Shown: positions 1-64,000 of the stretch, piece by piece | How the letters are laid out: every line of letters starts with the position of its first letter | How positions within the stretch are numbered: position 1 is the stretch's first letter | Assembly: GCA_017475005.1 (NCBI GenBank) | Contig: JAFVGI010000024.1 | Coordinates: forward strand, 1-64,000 | Direction of reading: 5' to 3' | Origin: Prevotella sp. | GTDB taxonomy: Bacteria; Bacteroidota; Bacteroidia; Bacteroidales; Bacteroidaceae | DNA length: 64,000 nt | Program-made: the position numbers and the translations under genes | Notes under the pieces: generated by a model | Told to the model about the DNA's origin: nothing | Databases searched by the model: none | What the model saw: only the letters and a program-made list of their open reading frames with translations

Positions 1-105
1 CAAAAGTCCATACACCTTGCTTCTTGTACTACTACAATTTCTGTTTATGTAAAATATATCAAATATCGCTCTGCTTTTGTACCCCGTATTTTGGGAAAGC
101 GGATG

Positions 106-137
106 CAAAGGTATAACTTTTTTTCCAACTGACCAAA
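106..137 (-). promoter_or_regulatory. Promoter reading leftwards out of the window
   Basis: On the minus strand a TTTG box (134-137) is followed after 20 bases by TACCTTTG (106-113), an exact match to the Bacteroidetes TTTG-N19/20-TANNTTTG promoter. It drives a gene beyond the left edge. The rest of 1-299 is AT-rich and holds no coding sequence that I can support. Confidence 0.7.
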
Positions 138-299
138 TTTTTTTCGAGAAATTTTCAAAAAAACTTTCATTTGGGGGTCTATTTTGATAATCATCAAGGT
201 AAGGAAGCCCCCAAAATGATGCTAATTTCTCAAAAAGGCCATTTTGTGCAGCGATTTTTGACAAGTTTTGATAAAAATCGGAAGAACGTCCCGTTTTTA

Positions 300-1229
300 C
301 TAGAGGTTTAGGCCCTTTTCTTTTAGGAAGAAGTATTTTGAGAGGTTTGTTTTGTCCATTGCCCATGCTATTGCCAGACTACCGGAGATGCAGATGATAA
401 GAGATAGGAAGAGGAATACCATTCCTGTGCTGTCAAATTCCAGGTATGGCAGCATCTTTTTGCATAAAATCGTGAATATGGGCGAGAACAGGAACAACGG
501 CAAGGTATTGCGTCCGATGAAGAGCAGCCCATTGCGTAGTTTTCCCTTTATGTGCGGATAGACAGCCATCAAGAAGCTGGTGACGAAATACACTATCAGC
601 CCTCCACCGATATGTCGTGCATCCAGATTCTGAGGCTCTGTTATCAGCACGATAATGAAGAGCAGCGACAGCCACATCGGCCTGAAGACATCCGTAAAGA
701 CAGACCTGCTTTGACGGATTATCACACCGCCGAAGAAATATGTCGGCATTGTCAGCGCCACGATGCCAGCCTTTGAGTACAGCACATACACAATAGCCAG
801 CAAGGCACACTTCATTCCCCTGTTTATTGGCAGATACCTGAAGATGATGAAATACGGAATGCTGCACAGCATCAAGGTTCTCAGGAACCAATACGGTCCC
901 AGAGGGCGCAGCACCATCTTCTCGTAGAACACCGCTGGCGTCAAGTTATCTATATGTTCCCGTATAGGCACTATCGATGCCATCACGATATATCCGCCCT
1001 CCATAATAATATAAGGTACGAGGAAAGCCGCCATCGTCTTGCAGAATTTCGCAGCCGGTTTCTCGATATTCATCAGGAAGCCCGAGATAATCAGGAACAC
1101 AGGCATATGGAAGGTATATACCACCTGCTTGGCATAAGGATACGAGTCGCCTATATAAACCAGATGAAAGCTAATCATCAGGATTATCATCACACACTTC
1201 AGGAAATCAAGTTCAGACAAACGCCCCAT
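300..1229 (-). CDS. Membrane acyltransferase, acyltransferase-3 family
   Basis: A 309-aa polytopic inner-membrane protein with about ten hydrophobic segments. The N-terminus has the family layout: a charged start (RLSELDFLK) and a histidine at residue 22 (SFHLVYIGD) in the first membrane segment, the usual active-site region of acyltransferase-3 (OatA/NodX-like) enzymes. The family transfers acetyl or other acyl groups from the cytoplasm to cell-surface sugars; the acceptor here cannot be told. It is the last gene of a three-gene operon, starting 20 bases after the GH43-like gene, so it may decorate or process surface glycans with that enzyme. A closing terminator is not obvious. Confidence 0.8.
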   Translation of the reverse strand: MGRLSELDFLKCVMIILMISFHLVYIGDSYPYAKQVVYTFHMPVFLIISGFLMNIEKPAAKFCKTMAAFLVPYIIMEGGYIVMASIVPIREHIDNLTPAVFYEKMVLRPLGPYWFLRTLMLCSIPYFIIFRYLPINRGMKCALLAIVYVLYSKAGIVALTMPTYFFGGVIIRQSRSVFTDVFRPMWLSLLFIIVLITEPQNLDARHIGGGLIVYFVTSFLMAVYPHIKGKLRNGLLFIGRNTLPLFLFSPIFTILCKKMLPYLEFDSTGMVFLFLSLIICISGSLAIAWAMDKTNLSKYFFLKEKGLNL

Positions 1230-1249
1230 AAACTATAAACTAATAAACT

Positions 1250-2302
1250 TTACCAATAATCTTCCAGTCTCTTTGCCTCCTCCTCGGTGATATGCGTTAC
1301 AGCGCCGTGTTTCTGTTCTGCGAAGCCGTCACGCTTTGTCGGTCCGTCTCCGAAGTGGCCGAGGTTTTTGAACGTCTTAAAATCCGTTGTTTCCAGAAAT
1401 CCAAAGTTATGAGGCCTGATGCTGAAGATGTCATACATCAGTAACCATTTGTCCTGTCCTATTATCTTGTACATCGTAGGCGCCTCACACGACCTTGGTT
1501 CCACATCAATCTGCTGAGGTTGATACACATACCCACGATTAACGTGTTCGCTGAAAGCAATCTTTATGCCGGCCGGATTCTCCTGCGCACAATACGTCAT
1601 GCAATACCGTCCGTCGGGCATCGGCATAATGTCAGCATCCAGCACCTGTATATTCTCGTCAGGATAGACAAATAGCAGTTGCGGTTCCGTCACCAATGCC
1701 GTAAAGTCATCGTTGGCATACGAATAGTACAGCTTTGTCTTTCCCCTACCCGTTTCCCTTATTGTGAAATACACCATCAGCTTTCCCGCCTCAGGGTCAT
1801 AGATGGTCTCCGGAGCCCACGCACACCCGATGTCTCCGAAGCGCTCCGGGAAAGCCTCGTCGATGCGCACCACAGTATGAGTCCAGTTGATAAGGTCCTT
1901 CGACTTCATCAACACCAGGCCCCTGTTGTTTCCCCATCCGTATTTCGCGCCGTCGCGTTCCCATTCCGTATCGCGATAGCCCATTCTTTTGGCAAACAAA
2001 TGCAGGTCAGTAGCCACGATATAATATGTTCCGTCGCTGCCACGATATATGTGTGGGTCCCTTATGCCGCGCTGCTGCGCTATGGTGTCCCCACTCACTA
2101 CCGGTTTGTCGCCATTCAGCGCCTTCCACGAATAACCGTCACGACTCAATGCCATATGCAGACTATGATCCGCATCCTTGTGATACACCATCAGATAAGC
2201 CGCCAGAGGGCCGTCAGCAGACTTCGGAGCAGCCTGCAAGCCGATACATACGCATGCCATGCATGCAATAAAGAAAATCCTTTTCATACTATTACTTTTC
2301 AT
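1250..2302 (-). CDS. Secreted glycoside hydrolase, GH43-like beta-propeller
   Basis: 350 aa with a signal peptide; a start at the internal methionine 6 (2287) would give a cleaner one (MKRIFFIACMACVCIGLQA). The body has the repeated blade pattern of five-bladed beta-propeller glycosidases, with a conserved RDPHIYRGSDGTYY motif around residues 81-94 and CAWAPETIYD further on, both typical of GH43-type arabinosidases and xylosidases. The expected role is removal of arabinose or xylose from plant polysaccharides in the periplasm or at the surface. The strongest family hallmark seen is the RDP aspartate (D82); the exact specificity cannot be told. It starts one base after the stop of the upstream small gene, so the two are surely co-transcribed. 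Confidence 0.75.
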   Translation of the reverse strand: MKSNSMKRIFFIACMACVCIGLQAAPKSADGPLAAYLMVYHKDADHSLHMALSRDGYSWKALNGDKPVVSGDTIAQQRGIRDPHIYRGSDGTYYIVATDLHLFAKRMGYRDTEWERDGAKYGWGNNRGLVLMKSKDLINWTHTVVRIDEAFPERFGDIGCAWAPETIYDPEAGKLMVYFTIRETGRGKTKLYYSYANDDFTALVTEPQLLFVYPDENIQVLDADIMPMPDGRYCMTYCAQENPAGIKIAFSEHVNRGYVYQPQQIDVEPRSCEAPTMYKIIGQDKWLLMYDIFSIRPHNFGFLETTDFKTFKNLGHFGDGPTKRDGFAEQKHGAVTHITEEEAKRLEDYW

Positions 2303-2303
2303 A

Positions 2304-2678
2304 TCACCACTTTGGTGGCAGCACGATATTCTTCACGTCGTGAGCCTTTTCAAACAGCGGAGCAATCTCCTTGTCCGTAAAGCCAGCAATGCCGCAGCCG
2401 ATGCGGGTAACCAGGAAAGTCAGTTCCTTATGCTGCTTGGCAAACTCTATGAACTCATCCACATACGGCTTGATGACATCCACCCCGCCGTGCATTGTCG
2501 GGATGCCGTAGCTCTGCCCCTGCAGACCTACTCCCTGCCCCATGACAGCTCCAAACTTACGGTAAGCAATATACGCAGCGCCACCGCCATGCATACCCTC
2601 CAGATTACTGCCGAATACGAAAATCTCGTCAGGTTTCAGTTCTGTAATAAATTCAGGTGTACAACGTTTCTGTTCCAT
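2304..2678 (-). CDS. Small conserved protein (FVFGSNLxGxHGGGAA family)
   Basis: A 124-aa cytoplasmic protein. The start at 2678 (MEQKRCTPEF) is chosen over an upstream methionine at 2759 because a consensus promoter lies between them. Motifs FVFGSNLEGMHGGGAA and QGVGLQGQSYGIPT followed by TRIGCGIAGF resemble small macro-domain-like proteins also found in phages (from memory, annotated as A1S_2505 family). Macro-like folds bind ADP-ribose or related ligands, but no catalytic function is established for this family. First gene of the operon with the GH43-like enzyme and the acyltransferase. Confidence 0.7.
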   Translation of the reverse strand: MEQKRCTPEFITELKPDEIFVFGSNLEGMHGGGAAYIAYRKFGAVMGQGVGLQGQSYGIPTMHGGVDVIKPYVDEFIEFAKQHKELTFLVTRIGCGIAGFTDKEIAPLFEKAHDVKNIVLPPKW

Positions 2679-2696
2679 AATCAAAATATTTCGGGG

Positions 2697-2727
2697 CAAA
2701 GTTACGAAAAGTCGGGGACAGAACAAA
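2697..2727 (-). promoter_or_regulatory. Promoter of the 2678-300 operon
   Basis: TTTG (2724-2727, minus strand), 19 bases, then TAACTTTG (2697-2704). An exact Bacteroidetes promoter ending 18 bases before the ATG at 2678, which fixes that start codon and excludes the longer reading frame. Confidence 0.75.
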
Positions 2728-2777
2728 ATAAATTCATTTATTTTTTTTGTCGAATGCAAAAGTTACGAAAAAAAATG

Positions 2778-2785
2778 TATATTTG
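2778..2785 (+). promoter_or_regulatory. -7 box for the alpha/beta hydrolase gene
   Basis: TATATTTG on the plus strand matches TANNTTTG and is followed by GC, 30 bases before the ATG at 2815. No TTTG sits at the ideal upstream distance (the nearest, at 2746-2749, is 28 bases away), so the -33 element is weak. Confidence 0.55.
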
Positions 2786-2814
2786 CACCAAATTCCAAAG
2801 GAAATAAGACAAAC

Positions 2815-3969
2815 ATGTTTGAAAGAATACTCTCCGCCATTGTATCACTACTGTTGTTGTGCAGCAGCCATGCATTCGCCCAGAAGCGTGATAAATTCGA
2901 GTTCAGTCGCAACCTGCCCGTCTATGCCGACTCACTGATAGCATCCCTCGACTATCCCCTGGCATGGGGCAACAGTAACATCCGCTCCTTCAGCGAATGG
3001 AAGCGTGTGGCGCGCCAGAAAGTGTTTGACTGCATGCTGATGCCGCCCCCTGCGCCATCCAATGGATTTGAGGTGAAAGTGCTCTTTGAAGAACAGCGCG
3101 ACGGTTATACGGCACGCAAGATAGAAATCCGTCTGTCACGTTTCTATACTGTTCCCGCCTATGTACTGATACCAGATGGCAAAGGCCCGTTCCCTGCTGT
3201 CAACTGCCTGCACGATCATGGGGCGCATCTCTTTATTGGCAAAGAGAAGATTATTCGTCCTCTGGCATGTGAGGACACCCTGGTTATTAAGGATGCAGAA
3301 GAATGGCTGCAAGGCTATGGAGGGCAGTATTTTGGCGACTATCTGGCAAAGAACGGCTATGTAGTATTCTCTGCCGATGCCCCCATGTGGGGAGAGCGCG
3401 GTCAGAAAGAAGGTCCTAAACGCGAGCGCTATGATATGATAGCAGGAAATATGATGATGTACGGCATCGACCTGTCAGCCTGGATGACCTACGACGATAT
3501 CTCAGGTACTGAATATCTTGCCTCTATGCCCGAGGTAGATGCCAAGCGTATCGGCTGTACCGGCTGGTCAATGGGAGCCTATCGTGCCTGGATGCTTTCA
3601 GCCCTGTCAGAGCGCATCAAGGTAGGCGCTGCCATTTGTTGGATGGTAACAACAGATGAGCAGATGTCCTTTAAGTACAGTCGTACTGAAAATGGAGGTT
3701 TTGCCAACTGCATTCCAGGCCTGCGTCGTTGGATGGACTATCCGCATATTGCCAGTATCGCCTGTCCAAAGCCGATGCTCTTTATCAATGGTAAGCAAGA
3801 CAAGCTATTCCCTGTCGCTGGTGTAGAAAAAGCATTTGCAGTAATGCATGAGACATGGAAATCACAAGGAGCCGGCAACAACATAGAAACAGAACTATGG
3901 GATATGCCACACAGCTGTCCCAAAACAGCTCAGGAACGTGTCCTCCAGTTTTTCAAGAAACATCTGTAG
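2815..3969 (+). CDS. Secreted alpha/beta hydrolase (esterase-like)
   Basis: 384 aa with a Sec signal peptide (cleavage about residue 22, HAFA/Q). The alpha/beta-hydrolase fold is shown by an oxyanion-hole segment LHDHGAH (132-138), the nucleophile elbow GWSMGAY with Ser252, an acid GKQDKLFP with Asp329 and a histidine in DMPHSCP (His366), so the full catalytic triad is present. Related Bacteroidetes proteins are often called acetyl-xylan-esterase-like or dienelactone-hydrolase-like. An esterase acting on plant-polysaccharide side groups in the periplasm is plausible but not proven. It is a single gene, divergent from the GH43-like operon. Confidence 0.8.
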   Translation: MFERILSAIVSLLLLCSSHAFAQKRDKFEFSRNLPVYADSLIASLDYPLAWGNSNIRSFSEWKRVARQKVFDCMLMPPPAPSNGFEVKVLFEEQRDGYTARKIEIRLSRFYTVPAYVLIPDGKGPFPAVNCLHDHGAHLFIGKEKIIRPLACEDTLVIKDAEEWLQGYGGQYFGDYLAKNGYVVFSADAPMWGERGQKEGPKRERYDMIAGNMMMYGIDLSAWMTYDDISGTEYLASMPEVDAKRIGCTGWSMGAYRAWMLSALSERIKVGAAICWMVTTDEQMSFKYSRTENGGFANCIPGLRRWMDYPHIASIACPKPMLFINGKQDKLFPVAGVEKAFAVMHETWKSQGAGNNIETELWDMPHSCPKTAQERVLQFFKKHL

Positions 3970-4595
3970 TACGGTGATATTAGACATCAGACATCCAAAG
4001 TCTGTCCCTGCATCTCCCTTTAAACCTACCTATAATTGCTTGATATTCAGTTCTTTTATACATGTTTCAAAATTTTACTCAGTGGAATGAGTAATTTTAC
4101 TAAGTGCTGAGGTAAAAAGATTTCTTTAAACCACCAAATAATTTTATGAATATCTTACATCTTACCTCTTTCCTTTCTTCATTTTTTTACCTTACATCAG
4201 CCATCTTCACTCTTCCCTCTTACATCATCCATCATCCATCAGACATCATCCTTCATCCATCATACATCATACATCAGCCATCATATCCCTACTCTACCCA
4301 GCCTCTAAGCTCCTCCGTGGAGCAGCTTAGGAGGAGCTTAGGAGGAGCCTGCAAGGAGGCTAGGAGGAGCCTACAGCATTTTTAAGGATTTTTGGGGTCT
4401 TTTTATGAACATATGTTCGTGACCCGATGAAGCCATGTTACTCGGTCCACTAAGCCAGTATAAATGCCTCACGAACATAGGTTACTTTTTCAGGGCAGTT
4501 ATGGTTAGTATTTTTAAGGGCAAAAATATGGATAGAAAGAGATCAAAGAACCGTCCCTTGATCACTCTTCATCCCCTGTCATAACCTCTCATAAT
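3970..4595. repeat. Gene-free low-complexity spacer at the left edge of the BREX island
   Basis: 626 bases between convergent genes. Positions 4200-4290 are an irregular array of CATCATCCATCATCCATCA-type units, and 4310-4375 repeats AGGAGGAGCTT/AGGAGGAGCCT several times. An open frame at 4146-4385 encodes only this repeat and is not a gene. A 15-base inverted repeat (4408-4422 and 4469-4483, one mismatch) lies between the repeats and the BREX operon. No intrinsic terminator or promoter was recognised. Confidence 0.65.
4408..4483. repeat. 15-bp inverted repeat downstream of the BREX operon
   Basis: AACATATGTTCGTGA (4408-4422) is the reverse complement of TCACGAACATAGGTT (4469-4483) with one mismatch, separated by 46 bases. 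The left arm also contains the palindrome GAACATATGTTC. It could be an island-end relic or a bidirectional structure; nothing decides between these. Confidence 0.5.
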
Positions 4596-6248
4596 TTAAG
4601 TAATTTTTAATTCACTTGATATTTTGTTTCGATTCTTGAGTATATATTTACCCCACTTAATATATTCAACCTCAGGAAGCCTTTTTAAGAAGGTATCAAC
4701 GGTATCTTCAAGTATCGCTCCCTCACCCCATTCTCTACGATCAATTATTCGAGCTATATCACGAGGAGCTGCAGGAAATGCAAGATGAGTCATAGCATGA
4801 AGGATTGCCTCCATTTTCATTTTTTCAATTGGATTGTTAGCAACATCTTTATAAGTTTTTGAGCTATTCTTTTGAAATAGGCTTTGTGTAGTTTTTTTTA
4901 CATATTCTATATTCTTAAAAGCCTCTAACTGTGTTGGAGTTATCATTTTCCCAACGACTTCATCAACCCAATCTTGAGATGGTGGCCATTCAACTCCTAT
5001 AGCCTCCAATTGACTTTGCGTAAAACCACCATTAGGAGTTCTTGCAGATTCAATAATATCCTTTGTGAGGACAATTTTAGATTCTGTAGGCTTTATTTTA
5101 TCTATTTTTTTTAACCACTTCTTTTTTGCAGCATACCAGTCGTTCAATTTTAAGGTATCAACAATCTCCCTAAACGACATACCGAAAGTCAAATGAAAAT
5201 CAGATAAAAAAGACGAAATTTCATATACAGTTTTGCGTCCACTATTTTTAACATTTAACAATCTTACATCGCTTTCAATCTGTGGAATATCAATAAATTT
5301 GTGGACATCCATCAATTTAAGTATATTAAAGGCACGAACAGATAATTTCATGTCTTTAATAGGTATATCTAACAATTTAGCAATTTCTGTGTCTATATCA
5401 TCGTTATTATCCTGCAAGATTACCCCTGCAGGAATCATTTCCTTAAGGCGGGTTATTTTTTCATTAAAAAGATTAAGTTGAGCTCTAAGTTTAATATTCT
5501 CCTCTTGAGTTTCTTCATATTTGTTACGTTGTTCTACGAGTATCTCTTTGACTTGTTTAATAGTCTTAACTGTAATTTGCCGTATTCTTTCTTGAGTAAG
5601 TCCATAATCTGATGCTATCTTCTTTCGAGGAATGCCATTAAACGTGTCATAAAGTATTTGATAACTACGATTGGCTAATTTACCTTCTACGCAAGATAAC
5701 GCAGAAAGGCAGAACCATTTAATGTCATAATTTTTTGGCGAGAATTCAGTATCATCAACATCAACAATTTCAATATCATCCTCTTCCTTTTCATCCTCAT
5801 CATCTTTACCAATATAATCGGAGAATAACTCTTCATCAGCATAGCTCTCCCTTATATTGTCGTCGCCTGTCAATCTTCTTAATATCTTTAGATCCCAATA
5901 GTTAACAAAACCAGAAAGGACAGATGATGTTTCATTCAAGAAATCTAAAAGCCATTCTCCTTTACATTCTTGTATTAGTCTCGTAAGCAATACCGCATCT
6001 CCTTTAGCCTGACTTTTGCCAATAGGTGCACAAAGAATACTGTTTGATGTCGGAAACATGTAGCTTTTAAGCGACTTGGTGTCTACAAATTTAAAGTCGC
6101 GCCATATAGAATCTACATCAGCCTCGCTATCAATGTAAATGGTCTTTACTACTTCACCATCATATAACATACAGATATCCCCCTCCTTAATTGGATATGG
6201 ATAATCTGCTAAGTTTTCACTATTCTTATTGATATAATAAACTACCAT
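4596..6248 (-). CDS. BREX-operon accessory with sigma-region-4-like HTH and RpoA-CTD-like domain
   Basis: A 550-aa predicted cytoplasmic protein, last gene of the BREX operon, starting 3 bases after brxL. Visible parts: an N-terminal region of unknown fold (1-145); an acidic linker (149-166); a helix-turn-helix at about 194-235 (IPRKKIASDYGLTQERIRQI) with the layout of sigma-70 region 4; a coiled coil (about 236-272); and a segment at about 297-356 (LSVRAFNILKL, then LLNVKNSGRKTVYEISSFL) that closely follows the helix-hairpin-helix DNA-binding C-terminal domain of RNA polymerase alpha. After that comes GGFTQSQLEAIGVEWPPSQD (407-426) and a possible winged-helix tail (about 470-545). It lacks sigma regions 2 and 3, so it is not a sigma factor. 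Its function is unknown; a DNA-binding or regulatory role in defence is inferred from domains and position. Confidence 0.7.
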   Translation of the reverse strand: MVVYYINKNSENLADYPYPIKEGDICMLYDGEVVKTIYIDSEADVDSIWRDFKFVDTKSLKSYMFPTSNSILCAPIGKSQAKGDAVLLTRLIQECKGEWLLDFLNETSSVLSGFVNYWDLKILRRLTGDDNIRESYADEELFSDYIGKDDEDEKEEDDIEIVDVDDTEFSPKNYDIKWFCLSALSCVEGKLANRSYQILYDTFNGIPRKKIASDYGLTQERIRQITVKTIKQVKEILVEQRNKYEETQEENIKLRAQLNLFNEKITRLKEMIPAGVILQDNNDDIDTEIAKLLDIPIKDMKLSVRAFNILKLMDVHKFIDIPQIESDVRLLNVKNSGRKTVYEISSFLSDFHLTFGMSFREIVDTLKLNDWYAAKKKWLKKIDKIKPTESKIVLTKDIIESARTPNGGFTQSQLEAIGVEWPPSQDWVDEVVGKMITPTQLEAFKNIEYVKKTTQSLFQKNSSKTYKDVANNPIEKMKMEAILHAMTHLAFPAAPRDIARIIDRREWGEGAILEDTVDTFLKRLPEVEYIKWGKYILKNRNKISSELKIT

Positions 6249-6251
6249 CTA

Positions 6252-7715
6252 TTAGAAGAGTTTATTTTCTGTAAATCCTCGTTCTATAATATCTACTACA
6301 GGCATTCGTGTTTTAAACTCTGGATCAATGTTATGACATTGTGTCTTCACGATTCCACGTCTATGAACAGCAGGTTCAAGACAGTAAATACGAAATTCCT
6401 CTTCATTAACATCTTCGATACGACGCCAATGAGGAAAAAGAAGTTTCATATAACCTGTTGCAATACGCTTAATGGCATTACTATCACGAACGTCAGCTTT
6501 CTCCTCAAATTTTACCAACTGGTCAAAGATTAAACCATAGGTATTTTGAGTTCGCATCGAATGAAGTATTTCAGAGAAATACTCTACATTGATAGTCCAA
6601 CCTTTAAAAATCATACTTTTATCAACACGAGGCAATAGCCAGCCTTCAATAAAGCAATGAAATCTATCGAGAAGGGCAGACTCCTGGAAATTCTTAGGCA
6701 AATTATCAAAATACATTTGAGAAAGTGGTACGTTGTTTGCTGATAGCGGAATATTGCCCATTAACATAAGTCCACATTCTGAAGTAAACTCATTATTGTC
6801 AATAGTCGTCTTACCACTTTCCAGATAAGACTTCAAGGCTGCCTGAATTTCTGCCGGTTCTTGAAACACTATTGTCTGTATTTCATCAAATACTGTAAAA
6901 TCGTGGTTCTTTATAATGCCGTTCTGTTGTTTCGCTTTATCAAAGAATAATTTTGCACGTGTCACCTTACCCCCGCTTACTAGCCAACCATATTTTGACA
7001 GATTACCAAACACATATGATTTGCCAGTACCCTTTGGTGCTAATTCAATCACATTCAACCTTGGCTCAATAAATATTAAGAGACGAGTAAGGAACTCAAG
7101 TTTCTGAGTCAATGAGGCAAAGCCATCAGGATCATACTCCATAGCTGACAGTAATAAATCAATCCACTCTTGAGTAGAAAAATATTGTCGAGCCTCAGCC
7201 AAATAGTTTACATCAACAGAACTATAGGGTTTAAATGGCTTGTAGTCAATCATCTGAATATGGCTGGTTTTGCCATTACTATCAGATAATAAACAGAGCT
7301 TAATGATTCCCCAACGTTCTCCATCCACAAAATCACCTGAATTCTTTGAATAAACATACTCAGGAATAATACCCTCTCGAAGTTTAATACCATAGTCTGG
7401 AATAGCGAACTGTCGCTCATTTTTCACGATGTCTATATATACCATAAAACGTGCGAGCAAAGTAACCTCTTCACCATTCTGTAACCGATCTTTGACAATA
7501 CCTTGTTGTGAAGGTATAACCTTATCAAGGAATTGTGTCAAGGCCAGTTTGTCTATCTCTCCTGTCTGAACATTAAGATAACGTTTTAGCAAATAATCCT
7601 TCACGAAAGCAGGGAGATTTCGTCCAGCAAACAGGCTATTTGTTGATGCAGGATCTTTGTATATTGACATAGCAGAAAAATGCTGCCTGATTTTATTGCT
7701 AATTTCGTTTTTCAT
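6252..7715 (-). CDS. brxL: BREX protein BrxL (AAA+ ATPase, short form)
   Basis: 487 aa. An N-terminal domain (about 1-200) contains MIDYKPFKPY and YFSTQEWIDLLLSAMEYDP, hallmarks of the BrxL family. The AAA+ core follows, with Walker A APKGTGKS (226-233), Walker B FTVFDEIQ (273-280), the sensor-like segment LMLMGNIP and an arginine-bearing LLDRFHCFIEGW. In type 1 BREX, BrxL is about 680 aa with a Lon-like C-terminal domain; here the protein ends after the AAA+ module and no Lon Ser-Lys dyad segment is visible. BrxL proteins bind DNA as ring oligomers and are needed for phage restriction. Lies 15 bases after pglZ. Confidence 0.88.
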   Translation of the reverse strand: MKNEISNKIRQHFSAMSIYKDPASTNSLFAGRNLPAFVKDYLLKRYLNVQTGEIDKLALTQFLDKVIPSQQGIVKDRLQNGEEVTLLARFMVYIDIVKNERQFAIPDYGIKLREGIIPEYVYSKNSGDFVDGERWGIIKLCLLSDSNGKTSHIQMIDYKPFKPYSSVDVNYLAEARQYFSTQEWIDLLLSAMEYDPDGFASLTQKLEFLTRLLIFIEPRLNVIELAPKGTGKSYVFGNLSKYGWLVSGGKVTRAKLFFDKAKQQNGIIKNHDFTVFDEIQTIVFQEPAEIQAALKSYLESGKTTIDNNEFTSECGLMLMGNIPLSANNVPLSQMYFDNLPKNFQESALLDRFHCFIEGWLLPRVDKSMIFKGWTINVEYFSEILHSMRTQNTYGLIFDQLVKFEEKADVRDSNAIKRIATGYMKLLFPHWRRIEDVNEEEFRIYCLEPAVHRRGIVKTQCHNIDPEFKTRMPVVDIIERGFTENKLF

Positions 7716-7730
7716 ATGAATCCATTTAAT

Positions 7731-10151
7731 TTAAAACTCAAATAAATCGTCCTCTTGAACACCCGTGCTAACTTTTATCTTCATCACTTGTTCTATTGCA
7801 CCAACACATAATGTTATTTCCTGGCAATTTATATCCAATATCAAATCTTCTGTTTCATAAATATCGTCAGACAAATGGTGTAATGGATATGTCTTTCCAT
7901 TGTAGTTAACATAGGGAACTTCTGTAGATGGTAAGTTTTTAATTTCAAATTGAGCTCTGGGAAGAGAGCCACTAATCTCATATGTCTTCAGTTGTGCTGA
8001 CCAATTTGTAGGAGCAGGAGCACTGCTAATGATAAATATTGGCACTAAGACCTCTTCTGGGGTACATCCTCCATGTGCACCTTGATTAGCAGGAACCTTT
8101 GAACACAAAGACTCATGTTTTAATGCACAAAGAGTTTTACCATCTTCCAATCTGAAATAACTATTGTCTGCATCTTCACTTTTTTTCTCTCTTATCGCAA
8201 CACGACCATGATGGTCACTCTCAACTCCAGAAAGATTTTTGCCATTCACCAGTTGAGAGAGGTATGTTAAACCGTGGTCAGATATAATAGCTATTTTCTT
8301 TCCTATATATAGTTGTAAAATATTTTCAATACTTTTTCTTACTATCTCAATTTCTTTAATGACTGTAAAAGGACTGATGTTGTCGGTACGATGTGCTTGA
8401 GCATCCAAATCTCCAGATTTCTCGAGGATCTGTCCTTCTGGCAAGAGTCGTTGTAGTTCTATTTTATTAATATCTGTTTTGGTTGGCAATTTAGCTCTTG
8501 CTATTTTTACTTCATTTAGATATATCTGCTTATCCTTGTGTTCTGACACAATTTGTTTAACAAGCGGAATCCAGTCTATACCCAATCCATCAACCCAATA
8601 GAAAACTTCTATATCACCACGATCTTTTAATAATGTGTAAACTGTACTGAAACTGTTATACCATAAGTCGAACTTTGATTCAGTTTCATTCAATTGCTGA
8701 ATACAAGAACTTATTTCTTCATTATAACTATTGGACAATTTTGCACGTTTATACTTTTCTATATAATCGTTTATCCAATCAGGCACACTAGCGCTTATAC
8801 CAATACCTTCTTTTGCATAATAATATAAATCTGGGAAGAAATGTTCCAAATCTTCAACTCTTATTTTTTCATTCCCTAACCATTGCAAAGCTATTTCCTT
8901 TTCCTTACGCGTAATACCCGTAAAATATCTCAAGGCACTTGCATAACCCATTCTTTCTGGCAGGTCTTGAAGTATCTTTGCTACTAGACTTTCTGCAGCT
9001 TCCGTAAGAATTACGTTTTGTTGAGCTGCATATTTTAGACAGTATTGACGAATATCCATTTCTGTCAACTCTTCCGTAATATCTGCAGCCAATGCTTCTA
9101 TCAACTCATTTGTTCCATAGTTGGTAGTCGTTCTAAGTATACGACAAAGATATCCTTGACCATTTTCCTTATTATCATAATACCTTGCTAATAGCCAACG
9201 GTCAAATATACTAGGATGACTAAACCATAGTCGAATAAAGTCTTTATAGTTCTCTACATCGTCAATACCAAAATGTTGTTTTACAAACTTAGGAAAACTA
9301 AAACCAGTGCTTACGTCAATTTCGTCTGCAAGAATTTCCCAGTTATTACCATCGCTCATTAAGGGTTGAATACCTCCAAAATCGAGTCCCAAACCATGTG
9401 TTAGAAATTCATATGCATTGTGGCATGTCTCATAACTAAAGGCATTATCTGGCTGAGCAAATACAGAATTGGTAAATATAGAACGAGATTTGCATATTAT
9501 CTGTGGAGAGACTTGTTTTGTACTATCTTTCCATATGTTTAACCATTCACGTATATCATTTACTATTGTGTAGTTCTTCTCCAAACCCTTTACACCAAAA
9601 TCATTTTGGTCTGTCAATATCAGTTTATATGTCAAGTCTTTATCTGCTGATATCAAGCGCCATATATTAATTTGGGTATCATACTTAAAGGTCTCCATCT
9701 TACCTTCCAATCCTACCAAAGGTATATAAATACGTTGGTGTTTTTCTACTCCTTCTTTGGTAGCCTGTATTGCCTTGATAGTTTTTATTAGAGTATCAAA
9801 AGACTTTACAGTATCATTATCATAGAAACGAGCAAGTTCAGAGAAAGGGGCTATTACACAATCATGAGGACTCATCTCCTTGATATGTTCCTCAAGCCTA
9901 TCCTTCAATTCAACCTGGGTAATAATTAAGTCAGGATAGTTCGTGTCTATCCACCTATCAACACTCTCAACATGAACATTTCGTTCACTTTGTAGATATT
10001 CCACGAAGTCATAACAATCACGGAAATTGTCAAACAGTACGAAACGAATTGGATATCGGTCAAGTGTTGCCGCTCCTACCCCTTTTGCCTGCTTGTCCTC
10101 TTCAACACATTGTTTCAGAGCTTCTATATCTTTGAATGGTTCCTTATACAT
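7731..10151 (-). CDS. pglZ: BREX alkaline-phosphatase-superfamily protein PglZ
   Basis: 806 aa. The C-terminal half is the PglZ domain. It carries metal-ligand motifs of the alkaline phosphatase superfamily: YWVDGLGID (519-526, Asp521), AIISDHGLTYL (621-631, Asp625 and His626), a downstream DHHGRVAI, and GAHGGCTPEEVLVPI (691-705, His693). The N-terminal half is helical and BREX-specific. PglZ is the defining protein of all BREX types; its target is not firmly known. The start codon overlaps the end of brxC by 8 bases, which implies translational coupling and a fixed ratio between the two. Confidence 0.92.
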   Translation of the reverse strand: MYKEPFKDIEALKQCVEEDKQAKGVGAATLDRYPIRFVLFDNFRDCYDFVEYLQSERNVHVESVDRWIDTNYPDLIITQVELKDRLEEHIKEMSPHDCVIAPFSELARFYDNDTVKSFDTLIKTIKAIQATKEGVEKHQRIYIPLVGLEGKMETFKYDTQINIWRLISADKDLTYKLILTDQNDFGVKGLEKNYTIVNDIREWLNIWKDSTKQVSPQIICKSRSIFTNSVFAQPDNAFSYETCHNAYEFLTHGLGLDFGGIQPLMSDGNNWEILADEIDVSTGFSFPKFVKQHFGIDDVENYKDFIRLWFSHPSIFDRWLLARYYDNKENGQGYLCRILRTTTNYGTNELIEALAADITEELTEMDIRQYCLKYAAQQNVILTEAAESLVAKILQDLPERMGYASALRYFTGITRKEKEIALQWLGNEKIRVEDLEHFFPDLYYYAKEGIGISASVPDWINDYIEKYKRAKLSNSYNEEISSCIQQLNETESKFDLWYNSFSTVYTLLKDRGDIEVFYWVDGLGIDWIPLVKQIVSEHKDKQIYLNEVKIARAKLPTKTDINKIELQRLLPEGQILEKSGDLDAQAHRTDNISPFTVIKEIEIVRKSIENILQLYIGKKIAIISDHGLTYLSQLVNGKNLSGVESDHHGRVAIREKKSEDADNSYFRLEDGKTLCALKHESLCSKVPANQGAHGGCTPEEVLVPIFIISSAPAPTNWSAQLKTYEISGSLPRAQFEIKNLPSTEVPYVNYNGKTYPLHHLSDDIYETEDLILDINCQEITLCVGAIEQVMKIKVSTGVQEDDLFEF

Positions 10152-13100
10152 ACTTTAGTAGAATGTCTATCACATTACCATCTTCTGAATTAATCATATT
10201 CTCAATAGCTTGACGAAGGTCGTCACTATTGTATATTCTATTTATAGCCTTGGAACGTTTCTTTTTCAACTCTTCTGGACTCGTTGATGGTGGTATTGCT
10301 GGCTGAACGCCTCCTCCAGGAATTACTGGTGGTTGTACAGGTGGTACAGGAGGTACTGGTTTAGTTGATGACATTCGCCAGTCCTTCAATTTATCTTTTA
10401 CCTCTTCTTCTGTCCACATGCCAACTTCACTTTCGAGATGCTCATGTAGATATTTCGTTGCAACCTCAACCTCCTCATCTTTAAGGTTCACGATTTCTAT
10501 ACCCTTCATATAGGTTACGAAACCTTTTTGGAAATTATTTGCTTGAGGAAGCAGCAAATTGCCGAAGTCCGTTTTAAACATATCATATCCACTGATGGTT
10601 TCTTCCAGCAACTTAGAGTCCTTCATACTCTCGGGATATGTAATAACCCTCATCAGATTGTCAACATATTCTTTCATTCCGCCAGAACAGTCCGAACTAA
10701 ATTTCAATGCCCACAATGGATATCCTTTTTGTTTCGAATAGACATGGAGTACAGCCCAACGAGCATCTTTTAAACTGCTTATATCGGAATAACCTGGAAG
10801 TTTATTAAGTCCAAACATTTTAATAAGACCCCTACTAACACGACCAGCCTCCTTACTTTCGAATATAAAATTCAATTTATTACTACTCTTGCCACTCTCC
10901 CATGATTTGAATAACTCAACCACATCATCTACTAGATGTTGAGCTGATCGCTGTTTACCATTTGTATCAAAGATTACATTGATATATTTTCGCATAGCAA
11001 ACGCAACCATAGCCATCGGTGCATAACTCTGGAATAATCCATAAGGAGGTTCTGTCAAACCTATTAGCTTTTCACCTAAATTAAAACTCTGGTTCTTACT
11101 TGTATGTCTTGGACCTAGCCATTCATCAACATAATCACATACCAACTTTAAAGGATGTTGTGGTGATATAGTACTTTTCCATTTTAAATTGTCATCCACG
11201 CTATCTTGTAGTAAGAATTCAACGTGACGGGCAGGTCCACCACAACGGTCCAAAATATCCTGTTTTGTATTATAACTCAAGACTGCATCAACAGTAGCTT
11301 TTACAGACGCCTTTTTCCAATAAGTAGTACTACTCTTCGTTCTAATAGAATCCAATGATTCTGGACCGTTGATGAATATACTTGGAGCAATAGATGCATT
11401 AATTGTGCTTGTCATCTTGCTTCCTACAATTGTCATATCCTCACCATTCAAATAGAACGAAACATTATTTCCTCGCATCTTGTTGACCCATTGCTGTATC
11501 ATCTCCGAAGCCTGCTTTGTGTAGGTTTGATACTGTTGAGGTAGATTATGACTTTGAGCAACCTGAGCATTTGCCTGATAATCTATAAATCTTTCATATT
11601 CTTTTGCCCCCATAGCAGTCTCCATTACCACAAAGGCAATATTCTTATAACGAGAATCAGTACTATTTCTTTCTGCAATATCCTTTAATTGTATTAACTC
11701 TTGGGTATCACGACCTACGAGAATAGCTAAAAACGTTTCATAAGGCTGAGCCGATCGTTTTGCATTTTCTATACGATTCATCAAAGTATGCTCATTACCT
11801 TGAATACTGAAGAACTGAAAATTAAATGGGCGAGCTACTTGTGAAAGGTTCTTTTGGAAAATTGATTCTGCCGTACTGCCAAATTTTATAACCTGGTCTG
11901 TATAGAGGAAACTAGAGGATTTTAGCTGCTCTTTAATTTTTTGAACCTCATCACCTGGCAAAGCTGTAAAAAGGATAGAGAAGTTTCCATTAGGTTGACG
12001 TTGAATAATACTTTTGTCGTTAAAGAAATCAAGTATCTCTATCAGCTGTCCTTCAACTTCTGTACCCAAGAACAGACTTTCTATATTTTCCGTGCTTGGA
12101 GTTACTGTATCACTATTTGCGATATTGTTTAATGCATTCAGTAACAGAATTCCTTTGAATACTTTCAAATAATTCTCACCCTGACTCTCTACAGAAAGAT
12201 GATGGCTATTGTAACGTTCTGTTACAGCACCAAATCTTGAAGCATCACTTTCAAAATATTCCTGAACATAATCCCATAAATAATCAGCTGTAATAGTTCT
12301 GTCTTGGTTGTATGCTTCTTCATCTTCTAAGAAATTCCTTACAGAATCACTAGCGATAAACTCAAACACACTTCGGCTACTTGAACCAGCCTCACGAGCG
12401 TAATATGTTGCCAAGTTGGCTGTACAAGGATGTAATGGGAATAAATTCTTTATATTTTCTTTCGTCTGTTCTGGATCAGTACTTGTAGAACTGAACATAT
12501 CGAGTAGTTCAGGATGGACACCAAAGAATCTTTCTTGACGCTTAGTATAGAGTGTTCGATCAATGATTTTAAACTTCTTCGACATAATCTTAAATGCCGA
12601 AACTGGTTCCATGTTATAAACCACATAGTGATATCTGCCTTTAGTCTTTTCACGCTCTTCTTCCCTAAGCGAATTCAATGCAGACGGATGTGAGATAAAC
12701 AGAAAATATGAATCATTTTCAGAGTTCATCATAGCTTCCGAGATTTCCTGAAGCTGAACCAAAAGTCTTATACCTATAGAAGATGTCATTACTTCTGTAA
12801 ATTCATCCCATATTATTAACAGTCCATTATAGTTTGATTGATTACGAAGTTCTTCCTGTACCTCAAATATCCATTGTTTTAGATTGTTACTCTGTAGTCG
12901 AATGTCATAACCTCCTTTGCGTAATGCTTGACGCACATAATCTAACACATCAGTATCAGCAGCTTTTAACCTCTGCTTTAATTTATTAATATCAGGAGCA
13001 ACACTTGCTAATTGAGCATTTTGTTCAATTAAGTCAGTCCAAAAGTTTGGCTGAATATCGATATGTTGTACATACATATCAAAATCTGTCTGAACAGTAA

Positions 13101-13548
13101 TATTAATTCCTGCCGCAGTCAAGGTACGCTTAATTTCTCTTTGTAACTGTAGGGACAAGTCTTCTTCGTGGGATATGCTTTGCTGGCCATACATATTTAT
13201 AGGGAAGAGGCGTTTTGTCTGACGTAACTGAAGCAACGATTCACGTAAAAGTTCGTACTTCGGTTTACTATATTCATCCTCTACATACTCACGAATGTCT
13301 TCTACAGGGTCGCTCAACAGATGCTGAATTACTGCACCTGCATGTGACTTACCTGTGCCATATGTTCCAGCTATCCATATTGACTTATGCATGTCGGCAT
13401 CATTATTACGCACGGCACGGATAGTTTTCATTAAAATGTCATTGAACTGGTCATTAGCTATAAAAAACTTCCATTCGCCTTGACTCTCTTCTTTGATGTT
13501 ATATGCAGGACGCATGTTATGAAGCGTCACGATCTTACTATAAGGCAT
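10144..13548 (-). CDS. brxC: BREX large P-loop ATPase BrxC/PglY
   Basis: 1134 aa, the size and layout of BrxC/PglY. Walker A is GTYGTGKS (61-68) and Walker B LLIIWDEF (243-250), followed by a helical ATPase lid and a very long C-terminal region. Near the C-terminus there is a proline-rich linker (PVPPVPPVQPP) before a short helical tail. It is the predicted motor or scaffold of the BREX complex. It starts 33 bases after the 144-aa gene and overlaps pglZ at its 3' end. Confidence 0.9.
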   Translation of the reverse strand: MPYSKIVTLHNMRPAYNIKEESQGEWKFFIANDQFNDILMKTIRAVRNNDADMHKSIWIAGTYGTGKSHAGAVIQHLLSDPVEDIREYVEDEYSKPKYELLRESLLQLRQTKRLFPINMYGQQSISHEEDLSLQLQREIKRTLTAAGINITVQTDFDMYVQHIDIQPNFWTDLIEQNAQLASVAPDINKLKQRLKAADTDVLDYVRQALRKGGYDIRLQSNNLKQWIFEVQEELRNQSNYNGLLIIWDEFTEVMTSSIGIRLLVQLQEISEAMMNSENDSYFLFISHPSALNSLREEEREKTKGRYHYVVYNMEPVSAFKIMSKKFKIIDRTLYTKRQERFFGVHPELLDMFSSTSTDPEQTKENIKNLFPLHPCTANLATYYAREAGSSSRSVFEFIASDSVRNFLEDEEAYNQDRTITADYLWDYVQEYFESDASRFGAVTERYNSHHLSVESQGENYLKVFKGILLLNALNNIANSDTVTPSTENIESLFLGTEVEGQLIEILDFFNDKSIIQRQPNGNFSILFTALPGDEVQKIKEQLKSSSFLYTDQVIKFGSTAESIFQKNLSQVARPFNFQFFSIQGNEHTLMNRIENAKRSAQPYETFLAILVGRDTQELIQLKDIAERNSTDSRYKNIAFVVMETAMGAKEYERFIDYQANAQVAQSHNLPQQYQTYTKQASEMIQQWVNKMRGNNVSFYLNGEDMTIVGSKMTSTINASIAPSIFINGPESLDSIRTKSSTTYWKKASVKATVDAVLSYNTKQDILDRCGGPARHVEFLLQDSVDDNLKWKSTISPQHPLKLVCDYVDEWLGPRHTSKNQSFNLGEKLIGLTEPPYGLFQSYAPMAMVAFAMRKYINVIFDTNGKQRSAQHLVDDVVELFKSWESGKSSNKLNFIFESKEAGRVSRGLIKMFGLNKLPGYSDISSLKDARWAVLHVYSKQKGYPLWALKFSSDCSGGMKEYVDNLMRVITYPESMKDSKLLEETISGYDMFKTDFGNLLLPQANNFQKGFVTYMKGIEIVNLKDEEVEVATKYLHEHLESEVGMWTEEEVKDKLKDWRMSSTKPVPPVPPVQPPVIPGGGVQPAIPPSTSPEELKKKRSKAINRIYNSDDLRQAIENMINSEDGNVIDILLKYV

Positions 13549-13581
13549 TGATATTAGTTTTTGTTGGTTAATATTTAAATT

Positions 13582-14016
13582 TTACTTTTTAGGTTTAATA
13601 AAATGATGAATAATAGCTTCTCGGAATTCATTCCGTACTTCTGAATCCTGGAGCAACTCCCATAAGTCATCATCAAGACATGCATACTCAACATTTTCAC
13701 GAAGAAATTTTGCAGAAGGTGTAGTTCGTGTCCTTTTTCCTTTGATAAAGTAGAATTCCTCACTTCCCATATAATAGTAGGGGTAAACAGATGGAGTAAT
13801 AGTGCCTTTGCTAAAATTCTTGAATAAACTGTTATATGTTGCTATTAAGGACTCTGAGTACAAAATTTTATTAGCTTTAATAGAACCATTTTCAATGCCA
13901 CTAAAAATAGCTAGCATCATAACAGCCTTAGCAATGTTGACTTGACCATGAGCCCTATCAACATTCATTGAAAGCAACAAATTCTTATAATACGATATTT
14001 TAAGTCCCTGACTCAT
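13582..14016 (-). CDS. Free-standing protein resembling the phosphorothioate-DNA-binding module of ScoMcrA-type enzymes
   Basis: 144 aa, between brxP (4 bases upstream) and brxC (33 bases downstream). The pattern LSMNVDRAHG, then MMLAIFSGIENGSIKANKI, SESLIATYNSLF, a hydrophobic PYYYMGSEEFYFIKGK and a helical tail matches the N-terminal module of HNH restriction enzymes of the ScoMcrA/SprMcrA kind (typically LRVDRAHG..PHKPLLLLAVLELI..G.I..N.I), which recognises sulfur-modified DNA. Here the HNH nuclease half is absent and the usual PHKP is replaced by NIAK. The family match is from memory of the motif pattern. It could instead be a general DNA-backbone reader. Confidence 0.55.
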   Translation of the reverse strand: MSQGLKISYYKNLLLSMNVDRAHGQVNIAKAVMMLAIFSGIENGSIKANKILYSESLIATYNSLFKNFSKGTITPSVYPYYYMGSEEFYFIKGKRTRTTPSAKFLRENVEYACLDDDLWELLQDSEVRNEFREAIIHHFIKPKK

Positions 14017-14020
14017 CTAG

Positions 14021-16522
14021 TTATATTACAAGTTGTTTTAGCACGGTTATCGGATTTAAGTCTTCCCTAAGGGTAATACTATCAAGTCCCATATTCAATT
14101 CTGCAATCAAAACTCTATTTGAAGCAGAATTAAGTTGTCTAAGCAATTTCTCAAATACAGATTTTCCAATTCCGAATTCCCTAGCTGGGCCTGTCTTTAT
14201 TCCGTCACCATAAAAATCTGATACACGAAGAGACTTTATATTCTTTTCGGAAGCATACTTATAAAGTGAGTACGCCAATGCAATTTCCGAAAGTTCATTA
14301 TGTGGCATTCGTACAAGTGTTTTACCATCTTCAGAATAACCCTGTTGTAGAATATCCCCTATAGGAGAATAATTAAATATCTGCATGAACCCACCTATAG
14401 CATAGGTTATTGTATTCTTTGAGCCTTCAAATTCAGAAAGTGCCAATTCATCCAGCAACTGTTTACTAAATGTTTGACCTGGCATGATTGTATTCATAAA
14501 CCATCTAGATAATGCTGAACCATAAGCATAATTTGTCCAAATAGTTTCCCAAACTAAATCGTGCTCATCTTCATAATAATCTATACAGAATTGTCCAAAT
14601 TCAGTCATTTCTTTTTTCGAATTGATTATTCCTGCATCAGACAACCACGCCTTAAAACTTTGTTCTTGTTTATTACCTAGTGAGTTACTTGTCCAGAATC
14701 CCTCTGGGTCTGCGAGATACTCTTGCAACCACTCTTCGTGAATTCCAAATGTTCCAATACGGGATATTCCTCCTCCTTTTGTACTTGTTTCCATATTTGT
14801 TATTAAAGAATTTGCCACTATACATCCATTATCATGAAATTGCAAACATTTATGACAATGTATACATTTTTGTTTATCAATCACAACTTTGGGATAGACA
14901 GACAGAGCTCCTGTAGGACATTCCACCTCACATCCTTCACAATTAATACAATAAGCACTTTTATAGATTACTCGTTTTAAAAGTTGAACGACCAAGGGAT
15001 CATTAACTTCATGAAGAGTAAACTGATAGTCTGTTTCAGATTTATATAGTACATCATAGCGATATGTAGTATTGTTAAATCGCAATTCACCTGTAGTTTT
15101 GTTTTTTTGACGAACAATCGTATAATCACATAAAACAGGCAGCCAAGTCTCTATATTCTTCTTTGCATTGCTTACATTTGCAACAAAGGTTGGAAACTGT
15201 TTGGGGAAAAGAACTCTTGTTTTAGATCCAACGCTATTTCCGCTTGCACGAAGTTTCCACTTATGATCTTTAATGTACTCATCAAGATTTGGTATATGTC
15301 GTTGCTGTGACCAATTAACTAATCTAGAGAGAAATGGTTCTAATTCCTTCTTATATTTTGTATTAACAATCATATCATCCCAAGGAGATGAAAATGGGCA
15401 TATCAAGCAACCAACTCTTGGTTTTCCCAGTCTGTATGCCTCATTGATGGGAAGGTTCCATTCAAAAAGATAAAGAAAGATTTCTGCAGTATTCCAATGG
15501 AGTATTGGTCTTGCGTTGATTACAGTATCATGTTTTACCCCTCTACCTATTCTGTCGTAATTACTTCTCATTACACTTTCTTCAGAACGAACACCTTCAA
15601 AAGCTAAAGATTTAGCCTGTTTGTTTGTTCCTTCGATTTTTAAAGAGCGATAAAGAGGTGCTGTCTTCATGATTGCACAACACCATCTATGCTTATCACT
15701 TGGAGTTCCTATCTTATCCCAGTAATTAAGAACATTTTCGTGATTGCGAGCCAAAGAAAATTTTAAGTCAGGGAAAAGTTTATGATAATGTTCTTGTATT
15801 TGTTCATAAAGCTGCAAAGAAGGAGGCAATTCATAACCTGTATCACTATAGATTACTTCAAATTCCGTACTTGGGATTGCACGTGTGCAAAGATCAAGCA
15901 CGACCTGAGAGTCTTTACCGCCTGAGAAAGATGCAAGAAACTTATCTATTTTGGTAGTATGAAAGACCTTCTTGCCTTGCTCTTCTGCTACTTCGAGTGG
16001 CATTATATCAAAACTATCGCAATCTTCTTTCACAATAGCCATCTTCTTCTTGGTCTTTTTCTCCATGCGTTTCGCCAAGGCCTCATAATCCATCTGATTT
16101 GCAGCCACGCGTTTTACACTCTTTCGTGCGCCAGCATATTGGATAAAAGTTTCACGAATGAACTCTATAGCTTCACTCTCTAAAAGGAACATGAAGTCAT
16201 AATTTTTCTCCAGCATCTTCTTCACGTTTACTGGTTTTAACTTCATCTTTTCCTTGCCAGACTGAAAAACTATGGTAGCAGCATCATATATATTGGCACC
16301 CTTAGCTTCAAACATTAACTCACCCATATACCAATATTGCTTATTGACAGCCCATAGTAAAGGTTCTTCAGAATGAGGATATTTCCAGCCAAGTTCGTTC
16401 AACTTTAACAAGTCAAGTTCTTCCCAGAACACAGGTCGTGGAGATGTACCAAGCGTACCCTCCACAATGCGAGAGTGAAGCAACACTCCGCCAGTCTCTT
16501 TGTCCCAGGTTATTTTATACAT
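14021..16522 (-). CDS. brxP: BREX type 4 protein BrxP: PAPS-reductase/DndC-like, ferredoxin and DUF4007 fusion
   Basis: 833 aa, first gene of the operon. An N-terminal 190 residues precede a PAPS-reductase/ATP-pyrophosphatase domain with the PP-loop FSGGKDS (199-205), SDTGYELP, RWCC (Cys281, Cys282), ARPILHWNTAEIF and GCLICPF (Cys372, Cys375). These four cysteines suit a 4Fe-4S site as in DndC and ferredoxin-linked archaeal PAPS reductases. A ferredoxin module follows: CxxCxxCxxxCP (Cys525, 528, 531, 535) and Cys553, 556, 559, 567. Residues from about 585 match the DUF4007 pattern (GTFGIHEEWL to the end). This domain set with brxC, pglZ and brxL defines type 4 BREX. No cysteine desulfurase or PglX methyltransferase is nearby. 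Confidence 0.85.
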   Translation of the reverse strand: MYKITWDKETGGVLLHSRIVEGTLGTSPRPVFWEELDLLKLNELGWKYPHSEEPLLWAVNKQYWYMGELMFEAKGANIYDAATIVFQSGKEKMKLKPVNVKKMLEKNYDFMFLLESEAIEFIRETFIQYAGARKSVKRVAANQMDYEALAKRMEKKTKKKMAIVKEDCDSFDIMPLEVAEEQGKKVFHTTKIDKFLASFSGGKDSQVVLDLCTRAIPSTEFEVIYSDTGYELPPSLQLYEQIQEHYHKLFPDLKFSLARNHENVLNYWDKIGTPSDKHRWCCAIMKTAPLYRSLKIEGTNKQAKSLAFEGVRSEESVMRSNYDRIGRGVKHDTVINARPILHWNTAEIFLYLFEWNLPINEAYRLGKPRVGCLICPFSSPWDDMIVNTKYKKELEPFLSRLVNWSQQRHIPNLDEYIKDHKWKLRASGNSVGSKTRVLFPKQFPTFVANVSNAKKNIETWLPVLCDYTIVRQKNKTTGELRFNNTTYRYDVLYKSETDYQFTLHEVNDPLVVQLLKRVIYKSAYCINCEGCEVECPTGALSVYPKVVIDKQKCIHCHKCLQFHDNGCIVANSLITNMETSTKGGGISRIGTFGIHEEWLQEYLADPEGFWTSNSLGNKQEQSFKAWLSDAGIINSKKEMTEFGQFCIDYYEDEHDLVWETIWTNYAYGSALSRWFMNTIMPGQTFSKQLLDELALSEFEGSKNTITYAIGGFMQIFNYSPIGDILQQGYSEDGKTLVRMPHNELSEIALAYSLYKYASEKNIKSLRVSDFYGDGIKTGPAREFGIGKSVFEKLLRQLNSASNRVLIAELNMGLDSITLREDLNPITVLKQLVI

Positions 16523-16523
16523 A

Positions 16524-16583
16524 TCATCATGTTTCTTTTTGGTTAATAGTTAACGCAGAGAAATACAGTAGAAAACATGATGA
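16524..16583 (-). promoter_or_regulatory. Hairpin abutting the brxP start codon
   Basis: TCATCATGTTT (16524-16534) is the exact reverse complement of AAACATGATGA (16573-16583). The loop itself carries a second hairpin, GTTAA-TAG-TTAAC, around 16542-16554. The stem ends one base from the ATG at 16520-16522, so it could gate translation of brxP. Confidence 0.6.
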
Positions 16584-16631
16584 GACTTGAATGCATATGC
16601 ACGAGAAAGCGCACCCTCGTCCCTTGCATAC

Positions 16632-16756
16632 TTGTACTCTAGCCGTCGCCAAACAGGCTTGCATTACATATACAAGGAAAGGGTACGCCTATAGGGGCGT
16701 ATCCCAATCCCACGAGGTGTAATGCATCTTTTAGTTTGGCGACTATTTGAGTACAA
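16632..16756. repeat. 125-bp nested inverted repeat in the BREX leader
   Basis: Four nested complementary pairs, all in register: TTGTACTC (16632-16639) with GAGTACAA (16749-16756); GTCGCCAAAC (16645-16654) with GTTTGGCGAC (16734-16743); TGCATTACA (16660-16668) with TGTAATGCA (16718-16726); and GGGTACGCC (16681-16689) with GGCGTATCCC (16696-16705). The first two pairs are separated by a 5-base mismatch on each side. No TANNTTTG promoter lies inside, which argues against a classical invertible promoter. It reads as one long rod-like RNA or cruciform structure. Confidence 0.7.
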
Positions 16757-16943
16757 ACCTCATCAGAATCTTCGATACTGAATGATTACCCGCAAAAATC
16801 CTGCAAAGCAGCTTTTCTATATCATCCCTTTGAACATGGGTCGAGCCTGCTTCCGCTCGGCATAATTGATGCAAGCACCATTCTGCCCTCGCTCAACCGC
16901 AGTCTTCGTCGCTACGAAAAAGACAATAGCCACAATGCAGTTG

Positions 16944-16975
16944 CAAAAGTATAAAAAATTTCCAATATCTGCAAA
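16944..16975 (-). promoter_or_regulatory. Promoter of the BREX operon
   Basis: TTTG (16972-16975), 20 bases, then TACTTTTG (16944-16951) on the minus strand, an exact consensus. The predicted start of transcription is near 16937, about 415 bases before the brxP ATG. No other consensus promoter was seen between it and brxP. Confidence 0.75.
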
Positions 16976-17350
16976 AAAACACCCTGTTTTTTTAGTTTAG
17001 AGTTGATAGTTTAGAGTTTAGAGTCAGTTTTATAGTATAGAGTTGAGAGTTTTAGTATTCAAAAAATTAGTTTTTTGCGTTTTATCTCTCATCTCTCCCA
17101 TGATTTCTCGGGAAGCCCAGCTACATGGGCGTTTGAGCACGGGAGAGATTATTTTCATCTCTCCCTAATCTCTCCCTAATCCCCCCCTTTTTATTTTTAC
17201 TTTAAAGTATAAACTTTTAAACTGCCTCTCAACTTTCAACTCTACACTCTAAACTTTGAATAAAAGGGAGAGATGGAGGGAGAGATAAAGGGGGGAATGG
17301 ATTTTCCAAAATGTCCATAAATAGGGGCTTTGTGAGGGTTGAAGGGGGAG
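16976..17350. repeat. Direct and inverted repeat cluster upstream of the BREX promoter
   Basis: 17000-17055 is built from TTTAGAGTT/TTGAGAGTT/TAGAGTCAGTT units shared with other intergenic sites. ATCTCTCCC (17091-17099) pairs with GGGAGAGAT (17141-17149), with an inner GCCCA/TGGGC pair at 17115-17130. ATCTCTCCC and C-run units at about 17158-17187 are mirrored by GGGAGAGAT and G-run units at about 17264-17299. No gene: the open frame at 17249-17569 is a product of the repeats. Confidence 0.6.
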
Positions 17351-17453
17351 ATGAGGGATTTTTAGTAACCAGTACTTATTTTTCAATAACCTACCTTTGT
17401 CGTTTAATACTCGTGCCTTATTGGCAAGCACAAGCTTTGGGCCCTTACAAACA

Positions 17454-17534
17454 TTCCCTCCGTGGGAACAAAAACTTCCCAGTGTGGGAACAAAACTTTC
17501 CCAGTGTGGGAACAAAACTTTCCCACGCTGGGAA
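17454..17534. repeat. Four palindromes TTCCC-N5-GGGAA at an exact 22-bp period
   Basis: Palindromes start at 17454, 17476, 17498 and 17520, each 15 bases (TTCCC, five variable bases, GGGAA), separated by CAAAAAC, CAAAACT and CAAAACT. The constant 22-base period, two helical turns, puts every site on the same DNA face. This suits a cooperative protein-binding array or a short tandem-repeat expansion. Units are too short for CRISPR. Confidence 0.7.
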
Positions 17535-17891
17535 TGCATTCGTTGAAGCTTCATTGTGAAAGCGGACAAGCCGAGCGAAACTATTAACCTATTAACCTAC
17601 TAAGCCATTCAACTAATATTTTTGCATATATATTCACTTTCTATGGCAAGAGGAAAAATAGAACACTGATTTTAGATTATTTGCTTCCCTACTATGAAAA
17701 TAAATTTTCCTCCCGAAGAAAAAAAATTTACCCTTAAGGGAAAATAATTTTACCTCTAATAAGGAAAAATAGAACACCTTTTTCCTGTTGGATACTTATG
17801 CATCATATTTGCATAAAATACAGAGTAAATTGAAAAATGCTGAGTTACTCACTTTTTTGATGTAACAGACAAGAAAACAATGAGTTAAGTC

Positions 17892-18063
17892 AGTGAGGTA
17901 TCCCCAAGACACCTCACTTATACCTCACTTACACCTCACTGGATACCTCACTCTTATCATGATGAAATAAGTGAGGTCTGAGTGAGGTATATCTGACATA
18001 CCTCACCCGTCTCTATCGCCCTATTTATCGTGGCTGGAGCCTTACCAAGTGAGTAAGTGAGGT
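17892..18063. repeat. Iteron-like array of ACCTCACT in both orientations
   Basis: ACCTCACT occurs at 17911, 17922, 17933 and 17945 (steps of 11, 11 and 12 bases). The reverse AGTGAGGT occurs at 17892, 17970, 17981 and 18056, and ACCTCAC again at 18000. Helical-turn spacing is typical of binding sites for a repeated regulator or replication initiator. No initiator gene is adjacent. It lies 180 bases or more upstream of the metG promoters. Confidence 0.65.
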
Positions 18064-18218
18064 TAATCACGCCCTCCCCCTATCGGCTTTTGCCGAAGTC
18101 AAAGGTCATCCTCCCATTCTTTTATACCAAATGGTATTTCAAAATAATGCTTTTTCGGTGTAAAAGTAACATTTTTTTGCCGATACCGACAAGAAAAATA
18201 TTGTTTTTTTCATTTTTG

Positions 18219-18250
18219 TTTGGTGTTTTGCGCACTTTTTCGTACCTTTG
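18219..18250 (+). promoter_or_regulatory. Distal promoter upstream of metG
   Basis: TTTG (18219-18222), 20 bases, then TACCTTTG (18243-18250), an exact consensus. Just downstream is the hairpin CGAAG-GTA-CTTCG (18261-18273), followed by ATAAAGCAA and its complement TTGCTTTAT. It may give a longer metG leader or a separate short transcript. Confidence 0.65.
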
Positions 18251-18315
18251 ACCTGTCAGTCGAAGGTACTTCGTCATGATAAAGCAATAAAAAAACAAAA
18301 AAAATTGCCTTTTTC

Positions 18316-18346
18316 TTGCTTTATTCATAACTTAATCGTACCTTTG
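18316..18346 (+). promoter_or_regulatory. Proximal metG promoter
   Basis: TTG (18316-18318), 20 bases, then TACCTTTG (18339-18346), 30 bases before the metG ATG. It lies inside the open reading frame that extends 5' of metG and so supports the shorter protein start. Confidence 0.65.
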
Positions 18347-18376
18347 CACGCACGAAAAAAAATTATAAAAAGATAT

Positions 18377-20491
18377 ATGGCAATAAAGAATTACAAGAGA
18401 ACAACTATTACTGCCGCCCTGCCTTATGCTAATGGCGGAGTACACATAGGTCACTTGGCTGGAGTGTATATCCCAGCTGACATCTATGCCCGTTTCCTGA
18501 GACTGAAAAACAGAGAGGTGATATTCGTCTGTGGCTCTGACGAGCACGGCGTGCCTGTTACCATCCGAGCTAAGCAGGAGGGCATCACGACACAAGAAGT
18601 GGTGGACAGATACCACAAAATCATCAAGGATTCGTTTGCTGATTTCGGCATCTCATTCGATATCTTCTCACGCACTACGAGCAAGACACACTATCAGTTT
18701 GCCAGCGACTTCTTTAAGACACTCTATGACAAGGGTGCTCTGGAGGAGATAACAGAAGAGCAATACTGCGACGAGGTGACAGGGGAATTCCTGACCGACC
18801 GTAACATCGTAGGTGAGTGTCCACGCTGTCACGCTCAGGGAGCATACGGCGACCAGTGTGAGAAATGTGGTGCTACACTATCACCAGACGAACTGATAAA
18901 TCCTACAAACAAGAACAACCCGGGTCACGGACTCGTAAAGCGTCCTACCAAGAACTGGTATCTGCCTCTGGGCCGCTATCAGGAATGGCTGAAGGACTGG
19001 ATTTTGACTGGTCATAAAGAATGGCGTTCCAATGTCTATGGACAGTGTAAGTCTTGGTTGGATATGGACCTGCAGCCTCGCGCTATGACACGCGACCTCG
19101 ACTGGGGTATTCCTGTACCTCTGGAGGATGCTAAGGGAAAAGTGCTGTATGTTTGGTTTGATGCACCAATAGGATATATCTCAAACACCAAGGAACTCTG
19201 CGAGAAGGAGCCTGAGAAATGGGGCACATGGCAGAAGTGGTGGCAGGATGAGGACACAAGACTGGTTCACTTCATCGGAAAGGACAATATCGTATTCCAT
19301 TGCCTCATATTCCCTGTGATGATGAAGGCTCACGGCGACTATATCATGCCAGACAATGTGCCGGCAAATGAATTCCTGAACCTTGAGGATGACAAAATCT
19401 CTACATCAAGAAACTGGGCTGTATGGCTGCACGAATATCTCGTGGATTTGCCAGGAAAGCAGGATGTGCTGCGCTATGTGCTGACAGCAAATGCTCCAGA
19501 GACAAAGGACAACAACTTCACATGGAGGGATTTTCAGGAGCGTAACAACTCCGAGCTGGTGGCTATCTACGGCAACTTCGTAAACCGTGCCCTGCAACTG
19601 ACAAAGAAATACTTCAATGGCGTTGTGCCTGAGTGTGGCGAGCTGACAGATACTGACAAGCAAGCCATCGAGGAGTTTAAGAACGTAAAGGCTGACGTAG
19701 AGACATACCTGGAGCAGTTTAAGTTCCGTGAGGCCCAGAAGGAGGCTATGAACCTTGCCCGCATCGGCAACAGATACATCACAGAATGTGAGCCTTGGAA
19801 GGTGGCTAAGGGAGTTAAGAGTGAAGAGTTAAGAGTTAAGAGTGAAGGTCGTAGCGCTGACGCCGACCGTGTGGCAACAATTCTTAATATCTGTCTACAG
19901 TTGTCTGCCAACCTCGCAATAGCATTCGAACCATTCCTGCCTTTCAGCAGCAAGAAACTCAGAGACATGCTGGCAATGGACAGCTTCTCATGGGAGCAGT
20001 TGGGCAGCATGGACATACTGGCAGCAGGAAAACAACTCAACGAGCCATCACTATTGTTCGAAAAGATTGAAGACAGCGTGATAGAGGCACAGCTGAAGAA
20101 ACTGGAGGACACCAAAAAGGCTAACGAGGCAACCGACTTCGAGCCAGAACCAATAAAGGCAAACGTAGATTTTGACACATTCGAGAAGCTTGACATCCGC
20201 GTAGGTCTCGTGACAGAATGCGAGAAGGTGAAGAAGTCAAAGAAACTGCTGAAGTTCCACATCGACGATGGCACCCCAGAGGGTCGCACCATCCTGAGCG
20301 GCATCGCAGCATACTATGAGGACCCACAGGTGCTGGTAGGCAAGCAAGTGCTCTTTGTGGCAAACTTTGAGCCTCGCAAGATGATGGGCGAAGAGAGTCA
20401 GGGAATGATTCTATCGGCTGTGAACTTCGACGGTTCACTGTCAGTAACAACAACATCGACAGAGGTGAAGCCTGGAAGTGTAGTGGGATGA
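18377..20491 (+). CDS. metG: Methionyl-tRNA synthetase
   Basis: 704 aa, charging initiator and elongator tRNA-Met. Class I signature HIGH (23-26, in [11 protein letters not shown]), a zinc-binding connective peptide ([17 protein letters not shown]) and a KISTS version of the KMSKS loop. The C-terminal EMAP-II-like tRNA-binding domain ([14 protein letters not shown] to the end) gives the long dimeric form. The start MAIKNYK is used because the promoter lies within the longer frame. Oddity: at 19813-19846 the coding strand is an AGTTAAGAGTGAAG-type repeat, adding the charged stretch [11 protein letters not shown] between the anticodon-binding and linker regions. It matches the dispersed intergenic repeat style and is in frame. 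Confidence 0.96.
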
Positions 20492-20565
20492 GCGACCCCA
20501 CCCATCCCTCCCAAAGGGCGGGAGAATAATTTTCAATGTTCAATTCTCAATTCTCAATTTAATAA
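20492..20565. repeat. Hairpin and direct repeats between metG and argS
   Basis: A CCCTCCC-AAA-GGGCGGG hairpin at about 20506-20522 is followed by a TCAATGTTCAATTCTCAATTC-type repeat up to the argS start. A like hairpin (CCCTCCC-ACA-GGGAGGG, 22352-22368) follows argS. Neither has a T-run, so they may stabilise or process the mRNA rather than terminate it. Confidence 0.5.
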
Positions 20566-22347
20566 GTGGAAAAACAGATACAACAGGCGGTGATTGCTGC
20601 CGTTAAAGAATTATATGGTCAGGAGATACCTGAGAAGTTGGCAACCTTGCAGAAGACAAGGGCGGAGTTTGAGGGCAACCTGACTCTCGTGGTATTCCCA
20701 TTCCTGAAGATGTCAAAGAAAGCTCCTGAGGCAACAGCAGAGGAGATAGGACAATACCTCAAGGAACATTGCTCTGCCATTAGCGGATATAACGTAGTGA
20801 AGGGTTTCCTGAACCTCTCTATAGACGGCAATGCATGGATTAACGTACTCAACGAGATAGATGCCAATCCTCATTATGGCGAGAAACCCGTTACGGAGAA
20901 TTCGCCACTGGTGATGATAGAATATTCTTCTCCTAACACCAACAAGCCCCTTCACCTGGGACATGTGAGGAACAACCTCTTAGGATGGTCTTTGGCACAG
21001 ATAATGGCTGCCAACGGCAATAAGGTGGTGAAAACAAACATCGTGAATGACAGAGGCATACACATCTGTAAGTCGATGCTGGCATGGCTGAAATGGGGCA
21101 ATGGTGAGACACCAGAGTCTTCTGGCAAGAAGGGTGACCACCTGATTGGTGACTATTACGTAGCCTTCGACAAGCACTATCGCGAAGAGGTGAAGGAACT
21201 GATGGCGAAGGGTATGTCGGAAGAAGAGGCTAAGAACGAGGCACCACTCATAAAGGAGGCTCACGAGATGCTCGTAAAATGGGAGCAGAACGACCCAGAG
21301 GTGCGTGGCCTGTGGCGAAAGATGAACGAATGGGTTTATGCCGGCTTTGACGAGACTTACAAGGCGCTGGGCGTTGCCTTCGACAAGATATACTACGAAA
21401 GCGACACCTATCTGGAAGGAAAGGAAAAGGTGGAGGAAGGTCTGGCGAAAGGACTCTTCTACAGGAGAGAGGACGGCTCTGTATGGGCAGACCTCACAGG
21501 CGAAGGACTCGACGAGAAACTGCTGCTGCGTTCGGACGGCACTTCTGTCTATATGACACAGGATATCGGAACAGCAAAACTGCGTTTCCAGGACTACCCT
21601 ATCGACCAGATGATATATGTCGTAGGTAACGAACAGAACTACCACTTCCAGGTGCTCTCAATACTGCTTGACAAGCTGGGCTTCAAATGGGGCAAAGACT
21701 TGGTACACTTCTCATACGGCATGGTAGAGTTACCAAACGGCAAGATGAAGTCAAGGGAAGGAACAGTAGTGGATGCTGACGACCTGATGCAGCTGATGGT
21801 GGATGATGCCCTAAAGACATCGCAGGAGTTGGGTAAGTTCAACGACATGTCTGAGGAGGAGCGCAAGGAGATAGCACGCATCGTGGGTATGGGAGCCCTG
21901 AAATACTTCATCCTGAAGGTTGATGCCAGAAAGAATATGCTCTTTAATCCGGAGGAGTCGATAGACTTCAACGGCAACACAGGACCATTCATACAATACA
22001 CCTATGCCCGCATCAGGAGCATTCTGAGAAAAGCAGAGGCAGAGGGTCTTGTGGCAAAGACGAGCGACAGCATCAGCCTCAACGAGAAGGAGATTGCGCT
22101 GATACAGAAGATGAGCGAATATGGTGCTGCTGTAGCACAGGCAGGAAAGGATTACAGTCCTTCCGGCATTGCGAACTACTGTTATGAGCTGACGAAGGCT
22201 TTCAACCAGTTCTATCATGACTATTCTATCTTAGGTGCTGAGACACAGGAGTTGAAGCAGCTGCGTCTGGCTCTTGCGAAGAATGTGGCAAAGACCATCA
22301 AGAACGGAATGAACCTCTTGGGAATAGAGGTGCCAGAAAGGATGTAA
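20566..22347 (+). CDS. argS: Arginyl-tRNA synthetase
   Basis: 593 aa, attaching arginine to tRNA-Arg. The N-terminal Add1 domain (1-110) is followed by the class I signature SSPNTNKPLHLGHVRNN (HLGH at 130-133), the ArgRS segment INDRG in its VNDRG form, the catalytic-loop segment GKMKSREGTVVDADDL and the DALR anticodon-binding domain, which ends with GIEVPERM. The start is GTG at 20566, directly after a TCTCAATTTAATAA repeat; no in-frame ATG gives a complete N-terminus. Follows metG by 74 bases, probably in one transcript. Confidence 0.96.
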   Translation: MEKQIQQAVIAAVKELYGQEIPEKLATLQKTRAEFEGNLTLVVFPFLKMSKKAPEATAEEIGQYLKEHCSAISGYNVVKGFLNLSIDGNAWINVLNEIDANPHYGEKPVTENSPLVMIEYSSPNTNKPLHLGHVRNNLLGWSLAQIMAANGNKVVKTNIVNDRGIHICKSMLAWLKWGNGETPESSGKKGDHLIGDYYVAFDKHYREEVKELMAKGMSEEEAKNEAPLIKEAHEMLVKWEQNDPEVRGLWRKMNEWVYAGFDETYKALGVAFDKIYYESDTYLEGKEKVEEGLAKGLFYRREDGSVWADLTGEGLDEKLLLRSDGTSVYMTQDIGTAKLRFQDYPIDQMIYVVGNEQNYHFQVLSILLDKLGFKWGKDLVHFSYGMVELPNGKMKSREGTVVDADDLMQLMVDDALKTSQELGKFNDMSEEERKEIARIVGMGALKYFILKVDARKNMLFNPEESIDFNGNTGPFIQYTYARIRSILRKAEAEGLVAKTSDSISLNEKEIALIQKMSEYGAAVAQAGKDYSPSGIANYCYELTKAFNQFYHDYSILGAETQELKQLRLALAKNVAKTIKNGMNLLGIEVPERM

Positions 22348-22451
22348 AGCCCCCTCCCACAGGGAGGGTAAAGTTGAGAGTTTAGAGTTGAGAGTTTAGA
22401 GTCAGTTGCAAGTGTATAGTAGAAAGTGGAAAGTGAAAGGTGAAAAGTAAT

Positions 22452-22865
22452 ATGGAGAATGGGGCCTCTCTTGCTTGGGCTGTTGATGCAGCTTGTTCTG
22501 GGAATCCCGGACCGATGGAGTATCGCGGAGTGGATCTGACCACGAAAGAGGTGGTATTCCATTTCGGTCCTATAAAGGGAACAAATAACATCGGTGAGTT
22601 TCTCGCCATAGTACACGCTATGGCCCTTATGGAACAACGAGGGCTGAAGGGATATACTATATATACCGACTCCGTCAGCGGACAGGCTTGGGTGAGACGA
22701 ATGCAATGCAAGACAAACCTGGAACGCACACCAGAAACAGAGAAGGCTTGGCAGTTGGTAGAGAGAGCAGAGAAATGGCTCAAGACACACTCATTCAGAG
22801 TGCCCATAGTGAAATGGGACACAAAAGAATGGGGTGAGATTCCTGCAGATTTTGGAAGGAAGTGA
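22452..22865 (+). CDS. RNase H-like protein, short form
   Basis: 137 aa. RNase HI core motifs are visible: an N-terminal strand with DAACSGNPGP, the helix NNIGEFLAIVHAM with the catalytic glutamate, YTDSVSGQAW with the second aspartate, and a C-terminal IPADFGRK aspartate. This suits Bacteroidetes RNase H/viroplasmin-type proteins that cut the RNA of RNA-DNA hybrids, though a basic N-terminal hybrid-binding domain is absent. The ATG at 22452 is preferred to a GTG at 22440 because the latter lies in an AAAGTGAAAGGTGAAAAGT repeat. The upstream 22375-22451 is entirely such repeats. Confidence 0.75.
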   Translation: MENGASLAWAVDAACSGNPGPMEYRGVDLTTKEVVFHFGPIKGTNNIGEFLAIVHAMALMEQRGLKGYTIYTDSVSGQAWVRRMQCKTNLERTPETEKAWQLVERAEKWLKTHSFRVPIVKWDTKEWGEIPADFGRK

Positions 22866-22913
22866 AAGGTGAAAGATTAAAAGATAAAGATAAACTAACT
22901 ACAACTAAACAAA

Positions 22914-25900
22914 ATGAGATTCAACAGATTATACTCTATTGTGCTGTTGTTTGCCATTAGCATTATGGCAAAAGCACAATCATGGAGTCCTAACGACCTC
23001 ATTATCAATGAGGTAATGGCAAACAACTTAGACGTTTACCTTGATGCCTCATGCAATTATGGCTCATGGTTTGAGGTATATAATCCAACAGATAAATATG
23101 TTGATTTGGGAGGTCTTTACGTAAGTAGTGATCCTACAAACCTGAAGCAGCATAAGCTGGTAGATTACTACGGATATGTGGCACCTTATGGATATGCTGT
23201 TATCAGTTATGAACATTATGAGGTGTTCACCCAAAATGCCTATCGCCAGATTAATGATGAATTGAATTTGAAAGGTGGTACTATAGTCCTCAGCGACGGC
23301 AATACCATCATCTCTTCTGTCAACTATCCAGCAGCAAAGCCTCGCATCTCGTATGCCCGCAAGACAGATGGTGGAACAGAATGGGGATTTACAGGAACGC
23401 CGACCCCGGAACAAAGCAATAGCGGCAGCACCTTTGCACAGACGCAAGTAGCCACTCCGACAGTAAGCAGAGAGGGAGGACTCTTTTCTGGTTCTGTATC
23501 ATTCAACGTAACTGTTCCGAACGGAGCAATACTTCGCTACACAACAGACGGCAGCACCCCTACCCTCACAAACGGTTATACCAGCGATAATGGAGTCTTT
23601 GATATAAGTTATACATCAGTATATCGCTTCCGCGCCTTCAAAGATGGATACTTGCCAAGTAATGTAGTATCCCGCTCCTTCATATACAATAACGGCAACG
23701 AGCCATTCCCTATCATCTCGGTAGTAACAGACCCACGACATATCTTTGGTAGCGACATTGCTATGTTTGAAAGGTCAGACAACGGACGCCCAGGAAATGG
23801 TGTACCATACTTAGCCAACTGGAACATGGATTGGGACAGACCAGTCAATATGGAGTATATCACAACAGATGGAGAGACTGTCGTAAACCAAGAGTGTAAC
23901 ATAAATGCCTGTGGAGGATGGAGCCGTGCTTGGACCCCACATTCATTTAAGCTGAAGGCCAACAAGATATTCTATGACCAGAACTACTTCCCTTATCAGT
24001 TCTGGAAAGACAAACCATTCCTGAAGAGCAAGACCCTACAGATACGTAATGGTGGTAATGACAATTATTGCCGTATAAAGGATGCAGCATTACAGGAGAT
24101 AATAGCACGCTCAGGACTGTACATAGAGTGTCAGGCTTGGCAGCCAGTACATGTATATATCAATGGTGACCCATATGCTGTACTGAATATGCGTGAGCCA
24201 AACAACAAGCATTATGCTTCTGCAAACTATGGTATGGATGCTGACGAGATGGACCAGTTTGAGATTGGCCCTGATTCTGGTTATGTACAGAAAGAAGGTA
24301 CTCGAGAAGCGTGGGAAAGACTATATAATCTTTCCAGAAGAGCGATTAGTCCAATTGTCTTTAAAGATATTAGAGAACTGCTGGATATCAACGCGTTTAT
24401 CAATTATCTCGCAGCAGAATTCTATCTTGGCAACTGGGACTGGCCACAAAACAACGTAAAGGCATTCAGAGACCAGAATGACGGAAAATTCCGCTTTGTG
24501 GTATATGACCTTGATGGAGCCCTCAATACCACGTCTGCGATATCCACCTTCTTGGGGAAGCAGAACTACACCTTTGACAAACTTTACGGATATGACTACT
24601 CTACTTCTACAACTCTTACAAACACACGTCTGACGAAAGAGATAGAATTTGTCACCATAGTAAAGAATCTGTTAAATAACCCCACTTTCAAGAAGCAACT
24701 CGTGGATGCTATGTGTATCATGGGTGGTTCGGTATATACCCCAGAAAGAGTGCAAAGTATTGTTGACGAGATGACTGCATATCTGTCACAAGGGGGATAT
24801 GTAAATCCTTATGGAACAGCCAACACCATAAAGAATACCTTAACCAAATCGTGGAACAGTGCCATAATGGACCACATCAAGAGTCAGAGCCTCACCTATG
24901 TCACGAAGCAACAAGCCACCTTCGGAAGTAATATCAATGGTGCCAGCATCACATTGAATGATATGGCTGTTCCGACAGGAAAATTTGATGGTTATGTTTT
25001 TGCTCCTGTCACCCTGAAGGCAGATGCCCCAGCAGGCTATCGCTTTGTAGGATGGAGAAGTAATAATGGGGATGCAAAGGCACAAACCCTTGTCGAAGCT
25101 ACAGACACATGGAAATATAATGACAGCGGCATTAGTCTCGACAATACTGGTTGGACATCACCAGAATATGATGACAGCAGATGGAATAGTGGTGCAGCAC
25201 CATTGGGATATGGCAAGAACCAAACCACCAATCTGACCCAATATCTGCAGACATACTACTTCCGCAAGACCGTCAACCTTGAAGGAATACCAGCAAGTGT
25301 TTCGATGGACTATGTGATAGACGATGCTTTCGTAATATATGTCAACGGTGTTGAAGCAGGCAGATACAATCTTCCTAACGGTACCATAACATACAACACC
25401 AATGCTTCCACCTATGCTCACGACAATCCTGATGCAGGTTCTTTGATGCTTGATGCAGCACTCTTCCATGAGGGTACCAATGTCATAGCAGTAGAGGTGC
25501 ACAACTTCCTTAATCCAAGTTCTACAGACATCCTGTGGCAGGCTACCATCAATGCCAATATGCAGACAAGCTATGTCTCTACGGAAAGGGAATACACCCT
25601 ACCATCAAGCGGCACAATCAACGTGACAGCAGTTTGGGAGAAATATAAAAACGATACAGGCCTTCGTATCAATCGTGCTACCCCGATAAAGATTAACGAG
25701 GTGAGTGCAGGCAATAGCATGTCGATGAACGACCTCTTCAAGAAAGCCAGCTGGGTAGAGTTGTATAACACAACAGATACCGACTTGGATATTAGTGGAT
25801 TATATATCTCAAACAAAGCATCAAATCCACAGCTTTGCAAGTTAGCAGGTGGTAAAAACATTAATACAATTATTCCTGCTAAGGGACATCTCTTCATTTC

Positions 25901-26429
25901 ATGTGACAACAAAGTATCAAGCGCTATTTCCCAAATACACGCTTCCTTCAAACTTGATAATACTGATGACCAGCTCGTGATGATTTCAAGTAGCGAGGAC
26001 TTTGTTGCTAACAATAAGGCATTCTTCGATAACCATGAAGCGATGAGAGAGTTTACTGACACCCTATTCTATGGGCAGCATAATGGAGACCAGAGTGTTG
26101 GACGCTATCCTGACGGAGCAATGACATACTACGTCTTAGACCACACTACTCCAGCTGCTACAAACATAGTACAAGCAACAGATCCATATACAGGATTGGA
26201 TAATCTATGGATTTATGGCGGAAAAGTAGTTAGAGGTGATGCAAATGGTGATGGAGAAGTAGGTATGCCGGATGTTATGTTCGTTACAAATTACATTCTC
26301 GGTTCTCCTGCAACATCCTTCAGCATAGAGGGAGCAGATGCAAACCTTGATGGAGAAGTAGATAAGAATGATGTGAAAAACATCGTCGACTATATACTGA
26401 AAGGAAAGATGTGGGAGAGTGAAGAGTGA
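22914..26429 (+). CDS. Secreted multidomain CotH-kinase-family protein with lamin-tail and dockerin domains
   Basis: 1171 aa. A signal peptide (1-21) is followed by a lamin-tail domain (about 23-150, LIINEVMANN), a chitobiase-C-terminal-like domain (about 182-262, RYTTDGSTPT), a CotH-like domain (about 270-700, with YDLDGAL), an InlB-like repeat (YRFVGWRSNNG), a jelly-roll domain (about 745-890), a second lamin-tail (about 930-1080, INEVSAGN) and a type I dockerin (1108-1165) with two calcium loops, GDANGDGEVGMPDV and ADANLDGEVDKNDV. CotH proteins are atypical kinases. Dockerins bind cohesins in cellulosomes; no cohesin is in the window. The role is likely cell-surface, target unknown. Confidence 0.88.
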   Translation: MRFNRLYSIVLLFAISIMAKAQSWSPNDLIINEVMANNLDVYLDASCNYGSWFEVYNPTDKYVDLGGLYVSSDPTNLKQHKLVDYYGYVAPYGYAVISYEHYEVFTQNAYRQINDELNLKGGTIVLSDGNTIISSVNYPAAKPRISYARKTDGGTEWGFTGTPTPEQSNSGSTFAQTQVATPTVSREGGLFSGSVSFNVTVPNGAILRYTTDGSTPTLTNGYTSDNGVFDISYTSVYRFRAFKDGYLPSNVVSRSFIYNNGNEPFPIISVVTDPRHIFGSDIAMFERSDNGRPGNGVPYLANWNMDWDRPVNMEYITTDGETVVNQECNINACGGWSRAWTPHSFKLKANKIFYDQNYFPYQFWKDKPFLKSKTLQIRNGGNDNYCRIKDAALQEIIARSGLYIECQAWQPVHVYINGDPYAVLNMREPNNKHYASANYGMDADEMDQFEIGPDSGYVQKEGTREAWERLYNLSRRAISPIVFKDIRELLDINAFINYLAAEFYLGNWDWPQNNVKAFRDQNDGKFRFVVYDLDGALNTTSAISTFLGKQNYTFDKLYGYDYSTSTTLTNTRLTKEIEFVTIVKNLLNNPTFKKQLVDAMCIMGGSVYTPERVQSIVDEMTAYLSQGGYVNPYGTANTIKNTLTKSWNSAIMDHIKSQSLTYVTKQQATFGSNINGASITLNDMAVPTGKFDGYVFAPVTLKADAPAGYRFVGWRSNNGDAKAQTLVEATDTWKYNDSGISLDNTGWTSPEYDDSRWNSGAAPLGYGKNQTTNLTQYLQTYYFRKTVNLEGIPASVSMDYVIDDAFVIYVNGVEAGRYNLPNGTITYNTNASTYAHDNPDAGSLMLDAALFHEGTNVIAVEVHNFLNPSSTDILWQATINANMQTSYVSTEREYTLPSSGTINVTAVWEKYKNDTGLRINRATPIKINEVSAGNSMSMNDLFKKASWVELYNTTDTDLDISGLYISNKASNPQLCKLAGGKNINTIIPAKGHLFISCDNKVSSAISQIHASFKLDNTDDQLVMISSSEDFVANNKAFFDNHEAMREFTDTLFYGQHNGDQSVGRYPDGAMTYYVLDHTTPAATNIVQATDPYTGLDNLWIYGGKVVRGDANGDGEVGMPDVMFVTNYILGSPATSFSIEGADANLDGEVDKNDVKNIVDYILKGKMWESEE

Positions 26430-26458
26430 AGAATCAAAAGGTTAACGTACGTTAAAGA

Positions 26459-26490
26459 TTTGCATTTGGCTTCATTTTATAGTATCTTTG
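26459..26490 (+). promoter_or_regulatory. ftsX promoter abutting the start codon
   Basis: TTTG (26459-26462), 20 bases, then TATCTTTG (26483-26490), an exact consensus ending 6 bases before the ATG at 26497. Transcription would begin at or very near the ATG, so the message may be leaderless, or translation may start at the next ATG (26524, MSNGRG). Confidence 0.7.
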
Positions 26491-26496
26491 CATAAT

Positions 26497-27381
26497 ATGA
26501 CTAAAAAGAAAAGACGCAAAAGTATGAGTAATGGCAGAGGGTTGCAGGTTGCAACCTTGTGTCTTAGTACATCCCTAGTGCTTATTTTATTGGGATTGGT
26601 AGTTTTCACAGGACTTACTGCAAACAACCTTACGAACTATGTAAAAGAGAATCTCGTTGTAACAGTTATCTTTAATGATAACACCCTTGACAGAGAGGCT
26701 GCAGTAACATGTCGTAAGATCCAGACCCACCCCTATGTGGCACATTTGAAATACATCACCAGAGAAGAAGCTCTTGAAGAGCAGACAAAAGCCTTAGGTT
26801 CTAATCCAACAGAATTTCTTGGCATGAATCCGTTTGTTCCATCAGCAGAGATAAACATCAAGGCCGACTGTGCCAATGCTGACTCCCTGAAGTGGATAAC
26901 ACAACAGATAAAAGGTTATAACAACGTCAGCGAAGTGACATACCAGAAGGATTTGATGGAGAGTGTGAACAGCAACATCCAGAAGATTATGATTGGAATG
27001 ATGATATTGGCAGTATTGCTTACCTTTATCTCTTTCTCACTCATCAACAACATGGTGCGCCTGACAATCTTTGCACGTCGTTTCTCTATCAACATCATGA
27101 AACTCGTCGGAGCATCATGGTCCTTTATCCGTAAGCCATTCATCGGAATGGCAATGGCAGAAGGACTGGCGGCAGGACTGATTGCCGATGCTGCTTTGGC
27201 AGGACTGGTTTATGCCCTGTATCACTATGAGCCGGAAATAGTAAATGTAGTAACATGGGAAGTGCTTGCGATAACAGGTAGTTCTGTACTCCTGTTCGGA
27301 CTGCTCATCTCTACAGTATGCGTTTACTTCTCCGTTAACTCATTCCTCAGAATGCCTACGAGGAAGCTGTATAAAGTTTAA
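26497..27381 (+). CDS. ftsX: Cell-division protein FtsX
   Basis: 294 aa. A basic cytoplasmic N-terminus (KKKRRKSMSNGRG), a first membrane segment (VLILLGLVVFTGLTA), a periplasmic domain of about 120 residues with VVTVIFNDN, and three further membrane segments of the FtsX/MacB-type permease domain (SINIMKLVGASWSFIRKPF). With FtsE it forms the complex that activates peptidoglycan hydrolysis during division. Here ftsE is not adjacent but lies at 49431-50105. Leads the run ftsX-DUF3098-uppP-truB-queA-folK. Confidence 0.92.
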   Translation: MTKKKRRKSMSNGRGLQVATLCLSTSLVLILLGLVVFTGLTANNLTNYVKENLVVTVIFNDNTLDREAAVTCRKIQTHPYVAHLKYITREEALEEQTKALGSNPTEFLGMNPFVPSAEINIKADCANADSLKWITQQIKGYNNVSEVTYQKDLMESVNSNIQKIMIGMMILAVLLTFISFSLINNMVRLTIFARRFSINIMKLVGASWSFIRKPFIGMAMAEGLAAGLIADAALAGLVYALYHYEPEIVNVVTWEVLAITGSSVLLFGLLISTVCVYFSVNSFLRMPTRKLYKV

Positions 27382-27420
27382 AGTTTAGAGTTTATAGTTT
27401 TCAATTCCCTATATAAAAAC

Positions 27421-27642
27421 ATGAACAATTTTGCATTTAGTAAAATAAATTTCATCCTTATCGGCATAAGCATGGTTATTGTCGTAATAGGATTTTTGAT
27501 GATGATTGGTGCTTCGTCAGACGAGAATACATTTAATGTTGAGATTTTCTCTGATATGCGCATAAAGGTAGCTCCAATAGTATGTCTTGTTGGATTCCTT
27601 TCTGTCATCTGTGGTATCATGTATCGTCCTAAAAACAAATAA
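27421..27642 (+). CDS. DUF3098 small membrane protein
   Basis: 73 aa with two membrane helices (about 10-29 and 51-68) joined by a short polar loop (GASSDENTFNVEIFSDMRIKV), the DUF3098 pattern. This family sits between ftsX and uppP across Bacteroidetes, which suggests a part in envelope growth; its function is unknown. The 39 bases upstream hold a TTTAGAGTTTATAG repeat. Confidence 0.8.
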   Translation: MNNFAFSKINFILIGISMVIVVIGFLMMIGASSDENTFNVEIFSDMRIKVAPIVCLVGFLSVICGIMYRPKNK

Positions 27643-27653
27643 GCACAGCTATC

Positions 27654-28529
27654 ATGGATTGGTTACAAACCATTATTATTGCGATAGTAGAGGGACTGAC
27701 GGAATTCCTTCCCGTATCATCCACAGGGCACATGATAATTGCGCAGAACCTGTTAGGCCTCACCCCTGATGCCCTCAATGAGTCTGACAAGGCATTTGTG
27801 CATGCTTTCACTTTTATCATACAGTTTGGCGCCATCTTGTCTGTGGTATGTCTGTATTGGAAGCATTTCTTCCAGTTTGACAACACCCCAGCTCCGGCCG
27901 GCAGCAATATGTTTCAGCAGCTGAAGCATCGCTTCTATTTCTATTGGCTGTTGATAGTTGGTGTATTGCCAGCTGTGATAATAGGTCTGTTAGCAAAGAA
28001 GTCAGGTCTGCTGGACTGGCTGCTGGACAGCGTTGAGGTAGTTGCCATAATGCTTGTTATCGGTGGTATCTTCATGCTCTACTGCGACAAGTTATTCAAC
28101 AAGGGTTCCGAGGAAACAGTCTTAAATGAGAAGAAGGCTTTCAACATAGGTCTCTATCAATGTATTTCCGTAATACCTGGAGTATCACGTTCAATGGCGA
28201 CTATTGTTGGTGGTATGACACAAGGGCTTACCCGAAAGCGTTCTGCAGAATTCTCATTCTTCCTGGCAGTACCCACAATGGCAGGTGCTACATTACTCGA
28301 CTTGCTGGACCTCATGAAGGAAGAAGCCTCTTGGGCAACAGCACATAATATCACGATGCTGCTGTTAGGTTGCGTTGTGGCATTCGTAGTAGCCCTTCTG
28401 GCAATGAAGTGGTTTGTCAGTTTCCTGTCAAAATATGGTTTCAAGGCATTTGGCATATATCGCATCATAGTTGGTGGTATCATCATCATTATGCTGCTCA
28501 CAGGTCATTCATTAGTAATGGTTGACTAA
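27654..28529 (+). CDS. uppP: Undecaprenyl-diphosphatase UppP/BacA
   Basis: 291 aa, about eight membrane helices. Catalytic motif EGLTEFLPVSSTGHM begins at residue 13, and the second motif PGVSRSMATIVGGMTQGL lies near residue 174. It removes a phosphate from undecaprenyl diphosphate to recycle the lipid carrier for peptidoglycan and other cell-wall glycans, and gives low-level bacitracin resistance when abundant. Starts 11 bases after the DUF3098 gene and ends 1 base before truB, so it is translationally linked to both. Confidence 0.95.
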   Translation: MDWLQTIIIAIVEGLTEFLPVSSTGHMIIAQNLLGLTPDALNESDKAFVHAFTFIIQFGAILSVVCLYWKHFFQFDNTPAPAGSNMFQQLKHRFYFYWLLIVGVLPAVIIGLLAKKSGLLDWLLDSVEVVAIMLVIGGIFMLYCDKLFNKGSEETVLNEKKAFNIGLYQCISVIPGVSRSMATIVGGMTQGLTRKRSAEFSFFLAVPTMAGATLLDLLDLMKEEASWATAHNITMLLLGCVVAFVVALLAMKWFVSFLSKYGFKAFGIYRIIVGGIIIIMLLTGHSLVMVD

Positions 28530-28530
28530 T

Positions 28531-29253
28531 ATGGACTTCAAAGAAGGCGAGATACTGCATATCAACAAGCCCTACGGCATGACCAGCTTTGGTGCTCTTG
28601 CCTTTGTCAGAACCCGCATCTCGAAGGCAGCAGGGGTGAAGCGCGTCAAGACAGGACATGCAGGAACCCTCGACCCTCTAGCAACAGGAGTCCTTATCCT
28701 CTGCACAGGAAAGAAAACAAAACTCATCCCCACCCTGCAGTATCATGACAAAGAATATACTGCAACCCTACAGCTCGGAGCCACAACGCCCAGCTATGAT
28801 ATGGAGCATCCGGTAGATGCCACCTACCCTACTGAACACATCACAGAAGAAGCAGTAAGAAATGCTTTGGAGCAGTTTAAGGGCGACATAATGCAGGTAC
28901 CGCCAACATACAGCGCAGTACACATAGATGGCAAAAGAGCATACGAAATTGCCCGAAAAGCAGATGACTGTCATACAATAGAGGATTCTACCCTGCCTCC
29001 AAAACCTGTTCATATAGCAGACATAGAACTCCTTTGGTATGATGACAAAAAGAAGCAATGCCAGATAAGAGTAGAATGTGGCAAAGGAACATACATCCGC
29101 TCTTTGGCACGAGATATAGGGAAAGCCCTCAATAGTGGTGCATACCTCACACAACTCTGCCGCACACGCGTGGGCGACGTTACATTAGATAATTGTATAG
29201 AACTCGATAATTTTCAAGAATGGCTAAACTCTCACAATTCAATTACCCTTTAA
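28531..29253 (+). CDS. truB: tRNA pseudouridine-55 synthase
   Basis: 240 aa. Makes the near-universal pseudouridine 55 in the T-loop of tRNAs. Catalytic motif GHAGTLDPLATGVL with Asp48, the INKPYGMTSF start typical of TruB and the YIRSLARDIG motif near the C-terminus are present. The ATG at 28531, one base after the uppP stop, is preferred to a TTG at 28522. The 3' end overlaps queA by 34 bases. Confidence 0.95.
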   Translation: MDFKEGEILHINKPYGMTSFGALAFVRTRISKAAGVKRVKTGHAGTLDPLATGVLILCTGKKTKLIPTLQYHDKEYTATLQLGATTPSYDMEHPVDATYPTEHITEEAVRNALEQFKGDIMQVPPTYSAVHIDGKRAYEIARKADDCHTIEDSTLPPKPVHIADIELLWYDDKKKQCQIRVECGKGTYIRSLARDIGKALNSGAYLTQLCRTRVGDVTLDNCIELDNFQEWLNSHNSITL

Positions 29254-30404
29254 CGAATGCTAACGTAGCACTCTATCCACACACCAGTGAACATGTGATT
29301 AAGAATGGACGTAAGAAAACCACTTTTTACGTAAAGCGTCCTGATGAGTGCAACCTCGTCATCGTACAACGAAAGACAGGAAAGGTCTTCCTGCACAAAA
29401 TAGATCGCAAGGGTAAGAGCATCCGCGACGAAGAAGGCAACAAGGTTCCTTTGAAGTTCAGTGACATCCTCGATTTCTTTGACGAGGGAGATACCTTTGT
29501 ATTCAATGACACCAAGGTAATGCCGGCACGTCTGTATAGCCGTAAGGAGAAGACTGATGCAAAGATAGAGGTCTTCCTGTTGCGTGAGTTGAATGCTGAC
29601 ATGCGTCTGTGGGATGTGCTTGTTGAGCCAGCGCGAAAGATACGTATCGGCAACAAACTATTCTTTGAAGACGACACCCTCGTAGCAGAGGTTGTAGATA
29701 ACACCACTTCACGTGGCAGAACACTCCGTTTCCTGCATGACTATTCTCATGACGAATTCAAGAGACGTCTCTATGCTCTCGGTCAGCCACCATTGCCACG
29801 ATACGTAATGGATTTGAGAGCAAAGGACAAGAAGAATCATCCTGACATTGAGGAAGAGCCAGAAGATTTTCAATGTATCTATGCCTGCAACGAAGGAGCA
29901 GTAACAGCACCTTCTACAGGACTGCATTTTACACGTCAGATGATGAAGCGTATTGATATCAATGGTATCAACACCGCCTTCCTCACCCTGCATTGCGGAC
30001 TGAGCAATTTCCAGTTGATTGACGTAGAAGACCTCTCTAAGCACAAGCCAGAATCAGAGGAGATGCACGTTAGTGCTGAGACCTGCAAACTGGTCAATGA
30101 CACCAAACGCAGTGGTCACAAGGTATGTGCCATAGGAGCTAGCACCCTGAAGGCTATGGAGACATGTGTGGGAACAGATGGCTTCATAAAGGAATATAGC
30201 GGCTGGACCAGCAAATTCATCTATCCACCATACGACTTTGGATCAGCAACTTGTTTCCTGACAAATCTTTACCATCCTATGTCACCGATGATGATGGAGG
30301 CCTGTGCCTTCGGTGGATACGAAGCAGTAATGACAGCATATAAACAAGCTCTGAAGGCAGGATTCAAAGTCGGATGCTTCGGAGATGCACTGCTCATAAT
30401 ATGA
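29220..30404 (+). CDS. queA: S-adenosylmethionine:tRNA ribosyltransferase-isomerase
   Basis: 394 aa. Transfers the ribosyl part of S-adenosylmethionine to 7-aminomethyl-7-deazaguanine in tRNA, making epoxyqueuosine. Family motifs FNDTKVMPARLY, EVFLLREL, YALGQPPLPRY, AVTAPSTGLHFT and LHCGLSNFQLI are all present. It overlaps truB by 34 bases at the 5' end and folK by 4 at the 3' end, so three unrelated RNA and cofactor functions are coupled in one message. The N-terminus is slightly longer than in E. coli QueA, as usual for Bacteroidetes. Confidence 0.95.
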   Translation: MAKLSQFNYPLTNANVALYPHTSEHVIKNGRKKTTFYVKRPDECNLVIVQRKTGKVFLHKIDRKGKSIRDEEGNKVPLKFSDILDFFDEGDTFVFNDTKVMPARLYSRKEKTDAKIEVFLLRELNADMRLWDVLVEPARKIRIGNKLFFEDDTLVAEVVDNTTSRGRTLRFLHDYSHDEFKRRLYALGQPPLPRYVMDLRAKDKKNHPDIEEEPEDFQCIYACNEGAVTAPSTGLHFTRQMMKRIDINGINTAFLTLHCGLSNFQLIDVEDLSKHKPESEEMHVSAETCKLVNDTKRSGHKVCAIGASTLKAMETCVGTDGFIKEYSGWTSKFIYPPYDFGSATCFLTNLYHPMSPMMMEACAFGGYEAVMTAYKQALKAGFKVGCFGDALLII

Positions 30405-30802
30405 TTTACCTGTCCCTCGGAAGCAATATTGGTAACAAGGAGGCCAACATCCTACGTGCCTACGAACTCATAGAAGAGAAGATAGGACACATCGTACGAC
30501 GTTCCTCACTCCATAAGACAGCCCCCTGGGGATTCTCCTCACCAAACGAGTTCCTGAATAGCGCAATAGCTATCGAGACTTCTCTATCACCGAGAGAATT
30601 GCTCAACAAGACACAGGAAATAGAACGTCTCGTAGGACGAAATGAAAAGACAGGTAATGGCGGTTATCAAGACCGCATCATTGATATCGACATACTCTAT
30701 TATAATGATATGGTAATCAACGAACCTGACCTCGTTATTCCACATCCATTGATAAATGAACGTGACTTCGTACTTAAACCTTTAAAAGAAATCTATGATT
30801 AA
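30401..30802 (+). CDS. folK: Hydroxymethyldihydropterin pyrophosphokinase
   Basis: 133 aa. Transfers pyrophosphate from ATP to 6-hydroxymethyl-7,8-dihydropterin in folate synthesis. Motifs YLSLGSNIGNKEANI at the start, ETSLSPRELL, and the catalytic RIIDIDILYY followed by IPHPLINERDFVL are complete. The ATG overlaps the queA stop as ATGA, and the 3' end overlaps the DUF4861 gene by 8 bases. Confidence 0.95.
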   Translation: MIYLSLGSNIGNKEANILRAYELIEEKIGHIVRRSSLHKTAPWGFSSPNEFLNSAIAIETSLSPRELLNKTQEIERLVGRNEKTGNGGYQDRIIDIDILYYNDMVINEPDLVIPHPLINERDFVLKPLKEIYD

Positions 30803-32003
30803 CCTTCTTTTAGCCTCGATAATTACGGTATTCAATCCGTCATCATCGGACCGTGTTGCTGAACCAGTGGTAATACCTGTCAGCGAACAGGCCACATCAG
30901 CCCTAGTGACATTGGGTGACAAAGAGATTCCTTGTCAGCTCGATGACCTCAATGACGATGGTATATTCGATGAACTGGCTTTTGTTACTGATATTAAAGC
31001 AAAAGAGACACTCACCTTCTCTGTTACATTCTCTAATAGCAAACAGCACGACTATCCTGCAAAGGCTTATGCCTCTATGTCTATGAGAGATCGTGACAGC
31101 AAAGCGAAGAAGCCAAAGCATCTGCCAGCAACATCTATAACAGTACCAGCAACAAGTGATGCCTTCCAGTATATCTTCCCACATGGTCCTGTGATGGAGA
31201 GCGAACTGGTAGGTTTTCGTGTGTATTCCGACCATCGTCAGGCCATCGACTACTATGGTCATAAGTCTATGATGATGGATATAGCAAAGACAGACTTCTA
31301 CCCCACCAAGGACCAGGTTCGGGAAGGTAGTGGCGATGATGTGCTATATACTGGCACCACCTATGGCTGTGGAGCCCTCATGGGATGGGATGGTAAGAAT
31401 GCTGTTATGTTCCAGAAGGTTCGTAATACTACCTATGCTGTTACAGCAAATGGCCCAGTGAGAGCAATCATCGACATCACTAACAAGGGTTGGCAGCCAT
31501 ATCCTGACTTCCAACCTGTGGATATCCGCACACGTTATATCCTGTATGCAGGACATCGTGATGTAGAGGTACAGGTACAGTTCTCTCATTCTGTCAGCGG
31601 CATGCCTCTTTCTACTGGTATAGTAGATATCGTTGAGGGTTCGGAAGAACTGACTGACAAGGCAGGTCTTCGTGGCTGCTGGGGTACTGCCTGCGCAGGA
31701 AACAACCCACAGGTCTATGACACTCATACCGTAGGATTGGGAATCTATGTTCCAAAGGAGTTCTATAAGTCTGACTCACACTTTACCGATGGTAAGGACT
31801 ACCTGCCTAACCAAGCTTATGTACAGGTAGTGGGAACTGATAGCGACAAACTGCACTATTGGTTTACCGCCACATGTGATATGGAGGATTTCTCTTCAAC
31901 AGGAGCAAAGGGTTCTTTCAATCGCGACTCATGGTTCTCATACCTGAAGAATTGGAAAAAACAACTTCAGAAACCAATAAAAATAAACATAACAACTAAA
32001 TAA
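30795..32003 (+). CDS. DUF4861-family secreted protein
   Basis: 402 aa. A short hydrophobic N-terminus (MINLLLASIITVFNP) acts as a likely signal, followed by the DUF4861 body (DRVAEPVVIPVS, DDLNDDGIFDELAF, YGHKSMMMDIAK). The family is found with uronate- and pectin-degradation genes in Bacteroidetes, but no activity is assigned. Together with the EIIC (9 bases downstream) and secreted KduI it seems to form a periplasmic unit for unsaturated uronates. Overlap with folK may couple its translation to the housekeeping operon, an unusual position for a catabolic gene. Confidence 0.75.
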   Translation: MINLLLASIITVFNPSSSDRVAEPVVIPVSEQATSALVTLGDKEIPCQLDDLNDDGIFDELAFVTDIKAKETLTFSVTFSNSKQHDYPAKAYASMSMRDRDSKAKKPKHLPATSITVPATSDAFQYIFPHGPVMESELVGFRVYSDHRQAIDYYGHKSMMMDIAKTDFYPTKDQVREGSGDDVLYTGTTYGCGALMGWDGKNAVMFQKVRNTTYAVTANGPVRAIIDITNKGWQPYPDFQPVDIRTRYILYAGHRDVEVQVQFSHSVSGMPLSTGIVDIVEGSEELTDKAGLRGCWGTACAGNNPQVYDTHTVGLGIYVPKEFYKSDSHFTDGKDYLPNQAYVQVVGTDSDKLHYWFTATCDMEDFSSTGAKGSFNRDSWFSYLKNWKKQLQKPIKINITTK

Positions 32004-32012
32004 CTTTCTATC

Positions 32013-33392
32013 ATGGAAGCAGTATTCAGCTACATCATCGGTCTTGGTGCCGCAGTAATGATGCCTATCATCTTCACCATTCTTGGTGTCTGCATAGGTA
32101 TCAGTTTTTCGAAAGCCCTCAAATCCGGTCTCCTCGTTGGTGTCGGTTTCGTTGGCTTAAGTATTATTACAGCATTGCTCGTAGATACCATGTCTCCTGC
32201 ATTGTCAAAGGTAGTAGAAATCTATGACCTCAAGCTTCAGGTCTTCGACATGGGCTGGCCAGCAGCAGCGTCTGTAGCCTACAACACTCTCGTCGGCTCT
32301 TTCATCATTCCTGTATGTCTCTGTGTCAATCTGGTGCTGCTCATTCTGGGATGCACACGCACAGTAAACATCGACCTATGGAACTACTGGCATTTTGCCT
32401 TCATCGGAGCTGTATGCTACTTCATGACTGACAGCATAGCATGGGGATTCTTTGCAGCAATCGTCTGCTATATCATAACCCTTGTGCTGGCAGACCTCAC
32501 AGCAAAGAAGTTCCAGAAATTCTATCCAGGACTTGATGGCATCTCTATCCCACAGCCTTTCTGCCAAGGTTTTATGCCTTTTGCTGTTGCTGTAAATAAG
32601 GTGCTCGACTATGTACCTGGTATAAATAAGGTGAATATCGACTCTGAGGGTATGAAGAAGAAGTTTGGTCTCTTTGGCGAACCATTGTTCCTCGGAGTAC
32701 TCATCGGCATCATCATTGGCTGTCTTGCATGCAAGGATTGGGACGAGGTGGTTAACAACATCCCTGTAACCCTTCAGATAGGCATCAAGATGGGTGCTGT
32801 AATGGAACTTATTCCTCGCATCACCTCTCTCTTTATTGAGGGTCTGAAGCCTATTGCCGAAGCAACAAAGGAACTCATAGCAAAGAAGTTCGGTGCCGAC
32901 AAGGAGTTGTATATCGGTATGTCACCAGCTCTTGTCATCGGACATCCTACCACTCTCGTAGTATCACTTCTGCTCATTCCTGTAACCCTCGTATTAGCCG
33001 TAGTGCTCCCAGGCAATCAGTTCTTGCCTCTTGCCTCTCTGGCAGGTATGTTCTATGTATTCGTAATGGTGCTGCCATATACAAATGGTAACGTACTGCG
33101 TTCCTTCATCGTAGGACTGGTAGTGATAGCCATCGGTCTGTATTTCGTTACTTGGATGGCAGGCGATTTCACAAGTGCGGCACAGGCTGTTGCACAGGTA
33201 CATCCTGACGACAAGACAGTACAGGTACCAGCAGGCTTCAGTGCTGGAGCCCTCGACTTCGCTTCCAGCCCATTGAGCACACTCATCTATGCCTGCATGA
33301 AGTATCTGCAGTACATTGGAGCCGGAATACTCGTGGTTCTCACCATCGCCCTCGTAGCGTGGAACAAAATCCGCATCAGCAAAAATGCTTAA
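32013..33392 (+). CDS. PTS galactitol-type EIIC permease without EIIA/EIIB
   Basis: 459 aa, about ten to twelve membrane segments. The sequence has the GatC-type EIIC layout (ISFSKALKSGLLVGVGFVGL, then GLFGEPLFLGVLIG, SPALVIGHPTTLVVSLLLIP and PYTNGNVLRSFIVG). In enteric bacteria this subunit moves galactitol while EIIA and EIIB phosphorylate it. No phosphotransfer domain is fused to it and no EIIA, EIIB, HPr or EI gene lies in the window; Bacteroidetes generally lack a working PTS. It probably works as a plain transporter for the product of the next gene's enzyme. Confidence 0.82.
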   Translation: MEAVFSYIIGLGAAVMMPIIFTILGVCIGISFSKALKSGLLVGVGFVGLSIITALLVDTMSPALSKVVEIYDLKLQVFDMGWPAAASVAYNTLVGSFIIPVCLCVNLVLLILGCTRTVNIDLWNYWHFAFIGAVCYFMTDSIAWGFFAAIVCYIITLVLADLTAKKFQKFYPGLDGISIPQPFCQGFMPFAVAVNKVLDYVPGINKVNIDSEGMKKKFGLFGEPLFLGVLIGIIIGCLACKDWDEVVNNIPVTLQIGIKMGAVMELIPRITSLFIEGLKPIAEATKELIAKKFGADKELYIGMSPALVIGHPTTLVVSLLLIPVTLVLAVVLPGNQFLPLASLAGMFYVFVMVLPYTNGNVLRSFIVGLVVIAIGLYFVTWMAGDFTSAAQAVAQVHPDDKTVQVPAGFSAGALDFASSPLSTLIYACMKYLQYIGAGILVVLTIALVAWNKIRISKNA

Positions 33393-33412
33393 TTTAAAAT
33401 AAATAATAGAAT

Positions 33413-34411
33413 ATGAAAAAGATATTTTTCCTTGCAGCACTTTGCCTTTCTACTTGTGTTGCTAATGCCCAAGAGGCTGACCGTTTTGTAGGTGTTCAGC
33501 ATGTAAAGTTCCAAACAGCTTGTCATCCAGAGGATGTCAAGAAATATGACACCAAACTCTTGCGTGAGCGTTTCGTAATGGAGAAGGTAATGGCAGCAGA
33601 TTCTATACTGCTCACCTACTCTCACTATGACCGTTTCATCTTTGGTGGTGCAATGCCTGTCAACAAAACTCTGAAGCTTGAGAACTTCTGGGAGTTGGGA
33701 CTTGATGTAGATAATACTATCAAGGAGAAATACTTCATGTATAATCGTGAGCTTGGTGTTGTTAACTGTGGTACTGGCGATGGTGTTGTCATCGTCGATG
33801 GTAAGGAGTATGCCCTTTCTCCAAAGGAGGCTCTTTACATCGGTCGTGGACATATCGCTAAGGGTAAGGATGTTAACAAGGTGGTGGAGTTCCGCAGCAA
33901 GGATGCCTCAAATCCTGCAAAGTTCTACCTCAACAGCGCTACTGCCCATCAGCACTTCAAGACACAATGGATTACCCTCGACGGACGTAAGGGCTCTCTG
34001 AAGGCTGCTGTCTGGGGACCTGTAGGCACAGTAGAAGAGGCAAACAATCGCACAGTGTATAAGCTCATTGTCAATGACGTACTCGAGGAAGGACCTTGTC
34101 AGCTGCAGTTGGGTCTCACACAGCTTAACCCTGGTGCAGTATGGAACACTATGCCTCCTCACACACATGGTCGCCGTATTGAGGCATACTACTACTTCAA
34201 CCTCCCAGAAGGTCAGACAATCTCTCACGTAATGGGTCAGCCACAGGAGACACGAAATGTATGGCTCCACAATGAGCAGGCTATTATGTCACCAGAGTGG
34301 TCTATACATGCAGCAGCAGGCACATACTACTACACCTTCATCTGGGGTATGGCAGGCGAAAACCTGTACTATAACGACAAGGACAATATTCCGGTTATTG
34401 ATATAAAATAG
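33413..34411 (+). CDS. kduI: Secreted 5-keto-4-deoxyuronate isomerase (KduI-like)
   Basis: 332 aa. KduI converts 4-deoxy-L-threo-5-hexosulose uronate, formed from unsaturated uronates, to 3-deoxy-D-glycero-2,5-hexodiulosonate. The cupin metal site [14 protein letters not shown], then [24 protein letters not shown] and [11 protein letters not shown], are clearly those of KduI. Unlike classical cytoplasmic KduI of about 280 aa, this one starts with a clear Sec signal peptide ([20 protein letters not shown], cut near residue 19), so it should act in the periplasm. Follows the EIIC gene by 20 bases. Confidence 0.88.
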
Positions 34412-34433
34412 TTTCAAGTTTCAGGTTTCAGAT

Positions 34434-35093
34434 ATGAAAACCATAAAAAAACTTTTCGATCCCATCTTTTGGCTCAACATCCTTGGTATGATTGTGGTAG
34501 TAGTACTCCTGATGTTGGGAGTGCACTACGGACTTAATTTCTATACCCATCATGGCGAAGAAGTTGCTGTGCCTAATCTCAATCACAGAGCCTACGAAGA
34601 TGCTGTTGATATTCTTGACGAACTCGGTCTCGAAGCCGTTGTTGTCGATACGTCATACGTTCGTACCCTGCCCCCTGGATGCATCCTCGAACAGATGCCA
34701 AAGCCAGGAGCGGTAGTGAAGAGCGGACGCATAGTATATCTCACCATCAATGCTACAGCACAGCCTACTATGCCACTGCCGGACATTATCGACAACTCCT
34801 CTGAGCGCAATGCCAAGGCACGTCTGACGGCAATGGGATTCCGCATTGGTCAAACCGACTATATCCCTGGCGAGGAAGGATGGGTATATGGTGTGAAGGT
34901 AGGCGGACGCTCCTATGCTACAGGAGAGCAAGTGCCTATCAATGCCCTCATCAGATTACAGGTGGGTAATGGCAACCGCAATGCTGCCGACTCTGTATAT
35001 CAAGCAGACGCCGCAGACTATATGTTACTTGAGGAGAACGAAGACCTCGAATCCGAACGCTCCCCAGACGACGACTTTGAAGTGATAGAATAA
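34434..35093 (+). CDS. PASTA-domain membrane protein
   Basis: 219 aa. An N-terminal membrane anchor (about 13-32) is followed by two to three PASTA repeats in the periplasm (VPNLNHRAYEDAVDILDELGLEAV style; PLPDIIDNSSERNAKARLTAMGF) and an acidic tail (EENEDLESERSPDDDFEVIE). PASTA domains bind peptidoglycan or scaffold division proteins. No kinase or transpeptidase domain is attached. Paired with rluD 27 bases downstream, an order common in Bacteroidetes. The 22-base gap after kduI is a TTTCAAGTTTCAGGTTTCAG repeat. Confidence 0.85.
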   Translation: MKTIKKLFDPIFWLNILGMIVVVVLLMLGVHYGLNFYTHHGEEVAVPNLNHRAYEDAVDILDELGLEAVVVDTSYVRTLPPGCILEQMPKPGAVVKSGRIVYLTINATAQPTMPLPDIIDNSSERNAKARLTAMGFRIGQTDYIPGEEGWVYGVKVGGRSYATGEQVPINALIRLQVGNGNRNAADSVYQADAADYMLLEENEDLESERSPDDDFEVIE

Positions 35094-35120
35094 GGGTTAG
35101 CGACCTTTGACCTTTGACCG

Positions 35121-36152
35121 ATGACAGACGATATCATAATACCGGCAGACGACGGGAGTGTCCAGTATGAGCACTTCCGCTGCGTCGTTGATGCAGGACA
35201 GGTGCCTGTACGCATCGATAAGTTTCTTTTCGAGCGTATGGTCCACTCCTCACGCAATCGCATACAGTCAGCCGCCGACGCAGGATATATCCAGATCAAT
35301 GGCAAACCCGTCAAGAGCAACTATAAGGTGCGCCCTAATGATGTCATCACCCTCATGCTTGACGTGCCGAAGCATGACAGCACCATCTATCCAGAAGACA
35401 TACCCCTCAACATTGTATATGAAGACGATGTCCTTATGGTCATCAACAAGCCAGCCGGCATGGTGGTACATCCAGGAGCAGGAAACTTCTCCGGCACCCT
35501 CATCAACGCCATAGCATGGCACATGCGTGATGTGCCAACTTTCGATGCCAACAGCCCAGAGGTGGGACTGGTACATCGCATCGACAAAGACACCAGCGGA
35601 CTGCTTGTCATAGCAAAGACGCCAGAGGCAAAGACAGCTCTCGGAAAGCAGTTCTTTGTACATGACACCCATCGCATATACAACTGCCTTGTGTGGGGAC
35701 ATTTTGAGGGAGACGAAGGACGCATTGAGGGTAACATCACTCGTGATCCACGCAATCGTTTGCGTATGACGGTTACTGCTCCCGATTCCGGCATCGGAAA
35801 AGATGCTGTCACCCATTGGCGTGTGATAGAGAAATTCGGCTATGTCACCTTTATCGAGTGTCGCCTTGAAACAGGTCGCACCCATCAGATACGCGCCCAC
35901 ATGAAGCACATCGGGCATCCCCTTTTCGGAGACGAGACCTATGGAGGAACAGAGATACTGAGGGGAGAGCGCAGCAGCAGTTATAAAGCCTTTATCAATA
36001 ACTGTTTCAAGATATGCCCACGTCAGGCGCTGCATGCCAAGACCCTCGGTTTTGTGCATCCCGTAACAGGAAAGGACATGTACTTTGACTCCCCCCTACC
36101 CGATGACATGACACAGCTCCTCGAAAAATGGAGAGCGAAAATAAAAGACTAA
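35121..36152 (+). CDS. rluD: RluA-family 23S rRNA pseudouridine synthase (RluD-like)
   Basis: 343 aa. An S4 RNA-binding domain (about 30-85, VRIDKFLFERM...AGYIQINGK) precedes the catalytic domain with VHRIDKDTSGL (catalytic Asp155), VVHPGAGN and CRLETGRTHQIRAHM. It modifies uridines in helix 69 of 23S rRNA if truly RluD; an RluA/RluC-type target is not excluded. Many Bacteroidetes place ddl after this gene, but here a solute-binding lipoprotein follows. The gap before it holds a GACCTTTGACCTTTGACC repeat. Confidence 0.9.
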   Translation: MTDDIIIPADDGSVQYEHFRCVVDAGQVPVRIDKFLFERMVHSSRNRIQSAADAGYIQINGKPVKSNYKVRPNDVITLMLDVPKHDSTIYPEDIPLNIVYEDDVLMVINKPAGMVVHPGAGNFSGTLINAIAWHMRDVPTFDANSPEVGLVHRIDKDTSGLLVIAKTPEAKTALGKQFFVHDTHRIYNCLVWGHFEGDEGRIEGNITRDPRNRLRMTVTAPDSGIGKDAVTHWRVIEKFGYVTFIECRLETGRTHQIRAHMKHIGHPLFGDETYGGTEILRGERSSSYKAFINNCFKICPRQALHAKTLGFVHPVTGKDMYFDSPLPDDMTQLLEKWRAKIKD

Positions 36153-36166
36153 TACGAATTCCGTTG

Positions 36167-36928
36167 ATGAAAGGGTTTCATATATATTATATATTAGCGA
36201 TGATAGCGGTTGCCTCGCTAACTGTGACATCGTGTGACGATGCTGAGAAGCGCGAACGCATCTCACGTGAACAGAGGGAGGCAGAACGTAAGGCGGATTC
36301 TGTTGCCTTGAAAATTGCAGTGCTGCCAACAATGGATTGCCTGCCAATAGTAGTGGCAAAGGAACTGCGACTCTTCGACACCTTGAACGTGGATGTGCGA
36401 CTGAGAAAATACAACGCCTTATCGGAATGTCGCAAGGCATTAAAGGACGGTATAGTAGAGGGTGCAGACACCAATATGTCGTTCCGCCTGATAACCGCCA
36501 AGAAAGCGCGCCTGAGCCGCATCAGCCAGCTGTCGGACAAGATGATTGCTGCTGACAGAGACGGCCTCTCAAAGAGAATGGCAGAGGCTGCCATCGACTC
36601 AATGCTAAGGAAGAAACAACATATCTTCATAATACAGGTGGAGGACCTGAATATAAGGTTTGACATGCTGCAGAATGGCAATATCGATGCTGCCATGTTA
36701 CCAGAGCCTTATGCCACAAGGGCAATAAAAATCGGGGCAAAGGAGATTTCGCTGAAGCCTTACTATAAAGACACAATAAAGGCCACAGGCGTAGTGTTCA
36801 GGGAAGATGTCATGAAACATCCTGACCGCCAGAAACAAATAGCGCTGTTTAACAAGGCCCTGAAAGCAGCGAGAGATTCGATAAAACGCTATGGAGCGGA
36901 GGGATATGTTAAATGGTTACAGAACTGA
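36167..36928 (+). CDS. ABC-type solute-binding lipoprotein (SsuA/THI5-like)
   Basis: 253 aa from the ATG at 36167; an upstream ATG at 36128 would overlap rluD. The signal sequence ends in a lipobox, LTVTSC, so the mature protein is a lipoprotein. The body has the substrate-binding layout: LKIAVLPTMDCLPIVVAKELRLFDTLNVDVRL, then VEGADTNMSFRL, and DMLQNGNIDAAMLPEPYATRA, as in SsuA/NitT/TauT-type proteins for sulfonates or pyrimidine precursors. No permease or ATPase gene lies nearby, so the ligand is unknown. Confidence 0.75.
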   Translation: MKGFHIYYILAMIAVASLTVTSCDDAEKRERISREQREAERKADSVALKIAVLPTMDCLPIVVAKELRLFDTLNVDVRLRKYNALSECRKALKDGIVEGADTNMSFRLITAKKARLSRISQLSDKMIAADRDGLSKRMAEAAIDSMLRKKQHIFIIQVEDLNIRFDMLQNGNIDAAMLPEPYATRAIKIGAKEISLKPYYKDTIKATGVVFREDVMKHPDRQKQIALFNKALKAARDSIKRYGAEGYVKWLQN

Positions 36929-38910
36929 TAAATAATGGTCGGATTAATGATGCTATTGCTCAGTTGAAGGAATGGGCAATGAAGTATCCTGGTGAGGGTT
37001 TCAGCGACAGGCTGGAAGCTATTGCCACCGATTTCAGATATATGTCGGACTTTATGCTGCAGGGCATGAAGGACGAAAGCCGCGGAGACCTTTATGCAGC
37101 CATGCAACAGAAGCTCCGAGACATCGACTATGACCTGGAGGTACGCAGGACAATATGGGAGCGCCCGGAGGTATCGTCATACAAAAAGATTTTCACACAT
37201 CCTGACTGCTCTGCAGAGATGTTGCAAAGCATCATGCTGGAAGAGACAGATGCCAAGGAACACTTCATACGCCTCACAAACACTTTCATGGTGCTATATG
37301 CTTCCCTGCATTGGAAGGATAGCGACGCAATAGAATGGGCCGCATTCTTGAGCAACAAAAACGTGAGCCCAATAGATGCTGCAACACTGGTGTCGGCAAT
37401 CACTTTGAGTGTGCTGGAGCACTATCAAAGGTCAAAGGTTGAAGGTCAAAGGTCAGAGGTTGAGGACCCAAAGGTAAGGTGTTTGAAGGAGGTATATCGG
37501 AAGAGCCCTTCGGAGATGGTGAGACAGAGGGCCTTGGTGGGACTTGTTATGATTGGCGAGGAATTGTCTATAGAAGCCCACATACAGATGTTGGCATGTG
37601 CCAATGCAGACAAGGACAGCAATGAGATAAGGCAGAACATAATGCCAAACCTCATTAAGAACCAACCATTCAAAATGGTGAATGGGCAATGGAAGATGGA
37701 CGATGACGACAACCTTAACAAGGGTGAGTATGACCCTGATGCCGACAAACGTGAAGAGGAAAGCATCGAGGCTATGGAGGAGAGTGTCAACAAGATGCTG
37801 AAGATGCAGAAAAAGGGGTCAGACATCTTCTTTGAAGGGTTCTCACAGATGAAGCGTTTCCCATTCTTCAACAAGATGGTAAACTGGTTCATTCCGTATT
37901 ATCCAGAGCACCCGGACATCGAAAACATCATGCAGAATATCGGAAAGAGTTCGTTTATTGATGTGGTGATGAAAAGAGGACCATTCTGCGAATCAGACAA
38001 ATACTCATTTATCATTGCAATGTCATCGGTATTGCAGCAGCTGCCAGAGAATGTGCGCAAGATGATGGAGAGTGGCGACATGGGCCCCATCGGCATGCGC
38101 GGAGAAGATGCAGACCTCAGTGACCCTGCTTTCATAAGACTGCAATATCTGCAGGACATGTATCGCTTCATGAGGCTTAACAACATAGGAAAGATGTTGT
38201 ATAACCCCTTCAACAACCTCGACGAGATACTGGAAGGATTTATTAAAAAAGCTACACAACAGGAAGAGGTCGCAAAGGAGTACACAGAACACATCAGTAA
38301 AGGTCACACAGAATACACAGAACACACAGAATACACGACACTATATGCCTACTATGCCAACTGGAAGCTGAAGAAGAGCGATTATGACACAGCCCTGAAA
38401 TACTACACCAGATGCTTAAAGCAAAGGCCTCAGAGTCCTTCTATAATGCGAGGACTGGCAAGGGCATACTATGGTGCGGGAGATTATGAGAAGTCTGCAT
38501 CCTATTTTGATGCCCTCATAACAATAAATCCAGACAACCTCAACAACCGCCTGAACTATGCCAAGGCGATGACAAAGGCAGGAAAGACAGAGGAGGTGTT
38601 GAATGACCTGTATAAACTGGAATATGAGAATCCTGGAAACGACGTAATACAGGACACCTTGGGATGGGCATTGCTCTATGCAGGCAAAGCCTCAGAAGCG
38701 GAGCAATACTGTCACGATGTTATGGCTCACGCCTATGCCCTCATCATTAACAACAAGGCCAAAGACGCCATAGAACTGCTGAAAGGATATACTATGCAGC
38801 AGGTGGAAGAAAACATGGAGGCTGATGCACAGTTATTGCATCAGTATGGGATAGGAGAAGCAGAAAAGGCTATAATATTATCAGCAATACAGCAGTCCAA
38901 TGTGCCATAG
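36913..38910 (+). CDS. Large TPR-repeat protein
   Basis: 665 aa, no signal peptide; the start overlaps the preceding gene by 16 bases. TPR helices are clear at the C-terminal end (TLYAYYANWKLKKSDYDTAL, then SIMRGLARAYYGAGDYEKSA). Two stretches look like repeat expansions that stayed in frame. A CAAAGGTCAAAGGTTGAAGG-type run at 37425-37464 encodes QRSKVEGQRSEVE, and an ACACAGAATACACAGAACAC-type run at 38281-38337 encodes YTEHISKGHTEYTEHTEYT. Function unknown; a scaffold role is the usual guess for TPR proteins. Its 3' end overlaps the convergent hemolysin III gene by 41 bases. Confidence 0.8.
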   Translation: MVTELINNGRINDAIAQLKEWAMKYPGEGFSDRLEAIATDFRYMSDFMLQGMKDESRGDLYAAMQQKLRDIDYDLEVRRTIWERPEVSSYKKIFTHPDCSAEMLQSIMLEETDAKEHFIRLTNTFMVLYASLHWKDSDAIEWAAFLSNKNVSPIDAATLVSAITLSVLEHYQRSKVEGQRSEVEDPKVRCLKEVYRKSPSEMVRQRALVGLVMIGEELSIEAHIQMLACANADKDSNEIRQNIMPNLIKNQPFKMVNGQWKMDDDDNLNKGEYDPDADKREEESIEAMEESVNKMLKMQKKGSDIFFEGFSQMKRFPFFNKMVNWFIPYYPEHPDIENIMQNIGKSSFIDVVMKRGPFCESDKYSFIIAMSSVLQQLPENVRKMMESGDMGPIGMRGEDADLSDPAFIRLQYLQDMYRFMRLNNIGKMLYNPFNNLDEILEGFIKKATQQEEVAKEYTEHISKGHTEYTEHTEYTTLYAYYANWKLKKSDYDTALKYYTRCLKQRPQSPSIMRGLARAYYGAGDYEKSASYFDALITINPDNLNNRLNYAKAMTKAGKTEEVLNDLYKLEYENPGNDVIQDTLGWALLYAGKASEAEQYCHDVMAHAYALIINNKAKDAIELLKGYTMQQVEENMEADAQLLHQYGIGEAEKAIILSAIQQSNVP

Positions 38911-39481
38911 CTCCCAGCAGCACAAAGATATGCCACACACCATGATAATACTTCTTGTCATCATGGGCAAAGAAATATGTACCGACAGTATATAGCAAAC
39001 CCTCCCCTACTATACACAGTATTGCCGGCGTAGAGAGGGACAGGATGACAGGGCGTATGATGAGTATTACACTCCATCCCATGATAAGATACAGTGCCAG
39101 AGAGAGACGTGGAAAACGTCCCATAGCAAACACCTTGTAGAACACGCCTCCTATTACCACAGCCCATTGCAGGCCAAAGACAAGCCATCCCAGCCAACCA
39201 CCAATAACAGACACGCAGATGGGGGTATAGCTGCAAGCAATCATGACATATATGGAAATATGATCCAGGCGACGGAGCACACCTTTTGCTGTGCTGTGTT
39301 CCTTAGACACCCAGTGGTATATTGTGCTGGCAAGGAACATCAGGAACATACCAACAATAAAGAAGAGTACACCAAAGGCATATTCCCAGCCACGATAGAC
39401 AGCAGGCCACACCATCCAGATAGAAGATAGTGCAAAGACCACTCCGATAAGATGTGTTATTGTGTTTAGTTTTTCATTCAT
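38870..39481 (-). CDS. Hemolysin III / PAQR-like membrane protein
   Basis: 203 aa with seven membrane segments. Family motifs STIYHWVSKEHS and RRLDHISIYVMIACSYTP supply conserved Ser, His and Asp, and a C-terminal HDDKKYYHGVWHIFVLLGA gives the two metal-ligand histidines of the hemolysin III/adiponectin-receptor fold. Members may be metal-dependent lipid hydrolases; hemolytic activity is shown only for a few. Last 41 bases overlap the TPR gene on the other strand. A promoter at 39627-39658 reads towards it, but a terminator hairpin lies between. Confidence 0.88.
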   Translation of the reverse strand: MNEKLNTITHLIGVVFALSSIWMVWPAVYRGWEYAFGVLFFIVGMFLMFLASTIYHWVSKEHSTAKGVLRRLDHISIYVMIACSYTPICVSVIGGWLGWLVFGLQWAVVIGGVFYKVFAMGRFPRLSLALYLIMGWSVILIIRPVILSLSTPAILCIVGEGLLYTVGTYFFAHDDKKYYHGVWHIFVLLGAMAHWTAVLLIIL

Positions 39482-39526
39482 AATTTTTATGGTTATTAAC
39501 CTTTGTCTTTAAACTCAAAAACCTAT

Positions 39527-39620
39527 AAAAAAATTGCGGAACGCCCTGACTTCACAGTGAGGACGTTCCAATCTCAATAGGTATTAGCCTTTTAAGGTAA
39601 AAAGATTGTATTCAGGATAA
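39527..39620 (-). ncRNA. Candidate small RNA or attenuated leader before hemolysin III
   Basis: A consensus promoter predicts a start near 39620. An intrinsic terminator follows: the stem GGAACG...CGTTCC (39538-39569) with internal CCT/AGG and ACT/AGT pairs, then GCAA and seven U residues. A transcript of about 94 nt is expected; readthrough would reach the hemolysin III gene 46 bases on. No peptide frame of note was seen. Confidence 0.55.
39538..39569 (-). terminator. Intrinsic terminator of the candidate small RNA
   Basis: A near-perfect 14-bp stem with two symmetric mismatches and a 4-base loop, followed on the minus strand by GCAA and a seven-base T-run (39527-39533). Confidence 0.6.
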
Positions 39621-39626
39621 CGATTG

Positions 39627-39658
39627 CAAAAGTAAATGATTTTCATCAATTGTGCAAA
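39627..39658 (-). promoter_or_regulatory. Promoter upstream of the candidate small RNA and hemolysin III
   Basis: TTTG (39655-39658), 20 bases, TACTTTTG (39627-39634) on the minus strand, an exact consensus. Confidence 0.7.
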
Positions 39659-39755
39659 TTTTTTTGACTATTTCTTGTGATTATGTTTAAAATTCTTACT
39701 TTTTCTTGGAGAAAAAGCAGAAAAAGTGCATAAAATTGTGTTTTTTGTGTAATTT

Positions 39756-40370
39756 TTATTTCTTTTTTATAAAATACTTTACACAAAAATACAAAATTGC
39801 CAATATTACGAGCCCGAGTATGAAGATTTTGATGTATTCTGCATATTCTTCTATCTTGTCATTCAATTCACTTCTTGTGACGAAAGAATGCATATACCAT
39901 CCCATAGCTCCAAGGATGATGTTCCATACTCCGGCACCAATGGTGGTGAACAGCAGAAAACGCCAGTAGTTCATCTTGGCAAGTCCAGCAGGAATAGATA
40001 TCAGATGACGTATTCCAGGCACGAGACGTCCTGTGATAGTTGCCACAGCGCCATGATTGTCGAAATACTTCTCTGCCTGTTCTACCTTCTGCTGATTGAG
40101 AAGACACATCTTTCCCCACTTGCTGTTGGCAAAGGCATAGATGATGGGACGACCAAGATAGTAGCCTGCCAGATAGTTGATGGTAGCACCACAGTCGGCA
40201 CCAAGGGTAGCAAACAGTATTATGAGCCAAAAGCTGTAATCTCCCTCAGCAGCATTGAAAGCCGCAGGGGCAACAACCAATTCCGAAGGAACCGGAAGCA
40301 CAGTACTCTCCATCAACATGAGAAGAAATACTGTGTAGTAATTAAGATTGGATAAAAGACTGGTAAACAT
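39756..40370 (-). CDS. DedA-family membrane protein
   Basis: 204 aa, four to five membrane segments. The DedA/VTT-domain pattern is clear: ESTVLPVPSELVVAPAAFNA near the start, LGADCGATINYLAGYYLGR, and FDNHGAVATITGRLVPGIRH with the conserved arginine, followed by GVWNIILGAMGWYMH. DedA proteins recycle lipid carriers (UptA-like) or maintain membrane homeostasis. It lies 72 bases after the TPR gene at 40443, across a TTTAGAGTTTAAAGTGTAGAGTCAG repeat that may separate the transcripts. Confidence 0.88.
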   Translation of the reverse strand: MFTSLLSNLNYYTVFLLMLMESTVLPVPSELVVAPAAFNAAEGDYSFWLIILFATLGADCGATINYLAGYYLGRPIIYAFANSKWGKMCLLNQQKVEQAEKYFDNHGAVATITGRLVPGIRHLISIPAGLAKMNYWRFLLFTTIGAGVWNIILGAMGWYMHSFVTRSELNDKIEEYAEYIKIFILGLVILAILYFCVKYFIKKK

Positions 40371-40442
40371 TTATAAAGTTTAGAGTTTAAAGTGTAGAGT
40401 CAGTTTGAGAGTTTAAAGCCTTTGACCTTAGACCTTCGTCTC
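40371..40442. repeat. Intergenic TTTAGAGTT-type repeat
   Basis: The gap between dedA and the TPR gene consists of GTTTAGAGTTTAAAGTGTAG-type units, an AGAGTCAGTTTGAGAGTTTA stretch and GACCTTAGACCTTCG. The first part closely matches 17000-17055 and 22379-22408. Confidence 0.65.
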
Positions 40443-41528
40443 TCAACCTTCTTCAGTCGAATTGCACTTATCGATTATTTCCTGCACAATGGGAGGACAT
40501 TCTGACATCATATCCATTTCCTCAAAGGGTTTCTTTATCATCTCCATCATATTTCGGGCTGCCTGCAGATATCCCAATTCGTAGAAAGCAATGCCGACAC
40601 GAATCATGACAGCTACATCATAGCCTGATTTCTCTATGGTCTTAAAGAACTCCTCCACTCCACGCTTGGGGTCATTATTCTCAAGATGCAGGGCACCGAG
40701 GAACATATTAGGCTGTGGGTCGTCAACAGAGATTGCCTGTGCATATTCAGCACTCTGTATGGCATCATCAATAAGACCTTCCTGATATTGTGCATCACAG
40801 AGATGAATCCATACCGAGAAAGAGTAAGCATCAATATCAAGAGCTTTGTTCCAGGCCACTATAGCTTCCTTGAAACGCTCCTGCATGTGATATATGCGAC
40901 CCCATGTTTCCCAATATTCGAACTCCATGCCATCAACCTCTTCAGAAGACAAGTCAAGCCATCGTTCTGCATAGTCAGGAAGACCATGATCACAATACAT
41001 CATTGCAATATCAAGAGGAAAATGGTTAAGGGAATCACGCATAACCTCATACTCATCTTCTTCATCATCATCATCATAGCTGTCAACAGAGTCGCTCCTG
41101 CGGGCTTGGTATTCATCATAACGTCGAAGCACTTTTTCGTACTTCTCACGAAGATATTTCTCTGCTTCCACTACCCTATTCTTGCACACCAGAATCTCAC
41201 CATAGACGTATGCAAGTTCTATGCTGTCATTCTTCTCGGGAAGAGCATCATAAAGTTCCTCAGCCTTCTTATAATCTCCGTAGTCGATGAGAGCCATGCG
41301 AGCCTTGAAGAGCATAGCGCTGTCATCATCAGGATATAGTTTCTGACAATAGTCAGCAGCAGCCTCTGCATCATCAAAGGCTTCAATAGAGTGATAATAC
41401 TCTGCGATATCGATGATGTCATCCATCTCCATGAAGCACAAAGTATTCTCTTCACGCGATTTCTCATATCGGTGAAGAATTTCCTGAAATTCAGGAGATG
41501 CTGTATATTTCTGAAAATCGTTAAGCAT
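40443..41528 (-). CDS. TPR-repeat protein coupled to glnS
   Basis: 361 aa from the ATG at 41528, which overlaps the glnS stop by 8 bases; a longer frame from 41576 is less likely. TPR helices are visible across the protein (AEYYHSIEAFDDAEAAADYC; WGRIYHMQERFKEAIVAWNK; YAQAISVDDPQPNMFLGALH), with an acidic insert (DSVDSYDDDDEEDEYE). No signal peptide. It is the last member of a coupled chain that begins at hisH. Function unknown. Confidence 0.82.
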   Translation of the reverse strand: MLNDFQKYTASPEFQEILHRYEKSREENTLCFMEMDDIIDIAEYYHSIEAFDDAEAAADYCQKLYPDDDSAMLFKARMALIDYGDYKKAEELYDALPEKNDSIELAYVYGEILVCKNRVVEAEKYLREKYEKVLRRYDEYQARRSDSVDSYDDDDEEDEYEVMRDSLNHFPLDIAMMYCDHGLPDYAERWLDLSSEEVDGMEFEYWETWGRIYHMQERFKEAIVAWNKALDIDAYSFSVWIHLCDAQYQEGLIDDAIQSAEYAQAISVDDPQPNMFLGALHLENNDPKRGVEEFFKTIEKSGYDVAVMIRVGIAFYELGYLQAARNMMEMIKKPFEEMDMMSECPPIVQEIIDKCNSTEEG

Positions 41529-43314
41529 TAGCAGGCTTCCATGTATCCTTGAGACCAACAGTCTTATTAAAGACAAGATGATCTGGGGTAGAAGTATAAT
41601 CAGGAGTATAGTATCCTATGCGCTGGAACTGCAGATAGTCAAGAGGTTTTCTTGTAGCACACCATTTCTCTACATAAGCCTTCTTTATCTCGAGGCTGTC
41701 AGGATTGAGGAATTTACGCATATCATCAATATCGATGCGGTCCTTACCCTGTGACTTAGAATATGCAGCCACCTCGTCACGAGGATTCTCCACGAGCCAC
41801 AGACGGTCATAGTTTCTCACCTCTGCCTCAAGGCAATGATTACAACTAACCCAATGGATTGTCTTGCCCTTAATCTTCATGTTGCAGTTTGCTTCGCCAG
41901 TCTTTGTCTCTGGAATAAGTTCTGCATACACCTCTATGATATTACCGGCAGCATCTTTCTTACAGCAATCTGTTTCAAGACACCTTATTATATATGAGTT
42001 CTTCAGACGCACTTCCTTACCAGGTCCGAGACGGAAGAATTTCTTTGGAGCATCCTCCATGAAGTCATCACGCTCTATCCATAATTCACGTGAGAATTCT
42101 ATCTCGTGGGTGCCGTCAGCCTCATTCTCAGGATTGTTGACAGCAGTATATGTCTCTGTCTGTCCCTCCGGGAAATTAGTGATAATCAGCTTAACAGGAT
42201 TTATCACAGCGCTGACTCTCATAGCACGTTTATTGAGGTCTTCACGCACAGCACTCTCGAAGAGTGACATCTGGTTGAGGGCATCGAACTTGGTATATCC
42301 TATCTTATCGATGAAAGACACAATACTCTCTGGAGAATATCCCCTTCTGCGGAAAGCACTTATGGTAGGCATACGAGGATCGTCCCAACCGTCAACAACC
42401 TTCTCGTTGACAAGAATCAGGAGATTGCGCTTTGAAAGCAGGATATGGGTAAGATTGAGTTTATTGAACTCCGTCTGACGAGAACGGTTATCATTGATGT
42501 CCCAATTATCAGCAGGATTCAGTTCAGGATGTTTTCCAAGCTCATGATCCACCTCTTTTGCCCAATCTACGAAGAGGTCATAAAGAGGACGATGGCTCAC
42601 GAATTCCAATGTGCAGAGAGAATGAGTAACGCCCTCCCAATAGTCACACTGTCCATGAGTATAGTCATACATAGGATATGCATTCCACTTGATGCCAGTA
42701 CGCCAGTGAGGCATGTTGAGCACACGATACATAATAGGATCACGGAAGTGCATATTGTCAGATGTCATATCGATTTTAGCACGCAGCACCATCTTTCCTG
42801 GTTCCATATTGCCGCTGTTCATTTCCTCGAAGAGTTTCAGCGACTCTTCAACAGGGCGATTACGATATGGCGACTCTATACCAGGCGTTGTCGGAGTACC
42901 CTTCTGAGCTGCTATCTCGTCTGCACTCTGTTCGTCAACATAGGCTCTGCCACGCTTAATGAGTTCCACAGCAAGGTCCCACAACTCCTGAAAATAATCA
43001 GAAGCATACAACACCTTTCCCCATTTGAAACCGAGCCATTCGATATCACGTTCTATGGCTCTAACGTATTCCATATCCTCCTTCTGGGGATTGGTATCAT
43101 CCATGCGGAGATTACATACGCCACCATATTTCTTTGCAATGCCGAAGTCCAAGGCTATTGCTTTGGCATGTCCGATATGAAGATAGCCATTTGGCTCTGG
43201 TGGGAAACGAGTCTGAATGCGACCGCCATTCTTACCCTCTGCCAAATCGTTCTCCACTATCTGCTCGATAAAATTCAAGCTCTTCTTTTCTTCCTGTATG
43301 TTATTTTCTGTCAT
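41521..43314 (-). CDS. glnS: Glutaminyl-tRNA synthetase
   Basis: 597 aa. Attaches glutamine to tRNA-Gln directly. The class I signature RFPPEPNGYLHIGHAKA (HIGH 46-49), DDTNPQKEDMEY, the HILLSKRNL form of the KMSKS loop and GWDDPRMPTISAFRRRGY are classical bacterial GlnRS; the C-terminal beta-barrels bind the anticodon. About 40 residues longer than the E. coli enzyme. It overlaps the GNAT gene by 4 bases upstream and the TPR gene by 8 downstream. Confidence 0.95.
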   Translation of the reverse strand: MTENNIQEEKKSLNFIEQIVENDLAEGKNGGRIQTRFPPEPNGYLHIGHAKAIALDFGIAKKYGGVCNLRMDDTNPQKEDMEYVRAIERDIEWLGFKWGKVLYASDYFQELWDLAVELIKRGRAYVDEQSADEIAAQKGTPTTPGIESPYRNRPVEESLKLFEEMNSGNMEPGKMVLRAKIDMTSDNMHFRDPIMYRVLNMPHWRTGIKWNAYPMYDYTHGQCDYWEGVTHSLCTLEFVSHRPLYDLFVDWAKEVDHELGKHPELNPADNWDINDNRSRQTEFNKLNLTHILLSKRNLLILVNEKVVDGWDDPRMPTISAFRRRGYSPESIVSFIDKIGYTKFDALNQMSLFESAVREDLNKRAMRVSAVINPVKLIITNFPEGQTETYTAVNNPENEADGTHEIEFSRELWIERDDFMEDAPKKFFRLGPGKEVRLKNSYIIRCLETDCCKKDAAGNIIEVYAELIPETKTGEANCNMKIKGKTIHWVSCNHCLEAEVRNYDRLWLVENPRDEVAAYSKSQGKDRIDIDDMRKFLNPDSLEIKKAYVEKWCATRKPLDYLQFQRIGYYTPDYTSTPDHLVFNKTVGLKDTWKPANA

Positions 43315-43682
43315 AGTGTATATTGTAATAATTTTCCATTCTTATATTTCTCACCTTCCCTGAACCAATTATGTATGGTTTGTTCCTCAAATCCCAAATT
43401 GCGAAAGAGGCTCAGAGATGGTATATTATCTTCCTCAACAATAGCATAGAGAGTATGGAGAGCCAGTTCTTCCTTAGCATATCTTAGCATTTTAAGGACA
43501 GACTTTTTTCCCAAGCCCTTTCCCTGCCATGCAGGCTCTATCTCAATGCCCAGCTCAGCTCTATCGTTCAAAGGAGAATAGTTGAACAGCTCAACAACTC
43601 CCACAGCCATACCCTCATCATTATATATAGGGAAACTGTCCTGCTGGCTTATAATCAAGTCACTACTCATGGACATTACCAA
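43311..43682 (-). CDS. GNAT-family acetyltransferase, short
   Basis: 123 aa; MSSDL at 43670 is an alternative start with a smaller overlap on the previous gene. The acetyl-CoA loop is WQGKGLGKKSVLKMLRYA and the C-terminal motif EEDNIPSLSLFRNLGFEE, as in RimJ/RimL-type N-acetyltransferases. The family is usually 160-180 aa; the first 40-50 residues (strands 1-2) seem to be missing, so it may be a minimal or 5'-degraded form that kept its coupling to glnS (4-base overlap). Confidence 0.75.
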   Translation of the reverse strand: MVMSMSSDLIISQQDSFPIYNDEGMAVGVVELFNYSPLNDRAELGIEIEPAWQGKGLGKKSVLKMLRYAKEELALHTLYAIVEEDNIPSLSLFRNLGFEEQTIHNWFREGEKYKNGKLLQYTL

Positions 43683-43944
43683 AAGTGCCTTTAATATCGC
43701 AGAAGGCCATTGAAAGACATGTTATCGCACCAAGATAGAAGAATGACACAACATCAGTCATTGCATAGAGTCCGAAGTCTGCTACTGCCAACAATATGAA
43801 GAAAGCAAAGCGCATACGTGAAAGCACTCTGTACTTCTGCTGGAATCTTTCTCTTCTCACATACCACAGCAGCAAGGGAATTGCCACGATGGTAACTATT
43901 GTCATGATATACTGACAATAAAATAATGTTATACTATTATTCAT
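43663..43944 (-). CDS. Small membrane protein of unknown function
   Basis: 93 aa with three predicted membrane segments (about 12-29, 45-62 and 65-82) and a basic loop (RRERFQQKYRVLSRMR) that should face the cytoplasm. I do not recognise a family. It overlaps fbp by 4 bases and the GNAT gene by up to 20, so it is translated within the same message. Confidence 0.65.
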   Translation of the reverse strand: MNNSITLFYCQYIMTIVTIVAIPLLLWYVRRERFQQKYRVLSRMRFAFFILLAVADFGLYAMTDVVSFFYLGAITCLSMAFCDIKGTFGNVHE

Positions 43945-45941
43945 TTCTTTACTTCTTTTATAAAACCATGTCGGAAGGCATAGAGCAGTTCACGCAAATC
44001 GTCTATCTGCTTCTTCAACTCCTTGCCTCTGTCTGTATCGGCCACAAGCAGGCGATGTCCGACAGTTGCCACAATCTGTGTTGTGGACTTAATATCTCTT
44101 CCTTCCCTGATAGCATCCTCCACATTAGTAAAAGGCTCATGCTGTACGAGTTCAAATTCCCGGGAGTGATAAACGAGGGTGTAGCCTGCTATGCCTGTTT
44201 CCTTATGATAAGGCTCTGCAAAGCCACCATCGATGACCATCAGTTTGCCATTAGCCTTGATAGGTGTTTCACCCTTCTTCACATGAACAGGAACGTGTCC
44301 ATTGATGATATGACGATTAGGACCCTCCACTCCGAAAGCATCAAGAATAGTATCAGCAGTCTTCTCCTGCTCACGAAGTTTGAAGAACCATCCCTTTTCC
44401 TCCACATGTGTCTCTTTCTCTGCAAGGAAATAGCGCTCAAAGGTTGCCATCTTTGCCTTATCAAAAAGGCAAGAGTCCGCACCACACCAAAGATACATGA
44501 AATAATCCTTGGCATATTGCTTCTCCTCTGCAGCAGTATCATTAGCAAAGGCAGAACGCACCAAATGACCTGTCTCACTAAACAATGAAATACCAGAATA
44601 TTTCTCCCCAGGTCTCAGTTCCACCTCTTTCAATGTTCCATCCTCGTTAAGAGGAATAGAAGCATGGAAGAGCAGGTTGTTGTTATATATGGCATACATG
44701 CAACCATGAGAGAGAATCGTCTTGATGTGTCTCTGCAGTTTCTCCGACACACGGAAAGAATGATGGAGTTTCTTCATCAGCAACTCCTCTTCCTGAGTAT
44801 ATGCAGAAGGGTCGTCAGGATTTACGGTCGGGAAGTTCATATCCAGCATCTTATATGCCTTGCCATCTATGATGCTGGTACCATTCTTAAAATCAATAGT
44901 CTCCAGCATGCAACGGTCATCCATCTTCCACGAAGGATTACGTTTTATAATCTTTGCTTCCGCCTTGAACTGCAGAACAGTAACAGCCTTATGCATCATA
45001 GCCATCAGGCGCAGAGTCTTCTGGTCGAACTTATCATGGTTTTCTGGATTCAGGATAGGTTCGAAAGCAGTACAAGGATCATTAGCATACGTCTCCATAG
45101 CAAAGGTGGCAAGTGGCATCAGACTTATACCATAACCATCATCAAGGGTGAGAAGGTTAGCATAACGCAATGACAGGCGAATGACATTACAGATGCAAGC
45201 ATCATTACCAGCACATGCTCCTGCCCACAGCATATCGTGATTACCCCATTGGATGTCCCATGAATGGTATGTGGACAGCTTATCCATGATGATATGAGCA
45301 CCAGGACCTCTGTCATACACATCACCCAGGATATGCAACTGCGCTATGGCCAGACGCTGTATGACATTTGAGAGAGCTATGATAAAATCATCAGCGCTGT
45401 CGGTAGAGATTATCTCATCTATGATAACACTTACATAACCAGCCTTATTCTTTTCCTCTGCACGCTCATGAAGCAGTTCCTCAAGAATATAGGAATACTC
45501 CGGTGGCAAGGACTTACGCACACGACTGCGGGTATATTTGGAACTGATTTCACGAAATACCATAACAAGCTGATTCAGTGTCATGCGATACCACTCAGCA
45601 CGTTTGTCATGGTCTTCCAGTTGTGACTTCACCAATTCCAGTTTCTGCTCAGGATAATAAATCAGCGTACACAATTCCTTCTTGGCAGATGTAGGCATAT
45701 ATTCCCCAAATATCTCATCTACCTTCTTCGAAATACGACCAGAAGCATTCTTCAGCACATGCAGGAAGGCTTCATGCTCACCATGTATATCAGCAAGGAA
45801 ATGCTCTGTCCCTTTTGGAAGATTAAGGATAGCAGAGAGATTGATTATCTCATTTGATGCTGCTGCTACATTCGGAAAGGACTTTGCAAGCAACTGCAGA
45901 TAATGCATATCGCTACTTATGTCATATTTGGGGTGATTCAT
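43941..45941 (-). CDS. fbp: Fructose-1,6-bisphosphatase, class III
   Basis: 666 aa, the length of the Firmicutes/Bacteroidetes class III enzyme. Hydrolyses fructose-1,6-bisphosphate to fructose-6-phosphate in gluconeogenesis. The calcineurin-like metallophosphatase motifs are ADIHGEHEAF (Asp51, His53), LGDVYDRGPGAH and WGNHDMLW. Starts 4 bases inside the end of the glycosyltransferase-like gene and overlaps the small membrane gene by 4. Confidence 0.94.
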   Translation of the reverse strand: MNHPKYDISSDMHYLQLLAKSFPNVAAASNEIINLSAILNLPKGTEHFLADIHGEHEAFLHVLKNASGRISKKVDEIFGEYMPTSAKKELCTLIYYPEQKLELVKSQLEDHDKRAEWYRMTLNQLVMVFREISSKYTRSRVRKSLPPEYSYILEELLHERAEEKNKAGYVSVIIDEIISTDSADDFIIALSNVIQRLAIAQLHILGDVYDRGPGAHIIMDKLSTYHSWDIQWGNHDMLWAGACAGNDACICNVIRLSLRYANLLTLDDGYGISLMPLATFAMETYANDPCTAFEPILNPENHDKFDQKTLRLMAMMHKAVTVLQFKAEAKIIKRNPSWKMDDRCMLETIDFKNGTSIIDGKAYKMLDMNFPTVNPDDPSAYTQEEELLMKKLHHSFRVSEKLQRHIKTILSHGCMYAIYNNNLLFHASIPLNEDGTLKEVELRPGEKYSGISLFSETGHLVRSAFANDTAAEEKQYAKDYFMYLWCGADSCLFDKAKMATFERYFLAEKETHVEEKGWFFKLREQEKTADTILDAFGVEGPNRHIINGHVPVHVKKGETPIKANGKLMVIDGGFAEPYHKETGIAGYTLVYHSREFELVQHEPFTNVEDAIREGRDIKSTTQIVATVGHRLLVADTDRGKELKKQIDDLRELLYAFRHGFIKEVKK

Positions 45942-46921
45942 AAAATCTTATAACCTGGTTTTAAGAAAAATAATTCCGTGAGCTGATTTTGTATCTTCTT
46001 GGCTGTTTTTTTCAGTTTATGCTTGGCAAGTTCCTGAACAACCTTGTCCTCATCATAGTCTTCATACCGGAAGAGGTGATACAATTCTGTCCAATGACGC
46101 AAAGTGAGATTCTTTAAGCCAATCTTACTCGCCGCCTTTATCATAGCGAAAGGACTCTTGTCGGGGAAGCCTCCGAATTGCTTATACTTCTTCGGATAGC
46201 GCATATCGTCTGTTACCTCAGTCCATTCAGAAATAGAAATCTGCGCCTTCTCTGCACCCTGTTTGACGATATCTGATACATCCTCATCATGAACATAGAA
46301 AGCAACCCTGCGGAAGGATATATCCTGAATGTTTGGCATAACAATCTGGTTATCTACTCCCAGCATCGCAAACTGAACCATAGAAGTTACGAACTGTTTC
46401 TCCTGAGGTGTGATGAAACGCATGTAATGAGTGTCAACCGTCTTGTTATAGAGGGAATACATAAACTCCTTCTGTACCTCATCTTCCTCAGATTCCGGAG
46501 CAGGCAGTATCTCCACATGTCCTTTGTCTAATCCTGTGGCATGGAATATGCCTGCCTCATAGTTGTCTTGCATGACAATGACATCAGCATATCTCAATGC
46601 CCCGAACTGACAAAGCATAAATTTCCAGAATCTCCGTTTGAAAGGATTCCATTCAATGTTTGAGGAAGTCAATCCACGCATTGGAGAATATACCACAACC
46701 TTATTATGACGATTGGCAGCATAAGCTATGACACATAAACGCCAATCCCAAGAGCCATAGATATGGACTACCATAGGATTCACCTCATCCAACTGAGAGC
46801 AGACATACCTGTAGAAGGCGAAGACTCCTTTCTGGGAATCTGCCTGCATCATGCAATTCTCCACCTTGTCAGTACAGGGGAAGAATATTGTTGAATTCGA
46901 TGTATAGTGAAGTACCTTCAA
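45938..46921 (-). CDS. Glycosyltransferase-like protein, possibly degenerate
   Basis: 327 aa. The first 150 residues resemble the N-terminal Rossmann half of family 4 glycosyltransferases (VVHIYGSWDWRLCVIAYAAN, VVVYSPMRGL, YADVIVMQDNYEAGIFHATG, HVEILPAPES). The C-terminal half lacks the usual EGFG/E-x7-E donor site and is replaced by a helical segment with many lysines. It may be a lineage-specific transferase or have lost activity. Fixed between lysA (11 bases) and fbp (4-base overlap). Confidence 0.6.
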   Translation of the reverse strand: MKVLHYTSNSTIFFPCTDKVENCMMQADSQKGVFAFYRYVCSQLDEVNPMVVHIYGSWDWRLCVIAYAANRHNKVVVYSPMRGLTSSNIEWNPFKRRFWKFMLCQFGALRYADVIVMQDNYEAGIFHATGLDKGHVEILPAPESEEDEVQKEFMYSLYNKTVDTHYMRFITPQEKQFVTSMVQFAMLGVDNQIVMPNIQDISFRRVAFYVHDEDVSDIVKQGAEKAQISISEWTEVTDDMRYPKKYKQFGGFPDKSPFAMIKAASKIGLKNLTLRHWTELYHLFRYEDYDEDKVVQELAKHKLKKTAKKIQNQLTELFFLKPGYKIL

Positions 46922-46932
46922 TGTTCTTTTAT

Positions 46933-48081
46933 TTAAAACAAATAGCCCTTAGGTAATTTTCGACAATTATACTGGCACGCCATTATCTCGCCATAAGCTC
47001 CTGCAGAACGTAAAGCAATCAAGTCGCCACGTCTGCATTCCGGCATCTTCTCATCCTTTGCAAAAACATCAGAAGACTCGCAGATAGGACCAACCACATC
47101 ATAAGTGCACTGTTCCCTACCCTCACAATCTTCCAACAGCTGGATATCATGATGAGCATCATACAGGGCAGGACGTATCAAATCACTCATGCCGGCATCG
47201 ACTATTACGAAAGACTTCACATGAGCATGCTTCACATACAGCACACGAGTAATAAGGCTACCCATCTGACCTACAACAGCACGTCCTAATTCACAATGTA
47301 CTTCCTGACCTTCGCGGAGTTTCAGATTCTTGGCATAGGTATTGAAGTATTTCTCAAAGTCTGGTATTGGCTTTCCGTCCGGATCATCATAGGCAATACC
47401 CAGACCACCACCGACATTGATTACCTTCACCTTGATATCCTGCGCCTCAAGACGGTCCTGCAGTTCATTGATACGAGAACACAGAGCCTCGAAATCACCC
47501 ATCTCGAGTATCTGACTGCCAATATGGAAGTGCAATCCCAGGAATTCGATATTGGGGAGTTCATAAGCCTCACGAATGGCAAGCTCCATATCCTCCATAG
47601 AGATACCGAACTTATTCTCTGCAAGTCCTGTAGTGATATTGGCATGGGTATGAGCTCCTACATTCGGATTTATGCGAAAACATACGCGAGCTGTTTTTCC
47701 CTTTATGCCTGCCAGTTCATTGATAATCTGCAGTTCAGATTCTGACTCAACATTAAAACAGAATATGCCGGCATCAAGACCAAGATTTATTTCCCAATCG
47801 GCCTTACCTACTCCAGCATAAACTATTTTCTTGGCATCAAATCCGGCATCCAAGGCCTGTTGTATCTCACCACCGCTGACGCAGTCAACACCAAAACCTG
47901 CCTTTTGTATCTCTTTGAGAACAGCAGGATTTGCATTTGCCTTCACAGCATAGTGGAGATGACACTGCGGATACTCCTTCAGGCAATTGTTGATGGTCTG
48001 AAGAGTGTCATCAAGCAATGCCTTGTCGTAATAGTAAAAAGGAGTTTGCAGTTCCTTGAATTTATCTTTTTTATTCAACAT
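46933..48081 (-). CDS. lysA: Diaminopimelate decarboxylase
   Basis: 382 aa. The last step of lysine synthesis: meso-diaminopimelate to lysine and CO2. The pyridoxal-phosphate lysine is Lys47 in HYAVKANAN. GLHFHIGSQI, VINVGGGLGI and the substrate-site GPICESSDVFAKD, then SAGAYGEIMACQYN, complete the fold type III decarboxylase. Lies 15 bases downstream of lysC, so two lysine-pathway genes are side by side. Confidence 0.93.
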   Translation of the reverse strand: MLNKKDKFKELQTPFYYYDKALLDDTLQTINNCLKEYPQCHLHYAVKANANPAVLKEIQKAGFGVDCVSGGEIQQALDAGFDAKKIVYAGVGKADWEINLGLDAGIFCFNVESESELQIINELAGIKGKTARVCFRINPNVGAHTHANITTGLAENKFGISMEDMELAIREAYELPNIEFLGLHFHIGSQILEMGDFEALCSRINELQDRLEAQDIKVKVINVGGGLGIAYDDPDGKPIPDFEKYFNTYAKNLKLREGQEVHCELGRAVVGQMGSLITRVLYVKHAHVKSFVIVDAGMSDLIRPALYDAHHDIQLLEDCEGREQCTYDVVGPICESSDVFAKDEKMPECRRGDLIALRSAGAYGEIMACQYNCRKLPKGYLF

Positions 48082-48096
48082 CTTAGAGTCTGATTA

Positions 48097-49410
48097 TTAG
48101 AAGAGTTTTGCGCTAAGGTTCTGCAAAGCGCGTTTCTTGTCCTGCTCGCGAACAAGGAATGAGATATTATAGTTTGAACCACCATAAGAAATCATGCGAA
48201 CAGGGATATTCTGCATAGCATCTGTTACAAGAGTCTCGAAGCCGACATTGCTCCAATCGAGGTCACCAACGACACAGATGATACACATATCAGAATCCAC
48301 AGTAACTGTACCATACTTCTTCAACTCATCCATAATCTTGGTGAGGTTTGCAGTCTTGTCGATTGTAACGCTGACACCTACCTCAGAAGTGGTTACCATA
48401 TCGATTGGTGTGTTGTAGGTCTCAAATATCTCGAACACCTTGCGGAGGAAACCTGTAGCAAGCAGCATGCGAGAAGACTTTACCTTAATAGCTGTGATAT
48501 TGTCTTTTGCAGCAACAGCCTTTATCTTACCACGAACAAGGACATTGTCGATTACTGTACCCTCAGCATCTGGGTCCATTGTATTCTTGATACGAACTGG
48601 CACACCAGCATACTTAGCAGGCTGAACACAGGTAGGGTGAAGAATCTTTGCTCCGAAGTATGCCAACTCAGCAGCCTCCTCGAAATTGAGCTGATGAACA
48701 GCATCTGTCTTTTCAACGATACGAGGGTCGTTGTTATGCATACCGTCGATATCTGTCCAAATCTGTATCTCATCAGACATCATAGCAGCACCAATCAAAG
48801 AAGCTGTATAGTCAGAACCACCACGCTGCAGGTTATCAACCTCATCGTAGGCATTCTTACATACAAAGCCCTGAGTGATGTATATCTGATAGCCCTGATG
48901 AGTACGCATAACCCTGTCAAGATTCTCCTTAATGAAAGGCATATCTGGCTCAGAGTTTTTGTCTGTACGCATGAATGTAAGAGCATCAAGGAGTACAGTC
49001 TTTACTCCCTGCTCATTGAGGTAGTTGGTAACCATATTGGTACTCATAACCTCACCTTGTGCCACAACAATCTTTTCCTCGAATGATGTGAAGGTATCCT
49101 TTGTGAAGGTACGCAGATAGTTGAACTCTTTACGAAGGAATTCCGAAGTCTTCTTCTTCATCTCTTCTGTAGAATAGAGTTCCTCTACATGGCCCATATA
49201 TTTCTTCTCGAGCTGATTGATAACCTCCTGAGCTCCTTCCGGATTCTTCTTGTAAAGATAATCTGAAATCTCCACAAGAGAGTTTGTTGTTCCTGACATA
49301 GCAGAGAGTACAACAAATGTTGGTTCACCTGAGCGTGTAACGAGTTTCGCTACGCCCTTCATACGTTCTGCAGTACCAACTGAAGTACCGCCAAATTTCA
49401 TTACTTTCAT
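48097..49410 (-). CDS. lysC: Aspartate kinase, monofunctional
   Basis: 437 aa. Phosphorylates aspartate as the first step to lysine, threonine and methionine. KFGGTSVG at residues 5-12, a catalytic domain to about 290 (GGSDYTASLIGAAM, WTDIDGMHNNDPR) and two ACT regulatory domains (about 300-437) that should give feedback control, probably by lysine given the lysA neighbour. No homoserine dehydrogenase domain is fused. Follows ftsE by 20 bases. Confidence 0.93.
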   Translation of the reverse strand: MKVMKFGGTSVGTAERMKGVAKLVTRSGEPTFVVLSAMSGTTNSLVEISDYLYKKNPEGAQEVINQLEKKYMGHVEELYSTEEMKKKTSEFLRKEFNYLRTFTKDTFTSFEEKIVVAQGEVMSTNMVTNYLNEQGVKTVLLDALTFMRTDKNSEPDMPFIKENLDRVMRTHQGYQIYITQGFVCKNAYDEVDNLQRGGSDYTASLIGAAMMSDEIQIWTDIDGMHNNDPRIVEKTDAVHQLNFEEAAELAYFGAKILHPTCVQPAKYAGVPVRIKNTMDPDAEGTVIDNVLVRGKIKAVAAKDNITAIKVKSSRMLLATGFLRKVFEIFETYNTPIDMVTTSEVGVSVTIDKTANLTKIMDELKKYGTVTVDSDMCIICVVGDLDWSNVGFETLVTDAMQNIPVRMISYGGSNYNISFLVREQDKKRALQNLSAKLF

Positions 49411-49430
49411 ATTGCTATTTGTATTTGTAT

Positions 49431-50105
49431 TTAATTTTCGTATTTCGTAAAATTCTGTCCCTCACACTGATATACTGTTCCAGGAAATTTATCCAGGATA
49501 GCCATATTGTGAGTTGCGATGATAACTGCTGTTCCAGCGATAGCTATCTCCTTAAACACTCCCATAATCTGATCAGTTGTTTCCGGGTCAAGATTTCCTG
49601 TAGGCTCATCAGCGAGTAACACCTTTGGCGAATTCAGCAATGCTCGTGCTATAGCGATACGCTGCTGTTCACCACCAGATAATTCGTGAGGCATTTTATT
49701 CTCACAGCCTTCCATCTTTACATCACGCAGCACCTCGGAGATTCTCTGCTCTCTGTCTGTCTTATCATTCCAGCCAGTAGCCTTCAATATGAATTCCAGA
49801 TTCTTATGGATATTGCGATCTGTAAGCAGCTTGAAGTCCTGGAAAATAATTCCTAACTCCCTGCGCAATGGCTGGAGGTCTTGACGCTTGATGGAAAACA
49901 TATCATTTCCCAATACAGTAGCCTCATCACATTCATCTACCTCCACCTCTCCATAGAAAGAGCGGATAAGAGAACTTTTGCCAGAGCCTACCTTACCAAT
50001 GAGATAAACTAAATCTCCTGCTGCCACTTCAAGATCTACGCCCTTTAATACGTAGTTGTCATCATCTTCGTGGCGAATTGAAACATTCTTGTATGTGATT
50101 AACAT
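49431..50105 (-). CDS. ftsE: Cell-division ABC ATPase FtsE
   Basis: 224 aa. Walker A GKVGSGKS (37-44), the Q-loop [14 protein letters not shown] signature [15 protein letters not shown] and Walker [13 protein letters not shown]. The short chain, the [14 protein letters not shown] segment and the lack of other domains fit FtsE, partner of FtsX in activating cell-wall hydrolases. ftsX lies about 22 kb away on the other strand. A LolD-type lipoprotein ATPase is the alternative. Sits between hisE and lysC. Confidence 0.85.
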
Positions 50106-50123
50106 GACTCTCTATTTGTGGGA

Positions 50124-50438
50124 TTAGTGTTTCTGCCAACCTGGGTTATGGCGTTCCATCAGTTCGCGTGCCATATCTTCGATGCGAAGGCCTTTGCTTG
50201 TCAGGAGAACTATGAGGTGATACAACATATCTGATCCCTCATAAACCAGTCGCTCATTGGTACCGTTGGTTGCTTCGATAACCAACTCCAATGCTTCCTC
50301 ACCAACCTTCTGCGCCATACGATTCAAGCCATCCTTGAACAGCGATGTTGTATAACTGCCCTCAGGCATCTCTTCATGTCTCTTCTCAATAAAATCCTGT
50401 AACTCACTCAGGAATAAAAGGGGATTTTTCTCTTCCAT
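50124..50438 (-). CDS. hisE: Phosphoribosyl-ATP pyrophosphatase
   Basis: 104 aa. The second step of histidine synthesis. The all-alpha MazG-like fold shows LQDFIEKRHEEMPEGSYTTS, then KVGEEALELVIEA with the metal-binding glutamates and YEGSDMLYHLIVLL. In many Bacteroidetes this domain is the C-terminal half of a bifunctional HisIE; here it is a free protein, 53 repeat-like bases downstream of hisI. Confidence 0.92.
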   Translation of the reverse strand: MEEKNPLLFLSELQDFIEKRHEEMPEGSYTTSLFKDGLNRMAQKVGEEALELVIEATNGTNERLVYEGSDMLYHLIVLLTSKGLRIEDMARELMERHNPGWQKH

Positions 50439-50491
50439 TATATTTTTCTTTTAGCTTTAAACTCTAAACTTTACACGTTAAACGTTAACCA
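50439..50491. repeat. Repeat spacer between hisI and hisE
   Basis: Mostly TTTAAACTCTAAACTTTACA-type units and a CGTTAAACGTTAACC stretch, the reverse-strand form of the dispersed TTTAGAGTTTA family. It sits exactly where HisI and HisE are joined in fused proteins. Confidence 0.6.
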
Positions 50492-50803
50492 TTACACATT
50501 CTCCTCTCCCCAACATGTGTCTGTTCCTGTATGACATGTAGGTCCGTGTGGATGTACCTTCACGAGGAGAGTATCATTATCACAGTCAACCTTGATGTCA
50601 ACAAGGTCGAGGAAGTTACCGCTTGTCTCGCCTTTTGTCCAAAGACACTTTCTGCCACGACTCCAGAAGGTCACCTTCTTGGTTTCTAAGGTCTTCTTCA
50701 AAGACTCTTCATTCATGTATCCTAACATAAGGACATTCTTTGTCACAGCGTCTTGGATGATTGCTGGCACTAAGCCGCCACCTTTTTCAAAATCTATTTT
50801 CAT
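50492..50803 (-). CDS. hisI: Phosphoribosyl-AMP cyclohydrolase
   Basis: 103 aa. Opens the purine ring of phosphoribosyl-AMP in histidine synthesis. [37 protein letters not shown] and the zinc/magnesium site [13 protein letters not shown]...[12 protein letters not shown] are complete. The protein ends directly after the catalytic domain, with no HisE fusion. Its start overlaps hisF by 4 bases. Confidence 0.93.
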
Positions 50804-51552
50804 CGTACTACTATTCCTTCTTTTCGTAAATAATCTTTCAGTTCCGGTACCGGTATCTCTCCAAAATGGAACACACTGGCAGCCAAGGCAGCATCAGCAT
50901 GTCCTATGTTGAACACATCACGGAAATGCTCTTTTGCTCCTGCACCGCCAGAGGCAATAATCGGTATGGGCAATGTATCGGCGAGCATTGCCAAAGCCTC
51001 GTTGGCAAATCCCTTCTTCACACCATCATGATTCATTGATGTGAACAATATCTCGCCTGCTCCCCTGTCAGCAACTTCTTTCGCCCAGTCAAGGAGAGTG
51101 CGCTCTACTCTGATTCTGCCACCATTGACATAACAATGCCAGCCGTCTTCGTCATTGCGGGCATCGATGGCGCAGACACATACCTGCGAGCCATACTTAT
51201 GGGCTATCTCATCAACGAATTCCGGACGACGAAGGGCAGCGCTGTTGACACTGACCTTATCAGCTCCGGCAGCAAGCATTCTGTCAACATCCTCTATGGC
51301 ATTGATGCCTCCACCAACTGTGAAAGGGATGTTTATCTCATAAGCCACACGGGTTACCATATCGGTGAATGTCTTTCTGCCTTCATGCGATGCCGTGATA
51401 TCAAGATACACCAACTCATCAGCACCACAATCACTGTATGCCCTACCCAACTCTACCGGATCGCCGGCAGAGCGGAGATTGACGAAATTGGTTCCCTTTA
51501 CGGTTTCGCCATTCTTTACATCAAGACATGGAACTATACGTTTTGCTAACAT
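50800..51552 (-). CDS. hisF: Imidazole glycerol phosphate synthase, cyclase subunit
   Basis: 250 aa TIM barrel. Uses ammonia from HisH to close the imidazole ring. The first catalytic aspartate is in [13 protein letters not shown] and the second in [34 protein letters not shown] binds phosphate. Overlaps hisA by 7 bases and hisI by 4. Confidence 0.95.
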
Positions 51553-52262
51553 AACTTGAGCCCTTCCACCTTTATCTTTCCTTCATAATAGGCCTTGCCG
51601 AACACTACGGCAGGAATGCCATTTGCATCCAACTGCTCGATGTCCTCATTACATGATACTCCGCCAGAAGCTATCAGATGTAAAGAAGGATAAGCCTTCA
51701 TTATTTCAATATACAGTGCTGTAGCAGGTCCTTGCAGGGTGCCGTCTTTTGATATCTCCGTACACAGGACGTTACGGACACCTCTGTCAACATATTTCTT
51801 CAGGAATGGCAGCAGGTCTTCTTCCGAATCCTCTAGCCATCCGTTGATGCTTACCTTGCCGTTTCGTACGTCTGCACCCAGAATCATTCTCTCTGCGCCA
51901 TACTTCTCCATCCAGCCCATAAACAGTTCCGGTTTTGTTACGGCGATGCTGCCGACAGTAACCATTGCGGCACCGGCATTGAAGGCTTTTTCTATGTCCT
52001 CCTCTGTCTTTATGCCTCCGCCAAAATCTACGACGAGGTTGGTTGCCTGTGTCACGGCCCTCAACACATCATCATTGACAACATGCTTACTCTTGGCGCC
52101 GTCCAGGTCAACCATGTGCAAGCGCTTGAAGCCCAGCTTCTCAAACTCCTTGGCTTGCGCAACAGGGTCTTCGTTATATATCCTCTTGCTGTCATACTCT
52201 CCCTTGGTAAGGCGTACGCACTTACCGTCAATGAGATCTATGGCAGGAATCAATTCTATCAT
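51546..52262 (-). CDS. hisA: Phosphoribosylformimino-AICAR ribotide isomerase
   Basis: 238 aa TIM barrel related to HisF. Catalytic Asp in [13 protein letters not shown] (residue 8), phosphate loops [12 protein letters not shown] and [11 protein letters not shown], and the second Asp in [14 protein letters not shown]. Overlaps hisH by 4 bases. Confidence 0.95.
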
Positions 52263-52852
52263 AGTTCTAAAAAGTTTTTCAAGATTGTTGCACCCACGCT
52301 GCCTGACTTCTCAGGGTGGAACTGGGTGGCAAAGAAATTGTCTTTGTTGATGGCAGCAGAATATGGCAATGTGAAGTCTGCCGTCGCTATAGTGTATTTC
52401 TCGTCGAAAGGAACATAGTAGCTATGCACGAAATACACGAAGTCCTTCTCATTAACGTCCTTGAAGAGTGGAGTCTTGAGGTCGTAAAGGCTGTTCCATC
52501 CCATCTGAGGAATCTTGTCCTCATGTCTTACAGGCTGGAAGCGCTTTACCTCCATTGGGAATACTCCGAGACAATCAGTATTGCCTTCTTCGGAACGCTT
52601 ACACAACAGCTGCTGTCCGATACAAATGCCCAGCACAGGCTGTTTCATGTCACGTATCACATTGTCCAAACCTCTCTCCTTAAGATATGCCATAGCGTTG
52701 CTGGCTTCTCCCTGACCAGGGAATATCACTCTGTCTGCAGTCAGTAATTCTTCTGCATCATCCGTCCACAATGGTTCTACACCAAGACGCTTAACAGCAT
52801 TGATGACAGAGAAGATATTACCTGCATTATATTTTACTATTGCTACTTTCAC
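52259..52852 (-). CDS. hisH: Imidazole glycerol phosphate synthase, glutaminase subunit
   Basis: 197 aa class I glutamine amidotransferase. Nucleophile Cys77 in VLGICIGQQLL, oxyanion strand FPGQGEASNAM and the His-Glu pair in ATQFHPEKSG. Supplies ammonia to HisF. First gene of the chain hisHAFIE-ftsE-lysC-lysA and beyond; the promoter is at 52917-52948. The earlier-step genes hisG, D, C and B are not in the window. Confidence 0.95.
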   Translation of the reverse strand: MKVAIVKYNAGNIFSVINAVKRLGVEPLWTDDAEELLTADRVIFPGQGEASNAMAYLKERGLDNVIRDMKQPVLGICIGQQLLCKRSEEGNTDCLGVFPMEVKRFQPVRHEDKIPQMGWNSLYDLKTPLFKDVNEKDFVYFVHSYYVPFDEKYTIATADFTLPYSAAINKDNFFATQFHPEKSGSVGATILKNFLEL

Positions 52853-52916
52853 CTTATCAATGTTTAATATTCAATGTTCTCACGTACGCGCATACACATA
52901 CACACAATATGGGCTG

Positions 52917-52948
52917 CAAAGGTACGAATAAGTGAGCAAAATACCAAA
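52917..52948 (-). promoter_or_regulatory. Promoter of the his-lys-glnS gene chain
   Basis: TTTG (52945-52948), 20 bases, TACCTTTG (52917-52924) on the minus strand, an exact consensus. The start is predicted near 52910, giving a leader of about 58 nt before hisH. Confidence 0.72.
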
Positions 52949-53169
52949 CAAAAAGAAAAGTTTTTTTATTTTTGCTTGTTTTTTCGAACAAAAGTAATTT
53001 CGACAAAATCAAAGTTACAAAAACATTTCTACATTTTTTTTGAAAAGAATAAAATTTCTCTTCCCCATTATCAAATTTCCGTTTCAGGCCTTGGAATATA
53101 TATTTCAGGCCCTGAAATATTATTTTCACACCTTGCAACTGAGAAACATCCCTTATGCAAAAAACAAAA

Positions 53170-53198
53170 AGGTGTGCCACCATAAAAGTGACACACCT
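53170..53198 (-). terminator. Intrinsic terminator after the outer-membrane protein gene
   Basis: On the minus strand AGGTGTGTCAC, a 7-base loop, GTGGCACACCT, then TTTTTG and TTTT. An 11-bp stem with one G-U pair, 28 bases past the stop codon. Confidence 0.8.
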
Positions 53199-53225
53199 CA
53201 GGGTATATTATTTTCTTAAGAATTC

Positions 53226-54152
53226 TTAGAGAATACGACCTACCAGACGGAAGTTCAGCACTGGATAGACAGAGAATTTGGCAACATTCTTGAGCACTTT
53301 ACCTACATCGCCGCCAGCCCTGTCGGCATCAATCTTTTCGTCCTGATACGTTCCTGTTGCCTTGTTATATGTAGGAATATATACATCTGGCTTACCCCAG
53401 AACTGTACACCAAGGTCGAACTGGCAACCAATGCGCTTCTTTGGAACTGCGCGACCGAAGCCGATACCCAGATATGGACGGAAACCATTTACCTTAGCAT
53501 ATGCATTCAGATTTCCATTCTGCGCCGGATTAGGAGTTACAAAATATTCGCCCATATCTGCACCAATCATTGTCAAGCCATACTGATCAATAACACTCCG
53601 TACGTTAGGGTCTGATGACAGATAAGCTTCATTGTATGTATTGATTGGCTGCAAGAAGCCGTCCTCCCTGTTATACAAAGAAATAATTTCAGATGAGCCG
53701 AAATATGCACCCACTGTAGCATGGAAGCTGTGAGCAGCGCCAAATGGATAAACGTCAACAAGGAAGTGCCATGTAGTATTTGACCACTTTCCCTGAACAG
53801 CCATCTCGTTTGGAAGATTTCCACCAGGGTATCTGCTCAAATCAACAGTTTCCATACCAGCAGCACTCAATTTTGCATTCAATTCGTTGATTTCGCCAGT
53901 CAATTGAGAGAGTCGCTTATTATTTCCCTCTGTCTTCAGGTCTATGTCCTTATTTACCTTGATTTTTGGGAAGATATCCACACCGAAGCGGACACCGAAG
54001 TAGTTGTGAATAGTTGTCGAAGCGTCAATAACGATACCTGTAGTACCTACACCAACACCTACAGCGACATTCTTAGGAACCCATGTTGCTTCCTGGGCAG
54101 ACACAGTCTGCATGCCAGCAGACATCAAACAAGCAATAAAAAAAAATTTCAT
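53226..54152 (-). CDS. Outer-membrane beta-barrel-like protein
   Basis: 308 aa with a Sec signal peptide (cut near residue 19, VSAQ). Alternating hydrophobic strands with glycine and aromatic ends (VAVGVGVGTTGIVIDASTTI, FGVRFGVDIFPKI, FRPYLGIGFGRAVP, CQFDLGVQFWGKPDVYI) and a terminal NFRLVGRIL suit a small outer-membrane barrel. A short coiled segment (GNNKRLSQLTGEINELNAKL) lies in the first half. No family recognised. It stands alone, with its own promoter and terminator. Confidence 0.7.
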   Translation of the reverse strand: MKFFFIACLMSAGMQTVSAQEATWVPKNVAVGVGVGTTGIVIDASTTIHNYFGVRFGVDIFPKIKVNKDIDLKTEGNNKRLSQLTGEINELNAKLSAAGMETVDLSRYPGGNLPNEMAVQGKWSNTTWHFLVDVYPFGAAHSFHATVGAYFGSSEIISLYNREDGFLQPINTYNEAYLSSDPNVRSVIDQYGLTMIGADMGEYFVTPNPAQNGNLNAYAKVNGFRPYLGIGFGRAVPKKRIGCQFDLGVQFWGKPDVYIPTYNKATGTYQDEKIDADRAGGDVGKVLKNVAKFSVYPVLNFRLVGRIL

Positions 54153-54190
54153 AATTCAAGGTAATTAAATTAATAAAAGTAATTCGCTTG

Positions 54191-54222
54191 CAAATATAAG
54201 GAAATATATCTTATATTCCAAA
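54191..54222 (-). promoter_or_regulatory. Promoter of the outer-membrane protein gene
   Basis: TTTG (54219-54222), 20 bases, TATATTTG (54191-54198) on the minus strand; ATG 38 bases further on. Confidence 0.7.
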
Positions 54223-54258
54223 TTTTTTGTATAAAAACTATATAAAAAACTTAATTTT

Positions 54259-54292
54259 CGCAGAAAAACAGCCTAAATGCTGTTTCCCTGCG
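54259..54292 (-). terminator. Intrinsic terminator after the DUF362 gene
   Basis: On the minus strand CGCAG and AAACAGC pair with GCTGTTT and CTGCG around a 6-base loop; an AAAATTAAG spacer and a six-base T-run (54244-54249) follow. The T-run is a little distant. Confidence 0.6.
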
Positions 54293-54298
54293 TATTAT

Positions 54299-55261
54299 TT
54301 ACTGCAATTCTGTGATAACATACTTGGTACTGCCAAGACCTATTTTTTCGCTCCACTCCAGGATGTGCGTTCCATGCAATTTCTCTATGCGATCCAACAA
54401 AGGTTTTGTGTTGTTATGCTCATCATTATGAATCTTTGTAACGATGTCATAACATGCCTGATCCAACGCAACAGGATCAAGACTTGCAAGGATTCCATAG
54501 TCAACAATCAGTGGCTCTGCAGGATGGCTGTCGCAGTCACAATCAATAGACATATTATTCATAACAGCAATATAAATTATACGAGTCTCACCATTTGTTG
54601 ATTTAGCAACAAAGTAGTCATGTACTGCCTGAGCTGCTGCTGCCATTGACTCTAAGAAAGCATCCTGTGGTTGGGTATGACTCCAACATTCTGGGGTCTT
54701 TTCAGTTATACCATGAGAATGGATATATGCCTTTCCAGCAGTAGAAGCAACACCAATAGAAGCATTCTTCAGAACACCTCCAAAGCCTCCCATCTGGTGA
54801 CCTTTATAGTGAGCAAGATTTATCATAAAGTCATAGTTCTTCACATTCTCACCCACGATATCATACTTCAGCCACGTTGTGTCCCTTACAGGAATCTTTA
54901 TCTCGCCAAATTCATCCATGATATCCACTTTCGCAATATCAAGGAATCCATGAGCCTTGATGGTTTCCCAATGCTTTGCCTTATCTTGACGAGAACCGCC
55001 ATAAGCAGTACAGCATTCTACAATAGTACCGTCAACCTTCTTCACCAGTTTCTCTATCAAGGCTGGCTTCAGATAGTTATTACCGCCCATTTCTCCTGTA
55101 GATATCTTTACAGCTACCTTTCCTACAGGCTTCACGCCGAGAGCCTCATAAACCTTTACCAAACCTTCTGGAGTAATATCTTTAGTCAGATATACTTTAC
55201 TCTCTGCATTGCACATTATTGTGCTAAATGCAACAACAATAAGGACAAATAGTCGATTCAT
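54299..55261 (-). CDS. Exported DUF362-family protein
   Basis: 320 aa with a signal peptide (MNRLFVLIVVAFSTIMCNAE). The DUF362 pattern is clear: GKVAVKISTGEMGGNNYLKP, GGSRQDKAKHWETIKAHGF, FMINLAHYKGHQMGGFGGVL and SLDPVALDQACYDIV. Many relatives carry a C-terminal ferredoxin, absent here. The family is of unknown function. It follows the TonB receptor by 25 bases in one operon, suggesting a role linked to uptake of the receptor's ligand. Confidence 0.8.
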   Translation of the reverse strand: MNRLFVLIVVAFSTIMCNAESKVYLTKDITPEGLVKVYEALGVKPVGKVAVKISTGEMGGNNYLKPALIEKLVKKVDGTIVECCTAYGGSRQDKAKHWETIKAHGFLDIAKVDIMDEFGEIKIPVRDTTWLKYDIVGENVKNYDFMINLAHYKGHQMGGFGGVLKNASIGVASTAGKAYIHSHGITEKTPECWSHTQPQDAFLESMAAAAQAVHDYFVAKSTNGETRIIYIAVMNNMSIDCDCDSHPAEPLIVDYGILASLDPVALDQACYDIVTKIHNDEHNNTKPLLDRIEKLHGTHILEWSEKIGLGSTKYVITELQ

Positions 55262-55286
55262 AACTATTCTATTTATTCAATAAATA

Positions 55287-57182
55287 TTACAATTTCACCT
55301 TTACGCCTGCCATGAATGTTGCTCTTGGCATAACATAACCATCATATAACTCATATTTGCAAGCAAAAAGGTTGTCTCCCTTTGCCCACAAAGTAATGTT
55401 CTTCATCAGTTCATAGTCAACAGTTACATTCAAGAGTGTTGCCTCTTTATAACTGTTACCAGCCTTGGCATCTACAGCTGTACACAGATGAGACAATTGC
55501 TGCAAACCTGCTACAACGCCCCATTTTCCATAGTGCATACGAGTTCCAAGGTATCCCTTATAGCGAGGAACACCAGCAATTGGGTTATGCATATAAACAT
55601 ACGAATGGTTTGTCATTACTGTCCAATGAGGTGTAATATTCCATGATGCGTCAGCCTCGATACCCTTGTTGATAAATCCACCTGTATTGACGTTCCTGCT
55701 ACCTTTGCCAGTCTGTATCGTCTGTATCATATTCTTACCATCAATGAAGAATGCTGTCAATCCGTATGACAAGTCCTTCAAACTGTGATGCCAGGATATC
55801 TCATAGTTCATCATGTTTTCTGCCTTCAGAGAGTCGCTGTTCGCTGTTCCATAGAGATACATCTCTCGTGTTGTAGGATTGCGGAATCCCTTGCTTACGA
55901 GAGCCTTTATCTGTCCGTTTTCTATTGGACGATATACGATACCACCTTGTGGAATCCATTGTGTTCCTGCCTGTGAGTGGTTGTCTACACGCAAACCGGC
56001 ATCAAGGCTCCAGCGTTCACCCAGATTCTGATGATACTGAACATAACCAGCTATCTCATTATCATGTACATGACAACTCTGCATGAGACGTTTTGGTGTA
56101 ACGACTTTCTCATCTGTCTGCTTGTCTGTGTACCAAGCCTTACCATAGATGTGCTGATAATCCACACCAAGTGTCCAGCTTGCGCCTTCCCAGGCTCTTA
56201 TTGTCTCATACCAAGATACTCCTGCAAGAGCATCCCTGCTGCGGAACAAATCAGTCTTTGGCTTTTCGCCATTTGCTTGATATCCGTCATCTATCTTATG
56301 GATACCAAAGTTGTCATAGACGCTGATTGCACCCTTTACTCTGTCAAAATTATTCTCGAGCACCACATTTGCAGTCATACGGGTTATCCATTGGTCATTG
56401 CTTAACATTGGTTCAGTAACTTTACCTGGATTGCTCGCATTGAAATGGGTCACAGAACCATCTCCTGTCAGTTTCCAATGTTCAGAGAAGTCATATCCGA
56501 GTTTCAAGAAGCCTCCATACTGCTCAAACCCCATATTTGGCCTGTGGTTGTCGGAACGTGAATACTGTCCTCCAATAGAACTGAAGAACTTTCCCTTACG
56601 CAATCTGTTCATTGCTTCCGTCTGGATAGTTCCATAACTTCCTGCTCCAACACCTATCGTTGTTTGCGTGCCATCGCGAAGTGTTGAAGGGTCATCGGTA
56701 ACAATATTAATGACGCCTCCCATTGCATTGCTTCCATACAATACAGAAGCAGGGCCACGAAGTACCTCTACTCTTTCAGCCATAATGCTGTAATAACTGT
56801 CGGCAATGCTGTGACCATATACGCCATTGTACTGTGGGTGTCCATCAATAAGAACCATCATCTGTCCTGCTCCACTTGACAAACCACGCAACGTCATGCC
56901 GCCAGCAGCACCAGTACTTACTCCATAGCCCAAGATACCTCGAGAGGTTACCATAAGACCTGGCACTTGTTCTGTCAATGTGGGCAAGATATTCTGCCTA
57001 TAATTTTCATTAAGTACTTCTTTACTGATTGTAGTAACAGTAAATGGCAACTGTCTGATATCAGTAGCACTACGAACTCCTGTAACTGTAATGTTTTCAA
57101 GAGATACGCTATCAACTGGCTCTGCAGCGTTTACTGCACAACTACAAACCGCAAGGGCTATAATCAAGATTTTCTTTTTCAT
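55287..57182 (-). CDS. TonB-dependent outer-membrane receptor
   Basis: 631 aa. Signal peptide, then a plug domain (about 27-160: ITVTGVRSATDIRQLPFTVT, VLRGPASVLYGSNAMGGVIN) and a 22-strand barrel ending in FMAGVKVKL. It lacks the N-terminal carboxypeptidase-like extension of SusC proteins, and no SusD gene is adjacent, so it resembles BtuB- or siderophore-type receptors. The ligand cannot be told. Co-transcribed with the DUF362 gene. A hyphenated palindrome overlaps its -7 box. Confidence 0.88.
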   Translation of the reverse strand: MKKKILIIALAVCSCAVNAAEPVDSVSLENITVTGVRSATDIRQLPFTVTTISKEVLNENYRQNILPTLTEQVPGLMVTSRGILGYGVSTGAAGGMTLRGLSSGAGQMMVLIDGHPQYNGVYGHSIADSYYSIMAERVEVLRGPASVLYGSNAMGGVINIVTDDPSTLRDGTQTTIGVGAGSYGTIQTEAMNRLRKGKFFSSIGGQYSRSDNHRPNMGFEQYGGFLKLGYDFSEHWKLTGDGSVTHFNASNPGKVTEPMLSNDQWITRMTANVVLENNFDRVKGAISVYDNFGIHKIDDGYQANGEKPKTDLFRSRDALAGVSWYETIRAWEGASWTLGVDYQHIYGKAWYTDKQTDEKVVTPKRLMQSCHVHDNEIAGYVQYHQNLGERWSLDAGLRVDNHSQAGTQWIPQGGIVYRPIENGQIKALVSKGFRNPTTREMYLYGTANSDSLKAENMMNYEISWHHSLKDLSYGLTAFFIDGKNMIQTIQTGKGSRNVNTGGFINKGIEADASWNITPHWTVMTNHSYVYMHNPIAGVPRYKGYLGTRMHYGKWGVVAGLQQLSHLCTAVDAKAGNSYKEATLLNVTVDYELMKNITLWAKGDNLFACKYELYDGYVMPRATFMAGVKVKL

Positions 57183-57217
57183 TCTAAATAGTATTATAAT
57201 TATAATTCATTTGTTAC

Positions 57218-57244
57218 TTTGCACGAATTTCGAGTGCAAAGGTA
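57218..57244 (-). promoter_or_regulatory. Promoter and operator-like palindrome of the TonB receptor gene
   Basis: TACCTTTG lies at 57237-57244 on the minus strand. TTTGCAC (57218-57224) and GTGCAAA (57234-57240) form an inverted repeat around GAATTTCGA, running from the -7 box over the expected start site. This is a likely repressor site or leader hairpin. Confidence 0.55.
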
Positions 57245-57283
57245 TAAAAAAATATTGAAATACAATCACTTTTAATAAAAAAT

Positions 57284-57311
57284 CTCCCCCCAGACATCAC
57301 GTCGGAGGGAG
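57284..57311 (-). terminator. Intrinsic terminator of the rnf operon
   Basis: On the minus strand CTCCCTCC-GAC, a 5-base loop, GTC-TGGGGGGAG, then ATTTTTTATT. Strong GC-rich stem 95 bases beyond the rnfA stop. Confidence 0.8.
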
Positions 57312-57405
57312 ACAACAACACAAACACAAATAATCCGTGCTCTGATGCTATTGAGACACGGATCGTATCTCTAAACTAATGTTCTATAGTCATTATATCC
57401 ATCCG

Positions 57406-58008
57406 TTATTCAATTCCAAATATTGGTTTCAAACCACCATCAACACCACTGAATCCCATGAAGGCAAGAGCCAGGATGCCAGCAGTAACGAGTGTTATCG
57501 CCATACCACGCATTCCCTTTGGGATGTCTGCCATAGCGAGATGTTCGCGTAAACCTGCAAATATTACAAGTGCCAAGCCGAAGCCTATAGCTGATGCAAG
57601 AGCATATACAAGGCTTTCGAGCAATGTATAATCACGCTGTATTACAAGGATTGCTACACCAAGTATGGCACAGTTTGTGGTAATGAGAGGAAGGAATACT
57701 CCCAAAGACTGATATAAAGCAGGAGACACCTTCTTCAGTATTATTTCCACCAATTGCACCAAAGAGGCTATGACAAGTATAAACGATAGTGTCTGCAGAT
57801 AGCCCAAGTCCATTGGATTGAGGACATATATCTGCAACAGATATGTTACAACAGTTGCCAAAGTCATCACGAAAGCTACAGCAGCGCTCATGCCGAGAGC
57901 AGTATTCACCCTCTGTGACACTCCCAAGAACGGACAGATGCCAAGGAACTGACTCAGTACGATATTATTTACGAATATCGCCGTTATGCATATTAGTATA
58001 TATTCCAT
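57406..58008 (-). CDS. rnfA: Rnf complex subunit RnfA
   Basis: 200 aa, six membrane helices. Starts NNIVLSQFLGICPFLGVS, the conserved half-channel motif shared with RnfE, in opposite membrane orientation; the two halves hold a 2Fe-2S cluster between them. Last gene of rnfBCDGEA, 19 bases after rnfE. The complex couples ferredoxin and NAD redox to ion pumping. Confidence 0.95.
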   Translation of the reverse strand: MEYILICITAIFVNNIVLSQFLGICPFLGVSQRVNTALGMSAAVAFVMTLATVVTYLLQIYVLNPMDLGYLQTLSFILVIASLVQLVEIILKKVSPALYQSLGVFLPLITTNCAILGVAILVIQRDYTLLESLVYALASAIGFGLALVIFAGLREHLAMADIPKGMRGMAITLVTAGILALAFMGFSGVDGGLKPIFGIE

Positions 58009-58027
58009 TTTCTAAGAGTTTTGAGGG

Positions 58028-58612
58028 TTAGTCTTTTGTGAAACGATTCTTTATGGCAATCAGGAATCCCAGCGTCATAAATGCTCCTGGAGGGAGTATG
58101 AACATGAGCATACCATATTCCTCTGATATCAGACGAACATCAAATACAGTACCATTACCCAGCAGTTCCCTGCATATTCCAAGGAGTGTGAGAGCTAATG
58201 TGAAACCGAGTCCTATACCGACTCCGTCACATATTGATGCCACTGCATTATTCTTTGAAGCAAAAGCCTCAGCACGTCCGAGGATGATACAATTTACAAC
58301 AATGAGAGGTATAAACAATCCCAATGACTTGTTTACATCAGGCAGATAGGCAGCCAAGCACATCTGAACTATTGTCACCAATGTAGCGATGACAACGATA
58401 TATACTGGGATATGCACCATATCAGGCACATAGTTTCTGATACTTGATATAACAAGGTTAGAGAAAATTAGCACCACCATTGTGGCAAGTCCCATCATCA
58501 TACCATTCATCGCACTTGTGGTTGTGGCCAGTGTAGGACACATACCCAACAACAGGACGAACGTTGGATTCTCCTTTATTATACCATTAAGAATTATTTT
58601 TGCGTTACTCAT
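58028..58612 (-). CDS. rnfE: Rnf complex subunit RnfE
   Basis: 194 aa, six membrane helices, homologous to RnfA. Motif NPTFVLLLGMCPTLATTTSA near the start carries the cysteine for the inter-subunit 2Fe-2S cluster, and GRAEAFASKNNAVAS is family-typical. Overlaps rnfG by 4 bases. Confidence 0.95.
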   Translation of the reverse strand: MSNAKIILNGIIKENPTFVLLLGMCPTLATTTSAMNGMMMGLATMVVLIFSNLVISSIRNYVPDMVHIPVYIVVIATLVTIVQMCLAAYLPDVNKSLGLFIPLIVVNCIILGRAEAFASKNNAVASICDGVGIGLGFTLALTLLGICRELLGNGTVFDVRLISEEYGMLMFILPPGAFMTLGFLIAIKNRFTKD

Positions 58613-59229
58613 TTCTTACCTCCTTTCTCTACTTGTTCTGTAGCTCCAGTTTTGGCATCATCCTTATCTCCGCGATATGCCGACCAAGCTTGTGTTACGG
58701 CTCTCAGGAATGCACGTGAGGTGATAGTAGAAGCAGTTATTGCATTAACCTCACCACCATCTTGTGTCACCATGAGATTATTCTTCCATGCATTCAATCC
58801 CACGATATCACCAGGAGCCTCATCAAGAAACCATTCAACAGCCTTTGCTCCAAGTCCCGGAGTTTCTGCACTTTCCAGGATAGTGTATCCAAGAATATCT
58901 CCTTCCTGATTAAATCCTACCAACACCTTCAAATTTCCACCAAAGGCATTAGGGTCTGTGCTTTCTATGGCAACTCCCTTGTTGGTATTGTGTACTACAA
59001 AGGAGAGTTTCTTTCCGTTAAACTCTTTTTCAACTATAGTGTCGCTCTCTACCACAACGCTGTCACTCTTCATGACATGCTTAATACCATCCTGAAGGGC
59101 TTTTGCAGCTTGCGCTGCCACAGGTCCTGATGTCACCTTATTAAATATTGCCAGCAGAAAAGCACACACGAAGGCAACACCAACGAGGACACCGACCATA
59201 TTCTGAAGATTTGATTTCAGCTTTTCCAT
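58609..59229 (-). CDS. rnfG: Rnf complex subunit RnfG (FMN-binding)
   Basis: 206 aa. One N-terminal membrane anchor and a periplasmic FMN-binding domain. ESAETPGLGAKA and the flavinylation-type motif NAITASTITS, in which a threonine carries covalent FMN, are visible. Acceptor of electrons on the outer face of the membrane. The tail is lysine- and glutamate-rich (GATEQVEKGGKK). Confidence 0.94.
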   Translation of the reverse strand: MEKLKSNLQNMVGVLVGVAFVCAFLLAIFNKVTSGPVAAQAAKALQDGIKHVMKSDSVVVESDTIVEKEFNGKKLSFVVHNTNKGVAIESTDPNAFGGNLKVLVGFNQEGDILGYTILESAETPGLGAKAVEWFLDEAPGDIVGLNAWKNNLMVTQDGGEVNAITASTITSRAFLRAVTQAWSAYRGDKDDAKTGATEQVEKGGKK

Positions 59230-59243
59230 GTTAATGTCCTCCT

Positions 59244-60251
59244 TTATTTGGCAGCCTTTGGCACTTCGCCAAAGCGTTTTGGTTTCACATAATAATTAAT
59301 CAGCGGAGTGAATGCATTCATAATGAGTATTGCGAATGACATTCCTTCCGGATATGCTCCCCAGTTACGAATGATAACTGTCAGCAGGCCAATGCACACA
59401 CCGTATATCAACTGACCCTTTGCACACATAGGAGATGTGACATAGTCTGTTGCCATAAAGATAGCGCCCAGCATCAAGCCACCTGACAGGATAACCTGCA
59501 CAGGATTTGCATATACCGGATTAGACAGGTGCAGCAAGCCAGAGAAGCAGAACACCGTCGCAATGATGCTGATAGGGATGTGCCATGTGATTATCTTCTT
59601 ACACAGCATATATATCAATCCCAACAAGAGTGCTACTGCACATATTTCACCGATTGTTCCAGCACCCATATTGTTGGTTTGTGTTACTCCCAAGAACATA
59701 TCAAGAGATGAGGGGAGTTTTTCCAACAATGTCGGATCACCATTCTTTATTGCCATCTGCATCAGATACAAAGGTGTTGCTCCTGTTTTTGCATCTGTAT
59801 AAGCCATCAACTGGTTTCCTACTGGCCATGATGTCATTGCCACAGGGAAGCTGACGAGCAGGAAGCATCGACCAACAAGGGCAGGATTGAATGGATTTTG
59901 CCCCAATCCTCCAAAGGTCATCTTACCAACACCAATAGCTACTAAGGCACCAATGACAATCATCCATATCGGGAAATTACTTGGCAGATTCATACCCAAA
60001 AGCAGTCCCGTCACTATAGCAGAGCCATCAGAGATTGTGGGAGTACGCTGCAGCATGAATTTGCTTATCAACCACTCAAAAAATACACATGCTATCACAC
60101 TGGCAGCACATACAATCAGCGATCCTAATCCGAAGAAATAGAACGATGCCAATAGCGCAGGAACAAGCGCAATGATGACACCATACATATTCTTCTCAAC
60201 AGAATCTGTGCCATGAGCATGTGGTGATAATGATACTATTATTTGTGACAT
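59244..60251 (-). CDS. rnfD: Rnf complex subunit RnfD
   Basis: 335 aa, about ten membrane helices. KTGATPLYLMQ is the covalent-FMN site equivalent to the NqrB motif, and TFGGLGQNPFNPALVGRCFL is the family core. Forms the ion-translocating channel with RnfG, A and E. Lies 32 bases after rnfC. Confidence 0.95.
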   Translation of the reverse strand: MSQIIVSLSPHAHGTDSVEKNMYGVIIALVPALLASFYFFGLGSLIVCAASVIACVFFEWLISKFMLQRTPTISDGSAIVTGLLLGMNLPSNFPIWMIVIGALVAIGVGKMTFGGLGQNPFNPALVGRCFLLVSFPVAMTSWPVGNQLMAYTDAKTGATPLYLMQMAIKNGDPTLLEKLPSSLDMFLGVTQTNNMGAGTIGEICAVALLLGLIYMLCKKIITWHIPISIIATVFCFSGLLHLSNPVYANPVQVILSGGLMLGAIFMATDYVTSPMCAKGQLIYGVCIGLLTVIIRNWGAYPEGMSFAILIMNAFTPLINYYVKPKRFGEVPKAAK

Positions 60252-60283
60252 CCGTCAAAATATATTTTCGTTGTTAATTCTTT

Positions 60284-61636
60284 TTATTTCTTGGCAGCTC
60301 TACTGCGTATGATTCCCATAACGGTTTGTTTACCCATTCTTATATTATCCAGCAACGGACGATGTGCAGGACAAGTGAACTGACATGAGCCACATTCTAT
60401 GCAGCTTGTTATCATCTCAGCCTCCATACGTTCCCACATTTTCATTGCACTACCCTTTGCAAGCAGATAAGGTTCAAGTCCCATTGGACAAACTCCTACA
60501 CATTTCGCACATCTGATGCAAGGCCGCGGTTCTTTTCTGTGGGCATCCCTATCTGAAAGCACAGTAATTGAATTCTGTCCTTTTCCGACAGGAGTATTCA
60601 GGCTGTTAACAGCCTTACCCATCATCGGACCACCTGCAAGAATCTTGTTGTCTCCATCAGGCAATCCGCCACAGAGGTCTATCAACTGTCCGAATGGGGT
60701 TCCCATACGCACCAAGAAGTTGCCTGGCTTCTTCAATTGTTTTCCTGTAACAGTAGTATAGCGCTCGAAGAGTGGCTTATTCTTCATTACTGCCTCATAG
60801 ACAGCGACAGCAGTAGCCACATTCTGTACTATTGCTCCTACATTGATAGGAATAGCAGGAGGTGCTGGTACCTGTCTGCGGATAACGGCATCGATAAGCT
60901 GTTTCTCACCACCCTGCGGATATTTCTTTGCCAGAGGCACCACCTCTATATCCAGGTTGGTCATCAACTTCTGTATCATCAGGTCTATGGCGTGAGGCTT
61001 ATTTACCTCAATACCTATATATGCTTTATTTACGCCAACTGCCTTCATGATGAGTTTCACGCCTTCGACAACCTCGTCAGGCTTCTCCATCATCAGGCGA
61101 TAATCTGACGTGATATATGGCTCACACTCTACACCATTTATTATTACGCATTCTGCTTTCTCTGTCGGTGGAGGACACAGTTTTACGTGTGTTGGGAAGC
61201 ACGCGCCTCCCATACCAACAATACCAGCATATTTTACTTTCTCAATGATTTTCTCCGCCGTCAGCTCCGGATGATGTTCCAAGCGTTCAATCTTGTCGGA
61301 GCGGTCAATGGTTTCTTCCCATTCGTCGCCCTCGACATTGATGATGATGCAAGGCTTCTGATAGCCTGTTGCATCAACAGCATTATCCACCTTAAAGACG
61401 GTTCCTGACACAGAAGAGAAGATATTAGCGCTCACAAAGCCGCCAGCCTCAGCAATCATCGTACCCACCTTTACCTTATCGCCTTTCTGTACGATAGGTT
61501 TTGCTGGAGCGCCGATGTGCTGACTCAGAGGAAAGATAGCCTGCTGAGGTAATGGAGCAACCTGTGTTGGCTCTTCATGGGTCAACTTGTTCTCCTCGGG
61601 ATGAACACCACCTATTCTAAATGTTTTTGTATCCAA
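60284..61636 (-). CDS. rnfC: Rnf complex subunit RnfC
   Basis: 450 aa peripheral subunit on the cytoplasmic side that handles NAD(H). The N-terminal barrel-like domain (KTFRIGGVHPEENK) is followed by an NADH/FMN Rossmann-type domain (GIVGMGGACFPTHVKL), an SLBB domain and two 4Fe-4S motifs, CIRCAKCVGVCP and CIECGSCQFTCP. Shorter than proteobacterial RnfC because it lacks the long repetitive tail. Confidence 0.95.
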   Translation of the reverse strand: MDTKTFRIGGVHPEENKLTHEEPTQVAPLPQQAIFPLSQHIGAPAKPIVQKGDKVKVGTMIAEAGGFVSANIFSSVSGTVFKVDNAVDATGYQKPCIIINVEGDEWEETIDRSDKIERLEHHPELTAEKIIEKVKYAGIVGMGGACFPTHVKLCPPPTEKAECVIINGVECEPYITSDYRLMMEKPDEVVEGVKLIMKAVGVNKAYIGIEVNKPHAIDLMIQKLMTNLDIEVVPLAKKYPQGGEKQLIDAVIRRQVPAPPAIPINVGAIVQNVATAVAVYEAVMKNKPLFERYTTVTGKQLKKPGNFLVRMGTPFGQLIDLCGGLPDGDNKILAGGPMMGKAVNSLNTPVGKGQNSITVLSDRDAHRKEPRPCIRCAKCVGVCPMGLEPYLLAKGSAMKMWERMEAEMITSCIECGSCQFTCPAHRPLLDNIRMGKQTVMGIIRSRAAKK

Positions 61637-61650
61637 TTTCCTTTGTGTTT

Positions 61651-62535
61651 TTAAGCGTTAGTTATTTCCTCAGCCTTTGGCTCTTTTGGTTTCAGTGCCG
61701 GCAGCTCCCAGGTTGCGTGAATAGCATTCTTTGGACATTCGCGCACACATAGTCCACAAGCCTTACACTTTTCCATATCTATATAAGCGACATTATTCTC
61801 TATTGAGATAGCGTCAAACTTACATACCTTCTGACATTTGCCGCATGCTATGCAGCTGACCTTACATACTTTGTTTGCAACAGGGCCTTTGTCCTTATTT
61901 ACACAAGACACATAGACGCGATGTGGCTGGTCCTTTATAACACGTCCCTTGTAACGCAATTCTATAATATTACGTGGACATGCTTTCACACAAGCACCAC
62001 AAGAGGTACACAGGTCTTCATTGACAACCGGAAGTCCCAAGTCTGGATCTATTTCTATCGCCCCGAAGTTACAAGCCGATACGCAATCACCACATCCCAG
62101 ACATCCGTAGCCGCATGCTGTCTCGCCGCTGCCGACACTATTCATAGCAGCACATGAACGCAAGCCATCATACTCTGCTATACGAGGACGATGTTCCAAA
62201 CATCCGTTACATCTAACGACAGCCACCTTTGGAGCACTGTCTTCCGCTTCCATCCCAAGCAAGCCGGCTATTTTAGTCATCACCTCCTGACCACCTACAG
62301 GACACGAGAGTCCTTCTAAAGTTCCGGCATCAGCACCCTTAACGAGAGCTGCTGCAAGACCCGAGCAGCCAGGAAAGCCACAACCGCCACAGTTAGCCTG
62401 TGGCAATGCTTCTGCCACAACAGACAAGCGAGGGTCTTCTTGTACAGCAAAACGCTTTGAGCATACATATAGCACTACAGATGCTACCAATGCGATTGCT
62501 ACTAAAGCAATTACTGCAGATAAGATAAAATTCAT
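61651..62535 (-). CDS. rnfB: Rnf complex subunit RnfB (polyferredoxin)
   Basis: 294 aa. An N-terminal membrane helix, a 4Fe-4S domain with CGGCGFPGCSGLA, then several ferredoxin motifs: CGYGCLGCGDCVSAC, CTSCGACVKACP, CIACGKCQKVC and CKACGLCVRECP. It takes electrons from reduced ferredoxin and passes them into the membrane part of the complex. More clusters than the short enteric RnfB. Confidence 0.95.
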   Translation of the reverse strand: MNFILSAVIALVAIALVASVVLYVCSKRFAVQEDPRLSVVAEALPQANCGGCGFPGCSGLAAALVKGADAGTLEGLSCPVGGQEVMTKIAGLLGMEAEDSAPKVAVVRCNGCLEHRPRIAEYDGLRSCAAMNSVGSGETACGYGCLGCGDCVSACNFGAIEIDPDLGLPVVNEDLCTSCGACVKACPRNIIELRYKGRVIKDQPHRVYVSCVNKDKGPVANKVCKVSCIACGKCQKVCKFDAISIENNVAYIDMEKCKACGLCVRECPKNAIHATWELPALKPKEPKAEEITNA

Positions 62536-62559
62536 TTTATAGTAGTTATTTTAAAGGCT

Positions 62560-62757
62560 TTAGAACATAAGATTTATCAGGTACGAAACTCCCACCATCA
62601 ATGTCACAGCTATTAGCAGAGCACAAGGCAGAAGTAATTTTCCCCATACAGATGTTGTCCCATTATCAACAGTCTCGCAAACACTACCACACTGTTCATA
62701 CAGTTGGCAACCTATACAAGACTCTAAGTTTTTGTTGTTCATGTTGTTCAAGGACAT
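62560..62757 (-). CDS. Small cysteine-rich membrane protein heading the rnf operon
   Basis: 65 aa from the ATG at 62757; an earlier ATG at 62790 lies upstream of the predicted transcript start. A cysteine cluster SCIGCQLYEQCGSVC (about 13-27) is followed by one C-terminal membrane helix (KLLLPCALLIAVTLMVGVSYLI). Bacteroidetes rnf operons usually start with an RseC/SoxR-reducing-type protein of about 140 aa with four cysteines and two helices. This looks like a minimal or truncated version, but the homology is uncertain. It may carry a redox site or assist cluster delivery. Confidence 0.6.
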   Translation of the reverse strand: MSLNNMNNKNLESCIGCQLYEQCGSVCETVDNGTTSVWGKLLLPCALLIAVTLMVGVSYLINLMF

Positions 62758-62778
62758 ATTTTTCTGCTTTATCGGGTG

Positions 62779-62810
62779 CAAATGTATCAAATTTATCCAT
62801 ACTAACCAAA
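62779..62810 (-). promoter_or_regulatory. Promoter of the rnf operon
   Basis: TTTG (62807-62810), 20 bases, TACATTTG (62779-62786) on the minus strand, an exact consensus; start near 62772. Confidence 0.72.
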
Positions 62811-62892
62811 TTATTTCTTAAAAATATGACTATTTTCTCTAAAAGTTTCTTAAAATTATAGGTAGCGAACCAGGTATCTGAAGAAAATTTCC

Positions 62893-62900
62893 TACTTTTG
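62893..62900 (+). promoter_or_regulatory. -7 box of the right-end rluA gene
   Basis: TACTTTTG on the plus strand, 50 bases before the ATG at 62950. No TTTG at the proper distance upstream. Confidence 0.5.
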
Positions 62901-62949
62901 TGCGCTAACAAAGTAAACGTCCGACAGACGACATGCACGACTGATTGAT

Positions 62950-63816
62950 ATGTATAATCCGAAGCTAAAAGAATACAAGACATACAATGTTACCAAAGAG
63001 ATTCCTCTGCTGGAGTTTCTTTTGGAGACGCTCTCTGCCTCAAGAAATAAGGTGAAGGATATCCTGAAGGGTCGTGGCATCAAGGTCGATGGCAAGACAG
63101 TGACACAATTTGACTATCCTCTTACTGCAGGCATGAAGGTGCAGGTTTCCAATTCCAAGAAGAACGATGTCTTCAAGAGCCGATATGTCAGTATTGTGTA
63201 TGAGGACCAATACCTCGTGGTTATTGAGAAGAAGGCCGGCATTCTCTCTATGGCAGCTGGCCATTCTTCCCTGAATGTAAAGAGTGTTCTCGATGACTAT
63301 TTCCACAAGACTCGCCAGAAGTGCCGGGCTCATGTGGTGCATCGTCTGGACAGAGACACCTCTGGTCTTATGGTCTATGCAAAGGATATTGACACAGAGC
63401 AGATTCTGGAGCACGAATGGCACGACATTGTGTTCGACCGCCGATATGTTGCCGTCCTGAGCGGCGAGGTGGTAGAAGATGACGGAACCATCGAGAGCTG
63501 GCTGAAGGACAACAAGGCATACATTACATATTCTTCCAGTGTGGATAATGGTGGAAAACATGCTATAACACATTTTCACGTGCTCAAACGCACAGCGACC
63601 CACACACTGATGGAGTTCAAACTCGAAACAGGCAGGAAGAATCAGATTCGTGTTCATGCAGCAGAGATGGGACATCCCGTCTGCGGCGATGTGAAATACG
63701 GCAATGGTGACGACCCACTGCACCGTCTGTGTCTGCATGCATACATGCTGTGTTTCTACCACCCAATAACACACAAACCACTGGAATTTACAACAACAAT
63801 ACCATTTAAGATATGA
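62950..63816 (+). CDS. RluA-family pseudouridine synthase
   Basis: 288 aa. An S4-like N-terminal domain (PLLEFLLETLSASRNKVKDI...GIKVDGK, about 19-68) and a catalytic domain with HVVHRLDRDTSGLMVYAK (Asp134) and FKLETGRKNQIRVHAAEMG. The second member of this family in the window. The rRNA or tRNA site cannot be told; RluC/RluD-type 23S rRNA sites are likely. Its stop overlaps the next ATG as ATGA. Confidence 0.9.
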   Translation: MYNPKLKEYKTYNVTKEIPLLEFLLETLSASRNKVKDILKGRGIKVDGKTVTQFDYPLTAGMKVQVSNSKKNDVFKSRYVSIVYEDQYLVVIEKKAGILSMAAGHSSLNVKSVLDDYFHKTRQKCRAHVVHRLDRDTSGLMVYAKDIDTEQILEHEWHDIVFDRRYVAVLSGEVVEDDGTIESWLKDNKAYITYSSSVDNGGKHAITHFHVLKRTATHTLMEFKLETGRKNQIRVHAAEMGHPVCGDVKYGNGDDPLHRLCLHAYMLCFYHPITHKPLEFTTTIPFKI

Positions 63817-64000
63817 CACAATTAATCCTTGGAATTATTGCAATCATCATTGCATTGTTCATCATTAAGAAAGTAGTCGGTTGCGTGGCACGCATCGTAG
63901 TAATCATCATTCTTTGCGCCATACTGTCCATTCTGTATGCGACGCATGCCAATGCCCAGCTCTTCAAGCCTAAGAAGAAGCCACAAGAGTCATACACTGT
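63813..64000 (+). CDS. Small membrane protein, truncated by the window edge
   Basis: The first 62 codons are in the window. Two hydrophobic segments (LILGIIAIIIALFIIKKVVG, then a run of about 18 residues from VARIVVIIIL), an alanine/glutamine signal-like end (ATHANAQ) and a basic tail (FKPKKKP). No family recognised. The ATG overlaps the stop of the pseudouridine synthase gene, so they are co-transcribed. Confidence 0.6.
   Translation, partial: MTQLILGIIAIIIALFIIKKVVGCVARIVVIIILCAILSILYATHANAQLFKPKKKPQESYT

Follow-up and report, generated by a model that had tools for sequence, protein, structure and literature searches.

What does a protein that appears to join two DNA-contacting parts of the transcription machinery do at the end of a phage-defence operon? 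The question is raised by the last gene of a six-gene operon on the minus strand of the window (the whole 64,000-nucleotide stretch of Prevotella sp. DNA analysed), whose product of 550 residues is referred to here as ACC. The genes follow one another in the order brxP, a gene of 144 codons, brxC, pglZ, brxL and ACC (Table 1). Because PglZ4, BrxC, BrxP and BrxL were all identified by PADLOC and NCBIfam, the locus was assigned to BREX type 4; for ACC itself PADLOC found nothing up to E = 1. The 144-residue protein gave a profile match to SBDHga1 (PDB 8h0l) with E = 2.9e-27. Sulfur-binding domains of the SBD kind read phosphorothioate DNA. Relatives of this small gene were found in 16 of 22 other BREX-4 loci, the misses being L005 and L065, whose contigs stop short of the position, and L068, L073, L074 and L077; in L075, L076 and L078 it sits behind brxL. 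Type 4 is the phosphorothioation type of BREX (PMC12839542 and PMC11931770), and the type 4 section of PMC12839542 does not name such an SBD-like gene as a component. The same section places a cysteine desulfurase in 56% of type 4 neighbourhoods; none was recognized by eye among the ORFs of at least 80 residues between positions 3969 and 18248.

Table 1. Features of the BREX-4 locus, with positions in the window
Feature	Position	Strand	Basis
Structured leader RNA 5' of brxP	16560..16780	-	folding, covariation, covariance model
brxP (4Fe-4S motifs, PAPS reductase domain; DUF4007 matched weakly, under its cut-off)	14021..16522	-	Pfam, PADLOC
144-aa gene, SBDHga1-related (PDB 8h0l)	13582..14016	-	profile match
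brxC	10144..13548	-	PADLOC
pglZ, BREX-4 type	7731..10151	-	PADLOC, NCBIfam
brxL	6252..7715	-	Pfam, PADLOC, NCBIfam
BrxL C-terminal tail GFTENKLF	6255..6278	-	comparison of 22 BrxL proteins
ACC gene, last in the operon	4596..6248	-	ORF, Pfam
ACC 1-132, conserved acidic N-terminal domain	5853..6248	-	alignment, genome searches, PDB search
ACC 133-172, acidic linker	5733..5852	-	alignment
ACC 194-235, sigma-region-4-like helix-turn-helix with LTQERIRQ	5544..5669	-	Pfam, profile comparison
ACC 236-287, coiled-coil-like stretch	5388..5543	-	by eye
ACC 288-356, RNA polymerase alpha-CTD-like domain	5181..5387	-	Pfam, PDB search, profile comparison
ACC 386-550, C-terminal variable region, two pieces	4599..5093	-	alignment, similarity

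The search turned up nine distinct loci that encode ACC or a homologue sharing its N-terminal domain: the window, L003 (where the contig end truncates the protein), L004 (the same record as L063), L005, L006, L036, L037, L062 and L064. At all nine the gene begins 3 nt past the stop codon of brxL. An earlier note on this DNA had proposed ACC as a BREX accessory and suggested checking its co-occurrence with brxL; since the gene lies directly behind a BREX-4 brxL at every locus found, and not mainly away from defence loci, that reading stands. Among 249 genomes drawn from the genus, 18 carried a BREX-4-type BrxC and four gave a strong match to the N-terminal domain (E ≤ 2e-74); these four are all among the 18, each with its match behind brxL. 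ACC is not a core component of every type 4 locus: of the 17 same-genus BREX-4 loci that have brxL, it is present at four and absent from 13. Of 399 genomes drawn from the family, 246 gave a match, but nearly all matches listed were to the alpha-CTD stretch in RpoA-sized ORFs, and the N-terminal domain appeared among the matches listed only in the window's own genome, G074 and G164. A profile of the sigma-4-like part and coil matched only the window's own genome among 395 genomes of the phylum at E = 1e-6, and searching IMG/VR with the ACC alignment (two patterns, both in the N-terminal domain) returned 137 stretches, none a relative. Thus, in the genus and family draws (matches listed) and in IMG/VR, the domain was not found away from BREX-4 loci, and ACC is a clade-limited accessory rather than a core part of BREX-4.

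The earlier note had seen strong resemblances to sigma region 4 at residues 194-235 and to the alpha C-terminal domain at 297-356. Both segments fit Pfam matches, to Sigma70_r4 at 195-235 and RNA_pol_A_CTD at 288-349, and the two differ in strength. The alpha-CTD match has E = 4e-10 and 39.7 bits, well above the cut-off of 23.8, whereas the sigma match, with E = 1.5e-4 and 21.7 bits, falls just below its cut-off of 24.1. When ACC and four homologues were compared, the alpha-CTD passed the Pfam cut-off in four of the five (L005 fails, at 18.3 bits); Sigma70_r4 passed in none, yet was listed at the corresponding place in all five (E = 4.9e-5 to 0.013). Profile comparison with the same genome's own proteins gave a probability of 97% (E = 2.4e-11) for the ACC alpha-CTD against RpoA and of 75% (E = 2.5e-5) for the sigma-4 part against the RpoD-like sigma factor. 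The family profile searched against PDB sequences found alpha subunits with a best E of 1.4e-10 and sigma factors weakly, with a best of 0.006. From the Pfam scores and the comparisons with the genome's own RpoA and RpoD-like factor, the presence of an alpha-CTD-like domain is secure at the level of sequence, and that of a sigma-region-4-like helix-turn-helix is likely.

The residues expected to touch DNA are largely kept. Equivalents of R265, G296 and K298 (E. coli numbering), which, together with N268, we take to be DNA-contact positions of the alpha-CTD, are retained in all nine aligned rows, and that of N268 in seven, the exceptions being L004 and L005. All nine homologues carry LTQERIRQ as the putative sigma recognition helix, which differs at two of eight residues from LTRERVRQ of the genome's RpoD-like factor. 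When ACC was examined as a possible RNA polymerase alpha subunit, Pfam matched the alpha-CTD and gave no match to the N-terminal assembly domain, and the NCBIfam rpoA models matched by their C-terminal part only. Likewise, Pfam and NCBIfam gave no match to sigma-70 region 2 (core and -10 binding), region 4 alone being matched, below the Pfam cut-off.

The best conserved part of ACC, which the earlier note passed over, is the acidic N-terminal domain, whose family was not recognized and which is described here for the first time. Among six proteins its mean pairwise identity is 73% (range 56-94%), compared with 60% for the sigma-4 part, 54% for the alpha-CTD and 44% for the coil. Its net charge of -6 to -10 speaks for contact with protein over contact with DNA. 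It matched no PDB sequence up to E = 10. A further copy of the domain, of weak similarity (26-28% identity across 50 residues, with E between 9e-4 and 3e-3), may be present in homologues of the L036 type. Three weak matches outside BREX in the 249 genus genomes (E = 4e-4 to 4e-3, ∼38 residues), two of which look by eye like PP2C/RsbW-type signalling proteins, were taken as chance. Separately, the C-terminus of BrxC in L073 (9658-9714, minus strand; ALLTRLCDECGEWLLD) was noticed post hoc to resemble ACC 86-105 over 20 residues (E = 4e-4), a possible common docking motif that we treat only as a lead.

A candidate partner for this domain lies immediately upstream. Comparison of 22 BrxL proteins, from the nine ACC loci and the 13 same-genus BREX-4 loci without ACC (L066 and L067 among the latter being near-identical), showed a C-terminal tail of the GFTENKLF type, also reported here for the first time, in 9/9 of the former and 0/13 of the latter. 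BrxL has 487 residues where ACC is present and 473-479 where it is absent, in which case it stops before the tail. The peptide is identical at seven of the nine loci and reads GFTDNKLF in L062 and DFTENKFF in L064. All eight tail codons vary in nucleotides between loci, five of them only synonymously, though much of this variation merely separates two subgroups; that the codons vary while the peptide stays points to selection on the peptide and not, for example, on a ribosome-binding site for ACC. The tail is our best clue from sequence comparison, and suggests that BrxL and ACC interact. All BrxL proteins with the tail belong to a single clade and are 86-95% identical to that of the window; for the closest proteins without it the figure is 82-83%. 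Since tail and ACC both fall within this clade, shared descent alone could explain their coincidence, and they may have been gained once.

The part of ACC between N-terminal domain and C-terminus has relatives in phages. An excisionase-like helix-turn-helix followed by ACC-like sigma-4, coil and alpha-CTD sequence was found in L087, a phage contig from human faeces that is also present in IMG/VR as L089, in the IMG/VR contigs L090-L094 and in a prophage-like locus, L041, of which L091-L094 are relatives (L093 is truncated at its contig end). L038 has the sigma-4, coil and alpha-CTD parts without the excisionase part; among these proteins it alone was assigned on a Pfam basis, the others by similarity to ACC and alignment. 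In PHROGs, the L087 and L041 proteins match excisionases, and those of L087, L041 and L038 weakly match a sigma factor family. The IMG/VR search with the sigma-4-alpha-CTD alignment returned at least 600 rows, so that further contigs like L090 may exist. The module thus extends beyond BREX, and the view of the fusion as a build bound to BREX needs dividing: the module alone occurs in phage and prophage-like proteins, whereas ACC as a whole was found at BREX-4 loci.

Beyond the alpha-CTD the homologues diverge, even though BrxL is 93-95% identical within the window's group. They are 488 (four loci), 529, 550, 653 or 720 residues long, L003 being truncated, and since the C-terminus varies and is nearly absent from the four shortest, it is not essential. 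The L003 module around LFPSQ is 79% identical over 67 residues to a 775-residue protein of L075, a distant BREX-4 locus whose BrxL is 54% identical to the window's; there the gene is the second after brxL, behind a 209-residue SBD-like gene. The module of L004 shares 53% identity over 115 residues with the same L075 protein and 50% with a 634-residue protein of L039 that has an SBD-like front. L039 is called Ssp-like because its neighbouring genes start like SspB and the next gene of L128. Residues ∼460-540 of the window's ACC match L075, L039 and L040 at 30-36%. Judged by these similarities, the C-terminus of ACC is a mosaic with modules common to other BREX-4 and Ssp-like loci, a pattern reported here for the first time. 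Such a mosaic is what phosphorothioation systems would show if they exchanged reader modules, and the common pool suggests that they do. A HARE-HTH winged helix, suggested by earlier literature, was looked for at the ACC C-terminus, and Pfam gave no match up to E = 1; residues 460-542 are similar by eye only.

Mosaic proteins whose C-terminal modules recur in one another and in ACC lie at 7711-10038 in L075, 11027-12559 in L076, 11278-12312 in L077 and 993-2897 in L039, those of L075-L077 having in common a short N-terminal motif, LSPILEY. The slot after brxL varies among same-genus BREX-4 loci (L065-L073, L075-L078): in L065 and L067 it holds a RecF/DndD-like ATPase alongside two small partner proteins, elsewhere such mosaic proteins, other genes or nothing obvious.

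At the other end of the operon, the stretch upstream of brxP is predicted to fold into a structured leader (-90.7 kcal/mol, z = -8.06, with none of 200 shuffles as good). It has no Rfam match up to E = 1; Rfam matches at 17137-17316 and 17926-17996, to miRNA models far below their gathering scores, were rejected. The exact pattern of its central hairpin occurs in 10 of the 249 genus genomes. In an alignment of these ten copies, from which the scored structure was itself derived, 96.7% of pair cells are standard, both partners have changed in 15 of 55 pairs and covariation scores 0.290, values reached by none of 500 shuffles; further pair types (31) were matched by 202 of the 500 and so show no excess. 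Nine of the ten copies precede defence genes by PADLOC or BLAST: BREX-4 brxP in the window, L076, L077 and L109, a type II methyltransferase in L108, a DrmD-like helicase in L111, an HKD-Snf2 type protein in L114, and a type III methyltransferase in L117 and, ∼1 kb on, in L116. The tenth, L115, has no PADLOC match, and the start of its broken-up first gene resembles that of the L114 gene.

A covariance model built from the ten copies found relatives in 49/249 genomes, those ten included. Among 20 weaker copies inspected (within L128-L147), 18 precede restriction-modification or Ssp genes, namely 10 type II methyltransferase-nuclease pairs, three SspB genes, three other type II methyltransferase-like genes and two type III methyltransferases, the other two copies being L130 and L142; PADLOC, run on the genes of nine of the 20 loci, agrees, the rest were assigned by near-identical protein starts, and in L132 the second gene alone was resolved. 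Together, 27 of 30 inspected copies stand before recognizable defence genes (18 assigned via PADLOC or BLAST, the rest via near-identical protein starts), one before a broken relative and two (L130, L142) before genes of no clear kind. The leader is possibly a common control element of defence operons in the genus; we found no description of it in the non-preprint open-access literature searched. It is not tied to ACC, since the model has no match at L062 and L102-L105. At L103 (2523-2801, plus strand) and L104 (1909-2145, minus strand), visual inspection places a small HTH gene directly before brxP and a tyrosine-recombinase-like gene in front of it.

Starting from what was seen directly, that is, the domains, the place of ACC in the operon, the co-occurrence of tail and gene and the sharing of C-terminal modules, we infer docking, DNA binding and targeting, and read ACC as a DNA-binding adaptor docked on BrxL that would combine promoter-type DNA grips with exchangeable readers (probability ∼0.5). 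ACC would be an accessory subunit of one BREX-4 clade, with an acidic N-terminal domain that docks on the BREX machinery, the GFTENKLF tail of BrxL being the likeliest site. The sigma-4-like and alpha-CTD-like domains, with the coil between them, would grip promoter-type DNA at a -35-like element and an A/T-rich minor groove, the exchangeable C-terminal modules would add a second reading function, and ACC would direct BrxL, or the complex as a whole, to selected DNA or keep it there, possibly at the active promoters of incoming phage. A more far-reaching version, which we consider doubtful, makes ACC a promoter-recognition arm: clipped to the BrxL tail, it would scan promoter-like DNA as RNA polymerase does and load BrxL on newly transcribed phage DNA, with C-terminal readers exchanged between BREX-4 and Ssp. 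A specificity swap by reader exchange was not described for BREX in the open-access papers searched, preprints excluded. The adaptor reading bears on how BREX picks out phage DNA: promoter grips of the RNA polymerase type on a domain tied to BrxL would tie defence to transcription signals in a direct and testable way, and a tail of eight residues keeps a test of the ACC-BrxL link small and cheap.

ACC could instead control transcription, either of its own operon or of phage genes, acting with or against RNA polymerase, and be kin to the phage regulators that carry the module. The build of the L087/L089, L090, L041 and L091-L094 proteins, an excisionase-like HTH joined to sigma-4-coil-alpha-CTD-like sequence, is that of a regulator, and the retained DNA-contact residues of ACC fit such a role. 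A general operon regulator should, however, not be missing from 13 of 17 same-genus BREX-4 loci with brxL, and because the sequence upstream of brxP differs between ACC loci and the ACC gene closes the operon, this reading was lowered as first choice. Other candidates for control stand before brxP, the small HTH genes at the ACC loci of G164 and G074 (L103 and L104) and the structured leader in the window, and a plain regulator leaves the BrxL tail and the conserved N-terminal domain unexplained. We hold it tentatively, as a somewhat unlikely alternative.

The presence of both promoter-contact surfaces in one chain, with no recognizable sigma core-binding parts or alpha N-terminal domain, would also suit a decoy, to which phage proteins that attack sigma region 4 or the alpha-CTD bind and so trigger BREX-4; the sigma-4 match is only moderate, though, and the DNA-binding residues, needless in a decoy, are kept, which makes this improbable. 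Finally, ACC might have no defence role and be a regulator from a mobile element that merely travels with this clade of BREX-4. Confinement to one clade, a variable C-terminus and the presence of sigma-4-alpha-CTD modules in phages are what such a hitch-hiker would show, but an N-terminal domain 56-94% identical among six homologues, a constant spacing of 3 nt at nine loci and a conserved BrxL tail peptide are not, and we regard it as very improbable.

Among DNA-binding proteins of BREX loci, regulators of the BrxR type are WYL-type proteins encoded at the operon head; ACC, predicted to bind DNA as well, differs from them in both respects. The phage and prophage-like proteins of L087, L090, L041 and L094 share with ACC the sigma-4, coil and alpha-CTD-like sequence in one chain, but have an excisionase-like N-terminus in place of the BREX-specific domain, and no BREX genes were noticed beside them in the stretches read. 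No paper on a sigma-4-alpha-CTD fusion in BREX was found in the non-preprint open-access literature searched, and the type 4 section of PMC12839542 describes no ACC-like accessory. The earlier note knew of no described BREX component with this build; within that literature this holds for the fusion, but not for the alpha-CTD-like part: PglW of BREX-2 is described as having an alpha-CTD-like helical domain followed by three winged helices (PMC12839542). PglW is the nearest precedent; its kinase and nuclease modules and its ATPase-like end have no Pfam or PADLOC match in ACC, whereas ACC has a sigma-4-like domain and an N-terminal domain of its own and belongs to type 4. Helix-turn-helix domains of sigma type are also described at the N-terminus of BrxL (PMC12839542) and in some DndH proteins (PMC10853773), and ACC resembles these as a further case in BREX or phosphorothioation defence; there, as described, they lie inside the ATPase proteins themselves and are not joined to an alpha-CTD-like domain. 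Set beside these systems, ACC is a BREX accessory of new build.
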